Origin: an uncultured Bacilli bacterium | GTDB lineage: Bacteria; Bacillota_I; Bacilli_A; RF39; UBA660 | Length of the DNA: 37,835 nt | Assembly: GCA_944358455.1 (NCBI GenBank) | Contig: CALVRE010000027.1 | Span: 1 to 37,835, forward strand | Reading direction: 5' to 3' | The notes under the pieces: generated by a model | Database searches by the model: none | What the model was told of the DNA's origin: nothing | What the model saw: the letters and a program-made list of their open reading frames with translations, nothing else | Part shown: positions 1 through 37,835 of the stretch, piece after piece | How positions within the stretch are numbered: the stretch's first letter is position 1 | Layout: the number at the start of each line of letters is the position of its first letter | Program-made: the position numbers and the translations under genes

Positions 1-757
1 TAATACTATCTAAGCGATCTAAAATCCCACCATGACCTGGCATAATATTAGAAAAATCTTTCTTTCCATAATAACGTTTAATAGCAGAAAAAGTAAGATC
101 TCCAAACTGACCAATAATCGATAAGAAAAGTGACATGAGTAAAATATTATGAATAGGAATCGTTGGATCAATTACTAAATGATAAAAATAAGTTGGAATC
201 AAAGTACCAAATAAGGTACCTCCAATCATTCCTTCCCATGTCTTCTTAGGAGAAATCACTTCTAATAACTTTGTACGACCAATCAAACTGCCAGTCAAAT
301 AAGCATAGGTGTCGGTCAAAATGGAAATGAGTAGTAAATAGACGACAAGATCGAGGCCAATATTACGAAGTAAGATGAAAAGATGGAAAGAACTTCCCAA
401 AAAGAAAATTCCACCAATCAAATAAAATGCATCAGTAACACTATATAACTTCGATTCATGAAATAAAACGACAGGAATTAGTAAAGCTAGAAAAAGGCCC
501 GCTAACAGACGAAAATCAAGAGCATAAGTAATTCCCACTTCTGGTAGTTCGATAAAAATAAACAGTGTTAGTAAAACATAAGAAATAAACTGAATAAATA
601 ATGGTAATTCTTTCTTTGTTTGCTTAATATTCAAAAATTCTTTCAAACCAATCAAAGCAAGCACATAAATAACGGCTTGATAGAGAAATCCGCCATATAA
701 TAAAACGGGAATAAAAATTAATAAAGCGACGATCGCACTAATCATTCTTGTTTTCAT
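1..757 (-). CDS. cdsA: Phosphatidate cytidylyltransferase CdsA (3' end cut by window edge)
   Basis: Makes CDP-diacylglycerol from phosphatidic acid and CTP in the cytoplasmic membrane, the branch point for phosphatidylglycerol and cardiolipin. Reading from the ATG at 757 gives 252 codons of a multi-spanning hydrophobic protein. Near the window edge it carries the CdsA signature: S-x-x-K-R-x4-K-D, then PGHGGILDRLDS. About the last 10-20 residues lie outside the window. The start overlaps the uppS stop in an ATGA arrangement, so the two genes are translationally coupled; uppS-cdsA is a classic lipid-carrier/phospholipid pair. Identification is firm from the signature motif and the neighbour. 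Confidence 0.93.
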   Translation of the reverse strand, partial: MKTRMISAIVALLIFIPVLLYGGFLYQAVIYVLALIGLKEFLNIKQTKKELPLFIQFISYVLLTLFIFIELPEVGITYALDFRLLAGLFLALLIPVVLFHESKLYSVTDAFYLIGGIFFLGSSFHLFILLRNIGLDLVVYLLLISILTDTYAYLTGSLIGRTKLLEVISPKKTWEGMIGGTLFGTLIPTYFYHLVIDPTIPIHNILLMSLFLSIIGQFGDLTFSAIKRYYGKKDFSNIMPGHGGILDRLDSI

Positions 758-1446
758 TTTGCTCCTCCAAATCTACGATCACGATTTTGATATTCTAATA
801 GCGCTTTTTCTAAATCCGATTCATCAAAATCAGGAAAATAAGTATCGGTAAAATACAATTCTGCATAAGCAGATTGATATAACATAAAATTGCTAAGACG
901 ATATTCGCCACTTGTACGAATGAGTAAATCGATCGGTGGTAAATTTTGATATGTATAGTGAAATAATAATTCTGGTGTCAAGGTATCAGGATCGATATTC
1001 TCTTTCATGAACTGTTTTATCATATCCACAATCTCATATTGTCCACCATAATTAAGACAAAAATTAAGGGTTCCTCTTCTATTATCTTTCGTCATTTCTG
1101 TAATTTCATCCATCGCATGCAAAACGTCTTCTCGTAAGCCATCTCTTCTACCGGAGAAAATCACTCGTATCTCTTCTTTTTGATATAATTTTGCTTCCTT
1201 TTTAAACTTATCGACGAAAAGATCCATCAGATAATCCACTTCTTCTTTATCTCGTTTAAAATTTTCAGTCGAAAAAATAAAAGCACTCAAATAAGGAATT
1301 CCTAAGTGAAAAATGGCTAGACTAAGATCGCGAAAGCGATCACTTCCCACCTTGTGCCCCATCGTTCTAGGAAGACCACGTCTTTTTGCCCATCTTCCAT
1401 TTCCATCTAAAATAATAGCTAAATGATTTGGTAATTTTTCAATCAT
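754..1446 (-). CDS. uppS: Isoprenyl transferase / undecaprenyl diphosphate synthase UppS
   Basis: Condenses isopentenyl diphosphate onto farnesyl diphosphate in cis to make the C55 lipid carrier used for cell-wall synthesis. The 230-residue product has the N-terminal P-loop-like motif LDGNGRWAKRRG with catalytic Asp, the GH..G block, the FSTENF/W-type motif (FSTENFKR) and the C-terminal RTSGEYRLSNF and AELYFTDTYFPDF motifs. Its length is normal, slightly short of the usual ~245. The ATG at 1446 follows a GAGGTAGAG ribosome site and a clear promoter at 1468-1496. The stop overlaps the cdsA start by 4 nt. Confidence 0.97.
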   Translation of the reverse strand: MIEKLPNHLAIILDGNGRWAKRRGLPRTMGHKVGSDRFRDLSLAIFHLGIPYLSAFIFSTENFKRDKEEVDYLMDLFVDKFKKEAKLYQKEEIRVIFSGRRDGLREDVLHAMDEITEMTKDNRRGTLNFCLNYGGQYEIVDMIKQFMKENIDPDTLTPELLFHYTYQNLPPIDLLIRTSGEYRLSNFMLYQSAYAELYFTDTYFPDFDESDLEKALLEYQNRDRRFGGAK

Positions 1447-1467
1447 CTATCTCTACCTCACGTTATT

Positions 1468-1496
1468 ATTATAATATATTTTATGCTATAATTCAA
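1468..1496 (-). promoter_or_regulatory. Promoter of uppS-cdsA
   Basis: On the minus strand TTGAAT (1491-1496) and TATAAT (1468-1473) are separated by 17 nt. This is a housekeeping sigma-type promoter just upstream of uppS and downstream of the khpA terminator. Confidence 0.7.
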
Positions 1497-1510
1497 CAAA
1501 ATAGAGAAAG

Positions 1511-1532
1511 AAAAAAGAAGCCTAAGCTTCTT
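1511..1532 (-). terminator. Intrinsic terminator of rpsP-khpA
   Basis: Stem AAGAAGC/GCTTCTT with a 4-nt loop followed by a U-run on the minus strand. The khpA stop codon (1531-1533) lies at the base of the stem. Confidence 0.8.
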
Positions 1533-1776
1533 AAAAAGAATCGATGTTAATCTTTACTTTTTGATTGCCATTTACATAAGCGGCAGCTTGCACAATTGTA
1601 CGAATTGAATTGGCAATGACACCACCTCGACCAATGACTGATCCCATATCGCTTTCGTTCACTAAAACTTGAATTAATATTGTATCATCTTCTCCTTCTA
1701 GTTCTTTTACAGCAACCATTTCAGGATCCTTTACTAAGTTTTTGACTAAAAAGTCCGTTAATTCTACTAGAGTCAT
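1531..1776 (-). CDS. khpA: KH-domain RNA-binding protein KhpA
   Basis: Small single KH-domain RNA chaperone that in Gram-positives partners KhpB (Jag/EloR) and binds many RNAs, affecting cell elongation and division. The hallmark is the KH GxxG loop in the segment SVIGRGGVIANSIRTIV. Reading can begin at a GTG at 1788, but the ATG at 1776, one nucleotide after the rpsP stop, is the better start and gives 81 residues, the normal KhpA length. Co-transcription with rpsP is the conserved order in Bacilli (rpsP-khpA/ylqC). It shares the rpsP promoter and ends at a terminator overlapping its stop. Confidence 0.93.
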   Translation of the reverse strand: MTLVELTDFLVKNLVKDPEMVAVKELEGEDDTILIQVLVNESDMGSVIGRGGVIANSIRTIVQAAAYVNGNQKVKINIDSF

Positions 1777-1777
1777 A

Positions 1778-2059
1778 CTATTTATCACTCTTTTTCATTT
1801 TTTCGTTGTGGAACTTTTCTAAAATTCCTTCTTGTCTAAAGATCATGCGAACCGTATCGGTTGGTTGCGCACCATCGTTTAACCATTTCATCGCTAATTC
1901 TTCATTAACGGTTACCTCCGCTGGATTAGCGGTTGGATTATAAGTACCAATCGTCTCGATAAAACGTCCATCTCTTGGACTTCTTGAATCAGCGGCAACA
2001 ATACGATAGAAAGGTTGTTTTTTTGCTCCCATTCTTTTTAATCTTAATTTAACTGCCAT
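1778..2059 (-). CDS. rpsP: 30S ribosomal protein bS16
   Basis: Structural protein of the small ribosomal subunit body that binds 16S rRNA. The start at 2059 gives the canonical N-terminus [19 protein letters not shown], preceded by a strong GGAGGGAA ribosome site; an upstream in-frame ATG at 2080 lacks one and lies almost at the predicted transcription start. The product is 93 residues with the family motifs [15 protein letters not shown] and GTYNP. The promoter at 2083-2111 is unusual because it shares bases with the cotE terminator. Confidence 0.98.
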
Positions 2060-2082
2060 AGTTTCCCTCCATTCATGCATTC

Positions 2083-2111
2083 ATTCTAACATAAAAAAAA
2101 AGAAGTGTCAA
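2083..2111 (-). promoter_or_regulatory. rpsP promoter, -35 box inside the cotE terminator
   Basis: TTGACA (2106-2111), 17-nt spacer, TAGAAT (2083-2088) on the minus strand. The -35 hexamer is part of the 3' arm of the cotE terminator stem and the spacer contains its U-tract. Confidence 0.75.
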
Positions 2112-2133
2112 CACCTTTTGGTTGACACTTTAT
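2092..2133 (-). terminator. Intrinsic terminator of cotE
   Basis: Long stem AAGTGTCAACC/(G)GTTGACACTT closed by an A-rich loop and followed on the minus strand by a run of nine T. Its 3' arm doubles as the -35 region of rpsP. Confidence 0.88.
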
Positions 2134-2666
2134 TGTATGTAATCTTCATTCACATTATTCTCAATTTCTTCTTCGATTTCTGGTGTCACTTCATCTTCGA
2201 TTTCATCCCATGGTTCTTCATCTTCTTCGACTGCAATTTTCATCTTTGTTTCACCGACAATTTCAACGCCAAGTTCTTTTTCAATATCGAACGTAATAAC
2301 ACCATTTTCTCCAATGTTCACTTTACTACAAGTTGGTTGTTTGAGCGTACGTACAATAATATCGGTATCTCCCGTCAAATCTGCATTTTCTCTTATTTTT
2401 ACGTTAAATAAATCATTGTAATCGATCTTTTTACTTACTACTGTCGTCTTAGAATCATTGTCATAAGAATACCAAATATTAACATCAAATGAGCCATCTA
2501 CGCCCACTTTCCCACTCGATTTATATCCTTTGAACTTGTGATTGATGACCCAGCATCCTAGAACAGTAGTTGGATTATCGACCGTTTCGATACTATAATT
2601 GTTTTTGAAATATTTTTTACCTTTTCCAATAACGGCTTTGGTTACAATTTCTTTATATGCTGCCAT
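2130..2666 (-). CDS. cotE: Spore outer-coat morphogenetic protein CotE
   Basis: CotE forms the scaffold on which the outer coat of Bacillus-type endospores is assembled. The 178-residue product opens with MAAYKEIVTKAVIGKGKKY, the conserved CotE head. It continues with LGCWVINHKFKG, a D-x-N-x-WYSY segment and VVGETK-like IVGETKMKIAV, and ends in the typical highly acidic tail rich in Glu/Asp. I chose the ATG at 2666 (GAGGGGTGA ribosome site) over 2681. It sits downstream of miaB and helD; in B. subtilis cotE also lies just downstream of the miaB homologue. A sigma-K-like promoter precedes it. This implies a sporulating ancestor or host. Confidence 0.9.
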   Translation of the reverse strand: MAAYKEIVTKAVIGKGKKYFKNNYSIETVDNPTTVLGCWVINHKFKGYKSSGKVGVDGSFDVNIWYSYDNDSKTTVVSKKIDYNDLFNVKIRENADLTGDTDIIVRTLKQPTCSKVNIGENGVITFDIEKELGVEIVGETKMKIAVEEDEEPWDEIEDEVTPEIEEEIENNVNEDYIQ

Positions 2667-2683
2667 ATCTTCACCCCTCACTC

Positions 2684-2710
2684 TAATCTATGCAAAGGAA
2701 AGAGAAAAGT
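2684..2710 (-). promoter_or_regulatory. Candidate sigma-K-type promoter of cotE
   Basis: On the minus strand AC (2709-2710), 16 nt, then CATAGATTA (2684-2692), matching the mother-cell sigma-K pattern AC-N16-CATAnnnTA. It would start transcription about 12 nt before the cotE ATG. B. subtilis cotE is under sigma-E and sigma-K control. The match is short and could be chance. Confidence 0.45.
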
Positions 2711-2743
2711 GTACAAAAATTGAGTGAAAAGTGAAATTCACAC

Positions 2744-4810
2744 TTACGCGATCAAAGGTTCTACCAATTCCGTTTGATACAAGATTAAAAGTTCATGAAG
2801 AGGTCTTGTCATAGATACATAAAGAAGTTTCATATCTGTTTCATTTTCCGAATCAAATACCTCTTTACTAGCATCAGCCAGTATCACTGCATCGAACTCT
2901 AAACCTTTCGATAAAGAACTCGTAATACTACAGATACCGCCATGATATTCTGCATCATCAATCGTAACATGAGAAATCGCAATATGATTTTTTAAATAGT
3001 CATATATATGCTTTGCATCCATTTCATTCTTAGAAATGATAGCGATTGTTTTATGCCCTTTTTCCTGATACAACAATATATGATTCAAAATATTTTCATA
3101 ACTTGCATCATTCTCATAACGAACGGGAAGTCCATGACGAATCACCGGTTCTGTTTCAAAGAGTCCTAAATAACGGTTTATTTTATTCGCTTCCATCATA
3201 ATTTCAATCGTCGTACGATAACTTTTCTTGAGTGTACAAGTCGTAGCATTCAATTCATTCTCAATCGAATCCCAGCTTCCAATACTACGATATGGATAAA
3301 TCGATTGCGCTAGATCGCCAAAGATACTAAATGTTGCATTTTTAAAGATCAGTCTGAGCGTAATAAAGATAAATTCTTTATAATCCTGTGCTTCATCGAT
3401 AACCACTTGTCTATAACGATCGAAATAATCCGATCCTTTTATTCGATGTTTCAAATACATAAGTGCATTCAAATCTTCCATCTTATAAATCCTTTTATGA
3501 ATTTGGTTCAACTCTTGATGCTCCAAAAATAAAATTGTCTCATCTTGCACATAGTCTTCTAGATGATTCAAAAATTTATAATAAATCGATGGTAATTTTT
3601 CATTCACCACTTTAAAATACTTTCGCAGCAAGTGGCATCCGGCACTTTCAATTTCTTTTACAAGCGCTTTCTTCTCTTGAATCAATTGTTTTTTTCTGGT
3701 TTCATCTGACTCATGAAAATAAATAGCATCGAGATACATTTTGGCATCAAAAATCAGTGCTTCTTTGCGCTCACGAATTTTCTTCATCGCTAATAAGATC
3801 GTATATTCAACTTGTTCTTTCCATGAACTGCCTCTTGATTCATGATCGAATAGATATTTGATTTCACTCCTTTTCAGAAGTGGAAAACCATGCATCATCA
3901 AATCACCGCTTGGAACAACTTCACATCTCAGATCATCTAAATAGCGATCGATCACATCTTTAAAATAGTGTGACATTTTGAAATTAGTCAAAAGATTATC
4001 TGGCATCTTCGATAGCTGAAATGTTTCTTTTAAATATTTGCTTGCTAACGTGACAAAGTCATACTCTTTTACTCCATAAACATCTAAATCCGGCAAGACA
4101 TCTGATATATAGTTTACAAAAAACTTATTTGGTCCTAAAATCATATATTGATCGGAACGGATTAGATGTTTATAGTTGTACTCTAAATAGGCGATACGAT
4201 GAAGTGCGACTGTCGTTTTACCAGAACCAGCAACTCCCTGAACAATTAAGTTCTTATAAAGACTTTCACGAATAATACTATTTTGTTCACTTTGAATCGT
4301 TGCAACAATATTCTTGAGTCTTGCATCATTACTTGCACTTAAATATGGTTTTAGAATTTCATCATTGGAAACCGTATCGACATCGTGGTAGGAAAGCAAC
4401 TTTGAATTTTCAATTTCATATTGTCTTTTCAGGATTAACTCACCAAACGTGGTTCCTTCGGGTGTTTGATAAGAGGCAGAACCAATATTACTATCATAAT
4501 AAAGTGAAGCAATCGGCGCTCGCCAATCGACTGTTACAATATCTTCCCTTTCGTTTGTAAGGCCAACTTTCCCAATGTAGCAAATATCTTTTTCGTGGTT
4601 TTTACTTTGAAAATCAATCCGTGCGAAATATGGTTTTAACAAGCTATTTTGATAAATGCGAATTCTATTTTTCAAAGTATTCTGATAATCGAGTTTTTCT
4701 TCCAAAGTCTCATAACTTCCTCTATCGGAATTGATGAGCATGGTTTTCACTACTTCGATCTTTTTTTCGTATTCTTTCAGTACTTCTTCTAATTTTTTTC
4801 TTTCTTCCAT
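2744..4810 (-). CDS. helD: HelD-type RNA polymerase-associated helicase (chromosomal copy)
   Basis: UvrD/Rep-like superfamily 1 ATPase of the HelD class, which binds RNA polymerase, inserts arms into its channels and recycles stalled or post-termination enzyme. The 688-residue product has an N-terminal coiled-coil arm (residues 1-60), the HelD hallmark DWRAPIASLYY (95-105), Walker A GVAGSGKT (192-199), Walker B IDEAQD (471-476) and C-terminal SF1 motifs (SKGLEFDAVILAD; LLYVSMTRP). ATG at 4810 follows AGAAGGAGG. It lies between miaB and cotE. A second, clearly related HelD sits in the mobile cassette at 16877-18952; this copy's base composition matches its neighbours and it looks like the housekeeping one. 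Confidence 0.9.
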   Translation of the reverse strand: MEERKKLEEVLKEYEKKIEVVKTMLINSDRGSYETLEEKLDYQNTLKNRIRIYQNSLLKPYFARIDFQSKNHEKDICYIGKVGLTNEREDIVTVDWRAPIASLYYDSNIGSASYQTPEGTTFGELILKRQYEIENSKLLSYHDVDTVSNDEILKPYLSASNDARLKNIVATIQSEQNSIIRESLYKNLIVQGVAGSGKTTVALHRIAYLEYNYKHLIRSDQYMILGPNKFFVNYISDVLPDLDVYGVKEYDFVTLASKYLKETFQLSKMPDNLLTNFKMSHYFKDVIDRYLDDLRCEVVPSGDLMMHGFPLLKRSEIKYLFDHESRGSSWKEQVEYTILLAMKKIRERKEALIFDAKMYLDAIYFHESDETRKKQLIQEKKALVKEIESAGCHLLRKYFKVVNEKLPSIYYKFLNHLEDYVQDETILFLEHQELNQIHKRIYKMEDLNALMYLKHRIKGSDYFDRYRQVVIDEAQDYKEFIFITLRLIFKNATFSIFGDLAQSIYPYRSIGSWDSIENELNATTCTLKKSYRTTIEIMMEANKINRYLGLFETEPVIRHGLPVRYENDASYENILNHILLYQEKGHKTIAIISKNEMDAKHIYDYLKNHIAISHVTIDDAEYHGGICSITSSLSKGLEFDAVILADASKEVFDSENETDMKLLYVSMTRPLHELLILYQTELVEPLIA

Positions 4811-4914
4811 ATTACCTCCTTCTATTTATGATTAGTCTTTTTCCCCAATTTGACAAGACTTGCTCTTGCCAAGCACACCCAAAAGGGAGAAAAGCGGACT
4901 AGAAGTGTGAAAAT

Positions 4915-4944
4915 ACGAAAAATAAGTAGATTTTGAGATCTACT
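4915..4944 (-). terminator. Weak hairpin between miaB and helD
   Basis: Stem AGTAGAT/ATCTACT (4925-4931 and 4938-4944) followed on the minus strand by TATTTTT. It is a second possible terminator behind miaB. The rest of the 214-nt gap shows nothing I recognise. Confidence 0.45.
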
Positions 4945-5014
4945 GGTTGTAAATAATAAAGCCTAGTATTTTTTGACTATTCTAAAATATCATGGCAAGA
5001 ATGATATTGTCAAT

Positions 5015-5043
5015 AAAAAAGAGATTATTTTTCCATAATCTCT
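5015..5043 (-). terminator. Intrinsic terminator of miaB
   Basis: Stem AGAGATTAT/ATAATCTCT with a T6 tract on the minus strand; the miaB stop codon is in the loop region. Confidence 0.88.
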
Positions 5044-6449
5044 CCATCCATACTCCATGTTTTCACATCGGTAATTTTGACATCGACAATCTTACCAATG
5101 TTGTCTTTTGATCCTTTCACATTCACTAATTTCATCGTATCGGTATATCCCATCAACTTATGTTCATCTTTTTCACTAATTCCCTCAATTAAAACTGGTA
5201 CTACCCGATTTAGATAAGCATCATTTGCTTTTTTTGCATATTCATTCACTAGTTGATTCAATTCTTGAAGACGACGTTCCTTTTCTTCGATAGGAGTATC
5301 ATCTTTCATACGACTAGCAGGGGTTCCTTCGCGAGGAGAAAAAATGAATGTAAAAGCAGAATCGTACTCGCAAGTACGAACGACATCTAATGTTTCTTTG
5401 AAATCTTCTTCAGTTTCTCCAGGAAAGCCTACGATAATATCAGTCGTAATACTACTATAAGGAAGAGCTTCTTTCAGTTTATGAAAGAGTTCTAAATAGG
5501 ATTCTTTAGTATATCTTCTTCCCATCAATTTTAAAATACGACTAGATCCTGATTGTAAAGGAAGATGAATATAAGGCATAATATTAGGGTATTTGGCAAT
5601 TATTTCGATCATATGATCAGTAAAATCCCATGGATGACTCGTCACAAAACGAACACGAGCGATTCCTGTCTTTGCAACATCCTCTAGTAGATTAGCCATG
5701 TTGTAATTCAGATTTAAGTCTTTTCCATAAGCATTGACATTCTGACCTAACAAGGTTACTTCCTGATACCCATCGGCCACTAAGTTTTCTACTTCTTGGA
5801 TGATAAATTCAGGATGACGACTTCTTTGTTTTCCTCTCGTATAAGGAACAATACAATAAGTACAGAACTTGTCACATCCATACATAATATTAACCCAAGC
5901 TTTATATTTGCTATCACGTTTTACCGGAATATTTTCGATAATTTCGCCTTCGATACTAGGTACTTCGACTTCGATACTGTGTTTATCGATCGCCTCTTTT
6001 AAAATGTTGGGCAAATTATAAATATTGTGAGTCCCAAAGACGATATCGATCCAGGCGTGTTTCTTCAAAATTTCGTCGACGACCACTTCTTCTTGGGCCA
6101 TACATCCACAAATACCAACCATGATATCGGGGCGTTCCTCTTTCATATGTTTCATTCTTCCAATCATACCAAATACTTTATTATGAGCATTTTCACGAAT
6201 CGCACAAGTATTGAGTAAGATTAAATCAGCTTCCTCCATCACACTTGCTTCTGTAAACGACATATCTTCTAAAATGGCTTTTATATTTTCCGTATCATGT
6301 TCGTTCATTTGACAGCCATAGGTTTTTACAAAATATGTTTTTCCTTTTCCTAATTCTTTTAAATTTTCTTTTACGATATATTCACTCGTTTTCACCAATA
6401 CTTCGGCACGTGTTCTTTTTTGTGCTTCTTTCAAATTTGGTTTTAGCAT
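5025..6449 (-). CDS. miaB: tRNA-2-methylthio-N6-isopentenyladenosine synthase MiaB
   Basis: Radical SAM methylthiotransferase that adds the methylthio group to i6A37 in tRNAs reading UNN codons. The 474-residue product has the N-terminal UPF0004 domain with its three cluster cysteines (C46 in TYGCQMNEHD, C82 in LLNTCAIREN, C116). The radical SAM CxxxCxxC follows at C192/C196/C199 (MYGCDKFCTYCIVPYTRG). A C-terminal TRAM domain ends the protein. Its ~30-residue N-terminal extension is typical of Firmicute MiaB. Transcribed from its own promoter (6474-6502). Its position upstream of cotE resembles the B. subtilis order. Confidence 0.97.
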   Translation of the reverse strand: MLKPNLKEAQKRTRAEVLVKTSEYIVKENLKELGKGKTYFVKTYGCQMNEHDTENIKAILEDMSFTEASVMEEADLILLNTCAIRENAHNKVFGMIGRMKHMKEERPDIMVGICGCMAQEEVVVDEILKKHAWIDIVFGTHNIYNLPNILKEAIDKHSIEVEVPSIEGEIIENIPVKRDSKYKAWVNIMYGCDKFCTYCIVPYTRGKQRSRHPEFIIQEVENLVADGYQEVTLLGQNVNAYGKDLNLNYNMANLLEDVAKTGIARVRFVTSHPWDFTDHMIEIIAKYPNIMPYIHLPLQSGSSRILKLMGRRYTKESYLELFHKLKEALPYSSITTDIIVGFPGETEEDFKETLDVVRTCEYDSAFTFIFSPREGTPASRMKDDTPIEEKERRLQELNQLVNEYAKKANDAYLNRVVPVLIEGISEKDEHKLMGYTDTMKLVNVKGSKDNIGKIVDVKITDVKTWSMDGEIMEK

Positions 6450-6473
6450 AGTACCACTTCCTCGACACGATTA

Positions 6474-6502
6474 ATAATATCATAAATTATCATTTTATAC
6501 AA
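6474..6502 (-). promoter_or_regulatory. Promoter of miaB
   Basis: TTGTAT (6497-6502), 17 nt, TATTAT (6474-6479) with a TGa extended -10 on the minus strand, directly behind the antiporter terminator. Confidence 0.6.
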
Positions 6503-6503
6503 G

Positions 6504-6527
6504 AAAAAAGAGCAATCAAGCTCTTTT
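6504..6527 (-). terminator. Intrinsic terminator of the antiporter operon
   Basis: Stem AAAGAGC/GCTCTTT followed by T6 on the minus strand; the antiporter stop TGA is in the loop. Confidence 0.88.
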
Positions 6528-7715
6528 GAACCATTTCTGTTTTTTCTCATTTCCAATCTCGTTTGCTCTTCTAAGACAAAATCGTACCAAAAAGGGACTT
6601 GCCATATCAAATAATACACTAGATGCAACAACGATCGCTTGTAGTTCTTGTCCATCTTTCGGAAGTGCTTCAGCAGCAACGAGAGCAAGTCCAATTGCAA
6701 TTCCTGTTTGGGAAAGTAAAGAAGGTCCCAAATATTTGGTAATCGTCCGATCACATTTCATAGTTTTTGCACCCATACTCGTACCGATTATTTTACCTAT
6801 CGTACGGGCGAAAATGAAGATGATTCCATAGAGACCAATTTCTGGTAACAAAGTAAAGTCTAAACTTGCGCCTGATAGGATGAAAAATAAAATAAACAAA
6901 GGTGGTGTCAAAATATCCGTTAGATGAATAATTTTATGGATCACTTTATTCGGTGTCGTATTGACAAAAGCAAATCCCATGATGATAGCTACTAGTAAAG
7001 AAGAAATATTCAAATATTCGCACACTCCCATCATAAGAAAGAGAAAGGCAATAATACAAATAGCCATCTCCATGTCAGATTTGATCAATCGTTCACATCG
7101 ACCTAAGAGTAAACCCAGAATAGAACCGATTAATAAAGATAAAATAATTTCACGGAATGGTTCTATCCAAACAAAAAGGTCCGATGTTAGATGTGTTTCA
7201 TTTTGAGCGAACGCGAACGCAAAGCCAAAGAGGAGAATCGATACGACATCACCGATGGCAATAACCGACAACATCATATCCGTAAGTGGTCCTCTCGCTT
7301 TATACTCTTTTATGATCATCATGATAGCAGGTGGTGCGGTCGAAGATGCGATCGCACCTAAGATGAGAGCCAATGAAAAGTTCGCATTCACAAGAACAAG
7401 CAATCCTGTCACGATAAAAAAAGTAAAAAACGAACTAATCAGAGTAATGACAAGAGGTTTTATCCCCATCTTTTTGATAAATTTTAATTTGAACTCCGAA
7501 CCAACAGAAAACGAAATAAACGCTAACGCCATCGAAACGAACGTTTCTAATTCTAGTAAAATAGATGAATTAATCCAATTTAAAAAAGATGGACCGATTA
7601 AAATACCAGCAATTAAATATCCGATAATCGCAGGAAGATGAAGCCTTTTCGCAATCTCGTTACACAATATTCCAGCAAATAAGATGATAGATATGGAATA
7701 TAATAGATGCGTCAT
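6516..7715 (-). CDS. CPA2-family cation/proton antiporter, membrane domain only
   Basis: Integral membrane protein of the Kef/GerN/NapA-like monovalent cation:proton antiporter family, exchanging Na+ or K+ for H+. The 399 residues are almost entirely hydrophobic, with about 12-13 predicted spans. The N-terminal family motif RLHLPAIIGYLIAGILIGPS, the FSVGSEF segment, the STAPPA unwound-helix motif and an ion-site helix reading IAIGDVVSILLF are present. That helix has a single Asp where CPA2 members usually have Asp-Asp, so stoichiometry may differ. No C-terminal RCK/TrkA-N domain is fused. The start overlaps the stop of the 108-residue gene by 4 nt (ATGA), suggesting the small protein supplies regulation. 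Confidence 0.88.
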   Translation of the reverse strand: MTHLLYSISIILFAGILCNEIAKRLHLPAIIGYLIAGILIGPSFLNWINSSILLELETFVSMALAFISFSVGSEFKLKFIKKMGIKPLVITLISSFFTFFIVTGLLVLVNANFSLALILGAIASSTAPPAIMMIIKEYKARGPLTDMMLSVIAIGDVVSILLFGFAFAFAQNETHLTSDLFVWIEPFREIILSLLIGSILGLLLGRCERLIKSDMEMAICIIAFLFLMMGVCEYLNISSLLVAIIMGFAFVNTTPNKVIHKIIHLTDILTPPLFILFFILSGASLDFTLLPEIGLYGIIFIFARTIGKIIGTSMGAKTMKCDRTITKYLGPSLLSQTGIAIGLALVAAEALPKDGQELQAIVVASSVLFDMASPFLVRFCLRRANEIGNEKKQKWFKRA

Positions 7716-8038
7716 GATAATGTTCCCTCCACATCACGAAGAGGAATAATATAAGAAAAATAAGCACGAACAGGAACTAATTCCTTTGTGATCTTTTGAG
7801 CCTCTTTTACTTCTTCCTCCGTTCCAACGATTTCAATTTGATAACTATCATCATCGACATAATCCATCATATAACGTAAACTAGAAAAAATAGGGGCCGC
7901 TTTTTTATGACGTTTCTTCTCTTTTCTTAAGCTAACACTTTCGATAACCGTAATATTTGTAATGTTTTTTTCGCGAAATTGATGCATTAATTCGGCATAC
8001 AACTCTTCTTCTCTTAAAACGATCACACATAAATTCAT
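7712..8038 (-). CDS. Small ferredoxin-like (P-II-like?) protein coupled to the antiporter
   Basis: A 108-residue soluble protein with no recognisable catalytic motif. Alternating strands and helices (MNLCVIVLREEELYAELMHQF, NITNITVIES, then SYQIEIVGTEEEVKEAQKITKELV) suggest a P-II/CutA-like ferredoxin fold with a basic loop in the middle (RKEKKRHKKAA). It is first in a two-gene operon and overlaps the antiporter start by 4 nt, so a regulatory or sensory role for the antiporter is a reasonable inference. ATG at 8038 follows AGGAGAG. The fold assignment is tentative. Confidence 0.55.
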   Translation of the reverse strand: MNLCVIVLREEELYAELMHQFREKNITNITVIESVSLRKEKKRHKKAAPIFSSLRYMMDYVDDDSYQIEIVGTEEEVKEAQKITKELVPVRAYFSYIIPLRDVEGTLS

Positions 8039-8058
8039 ACACTCACTCTCCTATTTTC

Positions 8059-8087
8059 ATTATATCTTCGTAAACAAAAGAATGCAA
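8059..8087 (-). promoter_or_regulatory. Promoter of the small protein-antiporter operon
   Basis: TTGCAT (8082-8087), 17 nt, TATAAT (8059-8064) on the minus strand. The -35 lies within the 3' arm of the upstream RNase J gene's terminator. Confidence 0.7.
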
Positions 8088-8106
8088 GAATTATACTTCT
8101 TGCATT
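8076..8106 (-). terminator. Intrinsic terminator of the RNase J-like gene
   Basis: Ten-bp stem AATGCAAGAA/TTCTTGCATT followed by TCTTTT on the minus strand. The stop codon of the RNase J gene is in the loop and the next promoter overlaps the stem. Confidence 0.85.
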
Positions 8107-9737
8107 ACTACTAAAATCATCGGTTTACATTCTGTCTGTTGATATAAATATTTCCCTAAACGATCACGAATTCCATTTTTAATTTTATTGAATTCGACAT
8201 AGTTTGGTTTAATATTTTCGTTGATTACTTCGAGGGCGATTTTCTCCGATTCCTTAATCAGATCGATATTGTCTTTGACGTAGATAAATCCACGAGTTAA
8301 GATTTCTGGACCGGCCAACACTTTTTTTGTCGCGTGATCTAATGTCGCACTCACGATTAAAATCCCATTATCACTGAGTAGTTCACGATCTTTTAACACA
8401 AGTGTTCCAACATCTTCAGAAGTTTTTCCATCGATTAAGATATCGTCGGCTTTGACATGTTCTTCTTGTTCGGTTAAAACGCCATTTTCAAAAATGGCTA
8501 CTTGTCCATTTAATTTAATCAAGATATTCTCTTCTTTGAATCCTACTTGCATAGCTGCTTTGGCATTCTCTACTTGATGACGATATTCACCACATACTGG
8601 AAAATAATACTTTGGATTCATGAGTGCTAACATCATCATCAAATCTTCACGAGAAGCATGATGATCCAAATATTTCTTCGTTGGAAGAGTGATCAGTTCA
8701 CAACCAATACGCGCAATCGCATCAAAAATCTTAGTCGAACTTTTTTCCATTCCATCGTATACTGGAGATACGAAAATAACTGTATCACTTTCCGTTAGTT
8801 TAATGAACTTGTCATATCCCTTCACGATTCGTTCCATATTCGAAAATGGTTTTTCACGTTCATTCGAAACAAATACAATAATACCTTCATCATTGACATG
8901 ATGAATGCTCACAATACGACTTTTATCAAAATACATATAATGCATATCGATTGCTTTCATAATCGTCTTTTCTAAACGTTTCCCCATGATGACAACTTTA
9001 CGATCCGTTTTCATGATCGCATTGAATAATTCTTGCATGCGGAAGATTTGTGTAGAAAAAACATTGCACAAAATACGACCTTCATGCTTACTGATAGCCT
9101 CACTTACAACCGAATAAATACGGTGGTTTGGCGATGTAAAACCACTTTTCTCTGCATAGAGTGATTCACTAAGTAAACATAATACACCTTGTTTTCCAAC
9201 ATAAGCGAGTTTCCCTATATCGGTTTTATAAGCATCGATCATCGTTGGATCAAAAATAAAGTTCCCCGTATAAAATATAGCTCCATCCGGTGTATATAAC
9301 ACATATCCTACTGCATCTGGAATCGCATGTGTGAGAGCGATTGGAAAAATACTATTCTTTCCGAACGTAATCTTACGATGTGGTTTTAGTTCAATCAAAT
9401 GATCGGCACTCAACCCTTCATCATTTAATTCATTACGTAAAAGTTCTAATGTAAAAGGCGTACCATAAATATTAACATCTGGTAAATCAGCAATCATATC
9501 AGGAATCGCACCCATTTGTTCATCATGTCCGTGGGTAATAAAAATTCCTTTAATGCGATCCTTATTTTCTTTTAAATAATCGTAGTTTGGAATAATATAA
9601 TCAATTCCAAGCATATTATCATCCGCATACTTTAAACCCGCATCAAAAATAAACAAATCACGATCTACATCAACGACATATAAGTTTTTCCCGTTTTCAT
9701 TTAGTCCGCCCAAACTAAATATTTTAATTTTACTCAT
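8091..9737 (-). CDS. RNase J-family protein with degenerate active site (RNase J2-like)
   Basis: Metallo-beta-lactamase/beta-CASP protein of the RNase J family, which forms J1/J2 complexes in mRNA turnover. The ATG at 9737 (AAAGGAG site) gives 548 residues colinear with RNase J, from SLGGLNENGKN through LKDRELLSDNGILIV to PMILVVMQEV. Several metal ligands of active RNase J1 appear replaced. The HxHxDH motif reads HGHDEQ (H69, H71, E73, Q74), TGDF reads TGNF (N159), the SGH segment reads DHH, and PVHGEYR reads PVCGEYR (C382). Only about three ligands remain, so it is probably a non-catalytic or weak partner like RNase J2. A catalytic J1 would be expected elsewhere. Own promoter at 9778-9806. 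Confidence 0.88.
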   Translation of the reverse strand: MSKIKIFSLGGLNENGKNLYVVDVDRDLFIFDAGLKYADDNMLGIDYIIPNYDYLKENKDRIKGIFITHGHDEQMGAIPDMIADLPDVNIYGTPFTLELLRNELNDEGLSADHLIELKPHRKITFGKNSIFPIALTHAIPDAVGYVLYTPDGAIFYTGNFIFDPTMIDAYKTDIGKLAYVGKQGVLCLLSESLYAEKSGFTSPNHRIYSVVSEAISKHEGRILCNVFSTQIFRMQELFNAIMKTDRKVVIMGKRLEKTIMKAIDMHYMYFDKSRIVSIHHVNDEGIIVFVSNEREKPFSNMERIVKGYDKFIKLTESDTVIFVSPVYDGMEKSSTKIFDAIARIGCELITLPTKKYLDHHASREDLMMMLALMNPKYYFPVCGEYRHQVENAKAAMQVGFKEENILIKLNGQVAIFENGVLTEQEEHVKADDILIDGKTSEDVGTLVLKDRELLSDNGILIVSATLDHATKKVLAGPEILTRGFIYVKDNIDLIKESEKIALEVINENIKPNYVEFNKIKNGIRDRLGKYLYQQTECKPMILVVMQEV

Positions 9738-9777
9738 TTTTAACTCCTTTCTTTTTCTAACTAAAAATGACTCATTC

Positions 9778-9806
9778 ATTATATCAAAAAATAACGAATT
9801 AGTCTA
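9778..9806 (-). promoter_or_regulatory. Promoter of the RNase J-like gene
   Basis: TAGACT (9801-9806), 17 nt, TATAAT (9778-9783) with a TG extended -10 on the minus strand. Confidence 0.6.
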
Positions 9807-9991
9807 CTTTTCTAAGGTAATCGTAAATACAAACCTATTGTTTGGTGTCGTCAATATTAGAATTGTTTCACCAATTAGCCTTTGTTACAACGGTTTCACC
9901 TATTCCACTTTGCCCTAATTGCTTTATGTTTAATTTTATTCTTCCACTTTCTAGGCTCTAAATTTGGTTCCTACATAGTAAATTTTTTATT
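9807..9991. other. Intergenic stretch without a recognisable gene
   Basis: Between the RNase J promoter and the terminator of the next gene upstream. On the minus strand it has two similar GGTGAAAC segments and short interrupted basic reading frames, but no complete ORF with a ribosome site. I recognise no known RNA element in it. Confidence 0.4.
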
Positions 9992-10022
9992 AAAAAAGAA
10001 ATTGTGTTCATCAATTTCTTTT
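9992..10022 (-). terminator. Intrinsic terminator of the 204-residue membrane protein gene
   Basis: Stem AAGAAATTG/CAATTTCTT followed by a T6 run on the minus strand. Confidence 0.8.
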
Positions 10023-10029
10023 GGCAATC

Positions 10030-10644
10030 TTAACTTTCATAAGAACAAGTTCTAGAACGAACGTATTTGACACAACCGCCATCTTTTTCTTCGTATTTGA
10101 CAGTATCACTCTCGTATAGATTTCCTTCTGGTGAAATGAGGCAATAAGAAGTATCATCTTCTCGCCATTCACCATATGTACAATTGGCTTGCACGTTATT
10201 TCGAGCTTTTACTTTAATCGGAACATACAAGAATCTTCCAATTACACCACCAATTAAAAGTACACTTAAACCCCATATCATAACATTAAGACGACGATTC
10301 GATTTAGAATTTTCTTCCTTCGGAATGGCAATTTCGATCACTTGCTTTTTATTCGTTGTATGATCGATTTGGTCTTTGAATTTAATCTTAATTGCTTTCG
10401 TAGTAGAACGATCTTTCACATTTGGTTTTGAAGCCGTTTTTTTAGGTTGTAAAGAAGTCGTTTTCACTTTCGATGCAGTCATTTTTTCTTTTGTAACAAC
10501 GGTTTTATTCGGACTCGTTTTTTTCACGACTTTTGGCTCATTTTTTTTCTTAGGAGTCGACTTTTTGGCAGAAGTAGAATTCTTCTTTTGAGGGCCAACT
10601 GGTCGACGTTTCAAATTTTTAATATCATTTTTTTTGTTAGCCAT
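10030..10644 (-). CDS. Single-pass membrane protein with Lys/Thr-rich cytoplasmic domain
   Basis: No family recognised. ATG at 10644 with a GGAGGGA site gives 204 residues; the longer frame from 10755 runs through the promoter and is not credible. The first ~135 residues are disordered and very basic (Lys, Thr, Ser, Pro). One transmembrane helix follows (NVMIWGLSVLLIGGVIGRF). The ~45-residue external domain holds four cysteines, likely two disulfides (NCTYGEWR, SYCLIS, GGCVKY, RTCSYES). The positive-inside rule puts the basic region in the cytoplasm, where it could bind nucleic acid or acidic protein. Monocistronic, with its own promoter and terminator. Confidence 0.75.
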   Translation of the reverse strand: MANKKNDIKNLKRRPVGPQKKNSTSAKKSTPKKKNEPKVVKKTSPNKTVVTKEKMTASKVKTTSLQPKKTASKPNVKDRSTTKAIKIKFKDQIDHTTNKKQVIEIAIPKEENSKSNRRLNVMIWGLSVLLIGGVIGRFLYVPIKVKARNNVQANCTYGEWREDDTSYCLISPEGNLYESDTVKYEEKDGGCVKYVRSRTCSYES

Positions 10645-10681
10645 CGAAAGTCCCTCCTCCCTCTTTTTTTCATGCGCTTTT

Positions 10682-10709
10682 ATATTATCACAAATCTCAA
10701 ATTTGTCAA
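10682..10709 (-). promoter_or_regulatory. Promoter of the 204-residue membrane protein gene
   Basis: TTGACA (10704-10709), 16 nt, TAATAT (10682-10687) on the minus strand. Confidence 0.6.
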
Positions 10710-10744
10710 TCATTCTCTTCCTATATGATATGAATTTGACACTC

Positions 10745-10767
10745 AAAAAAGACATCCGAAGATGTCT
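10745..10767 (-). terminator. Intrinsic terminator of the MBOAT-DHHW operon
   Basis: Stem AGACATC/GATGTCT with a TTCG tetraloop followed by T6 on the minus strand. Confidence 0.92.
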
Positions 10768-11890
10768 AACCGATCGTTAAAATACCAAGATCTTGATCGA
10801 TGGTATTCATATTATAGAGAATAAGCAAATCTCGAATATTCGTATTTTCTCGCAAATAATCTTCAATACTAAATTTATAAAATCTAGGGTCAATCACATG
10901 AACCTTTTCGTAATGATTCACTAAGAAAGGAATCATACTATTCGCATAACTATCTTTGATGATAAGAAGTTCTTTTCCATTGTGAATATCTTGATTCGTA
11001 ATCGTAATAAGAGGATGATTATTATCTAAGAAATAAGAATACTTATCTTTTTGATCTAAATATTTTTCTTCATATAAGGTATCGGTTATACGGTTACTAA
11101 AGACATAATTGACTTCATAATTATGATTCTTAGGAATAAAGATATGGATCTTATCTGGTGTCAACGTATAAAGATTCGTCTTCGAATAAAGTGTTCCATT
11201 AAAATTATCCGTTACCTCTTGAATATCAAATTCGGTAATCGCAAGTGGCGTAATATTATTAGATTTACAAAATTCTAGATAAGCATAATAAGCTCCATAA
11301 CTAGTCCAGTGATGATCCAAACGATAGAACATTTGATACTCTTGGTTCCCATTTCGTAAAGCTTCTGTCACATCGATCGTATCAAACTTAATCTTCGAAT
11401 AAATCGCATTCATTTCCTCTACTTGAGAATAAGTAGGTGCGTAACTTGGAAGTTTCTCTTCGTTAATCGTAATACTAGTTGGTACTAACATCAAATTCAT
11501 ATTGATATAATTCATATCTCCGTAAAATTGATTTAATACATCGACAATTTTATTTCCATTTTCCGGTTTTTGATAATTTTGAATTAAATATTCATCACTA
11601 CCAATATAAACATCATCGATCATTTCTTTTCCTATTGTAAGTTCTGTTTTCGTTTTTACACTCATAAAGAAGTCTCGAAATGGAAAGTGATCAGCAAGAT
11701 AATTTTCGATACCTTCCGTCAATTTTCCACTTTGTAAATTAAAAAAAGAAAGATGCGGAAAACTGGCTAGATAACGATTTTCATTTTCAGAAAACTCGAT
11801 TTTACGAGAAAAGAGGAAAATAACCGAAAAAGTCAGAATAAAAAGAGAAAAGACAATCCCAAATAATTTTTCATATTTTATATTTTTCAT
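10766..11890 (-). CDS. DHHW-family / AlgJ-AlgX-like cell-surface acetylation protein
   Basis: Extracytoplasmic SGNH-like enzyme of the type that works with an MBOAT protein to acetylate a surface polysaccharide or wall polymer. The 374 residues comprise an N-terminal signal anchor (about residues 8-28), the ENRYLASFP segment common to this family, a DHHW motif (YRLDHHWTSYGAYYAY) and a Ser-containing block LLIIKDSYANSM where the SGNH nucleophile is expected. It begins 8 nt after the MBOAT stop, so the two are co-translated. The substrate polymer cannot be read from the sequence. Confidence 0.83.
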   Translation of the reverse strand: MKNIKYEKLFGIVFSLFILTFSVIFLFSRKIEFSENENRYLASFPHLSFFNLQSGKLTEGIENYLADHFPFRDFFMSVKTKTELTIGKEMIDDVYIGSDEYLIQNYQKPENGNKIVDVLNQFYGDMNYINMNLMLVPTSITINEEKLPSYAPTYSQVEEMNAIYSKIKFDTIDVTEALRNGNQEYQMFYRLDHHWTSYGAYYAYLEFCKSNNITPLAITEFDIQEVTDNFNGTLYSKTNLYTLTPDKIHIFIPKNHNYEVNYVFSNRITDTLYEEKYLDQKDKYSYFLDNNHPLITITNQDIHNGKELLIIKDSYANSMIPFLVNHYEKVHVIDPRFYKFSIEDYLRENTNIRDLLILYNMNTIDQDLGILTIG

Positions 11891-11898
11891 ATTTCACC

Positions 11899-13326
11899 TC
11901 AAAATCGAAAATATAAGAATGGATTATAGCTATCCGCGACAAGATAAGAAATCACGACCAGTAGCAACAATAGATAAACAAGAAGAATCAAGACAAATCC
12001 GAAAGCAGAATAATAAACTTTCTTATGAGATAGTTTTTCTTTTATCCATGGATAAGTTGGAATCGAAAAAATGACTGCTACTAAAATGACGATAAAATAA
12101 TTTTTCAGGTAGAAAATAAAGGTTGAATCTAGTATACCATGCGATCCAATACCAAACATTTTTTCTGCATAACTGGTAAGTAAAGACATATCGTCGAAAG
12201 CAAAAATAAGCCATCCGATCAAAATAAAGAAACATGCATAGAGATGTCTTACCCAACTAGGCCATTTCTCCATATATTTCTTCAAGAAGAATTTTTCGAT
12301 TACTAATAAAATTCCAAAATAAAGTCCCCATAATACAAAATTCCAAGCAGCTCCATGCCAAATTCCCGTCAAAAGCCATACGATTAGGATATTGCGAATA
12401 TTAATGATTCTCTTTACTCTACTTCCTCCTAAAGGAATATAGACATAATCACGGAACCATGTCGATAAAGAAATATGCCATCTACGCCAAAATTCGGTAA
12501 TACTTTTCGAAATATATGGATAATTAAAGTTTTCCAAATAATGAAAACCTAACATACGTCCCATTCCGATCGCCATATCACTGTAGGCACTAAAGTCAAA
12601 ATAAATTTGAAAAGCAAATGCCAAGATTCCTAACCAAGCCGTCAAAACCGATAATTCATTCATTGGAGTCTCAGAAATCGTCGTCCAAAGAAATCCAATG
12701 TTGTTAGCAATTAATACCTTTTTAAACAATCCCTGAAGGAAACGCATCAGTCCACTATTGAAGTTCGCATAAGTAATGTCTCGTTTATAGAGCTCTTCAC
12801 TTACCGTTTGATAGCGAACGATCGGACCAGCAATTAACTGTGGAAACATCGATACATAGGTCAAATACGTAAAATAATTGCGTTCTGGCATAACATCTCT
12901 GCGATAGACATCAATCGTATAGCTCATCGTCTGGAATGTATAAAAACTAATTCCAATCGGCAAGCCTAAATTAAGAAGTGGTATCTGGAGATGAAAAAGA
13001 CCATTAATCGTGCTGATCAAAAAGTCACTATACTTAAAAAAGCCTAATAAACCTAAATTGATGATCACAGAGAGAAAGAGAAAAAACTTACGTTTCTTTT
13101 TATCTTGATAACGATTCATCATACGGCTACAATTATAATCTAAAAAGGTTGAAAAAAGCATTAGAAGAATATAAACAGGTTCTCCCCATGCATAAAAAAA
13201 CAGACTAAAAATTAAAAGAATCACATTCTTCCATTTGACATTATGACTCTTAAAAGGAACAATATAATAAAGAATCAAAAGCAATGGAAAAAAGAAAAAT
13301 AAAAAAGGAATACTACTAAAAACCAT
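11899..13326 (-). CDS. MBOAT O-acyltransferase (AlgI/PatA-like)
   Basis: Polytopic membrane-bound O-acyltransferase that passes acetyl groups across the membrane to an extracellular acceptor through its partner. The 475 residues have about ten spans. The family hallmarks are EFWRRWHISLSTWFRDYVYI (the EFWRRWH...WFRDYVY block), PLGGSR and the catalytic His in TGIWHGAAWNF. It is followed within 8 nt by the DHHW partner. No glycan-synthesis genes are adjacent, so the acceptor is unknown. ATG at 13326 follows AAGGAGG; promoter at 13359-13387. Confidence 0.93.
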   Translation of the reverse strand: MVFSSIPFLFFFFPLLLILYYIVPFKSHNVKWKNVILLIFSLFFYAWGEPVYILLMLFSTFLDYNCSRMMNRYQDKKKRKFFLFLSVIINLGLLGFFKYSDFLISTINGLFHLQIPLLNLGLPIGISFYTFQTMSYTIDVYRRDVMPERNYFTYLTYVSMFPQLIAGPIVRYQTVSEELYKRDITYANFNSGLMRFLQGLFKKVLIANNIGFLWTTISETPMNELSVLTAWLGILAFAFQIYFDFSAYSDMAIGMGRMLGFHYLENFNYPYISKSITEFWRRWHISLSTWFRDYVYIPLGGSRVKRIINIRNILIVWLLTGIWHGAAWNFVLWGLYFGILLVIEKFFLKKYMEKWPSWVRHLYACFFILIGWLIFAFDDMSLLTSYAEKMFGIGSHGILDSTFIFYLKNYFIVILVAVIFSIPTYPWIKEKLSHKKVYYSAFGFVLILLVYLLLLLVVISYLVADSYNPFLYFRF

Positions 13327-13358
13327 AAATCCTCCTTGCGCGTTTTCTCTACTCTCCC

Positions 13359-13387
13359 ATCATACCAGAACATCCTTTTGATGTAAA
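13359..13387 (-). promoter_or_regulatory. Promoter of the MBOAT-DHHW operon
   Basis: TTTACA (13382-13387), 17 nt, TATGAT (13359-13364) on the minus strand, starting immediately behind the U-tract of the upstream terminator. Confidence 0.65.
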
Positions 13388-13411
13388 GAAAAAAGAGGAA
13401 TTATCCTCTAT
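13388..13411 (-). terminator. Intrinsic terminator of the DUF4358 lipoprotein gene
   Basis: Stem AGAGGA/TCCTCT with a short loop followed by T6 on the minus strand. Confidence 0.85.
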
Positions 13412-14229
13412 TTTACAATATTGTTTTTAATAGCTTTTAAAACCGCATCATTATCTTCTGATACAACAGAAACTAAGTATCCTTCGACTTCAGTTTCAAG
13501 ACGATTTTTGACTAAATCATATTGAGCAGGTAAATAGGCACCCCATTGTTCTTCTTGTTTTGCCATGTAATCGGCCATTGCTTCTTTCACAGCCTCTTTC
13601 TTTCCTTCTGCCGGTTTCATGATCATATAACTACTTGCAGATACAATCATCATCGAAGTTTTGCCCGCATATTCTTCAACATCTTCCGTATTGATGTTGA
13701 AAGTAGTAGATAATACTTCATCGGTTACTTCTCCCATCATACCAAAGAGTGATGGATATCCTTCCTCTTTGATTAGACTCAGAGCCTTGTCATTATCGCT
13801 CGATACAATATAAACTAAATATCCTTCTATTTCCTCTTTTAGTAGTTGATCTTCCATACCCTCATAATAAGCATCTAACTCTGCTACCAAGGCATCTTTT
13901 TTTCCATCCGCTGGTTTTCCAATAAAGTAAGAATATCCATTTTCTTTTCCTACTTCTCTAGCCATACTATAATCATACATACCTTCTTCATTGGCAACAT
14001 TTTCTTCGCTAATACCAACATCACTCAAAGTATAAATATCTTCTACTTCTCCAAATAAAGTTGGATCCATAAGTGAAGTCACCGCACCAGCACGACTAAA
14101 TTCTCCTGATTTTAATCCATCGATTTCTTCAACAGCTTTCGTTAAGTCAATTTTACCATTATTGTTTCCACACCCAACCGCTGTCAAAGCTAGAAGTGAT
14201 ACAAGTCCTACTAATAATACTTTCTTCAT
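13408..14229 (-). CDS. Lipoprotein with two tandem DUF4358 domains
   Basis: Exported lipoprotein of unknown function. ATG at 14229 (GGAGGTAGGAAAG) gives 273 residues starting MKKVLLVGLVSLLALTAVGC, a lipoprotein signal with the modified Cys in the lipobox AVGC. The mature protein holds two similar halves. Each has a GKxxGYSYFIGKPADGKKDA-like segment and ends in EGYLVYIVSSDND or EGYLVSVVSEDND. This is the DUF4358 pattern, normally present once. The duplication may give a two-faced surface sensor or binding protein. Monocistronic. Confidence 0.85.
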   Translation of the reverse strand: MKKVLLVGLVSLLALTAVGCGNNNGKIDLTKAVEEIDGLKSGEFSRAGAVTSLMDPTLFGEVEDIYTLSDVGISEENVANEEGMYDYSMAREVGKENGYSYFIGKPADGKKDALVAELDAYYEGMEDQLLKEEIEGYLVYIVSSDNDKALSLIKEEGYPSLFGMMGEVTDEVLSTTFNINTEDVEEYAGKTSMMIVSASSYMIMKPAEGKKEAVKEAMADYMAKQEEQWGAYLPAQYDLVKNRLETEVEGYLVSVVSEDNDAVLKAIKNNIVK

Positions 14230-14248
14230 CTTTCCTACCTCCAGAGAC

Positions 14249-14277
14249 ATTATACGGAATCTATCAAAAGAAAGCAA
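14249..14277 (-). promoter_or_regulatory. Promoter of the DUF4358 lipoprotein gene
   Basis: TTGCTT (14272-14277), 17 nt, TATAAT (14249-14254) on the minus strand. Confidence 0.7.
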
Positions 14278-14335
14278 GTATAAGTGTCAAATTTTACACT
14301 CTTTCACAATGTGGGAAATTATGGGAGTCGACAAC

Positions 14336-14363
14336 AAAAAAGAAGGATTATTTTCCTTCTTTT
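14336..14363 (-). terminator. Intrinsic terminator of tig
   Basis: Stem AAGAAGGA/TCCTTCTT with the tig stop codon in the loop, followed by T6 on the minus strand. Confidence 0.88.
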
Positions 14364-15589
14364 AATGTTTCAATCGCTTTACGCATTTGTAGATCATACT
14401 TAATCATATCAAGTCCACCAAATGCATTTAAGAATTCATCTTTCTTCATTTGATATCTCTCTGCTAATTTAGAAGCTTCTTCATCTGCTTCTTCATCGCT
14501 AATTTCGATCTTTTCTTCCTTGACAATTTCTTCAAGCATCAAACGATATAATACGCGATTATGAGCTTCTTCTCTCATTTGTTCTCTTAAAGCAGCTTCA
14601 TCTGAATTCGTAAATTGATAGAATTGCTCCAATGTCAACCCTTGCATTCTTAAATGTTCTTCGTATTGTTTTAACATACGATCCGTTTCATCTTTGATCA
14701 TTGCTTCTGGAATTTCGACTTCGACATTTTTACCAGCAGCAGCTAATAATTCATCAATATATTTATTTTCTGCTTCCACTTCTTTACGAGCTAAAATATT
14801 CTCTTCTACTTGTTTTTGTAAAGCTTCCAATGAATCGATTCCTTCCATACCCAAATCTTCAAAAAAGTCAACGTTAATTTCTGGAATGATCGTTTCTTTG
14901 ATTTCGTTTACTTTTACTTTGAAAACAACCTCTTGTCCTTTCAAATCTTCAGCGTGATAATCATCAGGAAATTTCAAATTAAGATCTTTTTCTTCTCCTT
15001 TTTTCATTCCGACAATTTGTTCTTCAAAACCAGGAATAAAAGAATGACTTCCCAATTTTAGAGAATAATTTTCTCCTTTGCCACCTTCGAAAGGAACCCC
15101 ATCTTTAAATCCTTCAAAATCGATTACGACGGTATCTCCTTCTTTCGCATCGCCATCTTTCTCGACTACTTCAGCATAGTGCTCTCTCATATGTTCGATA
15201 GAAGCATCAATTTCTTCTTTTGTCGCTTCAATCTTATCTTTCTTTACTTTTAAACCTTTATATTTTCCTAATTTTACTTCTGGTTTTAACGTTAGTTGAA
15301 ATAAGAATTCGCAACCATTTTCATCGATGCTCTTTAAACTCATCTCTGGTTGAGCAACAATTTGTAAATCTTTATTTTCCTCTAACATTCTTTCATAAGC
15401 TCTTTGAATACATAAATCAGCAGCATCAAAATACAAAGCTTCTTTTCCATACTTCTTTAAAAACACTTCTTTTGGTGCTTTACCAGGTCTAAAGCCATCA
15501 ATTTTTGCTTTCTTATTGGCTTTTTCAAATGCTTTATCTAAAGCATCTTGCCATTCTTGACCATCAATTTTTACGATAATTTCTTTCAT
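14348..15589 (-). CDS. tig: Trigger factor, ribosome-associated chaperone/prolyl isomerase
   Basis: Binds the ribosomal tunnel exit and folds nascent chains. The 413 residues comprise an N-terminal ribosome-binding domain with the signature loop GFRPGKAP (usually GFRKGKxP), a central FKBP-type isomerase domain (about residues 145-225, GDTVVIDFEGFKDGVPFEGG) and a C-terminal helical chaperone domain. The start at 15589 has a good GGAGG site, but the first ~13 residues of the usual N-terminal strand are missing, so the protein starts at the second strand. It is the first host gene beyond the left greA repeat; its promoter lies 20 nt from that repeat and was not disrupted. Confidence 0.95.
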   Translation of the reverse strand: MKEIIVKIDGQEWQDALDKAFEKANKKAKIDGFRPGKAPKEVFLKKYGKEALYFDAADLCIQRAYERMLEENKDLQIVAQPEMSLKSIDENGCEFLFQLTLKPEVKLGKYKGLKVKKDKIEATKEEIDASIEHMREHYAEVVEKDGDAKEGDTVVIDFEGFKDGVPFEGGKGENYSLKLGSHSFIPGFEEQIVGMKKGEEKDLNLKFPDDYHAEDLKGQEVVFKVKVNEIKETIIPEINVDFFEDLGMEGIDSLEALQKQVEENILARKEVEAENKYIDELLAAAGKNVEVEIPEAMIKDETDRMLKQYEEHLRMQGLTLEQFYQFTNSDEAALREQMREEAHNRVLYRLMLEEIVKEEKIEISDEEADEEASKLAERYQMKKDEFLNAFGGLDMIKYDLQMRKAIETLKEGK

Positions 15590-15612
15590 TTTATTTCCTC
15601 CAATACTTAATT

Positions 15613-15640
15613 AGTATATCATATTTACCAGTTTTTTCAA
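15613..15640 (-). promoter_or_regulatory. Promoter of tig
   Basis: TTGAAA (15635-15640), 16 nt, TATACT (15613-15618) with a TGa extended -10 on the minus strand. Confidence 0.65.
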
Positions 15641-15660
15641 GTAATAATGAGTGGTAATGA

Positions 15661-15682
15661 AAAAAATGCGAGGAATTCGCAT
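15661..15682 (-). terminator. Displaced greA terminator, now ending the cassette operon
   Basis: Stem ATGCGA/TCGCAT followed by T6 on the minus strand, identical to the terminator at 21561-21582. It lies 107 nt beyond the stop of the HAD gene, the last gene of the cassette operon. Confidence 0.85.
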
Positions 15683-15746
15683 TCTATCATTTTATTCCAA
15701 TATCAAAATTAAGCAATACCTACAATTGCAACCTTATATTTACCAT
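15661..15746. repeat. Left 86-bp direct repeat: displaced greA 3' end and terminator
   Basis: Matches 21561-21646 in 85 of 86 positions (difference at 15707/21607) and in the same orientation; the two copies start exactly 5900 bp apart. On the minus strand it encodes the last GreA residues GKYKVAIVGIA, the stop codon and the hairpin terminator, with no greA upstream of it. It looks like the attL- or attR-type remnant left when the cassette inserted at the 3' end of greA. Confidence 0.92.
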
Positions 15747-15788
15747 ACTTTTATTACTTGCATTACTTCTTTTAAAGATATATCTTAT

Positions 15789-16349
15789 TTAAATATTTTT
15801 TTCACTATCTAACCACTGATCTATTTTCTCATATAGATTAGTATCTTTATCAACCTTTATAGTGTTGATTCCTAGTTTTTTTGCACTTTCAATATTTTCT
15901 ATATTATCATCCAAAAACAATAATTCTTCCGGTAATATTTTAAATTTATCTAATATATATTTATAAAAATCAGCATTTGGTTTCACTTTATGAATTTCCG
16001 ATGAAATTAATATATCTTCTAAATATTCTATTTCCAAAGTTTCTCCTATGAAGTTTCTTACAAAAGAAACATGATTAGTAGCAATGATAATTTTTAAATG
16101 ACTATTCTTTTCTTTGATTTTTTTAAACAAATCTACATCTTTTACTTGATATAATTTGTCAATCAAATTCTCTATTGTTCTCATTAATATCGAATCTTTA
16201 TTTATGATTTTTCTGGCTTCCAAAAGGTAATCAGAATCATTAATATTTTTACCAAACATTCTTTCCAGCTTATCTTCTTCTGGGGTCAATTCAATATCTT
16301 TTTCATTCACTAAAACGCCTACTAAGTCAAATGCAATTAACTTAATCAC
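15789..16349 (-). CDS. HAD-superfamily hydrolase of the cassette
   Basis: Haloacid dehalogenase-like hydrolase, usually a small-molecule phosphatase. The 186 residues include motif I FDLVGVL (nucleophile D8; the usual second Asp is Val10, as in dehalogenase/epoxide hydrolase-like HADs), motif II ATN (T91), motif III KVKPNADFY (K121/K123) and motif IV FLDDN (D147, D148). The start is a GTG at 16349 with a GGAGGAT site, overlapping the peptidase stop by 8 nt. It is the last gene of the operon. A role in peptide tailoring, for example removing a phosphate or acting on a phosphorylated intermediate, is possible but not shown. Confidence 0.85.
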   Translation of the reverse strand: MIKLIAFDLVGVLVNEKDIELTPEEDKLERMFGKNINDSDYLLEARKIINKDSILMRTIENLIDKLYQVKDVDLFKKIKEKNSHLKIIIATNHVSFVRNFIGETLEIEYLEDILISSEIHKVKPNADFYKYILDKFKILPEELLFLDDNIENIESAKKLGINTIKVDKDTNLYEKIDQWLDSEKNI

Positions 16350-16872
16350 TTCTATCCTCCTTTACTAAAATTCGCCAAGCGCCATAATCTTCGCAATATT
16401 TAATAACATTTTTTGTATTTTCGATTCTATACTCATATTTGTCTTTAATAGGATTAATAATCCTTACTTTACCATGATACATTCCATTTAAAATTATAAA
16501 ATGACCTCCACTCATCTTTTTATTATTAAATCTTGAAGATTGCACACATAATACAATAAACTTATTTTCCTTGAGTTCTCTTATCAATTCTTCTTCGCTT
16601 AATTTTATTTCTTTTATGTTAATTTTGTTACTTAAACATTTTTCTATGTAGAAAAATCCCTTATAATTTAAATTTCTCTCTTTATTATGATTATAATCAA
16701 AAAACAAATTACTTTTATAGCATAAAATTTCTACATTTTGAATGCCATTTTCTTTCAGAGATAAGGCTAATTCTGTAATCCAAATCATTTTATTATTAAT
16801 TTTTTTGATGTTTAATTTAAAATCGTTTAAGATATACAGAACACAAGAGCCACCACACAAAAGATTATTCAT
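16342..16872 (-). CDS. C39/papain-like cysteine peptidase of the cassette
   Basis: Probable leader peptidase. The 176 residues start MNNLLCGGSCVLYIL, resembling the C-G-x-x-C-x-x-x-L block around the catalytic Cys of C39 peptidases and of the related guanylyl-cyclase-like family. H124 lies in SGGHFIILNG and N140 in IINPI, matching the His and Asp/Asn of the triad. Unlike bacteriocin-exporter C39 domains it is free-standing, with no ABC transporter, and the usual oxyanion-hole Gln four to six residues before the Cys is absent because the protein starts there. It begins 4 nt after the HelD stop. Assignment rests on motif spacing and context. Confidence 0.6.
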   Translation of the reverse strand: MNNLLCGGSCVLYILNDFKLNIKKINNKMIWITELALSLKENGIQNVEILCYKSNLFFDYNHNKERNLNYKGFFYIEKCLSNKINIKEIKLSEEELIRELKENKFIVLCVQSSRFNNKKMSGGHFIILNGMYHGKVRIINPIKDKYEYRIENTKNVIKYCEDYGAWRILVKEDRSD

Positions 16873-16876
16873 ATTG

Positions 16877-18952
16877 TTATTTTTTACTTTCCAAAACCAA
16901 TTGTTTTTGATTATATACGGTTAAACTATGTTGTGCTCGCGTGCAAACTACATAAAATAAATATTTATCTTTCTCTTGATATGGATATCCTTTATCTGTA
17001 TAGACAATGACGCCATCAAACTCTAATCCTTTAGAAATATAAGAAGGCAATATTACAACATTTCCAATAGTTTTTTCACCAGTCTCGCTTAACATATTGA
17101 CATCTGCTAATACTTTCTTTAATCTTTCATATAAATCAATTGTTTCATCATTATTTTTAGTTATGATCGCAATTCGTTTCATACCGTTAATCCTCATTTG
17201 ATTTATATCACCAATTAAATATTCAGGAACTTGTTCATAAGTAGCATTTTTTATAACTACAGGAATGTTATTACTTTTTCTCACAGAACAAACATTATTA
17301 ATTCCCAATATTTGGTTTGTATAATTTATAATTTCTTCACTAGAACGATATGTTTTAGTTAATTCAATATATCTTCCTTTCGATTCAAATATAGAGTTAA
17401 TTTCATTTAAATTGTTATATATATAATAAGGATTTATAGTTTGATTAACGTCACCTAAAATTGTAAAAGATGCTTTGTCAAAAATCCTTCTCAACATTTC
17501 GAGTTGTAATAAAGAATAGTCCTGTGCCTCATCTATAATTACATGCTTAATATAATTTCCATTTGGATAACCATTTAATTCAAAATTTAGATACATAAGT
17601 GGAATTAAATCTTCATATTTTAATAATCCTTCTATTTTGAATATTTCATTTTGTTTAAGTCTCGCACTAGTTTTAAAGATATCAGAATTTACAATACTTG
17701 AGTAAATGTCCTTAACATTTAAATTATAGTTTAATAATTCGCATAATCGTTTTTTTAAAGTTTTACCATATTTTTTATATGATATATGATTTTTGTCACA
17801 TATATATTCAGCAATAGCATCTATTCTACTAAAAAGTGGTAATCTTGAAAAACTACTAATCAATAATTGATTCAATTCTTTTTTAGTAAATTTTTTTTCA
17901 TTAATTATTATTCCTTTATCAAATCTCATTTCTGTTTTTAATTGACTAACACAATTGTCTAATAGTTCCTTAAATTGATTAGATAATTTATATTTTGTAC
18001 TTTTGAACTTTTCTTCATCTATATATTCACTTTTATAATATCTTTCAATAAAACTCGCAAAACTCTCTATTTTTTTGAAACCCTTCATATATGAACTAGC
18101 AAAATCATTATATGTTGTTTGCAAAACATTGTCTTCTCCTAATTCCGGCAAGACATTTGAAATATACTCAGAAAAAATTTCATTCGGCGAAAAAATCAGA
18201 ACATTATTTGAGGTAAGATTATTTTCTTTATAAAGTAAGTACGCAATTCTATGCAAAGCTACAGACGTTTTTCCACTTCCAGCAATTCCTTGAACAATTA
18301 GATATTTGTCTTTGGTATTTCTAATAACTTCATTTTGCTCTTTTTGTATTGTGTTAACAATGTTTGTCATTTTTTCTGACGACGAGCTAGATAAAATTTC
18401 CTGCAAGAACTCATCATCTATATTGATGTTGTTGTCAAAACATCTTTCAATTGTTTCACCCTTTATCTTATATTGTCTTTTTAAAGTAACATTACCCGTT
18501 ATATTCCCTACTGGAGCTTCATAAGAAGCAGGACCAACTCCATAATTATAGAATAGACTTGCAATAGGTGATCTCCAATCAAAAACATAAAAATTTAAAT
18601 CTTTCATTATTCCATTTATACCAATATATATAGATTCTGAAAGTCCATCTTCCTCAAAATCTACTCTACCAAAATATGGACTAATTAAAGATCGTTTTAA
18701 CTTTTGTAATTGCTTAATGTTGTCATTAGTATGTTCTACTTCAGTATTTATATCATACATTCCCATCGATATTTCTACTTCATCTAAAAGTGCGTTATTT
18801 TCCCAAATATACCTTTTCATCTCGTTGACCGAATTAATTTTATCTTGTATAGATGCATTGTCCTTTTCAATAATACTTTTAATTACTTCTAACGTTTTCT
18901 TTAAATATCTTTTTTCTATTTCTAATTGTTCCGATGTAATATTCACTTTCAT
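16877..18952 (-). CDS. Second HelD-type helicase, inside the RiPP-like cassette
   Basis: A 691-residue SF1 ATPase with the HelD architecture: N-terminal coiled coil (1-90), DWRSPIASLFYN (125-136), Walker A GIAGSGKT (222-229), DEAQD near residue 480 and the C-terminal SKGLEFDGVIVYTD and VVCTRAQ motifs. It is clearly homologous to, but quite divergent from, the chromosomal HelD at 2744-4810, and has a more AT-rich, Asn/Lys/Ile-rich composition. HelD proteins bind RNA polymerase, and actinobacterial relatives (HelR) protect it from rifamycins. Its place between the maturase and the peptidase in one operon suggests a role in self-protection or action on RNA polymerase. Its start overlaps the previous stop (ATGA). 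Confidence 0.9.
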   Translation of the reverse strand: MKVNITSEQLEIEKRYLKKTLEVIKSIIEKDNASIQDKINSVNEMKRYIWENNALLDEVEISMGMYDINTEVEHTNDNIKQLQKLKRSLISPYFGRVDFEEDGLSESIYIGINGIMKDLNFYVFDWRSPIASLFYNYGVGPASYEAPVGNITGNVTLKRQYKIKGETIERCFDNNINIDDEFLQEILSSSSSEKMTNIVNTIQKEQNEVIRNTKDKYLIVQGIAGSGKTSVALHRIAYLLYKENNLTSNNVLIFSPNEIFSEYISNVLPELGEDNVLQTTYNDFASSYMKGFKKIESFASFIERYYKSEYIDEEKFKSTKYKLSNQFKELLDNCVSQLKTEMRFDKGIIINEKKFTKKELNQLLISSFSRLPLFSRIDAIAEYICDKNHISYKKYGKTLKKRLCELLNYNLNVKDIYSSIVNSDIFKTSARLKQNEIFKIEGLLKYEDLIPLMYLNFELNGYPNGNYIKHVIIDEAQDYSLLQLEMLRRIFDKASFTILGDVNQTINPYYIYNNLNEINSIFESKGRYIELTKTYRSSEEIINYTNQILGINNVCSVRKSNNIPVVIKNATYEQVPEYLIGDINQMRINGMKRIAIITKNNDETIDLYERLKKVLADVNMLSETGEKTIGNVVILPSYISKGLEFDGVIVYTDKGYPYQEKDKYLFYVVCTRAQHSLTVYNQKQLVLESKK

Positions 18953-19581
18953 AGTCCCTTCTTTTTTTGATATTTTTTAAATTGCATTCTATCAAAACTC
19001 TCATAAAATGTTCCAAAAGAATTCTCAGGATGTACAGAAGCAAGAAAACTTAAATCGCCTTGTAATTGACTAATATTGTATTCTGAAATAGGAAATTCAA
19101 TTTCATCCATAACGATTATTTTATTATTAAGGATTCCACTTTTTTCCATTAAGATTAATGATAATACTATTTGTTGTGATAAATTATTGTATAAATTCCT
19201 ATAATAACGATATAAAGACACATCATTAGTCTTTTCAAAGACATGATGACCTTTTTCTAAAAAATATGACAAATCAAAACAAATTATTTTATTTTTATTC
19301 TTTATAATATCACAAAAGGGAAAATAATTCATAAAGTACTTAACATAATCATCCATAGATATATTTCCTAAAACCACTTGAGTCTCATCTCTCATATCTA
19401 TGACAACAGAATTACTATATTTATTTACCACTTTTTTTAATAATGACTTACTCTCATGATCTGTCGCAGAGTCCAACACAATTATTTCTTTTCCTTCTGA
19501 AATCAATCTCTGCAATTCATTGAACAAATATGTAGTTTTTCCAGTTTCTTGACTTTCAACTATTAATTGATTGTTTTTCAT
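18949..19581 (-). CDS. Small P-loop ATPase-like protein of the cassette
   Basis: A 210-residue protein with a P-loop-like start (LIVESQETGKTTYLF; S10, G14, K15, T16), lacking the first Gly of a standard Walker A, and a Walker B-like hydrophobic strand ending in Asp-Glu (KIIVMDEIE). It resembles the nucleotide-binding core of HerA/FtsK or ABC-type ATPases but I cannot name a family. The ATG at 19581 (AGGAGG, 6-nt spacing) is preferred over upstream TTG codons. It overlaps the maturase gene by 26 nt and the HelD start by 4 nt, so the products are probably made in fixed ratio. Confidence 0.65.
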   Translation of the reverse strand: MKNNQLIVESQETGKTTYLFNELQRLISEGKEIIVLDSATDHESKSLLKKVVNKYSNSVVIDMRDETQVVLGNISMDDYVKYFMNYFPFCDIIKNKNKIICFDLSYFLEKGHHVFEKTNDVSLYRYYRNLYNNLSQQIVLSLILMEKSGILNNKIIVMDEIEFPISEYNISQLQGDLSFLASVHPENSFGTFYESFDRMQFKKYQKKKGL

Positions 19582-21157
19582 CAACAACCTCCTTGTTTAA
19601 TACATTTTCTTGAATCCAAGCTTGCATTAAATACAAGAATATTTGTCTTCTATCCATACAGTGAGGATCTTCTCTATAAATATTTTCAAACTTACCAAAA
19701 GCAGAGTAACAACAAGAGCAACACATTCCTCTAAATATACAATTACTACACTTCTTGATTGTTTTGGCAGTTCGATTTCTTAATTCAATTATTTCTTCTT
19801 TTTTCAGCATATCTTCAATTTTTTCATTCAATACATTTCCCATGATAAATCTTTTCTCACCTTTAAAACCATCACACGGAAATACATCTCCATTTGGGTT
19901 AACAGATACTAATTCTCTTGCTGCTCCACAAGGATATCTCAAACAAATATAATCCCTAATCGGAGTATAGACATTTTCCTCAAATATATGAATAGAAAAG
20001 TTTTCAACATCAATCTCATCTTTCATCTGATGCATTGTTTTAAAACATCTTGCCCATTCTCCAGGTTTTGTAGTTAAATTATTCTCTTTTTCTCTTCCTA
20101 AAATATTTACTGGTCTCGGTTTGAAATTCATTCCAATCTTATCAAAATATTTCATTAGCTGTTTAGGGTAACGAACATTATGTTGTCCTACTGTACACAC
20201 TGCACCATCTATATAAATACCATTATCTCTTAATTTTTTTATACCCTTTTCAATCTTGTCAAACACACCGTTTCCATTAATATCAACTCTTGTTTGATCT
20301 GTCATCTTCTTTGGGCCATCCAAACTTACACCGACACTTACATTAAATTCCTTGATTAAACTTATTAAGTCCTCTGTCACTGAAACGCAATTGATTTCTG
20401 TTCTATATTTTACTAGCTTATTATAATTTGGTTTTACTGCTTCTACTTTTTCAATAAATTTTCTCATGCCAGATACGTTCGTTGATGCCTCTCCACCTTG
20501 AAATTCAAATGTAATCACTTTTACTTGTGGCATTGACAACATACTATCTATAGTGGCATCCATTACTTCCTCAGTCATATTCTCCCCCTTAAATGGGCCA
20601 CAATCTGCAAAACAATATTTACACCTTAAATTACAACCAGTCGTAATATTAACAACTATCACACTAGGATAATTTGCAGGGAGAGGAAAATCAAATTCAA
20701 CTTCTGCACATTCCTTTTCCTCTGCTAATCCTCTAACAAACAGACTTAGCCATTCATCTTGTGTTAATATTTCTTTTTCATATTTTCTATATTCTTCTTC
20801 TTCAAATGCCATCCATGATCCTAATTCCGGATTAATCAAAATTTTAAAAATCCTATTTCCTACTTTCAAGGGGAAACTTTCTACTTTTTTAGATTTTGTG
20901 AACCTTTTTTTGCTAAGATCAAAAGGATTGTCTATTACTAGATTCTTACAATTTTTATCTAAAGCTAATCCTTTGAAGAATAATCTTTCCCATTCAATCT
21001 CATTAAATAAATCATTTTTATATTTATTGTACTCTTCTTTGCTTAATGTCAGTTTTATGTTAGTATTTTTATTTTTTAATTCATAATTTCCATTAATCTC
21101 TTTAATTATAACATCATTTGATTTCTCGTATTCACGACTCAACCAAGGACTTCTCAT
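19556..21157 (-). CDS. Radical SAM/SPASM peptide maturase
   Basis: Likely modifies the 44-residue peptide encoded just upstream. The 533 residues hold the radical SAM cluster motif CNLRCKYC (C175, C179, C182), the GGE motif (residues 221-223) and a C-terminal SPASM domain. That domain has many cysteines for auxiliary [4Fe-4S] clusters: C410, C428 in NPNGDVFPCDGF, and C470, C473, C479, C480, C482, C483, C500. Enzymes of this architecture make thioether, C-C or C-O crosslinks in ribosomal peptides. The ~165-residue N-terminal region contains an ungapped internal duplication (residues 42-78 and 122-158). ATG at 21157 has a GGAGG site. No family-specific assignment is possible by eye. Confidence 0.9.
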   Translation of the reverse strand: MRSPWLSREYEKSNDVIIKEINGNYELKNKNTNIKLTLSKEEYNKYKNDLFNEIEWERLFFKGLALDKNCKNLVIDNPFDLSKKRFTKSKKVESFPLKVGNRIFKILINPELGSWMAFEEEEYRKYEKEILTQDEWLSLFVRGLAEEKECAEVEFDFPLPANYPSVIVVNITTGCNLRCKYCFADCGPFKGENMTEEVMDATIDSMLSMPQVKVITFEFQGGEASTNVSGMRKFIEKVEAVKPNYNKLVKYRTEINCVSVTEDLISLIKEFNVSVGVSLDGPKKMTDQTRVDINGNGVFDKIEKGIKKLRDNGIYIDGAVCTVGQHNVRYPKQLMKYFDKIGMNFKPRPVNILGREKENNLTTKPGEWARCFKTMHQMKDEIDVENFSIHIFEENVYTPIRDYICLRYPCGAARELVSVNPNGDVFPCDGFKGEKRFIMGNVLNEKIEDMLKKEEIIELRNRTAKTIKKCSNCIFRGMCCSCCYSAFGKFENIYREDPHCMDRRQIFLYLMQAWIQENVLNKEVVDEKQSINS

Positions 21158-21178
21158 AACTTACCTCCACTAAAAATT

Positions 21179-21399
21179 ACACAACATAGGAGATATTTCA
21201 AAACTTATTTATGAGTATGGGTTCCGCAACCGTCGTAACCTAATCCGATTTTGTTTCCAAATGAAATTTTAATTTTCTTATCTGAAAATTTTAACTTCAA
21301 ATTTTTCACAATATCATTTTTTATTGTCATTTTTTTCAAGAAGGTCACCTCCTCTACTTTTTTAATTTTTTATGTAATACATAGACTCCTATGTTGCGT
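21179..21399. repeat. 14-bp inverted repeats bracketing the precursor gene
   Basis: Plus-strand ACACAACATAGGAG (21179-21192) and CTCCTATGTTGCGT (21386-21399) are complementary over 14 positions, one as G-U in RNA. They lie on either side of the precursor ORF. The upstream copy also begins a short palindrome CATAG-GAGT-CTATG. Confidence 0.7.
21205..21339 (-). CDS. Precursor peptide of the radical SAM system (44 residues)
   Basis: A small ORF directly upstream of the maturase, too short for ordinary gene calling. A TTG start at 21339 lies 8 nt behind a perfect AGGAGGTGA ribosome site; the internal ATG at 21330 is 17 nt away and less likely. The N-terminal ~30 residues are Lys/Ile/Asn-rich (MKKMTIKNDIVKN, then KFSDKKIKIS), as in leader peptides. 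The C-terminus GLGYDGCGTHTHK is rich in Gly with single Tyr, Asp and Cys and two His, a plausible modified core. Leader cleavage could fall after IGLG, but that is a guess. The peptide resembles no precursor family I can name with confidence. Confidence 0.8.
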   Translation of the reverse strand: MKKMTIKNDIVKNLKLKFSDKKIKISFGNKIGLGYDGCGTHTHK

Positions 21400-21401
21400 A
21401 T

Positions 21402-21473
21402 AAAAAGATGACAAAAACATATGCTTGCCATCTTCAAATTTACTGCAATATAATTGATTGGGCAAACATACCC
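21402..21473 (-). promoter_or_regulatory. Attenuator-like leader upstream of the precursor gene
   Basis: In the ~140-nt leader an intrinsic terminator (stem 21407-21414 with 21425-21432, then T5) lies before the precursor. An upstream segment at 21461-21470 (TATGTTTGCC on the minus strand) is complementary over 10 positions, one G-U, to 21420-21429. That would break the terminator's 5' arm, giving mutually exclusive structures. No known riboswitch class is recognised. Confidence 0.6.
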
Positions 21474-21487
21474 TCTGATTTTCATAT

Positions 21488-21517
21488 ATTATATATACTT
21501 TTTTTCTAAAATGTCAA
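21488..21517 (-). promoter_or_regulatory. Promoter of the cassette operon
   Basis: TTGACA (21512-21517), 18 nt, TATAAT (21488-21493) on the minus strand, both hexamers perfect. It lies inside the cassette, about 150 nt before the precursor start. Confidence 0.75.
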
Positions 21518-21560
21518 TAGCTTAACAATATTTTATTACTATCACTCATTCATATAAACG

Positions 21561-21582
21561 AAAAAATGCGAGGAATTCGCAT
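21561..21582 (-). terminator. Intrinsic terminator of greA
   Basis: Stem ATGCGA/TCGCAT, loop GGAAT-type, followed by T6 on the minus strand. Confidence 0.85.
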
Positions 21583-21646
21583 TCTATCATTTTATTCCAA
21601 TATCAAGATTAAGCAATACCTACAATTGCAACCTTATATTTACCAT
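21561..21646. repeat. Right 86-bp direct repeat: functional greA 3' end
   Basis: The second copy of the repeat described at 15661-15746. Here it is continuous with the intact greA coding sequence, so integration kept greA whole. Confidence 0.92.
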
Positions 21647-22076
21647 TTGGGCTTTCTACGGTAACAACGTCCCCAACCTTTTTTCCCATAATGGCTTTCG
21701 CAATTGGTGATTCATTTGAAATTTTATTTTGAAAAGGATCCGCTTCTTTACTTCCTACAATCGAATATTCTTCCGTCTCATTATCATCTTCGTATTTGAT
21801 CGTAACCTTGTTTCCAAGAGATACTTTATCGGTACTGATTTCTTTGATAACAACGGCATTTTCGATCATTACTTCCAACTCTTTGATTTTGCTTTCAACA
21901 AGAGCTTGTTCATTGCGAGCAGCATCGTATTCGGCATTTTCACTTAAATCACCCAATGCACGTGCATCTTTTAAAGCGTTAATCACTTCTGGACGTTTTT
22001 CTAATTTTAAATATTCTAATTCCTTTTTTAAATCTTCTAAACCAGCTTCTGTCAGGTATACTTCTTTTGTATTCAT
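21609..22076 (-). CDS. greA: Transcription elongation factor GreA
   Basis: Binds the RNA polymerase secondary channel and stimulates cleavage of backtracked transcripts. The 155-residue product has the N-terminal coiled coil carrying the tip signature LGDLSENAEYDAARNEQ and the C-terminal FKBP-like domain ending VAIVGIA. The ATG at 22076 follows GAGGTGAA; the GTG at 22085 overlaps that ribosome site and is less likely. Its last 11 codons are duplicated at the far end of the cassette. The association of an RNA polymerase factor's gene end with a HelD-bearing cassette is probably coincidental, a consequence of the integration site. Confidence 0.97.
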   Translation of the reverse strand: MNTKEVYLTEAGLEDLKKELEYLKLEKRPEVINALKDARALGDLSENAEYDAARNEQALVESKIKELEVMIENAVVIKEISTDKVSLGNKVTIKYEDDNETEEYSIVGSKEADPFQNKISNESPIAKAIMGKKVGDVVTVESPNGKYKVAIVGIA

Positions 22077-22113
22077 ATATTTCACCTCAATATTTATTTT
22101 TTTAAACTACAAA

Positions 22114-22142
22114 ATAATACTACACATTTTTCGTTTTGTCAA
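22114..22142 (-). promoter_or_regulatory. Promoter of greA
   Basis: TTGACA (22137-22142), 17 nt, TATTAT (22114-22119) on the minus strand. Confidence 0.75.
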
Positions 22143-22185
22143 CTCTTTTTTTATATGTCATGATTAGAGCTGATTATATTATATT

Positions 22186-23388
22186 CTATCTTTCTCTTTT
22201 TATGCGCATGAGGTCATTTTGGTGTAGGCGAACATCTACTTTCATACGAATAATTTCACGTGGATGACGAGCTCGATCTAATTCATTTCCTTCTACGTCA
22301 TAAATTTTGGGAATCGTAACGGAAACGGGATCCATACTTGGCCCAAAGAATTCAACATGATCTCCAGGTTTAAAATAATTACGTTGTTCGATGGAAACCA
22401 TGTTCGTCTTTTCGTCATAAGATAGTACCACTCCTAAAAAGTCTTGATTGGATACTTCTTCTCTTCCGTTATAATATTGACAACTTTCATCGTAAACACC
22501 ATCAAAAAATTGAACAACACTATCACGATTCGCAACATTGCGTAAAATTCGTTCTTCTTCTTTGTGATAAATAAAATGTTTGGGATCTTCAAAATAACGA
22601 TCGATCGCTCTACGATAGACATTTACGACCGTTGCAATATAATAAATGGAACGCATTCTTCCTTCTATTTTAAACGAACAAATCCCCATTTCCATCATCT
22701 CGGGAATTTTTTTTAACATCGATAAATCCTTCGTACAAAAAGTAAAGTCTTTTTCGCCTTCTAAGATATTTTGCTTTTCATCTTCTAATTTAAAATCCCA
22801 TCTACAAATTTGACTACATCCACCACGATTAGAATCTCTAGCCGTTAAGAAATTAGATAGCACACATCTTCCACTATAGGATGCACACATTGCGCCATGA
22901 ATAAAACATTCAATTTCAATATCGACGTGATCGATGATGTTTTTAATTTCTTCCTTCGAAGCTTCTCTTCCTAATACAATTCTAGTAACACCTTGTTGTT
23001 TCCAAAAGAGAACTGCTTTTCGATTGAGAGTCGATTGTTGTGTCGATAAATGAATCTCGAGATTGGTATGTTTATGAGCGAGCGAAATGACGGTTGGATC
23101 ACTGACGATAATAGCATCGACACCGATTTCTTCTAATTGTTGTAAATAATGAATCAAATCGGGAATTTCTTTATTATGAAGAACGATATTGACTGTTACA
23201 TAAATACGTTTCCCACGTTCATGAGCAAACGTAACGCCTTCTTTAATTTCTTCTAGCGTAAAATTATTGGCATTGGCACGTAGTCCAAATAAGGCCCCTC
23301 CTAAATAAACGGCATCCGCACCATATAAAATGGCCCATTTTAAACGTTCTAAATCTCCTGCTGGAGCTAATAATTCTGGTTTTTTCAT
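22186..23388 (-). CDS. trhP2: U32-family tRNA uridine hydroxylation protein (TrhP2/YrrO-like)
   Basis: Member of peptidase family U32 that, by analogy with B. subtilis YrrO and E. coli YegQ, acts in prephenate-dependent 5-hydroxylation of wobble uridine 34 in tRNA rather than as a protease. The 400 residues open MKKPELLAPAGDLERLKWAI. The U32 signature is present: ECFIHGAMCASYSGRC followed by RDSNRGGCSQICRW, with cysteines likely binding an Fe-S cluster. A C-terminal beta-barrel domain follows (FFGP...). It starts one nt after the previous U32 gene stops. The name is by homology and conserved gene order. Confidence 0.88.
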   Translation of the reverse strand: MKKPELLAPAGDLERLKWAILYGADAVYLGGALFGLRANANNFTLEEIKEGVTFAHERGKRIYVTVNIVLHNKEIPDLIHYLQQLEEIGVDAIIVSDPTVISLAHKHTNLEIHLSTQQSTLNRKAVLFWKQQGVTRIVLGREASKEEIKNIIDHVDIEIECFIHGAMCASYSGRCVLSNFLTARDSNRGGCSQICRWDFKLEDEKQNILEGEKDFTFCTKDLSMLKKIPEMMEMGICSFKIEGRMRSIYYIATVVNVYRRAIDRYFEDPKHFIYHKEEERILRNVANRDSVVQFFDGVYDESCQYYNGREEVSNQDFLGVVLSYDEKTNMVSIEQRNYFKPGDHVEFFGPSMDPVSVTIPKIYDVEGNELDRARHPREIIRMKVDVRLHQNDLMRIKRER

Positions 23389-23389
23389 A

Positions 23390-24250
23390 CTATTTCACCT
23401 TAAATACCGTTTCTTTATATAAGAATCCTTTATCGGTATTCCCTTCTAACAGTTCATCGATGACCTTTTCATATTCTCCCTTATTTTCATCATCTGCTTC
23501 GACATAATTTTTCATAATGGTAGGAATCAAGTCCTTTTTCACACCGTTAAAATTCAAATAGAAATAATCGATATGATGCTTCTTCAATATGAGACTTTCA
23601 CTAAGACCATTCAGATAATAAGAAGAAAAAACAACCGTTCCTTGTTTGTCATCCATAATGGGATATCGTTTTCCTTCCTTTTCAATTTGAAAGTTTTCCG
23701 TGTCGGTTTTTATATTGAAATAGTGTAAATAGTTTTGAACGAGATGTCTTTTGGATACGAACATCGGAAGGCGTCCAAAAATGGGAACCATCACTTTTAC
23801 TTCGGTATTTTCTTTGATTTCGATGATCTCATCCATCGTAATTTCACCCGATAAATAAGCATAATCGGCACCAAATTGATGCCAATAATTGCAAGTCATA
23901 TAGTTTGTCGTCAAATGTTCTTGAGCCCATACCAATGGAGTTTTCAATTGATTCTCCATCTTGATGGTTACAAGAGCAATATCATAATAGAGAATTCCCG
24001 TAATATTCAATGAATCTAAAGTCTTCATAGTATCTTCTAAACACTTTAAATCTTCCTCATGCATATTCTTATTTAAAGCAACAAAGACTTCTTTTTGTTC
24101 TTCTTTCAACTTTTGAATAATCGTCATCGCTTCTTCTATTTCATAAACTCCACTGAAATTAACAGTCAAATCTTTAATTCCGATTATAAATCCATCCGCG
24201 TAAGATTTTGTTTCTTCAAACACATCATAAGTGGTTATATATTTTGTCAT
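23390..24250 (-). CDS. trhP1: U32-family protein (TrhP1/YrrN-like)
   Basis: The shorter U32 partner, 286 residues against 309 for B. subtilis YrrN. It is a TIM-barrel-like protein with the segments GFIIGIKDLTVNF, VFVALNKNMHEEDL and FGADYAYLSGEITMDEI, and it lacks the cysteine cluster of its neighbour. In B. subtilis YrrN and YrrO both contribute to ho5U34 formation in tRNA, and TrmR then methylates it to mo5U. All three are in this window, although trmR is separated here by two unrelated genes. Promoter and upstream terminator overlap at 24270-24309. Confidence 0.82.
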   Translation of the reverse strand: MTKYITTYDVFEETKSYADGFIIGIKDLTVNFSGVYEIEEAMTIIQKLKEEQKEVFVALNKNMHEEDLKCLEDTMKTLDSLNITGILYYDIALVTIKMENQLKTPLVWAQEHLTTNYMTCNYWHQFGADYAYLSGEITMDEIIEIKENTEVKVMVPIFGRLPMFVSKRHLVQNYLHYFNIKTDTENFQIEKEGKRYPIMDDKQGTVVFSSYYLNGLSESLILKKHHIDYFYLNFNGVKKDLIPTIMKNYVEADDENKGEYEKVIDELLEGNTDKGFLYKETVFKVK

Positions 24251-24269
24251 TTTCTCACTTCCTCGCCTT

Positions 24270-24309
24270 ATTATAGCAGAAAAACTTAGAAATAGCTACT
24301 TTCTAAGTT
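24270..24309 (-). terminator. Terminator of the lysozyme-like gene fused to the trhP1 promoter
   Basis: Stem AACTTAGAAA/TTTCTAAGTT (24283-24292, 24300-24309) with a T5 tract, followed within a few bases by TGc-TATAAT (24270-24275), an extended -10 for trhP1 on the minus strand. Confidence 0.75.
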
Positions 24310-25504
24310 CTAAGATTAATTCCTTTGATGATTCACTTTTGATAGTATCATCTAAAACTGATTCTGGTGTCACTTGATAAAAGATAAGATCATTCTGTGG
24401 TAAATAGGACAAAACATGTTCTAAATAACTGCCATCCCCATAAGTTTTCCCAGTCCATCCGGGTACGAACAAAGTGGGATTTTGATGTACTTCTTTTACT
24501 AATGAAATCCATCCTAAATCTTCCCTATTGGTGAGTACGTCGTCTCTTTCGACGCCTGATGTTTCTGCATAATCATCGATAATACGATCCATAACCGGAA
24601 TTCCGTAATTGTAAGATTGAATAGCAGCATAAATATTATAATCAAAATGCTTAAGAAGATTTTGAAAACGCATCGCCATCAATTTGATATTCATCTCTAA
24701 ATCCATCACATTCTCAAGTGATAAAGTTGTTTCATCAACGGTATTTGTTTCAAAATTATAAGCTTTGTAAACGGTCTCTTGCCATGCATCTACTGGTGCA
24801 TCTCCTAATTGCCCGATTCCGATCGCATAACCATTATATTTTTCTCCTCCTGGCAAGTAACAATCATGCTGGAAATTACTCTCTTGCATAGCAATAGCCA
24901 TCAAAAGGGTACTATCATGTAAATACATCTTTCCATATTTTTGAAAATAATAGCCAGCTTCTGTCTGTAATAAGTCTTGGAAGCGCTCCTCACTCATTCG
25001 CGAAGACAAAGCGTAACTAGAATCAACAAACAAGTCGTCATTAATATGAATAGAATACAACTTTCCATCATGTACCGACATAGAGGATAGTTTAGTAGCA
25101 TTCGCCATAAATGATTTCTCCCAAAACTTTTGCATTTCTTCTTTCGTATTAGAATACTCAGAAGGAAGTAATAAAACACCTGTCAACAATAATCGTTTCC
25201 ACAATATGAGCGAACGAATCGAATGTTCGGTAGAAATAGAAAGATTCAGTAAAAATTCGCGAAATTCTGGTTCGATATTCCAAATATTATCGATCACAAA
25301 AACACCATCCGGGCCGACAAAACCAACACGATTTTCTTCGATAAAACGCTCGTGCATATTTTGAAGAATCATTTTTATTTGTTCTATCACTGCTTCCTCT
25401 TGATACCAAGCGTGTTCCTTATAATAATGATTGCCAATCATCTTTCTTTCGACAAGAGTCGTTACTCCATATTTATCACTACCGATTAACCATATCTTTG
25501 CCAT
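24296..25504 (-). CDS. Lysozyme-fold (SLT-like transglycosylase) domain protein without signal peptide
   Basis: The C-terminal half of this 402-residue protein resembles soluble lytic transglycosylases: LLMAIAMQESNF with a candidate catalytic Glu, AIGIGQLG matching the G-[LI]-[MG]-Q block, and AIQSYNYG matching the A-Y-N-x-G block. The N-terminal ~190 residues are unfamiliar and begin MAKIWLIGSDKYG with no hydrophobic signal, so export is not obvious. It may act after lysis, be secreted by another route, or be a phage-derived domain reused in the cytoplasm. It lies between the U32 pair and a membrane protein, in a spot where B. subtilis has no gene. Confidence 0.7.
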   Translation of the reverse strand: MAKIWLIGSDKYGVTTLVERKMIGNHYYKEHAWYQEEAVIEQIKMILQNMHERFIEENRVGFVGPDGVFVIDNIWNIEPEFREFLLNLSISTEHSIRSLILWKRLLLTGVLLLPSEYSNTKEEMQKFWEKSFMANATKLSSMSVHDGKLYSIHINDDLFVDSSYALSSRMSEERFQDLLQTEAGYYFQKYGKMYLHDSTLLMAIAMQESNFQHDCYLPGGEKYNGYAIGIGQLGDAPVDAWQETVYKAYNFETNTVDETTLSLENVMDLEMNIKLMAMRFQNLLKHFDYNIYAAIQSYNYGIPVMDRIIDDYAETSGVERDDVLTNREDLGWISLVKEVHQNPTLFVPGWTGKTYGDGSYLEHVLSYLPQNDLIFYQVTPESVLDDTIKSESSKELILELRK

Positions 25505-25592
25505 TCCAACTTTCCCCTTCCTTAATGTTATTTTCTACTATCTCTCCTTTTTTCAATGATGAAATATCTTTTTTGTGCTTTGTTATTGTATC

Positions 25593-25618
25593 AAAAAAAG
25601 TAGAAAAAATCTACTTTT
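25593..25618 (-). terminator. Intrinsic terminator of the 506-residue membrane protein gene
   Basis: Stem AAAAGTAGA/TCTACTTTT followed by a T7 run on the minus strand. Confidence 0.75.
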
Positions 25619-27138
25619 TATTCCGTTAAACTTTTTGTAATAGTCACCACAACCCAGTCGTAAGTCGCCTCATCATAGTCAACATCTAAAGAAGTTGGTA
25701 ACGTTCCATTGATTTCGATTTCATAACCTGTCAAACTAGCATTCCCTGTAGCAAGATCTGTATATTGTGTCTCAAAATCAGCTGCTTCTGCTTCATCGAA
25801 TAAAACACTGATCGTATTGACAATACTTTGATATGCTAAATCAGATAATGTTCCTTCTTGAACAACGGTAATAACAGGTTGTCCATCTACCATCGTTTTA
25901 TGATAGTAAAGATTTCCTCTTTGATAATTAATGGAACCATTTCCCGTCAAGTAATCTCTATCCGCTTCTAATTCTTCTTTGGTAATGGCACGACTTAAAT
26001 CACGAACCGTTAACTTTGTACGCATATCCATCTGTTCATAAATACTTCCATCATCTAAGGTCGTAAAGGAAATTCCATCATTCGAAAGTGTTAACGTATT
26101 TTCGGTATCACTTTCGATCATGTTTTGTACTTCTTCTCGATCATTTCCCAACAATTCTTGAAGAGAAACATAAACACCGATTCCGATATTTCTTCCAATT
26201 TCATCTCCTTGAGGAATTGTCAACGATAAAATATGGTTCGATAATTGCATACGATATTCCGTTGACTCCGTTCCAACAATCGTCACCACTAGTTCGTTGG
26301 TAGTTGTCGCAACATTGACACTTTCATAAGATTCTCTCAAGGTCGATACAAACTCTGAATTAGAAAAATTAGTTGCTAATTGTTCTAAACTAATACCGGT
26401 TCCCTCTTGATTATTTTGATTGTTCTGATTATTTTGATCTGCTTTTTGATTATTATCTTTGATCCACAAATAGCCAAATACACATCCAGCCGCTAAAATA
26501 ATCACAACTAAAATAGCTAAAATAATCACTGCTATATTCTTTTTCTTCTTTGGTTTTACTTCTTCTTTTGGTTCTTCTTTAGTAGGTGGAACTTCTTTCT
26601 TTTCATCCACAGGTTCTTTCACTTCCACTACTGGTGTTTTCTCTTCTGCTTCCGAAACTTGTTCCACTGCTACTTTGACACCCTCATTCGTCGGTGTTGC
26701 TTCAACATGAGGATTTTCTCTCATGATTTCAGGAGCAGGGTCTTCTACTTTTACCGTTTGTGATAAACCAGTTAAAAATGGGGTTACAACTGCTATATTT
26801 AAAGATGTTTTTTGACCACCGGTTACTTCGATCTCTTTATTTTCTAAATTTAATGTTGTCACCGCATAATTAGGATCTGTCACCGTCACTTTATTGTTTG
26901 CTAAAGCAATTAGGAATTGACGAAAAACTTCGATATCTTCGTTTTTGATCCCTTCCATAATCATTTTCCCATTTTGTTCTTTCAGTTCGCCAAAATAAAG
27001 TGTCAACATATTATTGTTTACTTCGCCTAGACTGTAAAACAAATATTCTTTATTTAATGATAAAATTTTAAAGCTAAATACTTTGTCAAATTCTACCTTT
27101 TGTCCGTTCGGATAATGTAATGATAAATTACTAATCAT
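25618..27138 (-). CDS. Membrane protein: DUF1292-like head, acidic linker, one TM helix, exported domain
   Basis: A 506-residue protein of unknown function. Residues 1-85 resemble the DUF1292/YrzB fold encoded nearby at 28905: a short polar strand start, a F-x-F-K-I-L-x-L-x-x-x-x-Y segment, then NEDIEVFRQFLIALANN in place of the DUF1292 C-terminal helix. Residues 130-200 are a Pro/Glu/Lys/Val-rich linker ending in KKKK. One transmembrane helix spans 201-226. An Asn/Gln-rich spacer (QNNQNNQNNQ) leads to a ~260-residue external domain with no motif I know. The KKKK before the helix puts the head in the cytoplasm. Own promoter and terminator. Confidence 0.75.
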   Translation of the reverse strand: MISNLSLHYPNGQKVEFDKVFSFKILSLNKEYLFYSLGEVNNNMLTLYFGELKEQNGKMIMEGIKNEDIEVFRQFLIALANNKVTVTDPNYAVTTLNLENKEIEVTGGQKTSLNIAVVTPFLTGLSQTVKVEDPAPEIMRENPHVEATPTNEGVKVAVEQVSEAEEKTPVVEVKEPVDEKKEVPPTKEEPKEEVKPKKKKNIAVIILAILVVIILAAGCVFGYLWIKDNNQKADQNNQNNQNNQEGTGISLEQLATNFSNSEFVSTLRESYESVNVATTTNELVVTIVGTESTEYRMQLSNHILSLTIPQGDEIGRNIGIGVYVSLQELLGNDREEVQNMIESDTENTLTLSNDGISFTTLDDGSIYEQMDMRTKLTVRDLSRAITKEELEADRDYLTGNGSINYQRGNLYYHKTMVDGQPVITVVQEGTLSDLAYQSIVNTISVLFDEAEAADFETQYTDLATGNASLTGYEIEINGTLPTSLDVDYDEATYDWVVVTITKSLTE

Positions 27139-27166
27139 ATGATTCCTCCTATTTTATTCTATTATT

Positions 27167-27195
27167 ATTATAATGGTATTTTTTAAAAATTTCAA
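27167..27195 (-). promoter_or_regulatory. Promoter of the 506-residue membrane protein gene
   Basis: TTGAAA (27190-27195), 17 nt, TATAAT (27167-27172) on the minus strand. Confidence 0.75.
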
Positions 27196-27200
27196 GATAA

Positions 27201-27232
27201 ACAAAAAGATTACACAAAAAAGCATAATCTTT
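27201..27232 (-). terminator. Intrinsic terminator of trmR
   Basis: Stem AAAGATTA/TAATCTTT followed by a T-rich tract on the minus strand. Confidence 0.75.
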
Positions 27233-27239
27233 ACAGTTT

Positions 27240-27827
27240 CTATCCATCTTTTCTTTTACTGACACCAACGCCATCTCCCACTTGATAGAATATGGTCTCA
27301 AACTCTTCATTATTTTCTAAAAACGATACATAGTCATTGATTTTACGAACAAGGCTACGAAGATTCTTACTTTCAATTCGATCGAGAGTATGGGTAAGTC
27401 CATGAAAATTTAAGTTATCGGAAATAATATACCCATGTTCATTCAAGTTTTCTTTAAACTTCTCAAAGAATTTTTGATATTGCGCTTTGGCAGCATCGAT
27501 AAAGATCATATCATACTTTTTATTCAATACGACATCGAAAGCATCGGAATAGATGAGTTCAATACGATCATGAAGTTTAAAGGTATTGATATTTTGAATC
27601 GCCTCTTCATAACGTGTTTCATCTCGTTCGATCGTCGTCACTTGAATTTCAGGATCGACAAGAGCCATTTTAATAGCGGAATACCCGATGGCTGTTCCAA
27701 TTTCTAATATTGTTTTAATGTCATGTTCTTTAATATAGTTTGTCAAAAAGGTAATCCCTTCTTCTTCCATAATGGGAACATGATTTTCTTTGGCATATGC
27801 TTCGATTTTCTTTAGTTCTTCTTCCAT
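27240..27827 (-). CDS. trmR: tRNA 5-hydroxyuridine O-methyltransferase (TrmR/YrrM-like)
   Basis: SAM-dependent class I methyltransferase of the O-methyltransferase family 3. B. subtilis YrrM (TrmR) converts ho5U34 to mo5U34 in tRNA. The 195 residues contain the SAM-binding motif LEIGTAIGYSAIKMA, an acidic ribose-binding position (VTTIERDE), the metal/substrate motif FIDAAKAQY and a later SDNLNFHG block. The ATG at 27827 overlaps the mltG stop as TAATG. The hydroxylating U32 proteins lie 3 kb downstream. The gene name rests on synteny with the B. subtilis yrrL-yrrM-yrrN-yrrO cluster. Confidence 0.87.
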   Translation of the reverse strand: MEEELKKIEAYAKENHVPIMEEEGITFLTNYIKEHDIKTILEIGTAIGYSAIKMALVDPEIQVTTIERDETRYEEAIQNINTFKLHDRIELIYSDAFDVVLNKKYDMIFIDAAKAQYQKFFEKFKENLNEHGYIISDNLNFHGLTHTLDRIESKNLRSLVRKINDYVSFLENNEEFETIFYQVGDGVGVSKRKDG

Positions 27828-28885
27828 TAAAAACAAGTCAAATACTTTCTTACATTCTCTTCGTGTTCCGCTAATGTTTTAGCAAAATAAGTCTTTTGAC
27901 TAGTCGCATCGCAAACATTTGCCATAAAGTAATAATAATCATTAGAATCTGGATAAATAGCAGCTTCGATACTAGCTTTACTTGGCATTCCACCAGGTCC
28001 AACTGGTAGGCCATAGTAATAATAGGTATTATATTTTGAATCTGTATTCATGTCTTTGGTCGTATAGGTCAATTTCCATTCGCCGATCGCATATCCTAAG
28101 GTCGCACAACTTTGTAACTTCATATCAATTGCCAAACGATTATAGAAGACACCAGCTACAACGGGACGATCTTCATCTAGAATCGCTTCATATTCCACAA
28201 TACTTGCCATTGTGAGTAATTCATGAACGGAATAACGACTGGCTTCAATATCTTCTCTATATTTCGATAGTACAACATCCATCTGATCTAACATACGATA
28301 TGCAACATATTCCGCACTTACTTCTTTACTAGTAAGTTCATAAGTAGAAGGAAATAAATATCCCTCCAACGGATGACGAATATCCTCATTCTTCACTTCA
28401 TCTGTTACAAACCAATATTTTTCGATCACTTGATCGACAAACTCTGGACTATCCCACACTTCCAACAACTCTTCTTCTGATAAATCGATGACGTCGGCAA
28501 CATATTCTGCTACTTGTTCGATATTTCTTCCTTCTGGAATACTGATCGTAACAGCATCAGGGTTATAAGTATTACCTCCTGATAATACTTCGACAATTTT
28601 GGATACACCCATGTTTTTTGATAACGGATATTTACCAGCTTCCAAAGATTCAGGGTTTGTTACTTTTACATAAATCTTATACGCAAGTGGGGAACGAATC
28701 AATCCGGCTTCCTTCAAAGAAGACGCTAACGTACTATAGGTACTTCCCTTCGCCACTTCGAATTCAATCACAGTATCATCTTTACTAACAGGACTTAATT
28801 GAAACATAAATAGAGCAATTACAATTATAATAAGTAAGAGTATAGAACCAAGTGTAATTAGTCCTATCTTTGTACTTCTTTTCAT
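27827..28885 (-). CDS. mltG: Endolytic transglycosylase MltG (YceG/YrrL-like)
   Basis: Membrane-anchored murein endotransglycosylase that cleaves nascent glycan strands and is thought to end glycan polymerisation. One N-terminal transmembrane helix (LITLGSILLLIIIVIALFMF) is followed by a LysM-like region, then the YceG domain with catalytic Glu in MASIVEYEA, AGVFYNRL and GLPVGPGGMPSKASIEAA. It is about 352 residues long. The start is uncertain: the ATG at 28885 has no strong ribosome site and a GTG at 28894 is possible. A terminator-like hairpin precedes it, so its level may be lower than that of the upstream genes. Confidence 0.93.
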   Translation of the reverse strand: MKRSTKIGLITLGSILLLIIIVIALFMFQLSPVSKDDTVIEFEVAKGSTYSTLASSLKEAGLIRSPLAYKIYVKVTNPESLEAGKYPLSKNMGVSKIVEVLSGGNTYNPDAVTISIPEGRNIEQVAEYVADVIDLSEEELLEVWDSPEFVDQVIEKYWFVTDEVKNEDIRHPLEGYLFPSTYELTSKEVSAEYVAYRMLDQMDVVLSKYREDIEASRYSVHELLTMASIVEYEAILDEDRPVVAGVFYNRLAIDMKLQSCATLGYAIGEWKLTYTTKDMNTDSKYNTYYYYGLPVGPGGMPSKASIEAAIYPDSNDYYYFMANVCDATSQKTYFAKTLAEHEENVRKYLTCF

Positions 28886-28894
28886 ACTACACAC

Positions 28895-28919
28895 GAAAAA
28901 CGAGCTATTCTTGCTCGTT
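28895..28919 (-). terminator. Intra-operon hairpin between the DUF1292 gene and mltG
   Basis: Stem AACGAGC/GCTCGTT (28899-28905, 28913-28919) followed by TTTTCG on the minus strand. The U-tract is short, so partial termination is likely rather than a full stop. Confidence 0.55.
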
Positions 28920-29204
28920 ATTAGCTTGTTCTTGAACTGTTTGTTGTAATTGTTCTAAAATTGTTTCGATGATCTTCCATTCTTTATCTGTTTCAATTGG
29001 AATTAATTTTTGTTTATCTAACTCAGGATTATAGATAGCAGCATATACTTTCGTATTTCCTTCTTCATCTAATGTATTATCTGTATATACCATATAATTT
29101 TTTTTCGTTTCATCTGATTCAAAAGTAAATAATACTTCACATTCTACTTCTTGTCCCTCATCATTAAAGATTTTAAATGTCATTTTTTCATCTTTCATAT
29201 TCAT
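28905..29204 (-). CDS. DUF1292 family protein (YrzB-like)
   Basis: A 99-residue acidic cytoplasmic protein of the DUF1292 family, function unknown. It is found next to ireB and ruvX across Bacilli and Clostridia. The family pattern is present: KIFNDEGQEVECEVLFTF, an YMVYTD strand, a KVYAAIY strand and a final amphipathic helix WKIIETILEQL. Its start overlaps the ruvX stop by 4 nt (ATGA). Confidence 0.88.
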   Translation of the reverse strand: MNMKDEKMTFKIFNDEGQEVECEVLFTFESDETKKNYMVYTDNTLDEEGNTKVYAAIYNPELDKQKLIPIETDKEWKIIETILEQLQQTVQEQANNEQE

Positions 29205-29629
29205 TTTCTCTTCCCTTTCTCTTTATCTAAATAAGTTTGTAAAATAATACTTGCGGCTAGTGCATCGACTTTTTCTTTTCTTTTTTTTCGCGACAAATCA
29301 GCTTCTAACATATAATGATGTGCTGATACAGTCGAAAGTCTTTCATCTTGCAATATTACATCCTTACCTAAATATTCTTCTAATCTTTTTTGAAAAGCAA
29401 TCGTTGCTTCTCCACGTGGACCGATGGTATTATTCATATTCTTAGGAAATCCCATCACAATTTCATCCACTTCATAGAGTTCGATTAATTCTTTTATCTG
29501 AGGAAGTAAGCTCTCGTAATCTTCCTCATGAAAACGAATCGTCATAAGTGATGACGCAATCGTCTTCGATCGATCAGAAATTGCTACCCCCAGTGTTTTT
29601 GTACCTAAATCGAATCCAATCGCTCGCAT
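29201..29629 (-). CDS. ruvX: Holliday junction resolvase-like YqgF/RuvX nuclease
   Basis: RNase H-fold nuclease, implicated in 16S rRNA 5' processing in E. coli and annotated as a putative Holliday junction resolvase. The 142 residues include IGFDLGTKTLGVAISD with the first catalytic Asp, EIVMGFPKNMN, the QDERLSTVSA block with Asp-Glu and a C-terminal KVDALAASIIL with the last Asp. Its start overlaps the ireB stop (TAATG). Confidence 0.95.
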   Translation of the reverse strand: MRAIGFDLGTKTLGVAISDRSKTIASSLMTIRFHEEDYESLLPQIKELIELYEVDEIVMGFPKNMNNTIGPRGEATIAFQKRLEEYLGKDVILQDERLSTVSAHHYMLEADLSRKKRKEKVDALAASIILQTYLDKEKGKRK

Positions 29630-29871
29630 TATTTATTCAAAAAACTAGTTACTAAAACTTCTAACAGTTTGGTACGATCAATTTTCATAATTTTGTTTCG
29701 AGCTTCTTTATGACTCGAAATATATCCTGGATCTCCACTCATCAAATAACCCACGATTTGATTGATAGGATTGTAGCCACGGTCTTCTAAAATAGTAACG
29801 ACTTCTTTAATCGTTTCTTCAATAGACGCTCTCTCAAATTGGTCACTATTATAGATCTTTGTTTCTTCCAT
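29629..29871 (-). CDS. ireB: IreB family regulatory phosphoprotein
   Basis: Small dimeric protein (formerly DUF965/YrzL). In Enterococcus faecalis it is phosphorylated by the PASTA kinase IreK and affects cephalosporin resistance. The 80 residues carry the conserved GYNPINQIVGYLMSGDPGYI and HKEARN segments. Thr4 in MEETKIY matches one of the phosphorylation sites described for IreB. It is first in the ireB-ruvX-DUF1292-mltG-trmR operon. Confidence 0.93.
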   Translation of the reverse strand: MEETKIYNSDQFERASIEETIKEVVTILEDRGYNPINQIVGYLMSGDPGYISSHKEARNKIMKIDRTKLLEVLVTSFLNK

Positions 29872-29897
29872 CTCATCACCTCTATGAATACATCTTC

Positions 29898-29926
29898 ATT
29901 GTAACATGCTTTCTTTCTTTTAGCAA
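29898..29926 (-). promoter_or_regulatory. Promoter of the ireB-ruvX operon
   Basis: TTGCTA (29921-29926), 17 nt, TACAAT (29898-29903) with a TGt extended -10 on the minus strand. Confidence 0.65.
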
Positions 29927-30007
29927 GTTACAATTTCGTCATATACACGAAAAAGACATATTTCAAACTGTTAATCAATAGACAAGCAATGTCATCTCTT
30001 CGTATAG

Positions 30008-30040
30008 AAAAAAGGCTACCAATATTTTCGGTAGTCTTTC
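30008..30040 (-). terminator. Intrinsic terminator of the prepilin-BspA gene
   Basis: Stem GACTACC/GGTAGcC followed by a T6 run on the minus strand. Confidence 0.85.
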
Positions 30041-30052
30041 TATTACTTATCA

Positions 30053-31540
30053 TTAAGACGCAATCGTAACCGTTCCTGTTACACTTGCCTCACTTAATCT
30101 TGATTCGATGAAGGTTTTTGCACTACTATCTTTTACCGTAACGGTAATACCAGAGGTTATATTAGAAAACATATTCGCATAGCTGGTTACACGATCGAAA
30201 GTCATATTATGAAGATACAAAGTTTTTAAATTGACACAATTTAAAAACATACTACTCATATATATTACTTGGGATGTATTAAAACTACTTAAATCTAAAT
30301 CTTGTAAACTACTACAACCATAAAACATATTACTCATACTTGTCACGTCAGAAGTATCAAATTCACTCAAATTCAACTCGGTTAAATTGCTGCAATTTTC
30401 AAACATAGAGTCCATCATTCTTACTTTTGAAGTATCAAATGTTTTTAAATCTAAGTTTGTTAATCCAATGCAATCTCTAAACATGGAAGACATAGTTGTT
30501 ACATTTGAAGTATCAAATTTGCTGACATTTAAAGTGGTCAGACCACTACAACTGCGAAACATAAAACTCATATCTGTCACATTCGATGTTTTAAACTTAC
30601 TGACATCTAAATTCTTTAAGCTACTACAACCATAAAACATAGCCCTCATATCCGTTACCTTTGAAGTGTTAAAGTTTCTAACATCTAAAGTGGTCAGACC
30701 ACTACAATAACCAAACATCTCGTTCATCTTGGTCACATTCGATGTATCAAATTTACTAACATCTAAAGTTGTTAAGTTACTGCAAACATTAAACAGATAG
30801 CTCATATCTGTCACATTCGATGTATCTAAATATCTCACGTCTATTGTTGTCGCATTCCTCAATTGACTAAACAAACTTGAAGAATTTGGATTTGCTGCAA
30901 CTCCTCCTTCTCCACCAATTACTACTTCATACAAACCATCATTATCATTATCGCTATAATATGCTATTACACTTTCATCTTGGTTCTCAGATACATCCCA
31001 ATCTCCAATCACTGTTCCTGGTACGGCTACTGTATTGCTAATTCGTACACTTTCGATCGTTTCTCTTTTAATTGGACCGTCTAAAAATGATGATGTCGCC
31101 ATCTGATAACCTTTAACACTTGCTATAATCGGTAAAATAGGATTAGTAAAATCTAGACATTCTTCCTCACTACTTACTTTTTCAACAGAAACAGAATTAT
31201 CATCTTTCTTTTTATACGCACAATAAGTTCCGTTATAGATGGAAACTGCTGTGTTTCCATCCTCATCAATCGATGACTTTCCTTGCCAATTATCGATATC
31301 TCCTTTTAATCCTAATGTCGTATCGCTTGTGAGTGGAAATTCATAGGATAACGAGATATATCCTTGTATTGCCTGATCGTTTTCCATTGCTCGTATCATA
31401 TTTTCGACACTGACACGAAAACTTGATTTTCTACTTTCCTCGATTATATTCATTACTAAGGGTGTTGCAATTAAGGCAATTACTGCTAATATCACGATAA
31501 CTGCTAATAATTCGATTAACGTAAATCCTTTTCTCTTCAT
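30053..31540 (-). CDS. Type IV prepilin fused to BspA-like (DUF285) surface repeats
   Basis: Predicted surface adhesin carried on a pilus or pseudopilus. The 495 residues begin MKRKGFTLIELLAVIVILAV, a textbook class III signal: prepilin peptidase cleaves before Phe6, with Glu at mature position 5. A pilin-like region of ~130 residues follows, with two cysteines. From about residue 225 there are eight full ~26-residue repeats of the type LDVSKFDTSNVTxMxxMFxxC and a decayed ninth. This is the BspA/Mycoplasma-type leucine-rich repeat DUF285. It ends with VTVKDSSAKTFIESRL. Expression passes through a c-di-GMP-I riboswitch and terminator. The gene separates alaS from ireB, which adjoin in B. subtilis. 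Confidence 0.92.
   Translation of the reverse strand: MKRKGFTLIELLAVIVILAVIALIATPLVMNIIEESRKSSFRVSVENMIRAMENDQAIQGYISLSYEFPLTSDTTLGLKGDIDNWQGKSSIDEDGNTAVSIYNGTYCAYKKKDDNSVSVEKVSSEEECLDFTNPILPIIASVKGYQMATSSFLDGPIKRETIESVRISNTVAVPGTVIGDWDVSENQDESVIAYYSDNDNDGLYEVVIGGEGGVAANPNSSSLFSQLRNATTIDVRYLDTSNVTDMSYLFNVCSNLTTLDVSKFDTSNVTKMNEMFGYCSGLTTLDVRNFNTSKVTDMRAMFYGCSSLKNLDVSKFKTSNVTDMSFMFRSCSGLTTLNVSKFDTSNVTTMSSMFRDCIGLTNLDLKTFDTSKVRMMDSMFENCSNLTELNLSEFDTSDVTSMSNMFYGCSSLQDLDLSSFNTSQVIYMSSMFLNCVNLKTLYLHNMTFDRVTSYANMFSNITSGITVTVKDSSAKTFIESRLSEASVTGTVTIAS
30150..30870 (-). repeat. Tandem ~78-bp coding repeats (DUF285 units)
   Basis: Eight to nine in-frame units inside the prepilin-BspA gene, each encoding an F-D/N-T-S-x-V-T-x-M-x-x-M-F-x-x-C core. 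Neighbouring units share long near-identical DNA stretches (for example around the TCAAATTTACTAACATCTAAAG-type segments), so unit gain or loss by recombination is possible. Confidence 0.85.
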
Positions 31541-31609
31541 TTTAATTCCTCTTTCCTACTTTTATTATTTCTAGATTTTAGTTATTTATAATTGATCATC
31601 CTTTTTTTC

Positions 31610-31639
31610 AAAAAAAGTGCACAAAAAACATTTGTGCAA
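31610..31639 (-). terminator. Expression-platform terminator behind the c-di-GMP riboswitch
   Basis: Stem TGCACAAA/TTTGTGCA (31618-31625, 31631-31638) followed by T7 on the minus strand, directly after the aptamer and ~70 nt before the gene. Confidence 0.85.
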
Positions 31640-31708
31640 CTGACTGCCATAGTTTCCCTTAGGCTCTCTAGCTTTGCGTCCCTAACTTTCGTTAAGTTTG
31701 CCTATCTT
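31637..31708 (-). ncRNA. Cyclic di-GMP-I (GEMM) riboswitch aptamer
   Basis: The minus strand reads GGCAAACTTAACGAAAGTTA, then GGGACGCAAAGCTAGAGAGC, then CCTAAG and, after a variable loop, ATGGCAGTCAG. These are the conserved GEMM-I blocks: GGCAAAC, the CGAAAG tetraloop and its stem, GGGACGCAAAGC, CCTAA and TGGCAG. It lies between a promoter (31714-31742) and a terminator, so c-di-GMP probably controls read-through into the prepilin-BspA gene. Whether it is an ON or OFF switch cannot be decided by eye. Confidence 0.93.
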
Positions 31709-31713
31709 TTATT

Positions 31714-31742
31714 ATTATAATCTATTTTGAAATATTTCGCAA
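31714..31742 (-). promoter_or_regulatory. Promoter of the riboswitch and prepilin gene
   Basis: TTGCGA (31737-31742), 17 nt, TATAAT (31714-31719) on the minus strand; the start site falls just before the aptamer. Confidence 0.7.
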
Positions 31743-31753
31743 TCTTTATATAG

Positions 31754-31784
31754 AAAAAAGGAGAGTATGATCATGCTCTCCTTT
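31754..31784 (-). terminator. Intrinsic terminator of alaS
   Basis: Stem AAAGGAGAG/CTCTCCTTT followed by T6 on the minus strand. Confidence 0.9.
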
Positions 31785-31806
31785 AAAATGGCTAAAGAAT
31801 TTATGA

Positions 31807-33567
31807 CTATTCTAAAATTGCTTTGATTCTTCTTACACCTGCGCTACTTGCTTCTTCTTTTTTAATATGGAAATGACCTAGTTCACTCGTATTGGATACA
31901 TGTGGTCCGCCACATAATTCTTTACTGACATCACCAATCGTATAAACGGTAACAATATCAGGATAGCGTTCGATGAATTGGCATTCAGCACCAAGTCGAA
32001 CCGCATCTTCTTTTTTCATTTCTTCATGAGTGACAGGAATTGCCTCCCTAATCCACTCATTGACTAAGTCTTCTGCTTGTTGTAGTTCTTCTTTTGTCAT
32101 CTTGTGATCACAAGGGAAATCAAAACGCATTCTTTCGTCCGTAATATTACTTCCTAACTGATGAACTTGTGGACCAAGTACTTTCTTGAGTGCTGCATTG
32201 AGTAAATGTGTTGCTGTATGATACTTAATATTTTGTTCGCTGTCACCAGCTAATCCACCTTTGAATCTTTGGGTCGATCCAGCTCTTGATTTTTCTTGAT
32301 GTTCTTTAAACTTTGCTTGGAAGCCTTTTGTATCGACCTTTATATTCTGTTCCCTAGCTAGTTCTTCTGTAAGTTCAATTGGAAATCCATAGGTATCGTA
32401 TAAACGGAAAGCAAGTGTCGCATCGATCATGTCACCTTCTAATTTTGAGGTTATTTTTTCGAATTCACGTAAACCTTTTTCAAGAGTACGATTAAATTTT
32501 GTTTTTTCATTGGTAAGTACTTCTAAAATCGCATCACGATTCACTTCTAATTCATGATAATATTTTTTATACTTTTCGATAAACATAGAAGCAATAATGG
32601 TATCCCAATCAGAATTGATGTCGATATTAATCTTTTTCGCGTAACGAATCGTACGACGAATCAAACGTCTTAAAATATAACCTTGATCCGTATTCGATGG
32701 TTTAATGAGAGCATTGTCACCAGCAATCATGACAACGGCACGAATATGATCGGCGATAATACGCATACTTCTCTTTACTTCTGCTTCTTCGTATTTTAAT
32801 CCGGAAATTTCTTCTAGTTTAAGAATGATATCTTGGAAGATCGAAGTTTGATAATTATCATCTACTCCTTCTAGAACTGCCGTAATACGTTCTACTCCCA
32901 TTCCAGTGTCGACATTCTTTTTCGTGAGTGGAGTTACTGTTCCGTCACCATTTCCATTATATTGTGTAAAAACATTGTTCCAAATTTCAACCCAACGTTC
33001 ATCTTTTGGATCGAATTTAGATGGGATTGGTTCTTTACTACGCCAATAGAAAATTTCCGTATCGGGACCACATGGTCCTGTTCCACTACCTAGAGCCCAC
33101 CAGTTATCTTCTTCTCCTAAATAGGCGATGTGATCTTCAGAAATGCCTAAACTTTTCCAAATCTCAGCACTTTCATGATCAGGTTCAATTAAATCGTTGC
33201 CACGAAAAACGGTAACCGATAAACGCTCTACTGGTATTTTCAATACTTCTGTTAAAAATTCAAAACTCCAACTGATGGATTCTTTTTTAAAATAATCTCC
33301 AAGTGACCAATTTCCTAGCATCTCAAAAAAGGTATGATGAGTTTCATCACCAATCGAATCGAGATCGTTACTACGGAAACATTTTTGAACATCAGCAAGT
33401 CTCGTTCCTAATGGATGAGGTTGTCCCATTAAATAAGGAATTAATGGTTGCATCCCAGCAGTATTGAACAATACGGTTGGGTCGTTTTCCGGTATAATCG
33501 GACTACTAGGAATTATTTTATGTCCTTTACTTTCAAAAAATTGTAAATATAAATCTTTAATGTTCAT
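31807..33567 (-). CDS. alaS: Alanyl-tRNA synthetase, short form without the C-terminal DHHA1/C-Ala domain
   Basis: Charges tRNA-Ala. The catalytic domain is complete (FNTAGMQPLIPYLMG, THHTFFEMLGNWSLGDYF, GTGPCGPDTEIFYW). So is the editing domain, with HTATHLLNAAL (the HxxxH zinc/editing motif) and CGGPHVSNTSELG. The protein ends at AGVRRIKAILE after about 586 residues, where typical bacterial AlaRS runs to ~870; the DHHA1/C-Ala part is absent and followed by a normal stop and terminator. I prefer the ATG at 33567 (GAGGAG at 10 nt), which overlaps the upstream kinase gene by 11 nt. Regulated by the T-box at 34690-34848. Confidence 0.92.
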   Translation of the reverse strand: MNIKDLYLQFFESKGHKIIPSSPIIPENDPTVLFNTAGMQPLIPYLMGQPHPLGTRLADVQKCFRSNDLDSIGDETHHTFFEMLGNWSLGDYFKKESISWSFEFLTEVLKIPVERLSVTVFRGNDLIEPDHESAEIWKSLGISEDHIAYLGEEDNWWALGSGTGPCGPDTEIFYWRSKEPIPSKFDPKDERWVEIWNNVFTQYNGNGDGTVTPLTKKNVDTGMGVERITAVLEGVDDNYQTSIFQDIILKLEEISGLKYEEAEVKRSMRIIADHIRAVVMIAGDNALIKPSNTDQGYILRRLIRRTIRYAKKINIDINSDWDTIIASMFIEKYKKYYHELEVNRDAILEVLTNEKTKFNRTLEKGLREFEKITSKLEGDMIDATLAFRLYDTYGFPIELTEELAREQNIKVDTKGFQAKFKEHQEKSRAGSTQRFKGGLAGDSEQNIKYHTATHLLNAALKKVLGPQVHQLGSNITDERMRFDFPCDHKMTKEELQQAEDLVNEWIREAIPVTHEEMKKEDAVRLGAECQFIERYPDIVTVYTIGDVSKELCGGPHVSNTSELGHFHIKKEEASSAGVRRIKAILE

Positions 33568-34123
33568 GATTATCATTCTCCTCTCGTTTTTTTAAAATTT
33601 CATCTAGCTGACGATAACAGTCGTCAAGCGATTGATTATTATCAATGTAGTAATCAGCATAAGCAATTGGACCAGCTTTGGCAATATTTTCAATTTCCGA
33701 TATATCTCTTTTGATTGCTTCTTCTTTCGTCAAAGCTCGTCCATTTCGTTTTTCTAAACGACGATAACGGATATTCTTATCGGCAATGATGGCAACTACC
33801 GTTAAAGCATCCTTGAATTCTTCTTGCAAAACTTTCAGTTCATCCCAAGAATATAAGCCATCTAAAACTGTATTCCCTTCCTGGGCAGATGCTTTAATAC
33901 GTGAAAGTAAAATCTTGGCATATGCTCCCATTCCGAGTTCCTGGCGAAGATGCTCACGCATCATTTTTTCGTTTTCAGCATTTACCTCTATTCCTGCTTC
34001 TTTTAACTTTTCCATCGTGATGCCACCAAAGTAAATTCTTTTGTAGCCTTTTTTCTCCAAGTAATCAGAAACAGATGATTTTCCTACCCCACACATTCCT
34101 ACAATCGCAATGATATTATGCAT
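33557..34123 (-). CDS. P-loop kinase-like protein (AAA_18 / dephospho-CoA kinase-like)
   Basis: A 188-residue nucleoside/nucleotide-kinase-fold protein: Walker A GMCGVGKSS near the start, the LEKKGYKRIYFGG strand, an EHLRQELGMGAYAK segment, a TVLDGLYSWDEL strand in the Walker B position and a lid-like RRLEKRNGR. This pattern resembles dephospho-CoA kinase or archaeal-type adenylate kinase relatives, but the true substrate is not clear. Start ATG overlaps the end of the previous kinase gene by 8 nt; its own end overlaps alaS. Three genes are therefore coupled behind one T-box. Confidence 0.75.
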   Translation of the reverse strand: MHNIIAIVGMCGVGKSSVSDYLEKKGYKRIYFGGITMEKLKEAGIEVNAENEKMMREHLRQELGMGAYAKILLSRIKASAQEGNTVLDGLYSWDELKVLQEEFKDALTVVAIIADKNIRYRRLEKRNGRALTKEEAIKRDISEIENIAKAGPIAYADYYIDNNQSLDDCYRQLDEILKKREENDNHEH

Positions 34124-34670
34124 GGTCCACCTCCTCTAATACGCATTCTACTTTCTTTTCTAAAGCGTTTAAGTCTTGATTATTGTCGATGACATAATCA
34201 TAGTTATGATAGTGATCAAGACCAGTTTCCGTAATATGATCTTGTTCTTCTTTGGTAAGACCATTTTCATAGTTTTCGCGGTTTACACGAATCGTGATAG
34301 CCTCGGGATATCGTTCTTTGGGAATTTCAATTTCCTCTATTAAACGGGCATCCGTAATATAAATAATATCATAAAAATAAGAAAACACTTCAATATCTTC
34401 TAACAGGCGATCGATCAAAAGATGTTTATCGATCTTTTCTTTGATGAGTTCCACTCCTAATTGTTGTAACAAAAGACGCGGTTTGGTCGTTTCTTCGCCA
34501 TTCCAATCAGTGATTCGTTTCGCATAATCCTTTAAATAATAAGCATACGCAAGTTCGATGCATTTTTTATCATGATAATGTGCTTCGATCATTTTACCGA
34601 CCGTATCTTTTCCACTCTTGGCTTTACCAGAAATAATAAATATTTTGGGATTTCGTTTTACAAATTCCAT
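34116..34670 (-). CDS. P-loop kinase-like protein (deoxynucleoside monophosphate kinase-like)
   Basis: First gene of the T-box operon, about 184 residues. It has Walker A SGKAKSGKDTVGK, LAYAYYLKDYAKRITDWNG, then RLLLQQLGVELI and a IIYITDARLIEEIE strand. The arrangement resembles phage-type dNMP kinases and the CoaE fold. The ATG at 34670 has better spacing from AGAAAGG than the one at 34679. Co-regulation with alaS by alanine starvation is unexpected for a nucleotide kinase. The two kinases in a row share a VIDNNQ/YIDNNQ C-terminal motif, so they are probably distant paralogues. Confidence 0.72.
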   Translation of the reverse strand: MEFVKRNPKIFIISGKAKSGKDTVGKMIEAHYHDKKCIELAYAYYLKDYAKRITDWNGEETTKPRLLLQQLGVELIKEKIDKHLLIDRLLEDIEVFSYFYDIIYITDARLIEEIEIPKERYPEAITIRVNRENYENGLTKEEQDHITETGLDHYHNYDYVIDNNQDLNALEKKVECVLEEVDHA

Positions 34671-34689
34671 CTTTTTCATCCTTTCTAAA

Positions 34690-34848
34690 GAAAAACCACG
34701 GGCTATCGCTAGGAACGAAAGACCGTGGTACCATCCTAATTTAACTCTGAATCGATAACGGCATTACCCGGCTAGTTTTCTAGCACTCAAAAGGAGCTTT
34801 CTATTAAGTCCACTATTCGTTTTCACCAACCACGAACTCTCTACTAGT
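34690..34848 (-). ncRNA. T-box riboswitch leader, probably alanine-specific
   Basis: The minus strand carries AGAGAG and GGTTGGTGAAAAC of Stem I and the invariant T-box AATTAGGATGGTACCACGG (complement at 34724-34742). A terminator follows, with stem CCACGG/CCGTGG (34696-34701, 34723-34728) and a T5 tract, so the antiterminator and terminator share the T-box. The specifier region reads GAAAGCTCC; GCT (Ala, 34795-34797) fits alaS downstream, though an AGC (Ser) reading shifted by one base cannot be excluded by eye. Confidence 0.93.
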
Positions 34849-34878
34849 TTTCTTAATATACTTTTCTTTTTCAACGTT

Positions 34879-36024
34879 TTAATCATTATTCAATTGAAAG
34901 AAATCATATTTTTCATCAAAAAAGAGAAAAATAGATTTACAAGCAGCAATAATTGGTGTTGATACTAACATGCCAATAATACCCCAAAAATGTCCAAATA
35001 GTAATAATCCTGAAATGATCGTTACAGGGTGAAGTTTTGTCGTCTTACTCATAATGAGTGGTTGGAAGAAATTTCCTTCTACAAATTGAATAACTGCAAT
35101 GACGATCAATGTAAAAATTCCAACCGTTGGACTTTGTGCGAACCCAACAATTACTGCTGGCGCACCTCCAATATAAGGTCCTGCGTAAGGAATCACATTC
35201 GTAAGTCCACAAAATAATCCAAATAAGAGAGGTGCCTTTAATCCAGCAAAATATAGACCGATCGACGTGATCACAAAAATGACTGTTGAATCTAATAAAG
35301 CACCCTGTACAAATCGTCTTAAAGACGTATTTACTTCATTCGTCAAATCTCTGGCATCTTTATGTAGTTTTTTTGGTAAAAAAGTAACTAATGTATCATT
35401 GACATTTTCAAAACTAACCAGTAAATAGAAACCGATAATCAATCCTACCAAAATCGTTCCCATGCCACTGAAGAATGACTTTAATACATTTACCGTGATC
35501 TCTGGCAAGTTATTCGTAAGATCGACCCCGATGGCCTCAATACGAGCAAAGATCTCCAATTTCATTGCCTCACTGTCAAAATTCTCGATTTTTAAATTAT
35601 TGAAGAAACTATCGATCCAATCTTTGAATGTTTCAAATACGCTAGGAATTGTTTTCGCAAATTCGTTGATCTGATCAGATAACATTGGAACAATCGCACT
35701 TAATACAATAAAAATTCCACCTAGAAGTAAAACATATGTAATAATTGCACCCCAAGTACGTTTAATTCCTTTTTTCTTTAACCATTTCACAAACGGATCA
35801 AATAACCAAGCAACCAATATTCCAATAAAGAGTGGCGCTAGAATACTTAAAATCGTAAGTAAATAATATTTGATTCGCCATTCTTTCAAAATAAGTGTAA
35901 TCGCATACACTCCAGCAATAATCAAGAAGAAAAAGAGGATTTTCAAAATTTTTTTCGTCAAATCAATTACTTCATTTAAATTACGTTTATTCACTTCTTT
36001 TTCCGAATTCTTTAATAATCGCAT
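34879..36024 (-). CDS. AI-2E family transporter / permease (YrrI-like)
   Basis: Polytopic membrane protein of the AI-2E (PerM/UPF0118) family, members of which include Na+/H+ antiporters and a proposed AI-2 exporter. The 381 residues show paired N-terminal helices (ILKILFFFLIIAGVYAITLIL; PLFIGILVAWLFDPFVKWL) and a ~120-residue soluble loop. The C-terminal helices carry the signature blocks LFGLFCGLTNVIPYAGPYIGG and FVEGNFFQPLIMSKTTKLHP. In B. subtilis the homologue yrrI also lies directly upstream of alaS. The transported substrate is not known from sequence. Confidence 0.92.
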   Translation of the reverse strand: MRLLKNSEKEVNKRNLNEVIDLTKKILKILFFFLIIAGVYAITLILKEWRIKYYLLTILSILAPLFIGILVAWLFDPFVKWLKKKGIKRTWGAIITYVLLLGGIFIVLSAIVPMLSDQINEFAKTIPSVFETFKDWIDSFFNNLKIENFDSEAMKLEIFARIEAIGVDLTNNLPEITVNVLKSFFSGMGTILVGLIIGFYLLVSFENVNDTLVTFLPKKLHKDARDLTNEVNTSLRRFVQGALLDSTVIFVITSIGLYFAGLKAPLLFGLFCGLTNVIPYAGPYIGGAPAVIVGFAQSPTVGIFTLIVIAVIQFVEGNFFQPLIMSKTTKLHPVTIISGLLLFGHFWGIIGMLVSTPIIAACKSIFLFFDEKYDFFQLNND

Positions 36025-36047
36025 ATTTCTTCCCCCCTCTGTTTAAT

Positions 36048-36056
36048 ATTATATCA
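36048..36056 (-). promoter_or_regulatory. Extended -10 of the AI-2E gene
   Basis: TGa-TATAAT on the minus strand about 25 nt before the ATG at 36024; a poor -35 is compensated by the TG extension. Confidence 0.5.
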
Positions 36057-36107
36057 TGATTTTTACATTTTTTTACTATATTTCCAAGATTTTATTGATT
36101 TATATCT

Positions 36108-36147
36108 TTAAAAAAAATAGTATCCATCAGGAATGATGGATACTATC
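36108..36147 (-). terminator. Intrinsic terminator of the exported-protein gene
   Basis: Thirteen-bp stem ATAGTATCCATCA/TGATGGATACTAT with a 4-nt loop and T8 on the minus strand. Confidence 0.93.
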
Positions 36148-36175
36148 AAGAACATGTTGTCTATCCCATTGTCAT

Positions 36176-37648
36176 TTATTTTAGTCGATATGGATCGTTT
36201 GCAGTTCCATTTCCTCCAACGATGGTTAAGTTAGAAAGATACCATACAGGGCGCACTCCGTACGAACTCGTCGGACTGCTGTAGTTCAAGTTGCCATTGT
36301 AGTTTACATTGTCTACATAGGAACTATTGAAAGCGTTGATTGACCAGTAGTAACTACTTACCGTTGGATTTTCTATTTTTGTTATATCGACAAAAGTTTT
36401 GACACTAGAATTGGATAGATCAATATCATTTCCACTAAACATTTCTCCGACGCTTGCAAGTGCAATATGTCCGGTAAATTGTGTGGTATTATTTGCATAG
36501 TTTGCTCCACTTTCATATTGTGTCATATTATAGGTTCTACTTGTACGATCGAAATAAGTACTATCCAAACTAGTTTTAAAATTGGTTAAGGCCTCTATAT
36601 AAATGGTACTATTGGTAGAAAAAGTTGTACTATTTCCAAATACACTCGCCGAACTCCACAATCCATTTAAAATTACTTTCGTACCGTCTTGATCATGTTT
36701 CACTACTCTTGCTAAATAACTCGTTCCATCACTCTTTGGGATACTTACATATTCTCCTACTACCATCTCTTGTACCATAGTCGCTTTGCTCGTAGATGCG
36801 ATGTATGGATTGGTTAGAGTTCCTCCCCCTTCCGTGAAGGTAAGATTGGATACTTCTATTATAGGACGTACCCCACGCGCATACAACGGACTGCTGTAAT
36901 ACAACTCACCATTGCTGGTTACGAGGCGCACGTTAGAACTACTATAAATATCGGCAAGCAAAAAATCATCTTCCATATCTAAATAAGTATTTGCTCCTCC
37001 ATAGTTGGTATATTCTGCTTCTGTTAAAAGTCTCGCTTTTACATTACTGATTTCTTCGGATACGACACTACTTCCATTATAAATATTTCTTGTATATGTC
37101 ATCTTTTCTAATCTGGATTGTACTTTACTTGGTAATGATGCTACAAACACATTATTTAACCAATCTCCTACATATGACTCCTCTAGAGATGGTCCATTTA
37201 AGATGCTACTTTGCCAATGTATTGTAGTAACGGGATAAGAAGTGATTAAAGTATAAGTATTACTTGTAGTATCTACTTTGATAATGCGCCATTGATGTCC
37301 ACCGTACCACAACCAATTATTTCCTTCCGTTCCTGCAGCACCCATATAGATATATTCTGTTCCTTCTTTTTTATAACATTCACTTGTTACGTTATCATTG
37401 CACAAATGAGATTCTATTTCTGGCAGTAATGGATCTGGTATTTTCTCACATACATATCCATCCGGGCACTTTCCTACTAATCCATAAAGTTCATCAATTG
37501 CTCCCTGTACATCGGTCTCTTCTGTTCCACTACTACTATTATCATATTCTACTTCTACGGCATCATACAAGGTTGTTACGGCATAGATAGTTGTACTTGT
37601 AATCAACATCAAAACAACGATCAATCCCATGAATTTCCATTTCTTCAT
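36176..37648 (-). CDS. Exported protein with two repeated C-lobe modules
   Basis: The ATG at 37648 (AAGGAG) gives 490 residues; the longer frame from 37741 runs through hairpins. An N-terminal hydrophobic segment (KFMGLIVVLMLITSTTIYA) acts as signal or anchor, followed by EETDVQGAIDELYG, a Cys pair (KCPDGYVC) and a second pair. Two related modules follow. Each ends in G-V-R-P-x-x-x-x-S-N-L-T and a Gly-rich turn plus NPY/DPY (ARGVRPIIEVSNLTF near the middle, SYGVRPVWYLSNLTI at the C-terminus). A WRIIKVD and LLTEAEY segment recalls DUF6273-type surface proteins. Function unknown; a surface role is likely. Confidence 0.7.
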   Translation of the reverse strand: MKKWKFMGLIVVLMLITSTTIYAVTTLYDAVEVEYDNSSSGTEETDVQGAIDELYGLVGKCPDGYVCEKIPDPLLPEIESHLCNDNVTSECYKKEGTEYIYMGAAGTEGNNWLWYGGHQWRIIKVDTTSNTYTLITSYPVTTIHWQSSILNGPSLEESYVGDWLNNVFVASLPSKVQSRLEKMTYTRNIYNGSSVVSEEISNVKARLLTEAEYTNYGGANTYLDMEDDFLLADIYSSSNVRLVTSNGELYYSSPLYARGVRPIIEVSNLTFTEGGGTLTNPYIASTSKATMVQEMVVGEYVSIPKSDGTSYLARVVKHDQDGTKVILNGLWSSASVFGNSTTFSTNSTIYIEALTNFKTSLDSTYFDRTSRTYNMTQYESGANYANNTTQFTGHIALASVGEMFSGNDIDLSNSSVKTFVDITKIENPTVSSYYWSINAFNSSYVDNVNYNGNLNYSSPTSSYGVRPVWYLSNLTIVGGNGTANDPYRLK

Positions 37649-37663
37649 ACTGAACTCCTTCCA

Positions 37664-37720
37664 ACAAAAAAAGAGGGGTAAATATTTACCCCCCCCCGTG
37701 TGCATATTGCACACTCGGGA
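37664..37720 (-). promoter_or_regulatory. Hairpin-rich leader with G9 tract before the exported-protein gene
   Basis: On the minus strand a hairpin GTGTGCA/TGCACAC (37698-37714) is followed by a run of nine G (37689-37697). A perfect palindrome GGGGTAAATATTTACCCC (37675-37692) and T7 follow, a terminator by form, ending ~15 nt before the ATG at 37648. It may be an attenuator or the terminator of a gene outside the window. Confidence 0.6.
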
Positions 37721-37835
37721 TGTTATCATATTTTTGGACACTTTTTACAGGGGGTTTTGTTCCCTATAAAAAAGCGTCTTCCCCTCGACTGCTTCTTGCA
37801 CACTATTTTATTATTTCTTTATGTTTTCATTCTAT
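37721..37835. other. Upstream leader or intergenic sequence at the window edge
   Basis: No ORF or known RNA motif is recognised. A C5 segment (minus strand, around 37750) could pair with the downstream G9 tract and so compete with the terminator hairpin. Confidence 0.35.

Follow-up and report, generated by a model that had tools for sequence, protein, structure and literature searches.

A stretch of 37,835 nucleotides from an uncultured Bacilli bacterium (contig CALVRE010000027.1 of assembly GCA_944358455.1; hereafter the window) carries a 44-residue peptide in one operon with a radical SAM/SPASM enzyme and a HelD protein, which raises the question of what the peptide is made into and on what the product might act. 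Relatives of this cassette were searched for with the maturase, a peptide profile and a P-loop profile. As known here from sequence alone, the system is best described as a new family within the radical SAM RiPPs with an uncommon set of partners.

A repeat-flanked cassette downstream of greA

The original prediction of one operon of six tightly packed genes was borne out, as all six ORFs lie on the minus strand and four junctions overlap, abut or nearly do so (Table 1). The peptide gene comes first, 47 nt before the maturase gene, and is preceded by a sigma-70-type promoter with a perfect 12/12 match and an 18-nt spacer.

Table 1. Coordinates of the cassette and related features in the window.
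Feature	Position	Strand	Remarks
Precursor-like peptide, 44 aa from TTG (MKKMTIKNDIVKNLKLKFSDKKIKISFGNKIGLGYDGCGTHTHK)	21205..21339	-	Open to GTG 21348; in 12 genomes
Radical SAM/SPASM maturase, 533 aa	19556..21157	-	CX3CX2C, SPASM cysteines, two putative tandem RRE-like domains
Small P-loop ATPase, 209 aa	18949..19578	-	HerA/FtsK/VirB4-like predicted fold
Cassette HelD, 691 aa	16877..18952	-	Long secondary-channel arm, acidic tip, DWR motif, shortened clamp arm
C39-like (papain-fold) cytosolic protein, 176 aa	16342..16872	-	C6 and H124 invariant
HAD-IA family hydrolase (phosphatase-like), 186 aa	15789..16349	-	Pfam/NCBIfam profile matches
Distal 86-bp direct-repeat copy (att-like)	15661..15746	.	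greA 3' end and terminator
Proximal 86-bp direct-repeat copy	21561..21646	.	Overlaps final greA codons and terminator
Promoter-like TTGACA-18-TATAAT	21488..21517	-	12/12
Leader RNA: GGG-CCC hairpin and terminator-like hairpin	21400..21473	-	Recognisable in 8/10 loci inspected
Inverted repeat 5' arm (TACGCAACATAGG)	21388..21400	-	Upstream side of peptide ORF
Inverted repeat 3' arm (CCTATGTTGTGTA)	21178..21190	-	Between peptide and maturase genes
Host chromosomal HelD, outside cassette	2744..4810	-	Short secondary-channel arm, full clamp arm

The operon forms a 5.9-kb insertion after greA, flanked by an 86-bp direct repeat whose copies are 99% identical and contain the final greA codons and the terminator. 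The borders originally proposed for the system (15747–21560) coincide exactly with the inner edges of this repeat; the genes themselves run from 21339 to 15789. The only other sampled genome of the genus (G001) has the empty site: greA and the trigger-factor gene are direct neighbours there, the repeat occurs once, and the two BLAST matches between that genome and the window share an overlap of exactly 86 bp. The GC content of the cassette is 27%, compared to 34% in its surroundings. Direct repeats also flank two more loci, each at a different site: L039 has two identical 40-bp copies and L024 has 97-bp copies that are 94% identical. The cassette is a unit bounded by direct repeats, with an empty site in a relative, and was probably moved horizontally. 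Like integrative elements at gene 3' ends, it has a clean empty site and a long direct repeat by which the end of the gene is restored; it differs from them in that no recombinase or integrase was found inside the window's insertion, where all sizeable ORFs between the repeats were accounted for. Across the cassettes, no conserved integrase was found. Each of the three repeats (40, 86 and 97 bp) has a sequence of its own and, by eye, holds a terminator-like hairpin.

The search returned cassettes from 12 uncultured Bacilli genomes (that of the window and 11 others), and all carriers that could be placed in a genome belong to one family, in which the peptide was detected in 8 of 386 sampled genomes (8 genera). 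Among genomes sampled from the class and the phylum, the peptide profile matched only the window's own, and collections of viral, phage and plasmid sequences held no close relative of the cassette at the sensitivity used. All six genes were kept wherever the contig permitted, and nearly the whole six-gene order, the recurrence of which had been proposed as a check, was repeated in the relatives; in one locus (G188) the HAD gene was relocated upstream of the peptide, and in another (G208) extra sequence lay between the C39-like and HAD genes. Full-length copies of the P-loop protein were found by profile search only in genomes that also hold the peptide and the maturase. Pairwise distance correlations were 0.65–0.92 among the five enzymes and 0.51–0.79 between the peptide and the others, indicating that the six cassette proteins diverge in step. 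No exporter or transporter was seen in any cassette, so action of the product inside the cell, which the original prediction had raised, is possible.

The peptide and the RNA around it

The peptide comprises 44 aa from a TTG at 21339, a position homologous to the ATG of its relatives, while the start chosen by the ORF caller was a GTG at 21348 (47 aa). An AGGAGG sequence precedes the start, in agreement with the perfect ribosome site that had been claimed. The peptide is the most conserved part of the cassette, and its C-terminal half is almost invariant across the 12 genomes; the last ~20 residues, IKISFG(N/K/E)KIGLGYDGCGTHTH, hardly vary apart from the N/K/E position and a change of IKI to VSI in G927, unlike the C39-like proteins, which differ at half their positions. 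Among cassette relatives, pN was 0.026 and pS 0.658 for the core, compared to 0.059 and 0.598 for the whole peptide. The peptide is thus a real, selected gene, since its sequence is nearly invariant even though silent sites are near saturation; conservation of the ORF is far beyond chance, which indicates strong purifying selection. For the same reason it is extremely unlikely that this short ORF arose by chance within a leader region, even though its start in the window is not an ATG. A 43-aa ORF further upstream (21354–21485) was rejected as a gene because it is not conserved among relatives.

A conserved small ORF was found next to every homologous maturase, and the C-terminal GYDGCGTHTH motif, which had been expected to recur, is present in the relatives. 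The peptide contains a single cysteine (Cys37) and a C-x2-H-x-H cluster at its C-terminus, as well as a conserved leader segment, IKNDIVKNLK. The peptide in G188 has a longer tail after THTH and that in G239 ends in THTHKD, suggesting that the C-terminal end may be removed or that its variation is tolerated. The view that the core belongs to no precursor class that can be named also held: a name for the precursor was absent from the profile libraries and literature searched, and the literature search returned nothing on this peptide core, nor on any RiPP operon that includes HelD.

The peptide ORF is enclosed by a 13-bp inverted repeat (TACACAACATAGG before and CCTATGTTGTGTA after), which was present with few changes in all 10 loci in which both arms were readable; the sole exception was a contig (G022) that lacks the 5' arm near its end. 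The long-range stem that would close the ORF had a predicted probability of 1.00 in every readable locus, with a z-score of -3.9 for the window. One compensatory pair was seen, and 121 of 500 shuffles scored as well; covariation being too slight for proof, the case for the stem rests on conservation and folding. Upstream of it, 8 of 10 loci have a recognisable leader in which a GGG...CCC hairpin is accompanied by a terminator-like one (fold z-score of -2.4 in the window). No Rfam family reached its gathering score for the leader or the intergenic RNA.

The maturase and the accessory proteins

The radical SAM/SPASM enzyme was confirmed with its full domain set, with both PF04055 (radical SAM) and PF13186 (SPASM) above the Pfam cut-off. 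The CX3CX2C motif (C175/C179/C182) and the SPASM cysteines (C410–C500) are invariant in the relatives. Among NCBIfam models the best match was HxsB of the His-Xaa-Ser system (TIGR03978; 158 bits, cut-off 370), which covers the whole catalytic part, but the cassette has neither an HxS-repeat protein nor a partner HxsC-type enzyme. Further matches included PapB, DynA and sulfatase- and QhpD-type maturases, none near its cut-off; the PapB-type ranthipeptide model (NF047865) gave 149 bits vs. a cut-off of 340, and the SCIFF maturase model (TIGR03974) 115 vs. 425. Known families were therefore rejected as the identity of the enzyme, which, by these profiles, fits no named maturase family.

By sequence, CteB (PDB 5WGG) was the nearest protein of known structure. 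Beyond the first 150 residues the full-length model was poor (mean pLDDT 55), so only the N-terminal part was used; this was modelled with good confidence and consists of two beta-beta-beta-alpha-alpha units that resemble each other (approximately residues 10–75 and 86–150). Profile comparison identified the two units as repeats (hhalign 98%, E 7e-14), neither has a Pfam match, and the N-terminal domains of CteB and TigE align starting at the second unit. Based on the predicted fold and the position of this alignment, we infer that the two units are tandem RREs and refer to them as RRE-like. Ranthipeptide (PapB) and SCIFF (CteB) maturases share the radical SAM and SPASM domains and carry one RRE at the N-terminus, compared to two putative RRE-like units here; the scores fall far below the family cut-offs, and their precursors are rich in cysteine (six in SCIFF), whereas the cassette peptide has one. 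The near-invariant core and a maturase with two RRE-like domains would be useful for enzyme chemistry.

No Pfam family was above cut-off for the P-loop protein. Its model (pLDDT 79, 9 sequences) resembles ATPases of the VirB4/HerA type, and the corrinoid adenosyltransferase CobA scores about equally (Z of about 10–11); we regard it, on the predicted structure, as an ATPase of a broad HerA/VirB4-like fold and not a transporter. Neither ATPases of this fold nor RNA polymerase factors export peptides, and the original suggestion that HelD and the P-loop protein replace the transporter is not supported. The free-standing cysteine peptidase of the original prediction found partial support: Cys6 and His124 are invariant in the C39-like protein, but it falls below the cut-off of PF03412 (18.7 vs. 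22 bits) and its third catalytic residue varies among relatives, so the label is weak.

Five of the 10 readable loci have a TP_methylase as an additional, seventh gene, either directly 3' of the HAD gene (L028, L043, L076 and L077) or elsewhere beside cassette genes (L037); it is absent from the window, L024, L038, L039 and L042, and the count leaves out L041 and L025. It is nearest to CobJ/CbiH but below cut-off (175 vs. 246 bits). CbiC was not found in three hosts that carry the methylase, nor in three other cassette carriers, and the methylase was thus probably recruited to the peptide. Borosin-type peptide N-methyltransferases share the TP_methylase fold; the cassette methylase differs in being free-standing, not fused to the precursor, and in its absence from the window.

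The cassette HelD and possible roles of the product

HelD is present in every complete cassette locus. The cassette copy in the window passes the B. subtilis-type HelD model (NF041464; 510 bits, cut-off 419) and shares with class I HelD of B. subtilis the DWR motif and a long, acidic-tipped N-terminal secondary-channel arm; the tip reads LDEVE in the window and LDDxE in most relatives (LD(D/E)xE kept). It differs in its location in a peptide operon and in its shortened clamp arm, which leaves an alignment gap of ~57 residues relative to B. subtilis HelD (6WVK) and is also shorter than that of the host copy. The chromosomal HelD of the window shows the opposite pattern, with ~30 aa of the secondary-channel arm missing and a full clamp arm. 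Phylogenetically, cassette HelDs form their own clade (support 99/99), sister to stand-alone long-arm HelDs that occur in ordinary, housekeeping gene surroundings in other members of the same family. We dropped the idea that hosts always lack a long-arm HelD, because a further long-arm copy stands alone in two carriers, G075 and G927.

The constant presence of its own HelD lineage in the cassette is a hint that RNA polymerase may be the target of the peptide. The secondary-channel arm of B. subtilis HelD, with its acidic tip (D56/D57/E60), shields RNA polymerase from rifampicin (PMC12802891), and this protection, together with the long acidic-tipped arm of the cassette copy, is the indirect basis of the RNA polymerase hypothesis. 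Many bacteria have more than one HelD (PMC8655204). Presence of HelD by itself is no proof of immunity, because it is a common RNA polymerase factor and long-arm copies also stand alone.

That the peptide and the radical SAM maturase form a precursor–enzyme pair is very probable. In the best explanation of the cassette, the 44-aa peptide would be the substrate of the radical SAM/SPASM enzyme, a strongly supported step in which the tandem RRE-like domains would probably bind the leader segment and deliver the C-terminal FGNKIGLGYDGCGTHTH core; the most likely modification would be a cross-link using Cys37, with GLGYDGCGTHTH as the candidate modified segment. Trimming or further modification of the product would plausibly take place in the cytosol, through the C39-like protein and the HAD hydrolase and, in the loci that have it, the CobJ/CbiH-like methylase. 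The product may then target RNA polymerase close to its active site or secondary channel; the long arm of the cassette HelD would protect or clear the producer's polymerase, as B. subtilis HelD does against rifampicin, while the P-loop ATPase would aid HelD or handle the peptide. The mRNA stem around the peptide ORF, in turn, may tune expression of the precursor relative to the enzymes. We hold this whole account of a horizontally moved RiPP-type unit tentatively, with confidence somewhat short of even. RNA polymerase as target, with HelD as self-protection, is the preferred reading of function, itself held at less than even confidence; if it is true, a HelD-bearing peptide operon would mark out ribosomal peptides directed against RNA polymerase as a class, and their target would be testable from sequence. 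A bolder version, in which a new RiPP family hits RNA polymerase via the secondary channel, the dedicated HelD confers self-immunity through target protection, and an integrase-less insertion spreads beside terminators, is unlikely to hold in full. Two observations speak against an antibiotic role: the lack of a conserved exporter would be odd for an antibiotic, and the diversification that is usual in warfare peptides is nearly absent from the core.

The main rival, which we consider somewhat unlikely, is that the peptide matures into a molecule used inside the producer, either cofactor-like as PQQ and mycofactocin are or binding metal through a Cys-His-His site, with HelD and the P-loop protein serving a transcriptional response to it. 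A near-invariant core under strong purifying selection, the C-x2-H-x-H cluster, the cytosolic accessory enzymes and the lack of an exporter in any cassette seen would all fit such a molecule, but the patchy distribution of the cassette within the family and its mobile insertion would be unusual for a cofactor, and the cassette has no conserved client enzyme. A role in defence or abortive infection, with phage transcription as the target of the modified peptide and HelD, seems improbable: a small, patchy, mobile cassette without an exporter would suit it, as would the weak similarity of HelD to GajB helicases and of the maturase to viperins, but the PADLOC matches were at superfamily level only, neither a nuclease nor another effector is present, and no viral, phage or plasmid record matched.

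Radical SAM enzymes also convert residues in place, for example in quinohemoprotein amine dehydrogenase, and SPASM enzymes mature proteins as well as peptides. The short ORF could on that model be a small protein subunit with a built-in cofactor, a reading in line with the sulfatase- and QhpD-type maturases among the profile matches; we judge it highly improbable, as the operon holds no partner enzyme and the RRE-like domains and accessory C39-like protein suggest a peptide.

Repeats bracketing the cassette

Cassettes in the window and at two related loci (L024 and L039) were each bracketed by two copies of a direct repeat (see table), with a terminator-like hairpin inside each of the three repeats, and these cassettes sit at three unrelated sites. 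No integrase was found within the window's insertion. At L024, a gene for a 450-aa protein without a Pfam match (3356–4708) and IstA/IstB-like genes (5063–7077) were placed between repeat and cassette.

Coordinates of cassette-associated features and HelD copies outside cassettes
Feature	Locus	Positions	Details
Direct repeat	window	15661–15746, 21561–21646	86 bp
Direct repeat	L039	4265–4304, 10825–10864	40 bp
Direct repeat	L024	3221–3317, 13946–14042	97 bp
Leader RNA	window	21400–21473	minus strand; hairpin, terminator-like structure
Chromosomal HelD	window	2744–4810	secondary-channel arm shortened, clamp arm full
Stand-alone long-arm HelD	L109	7746–9779	
Stand-alone long-arm HelD	L110	6400–8436	
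Stand-alone long-arm HelD	L111	7179–9185	
CobJ/CbiH-like TP_methylase	L028	13331–14050	
CobJ/CbiH-like TP_methylase	L037	4154–4915	
CobJ/CbiH-like TP_methylase	L043	3845–4567	
CobJ/CbiH-like TP_methylase	L076	5509–6234	
CobJ/CbiH-like TP_methylase	L077	5604–6320	

HelD copies outside the cassette

The arm pattern of the window's chromosomal HelD was the mirror image of that of the cassette HelD. The sister group of the cassette HelD clade was formed by stand-alone long-arm HelDs of the same bacterial family, which have housekeeping surroundings.

Leader RNA and variable gene content

A leader RNA, present in 8/10 loci and without a match in Rfam, is possibly an attenuator in the window. The optional seventh cassette gene was an orphan CobJ/CbiH-like TP_methylase, carried at five loci. 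At L027, ~600 bp of additional sequence (7700–8294; no Pfam match) separated the C39-like from the HAD gene. Paralogous endonuclease/exonuclease/phosphatase-fold genes (n = 2; 3288–4082 and 10641–11423) lay either side of the rearranged L037 cassette as a direct repeat, 73% identical.
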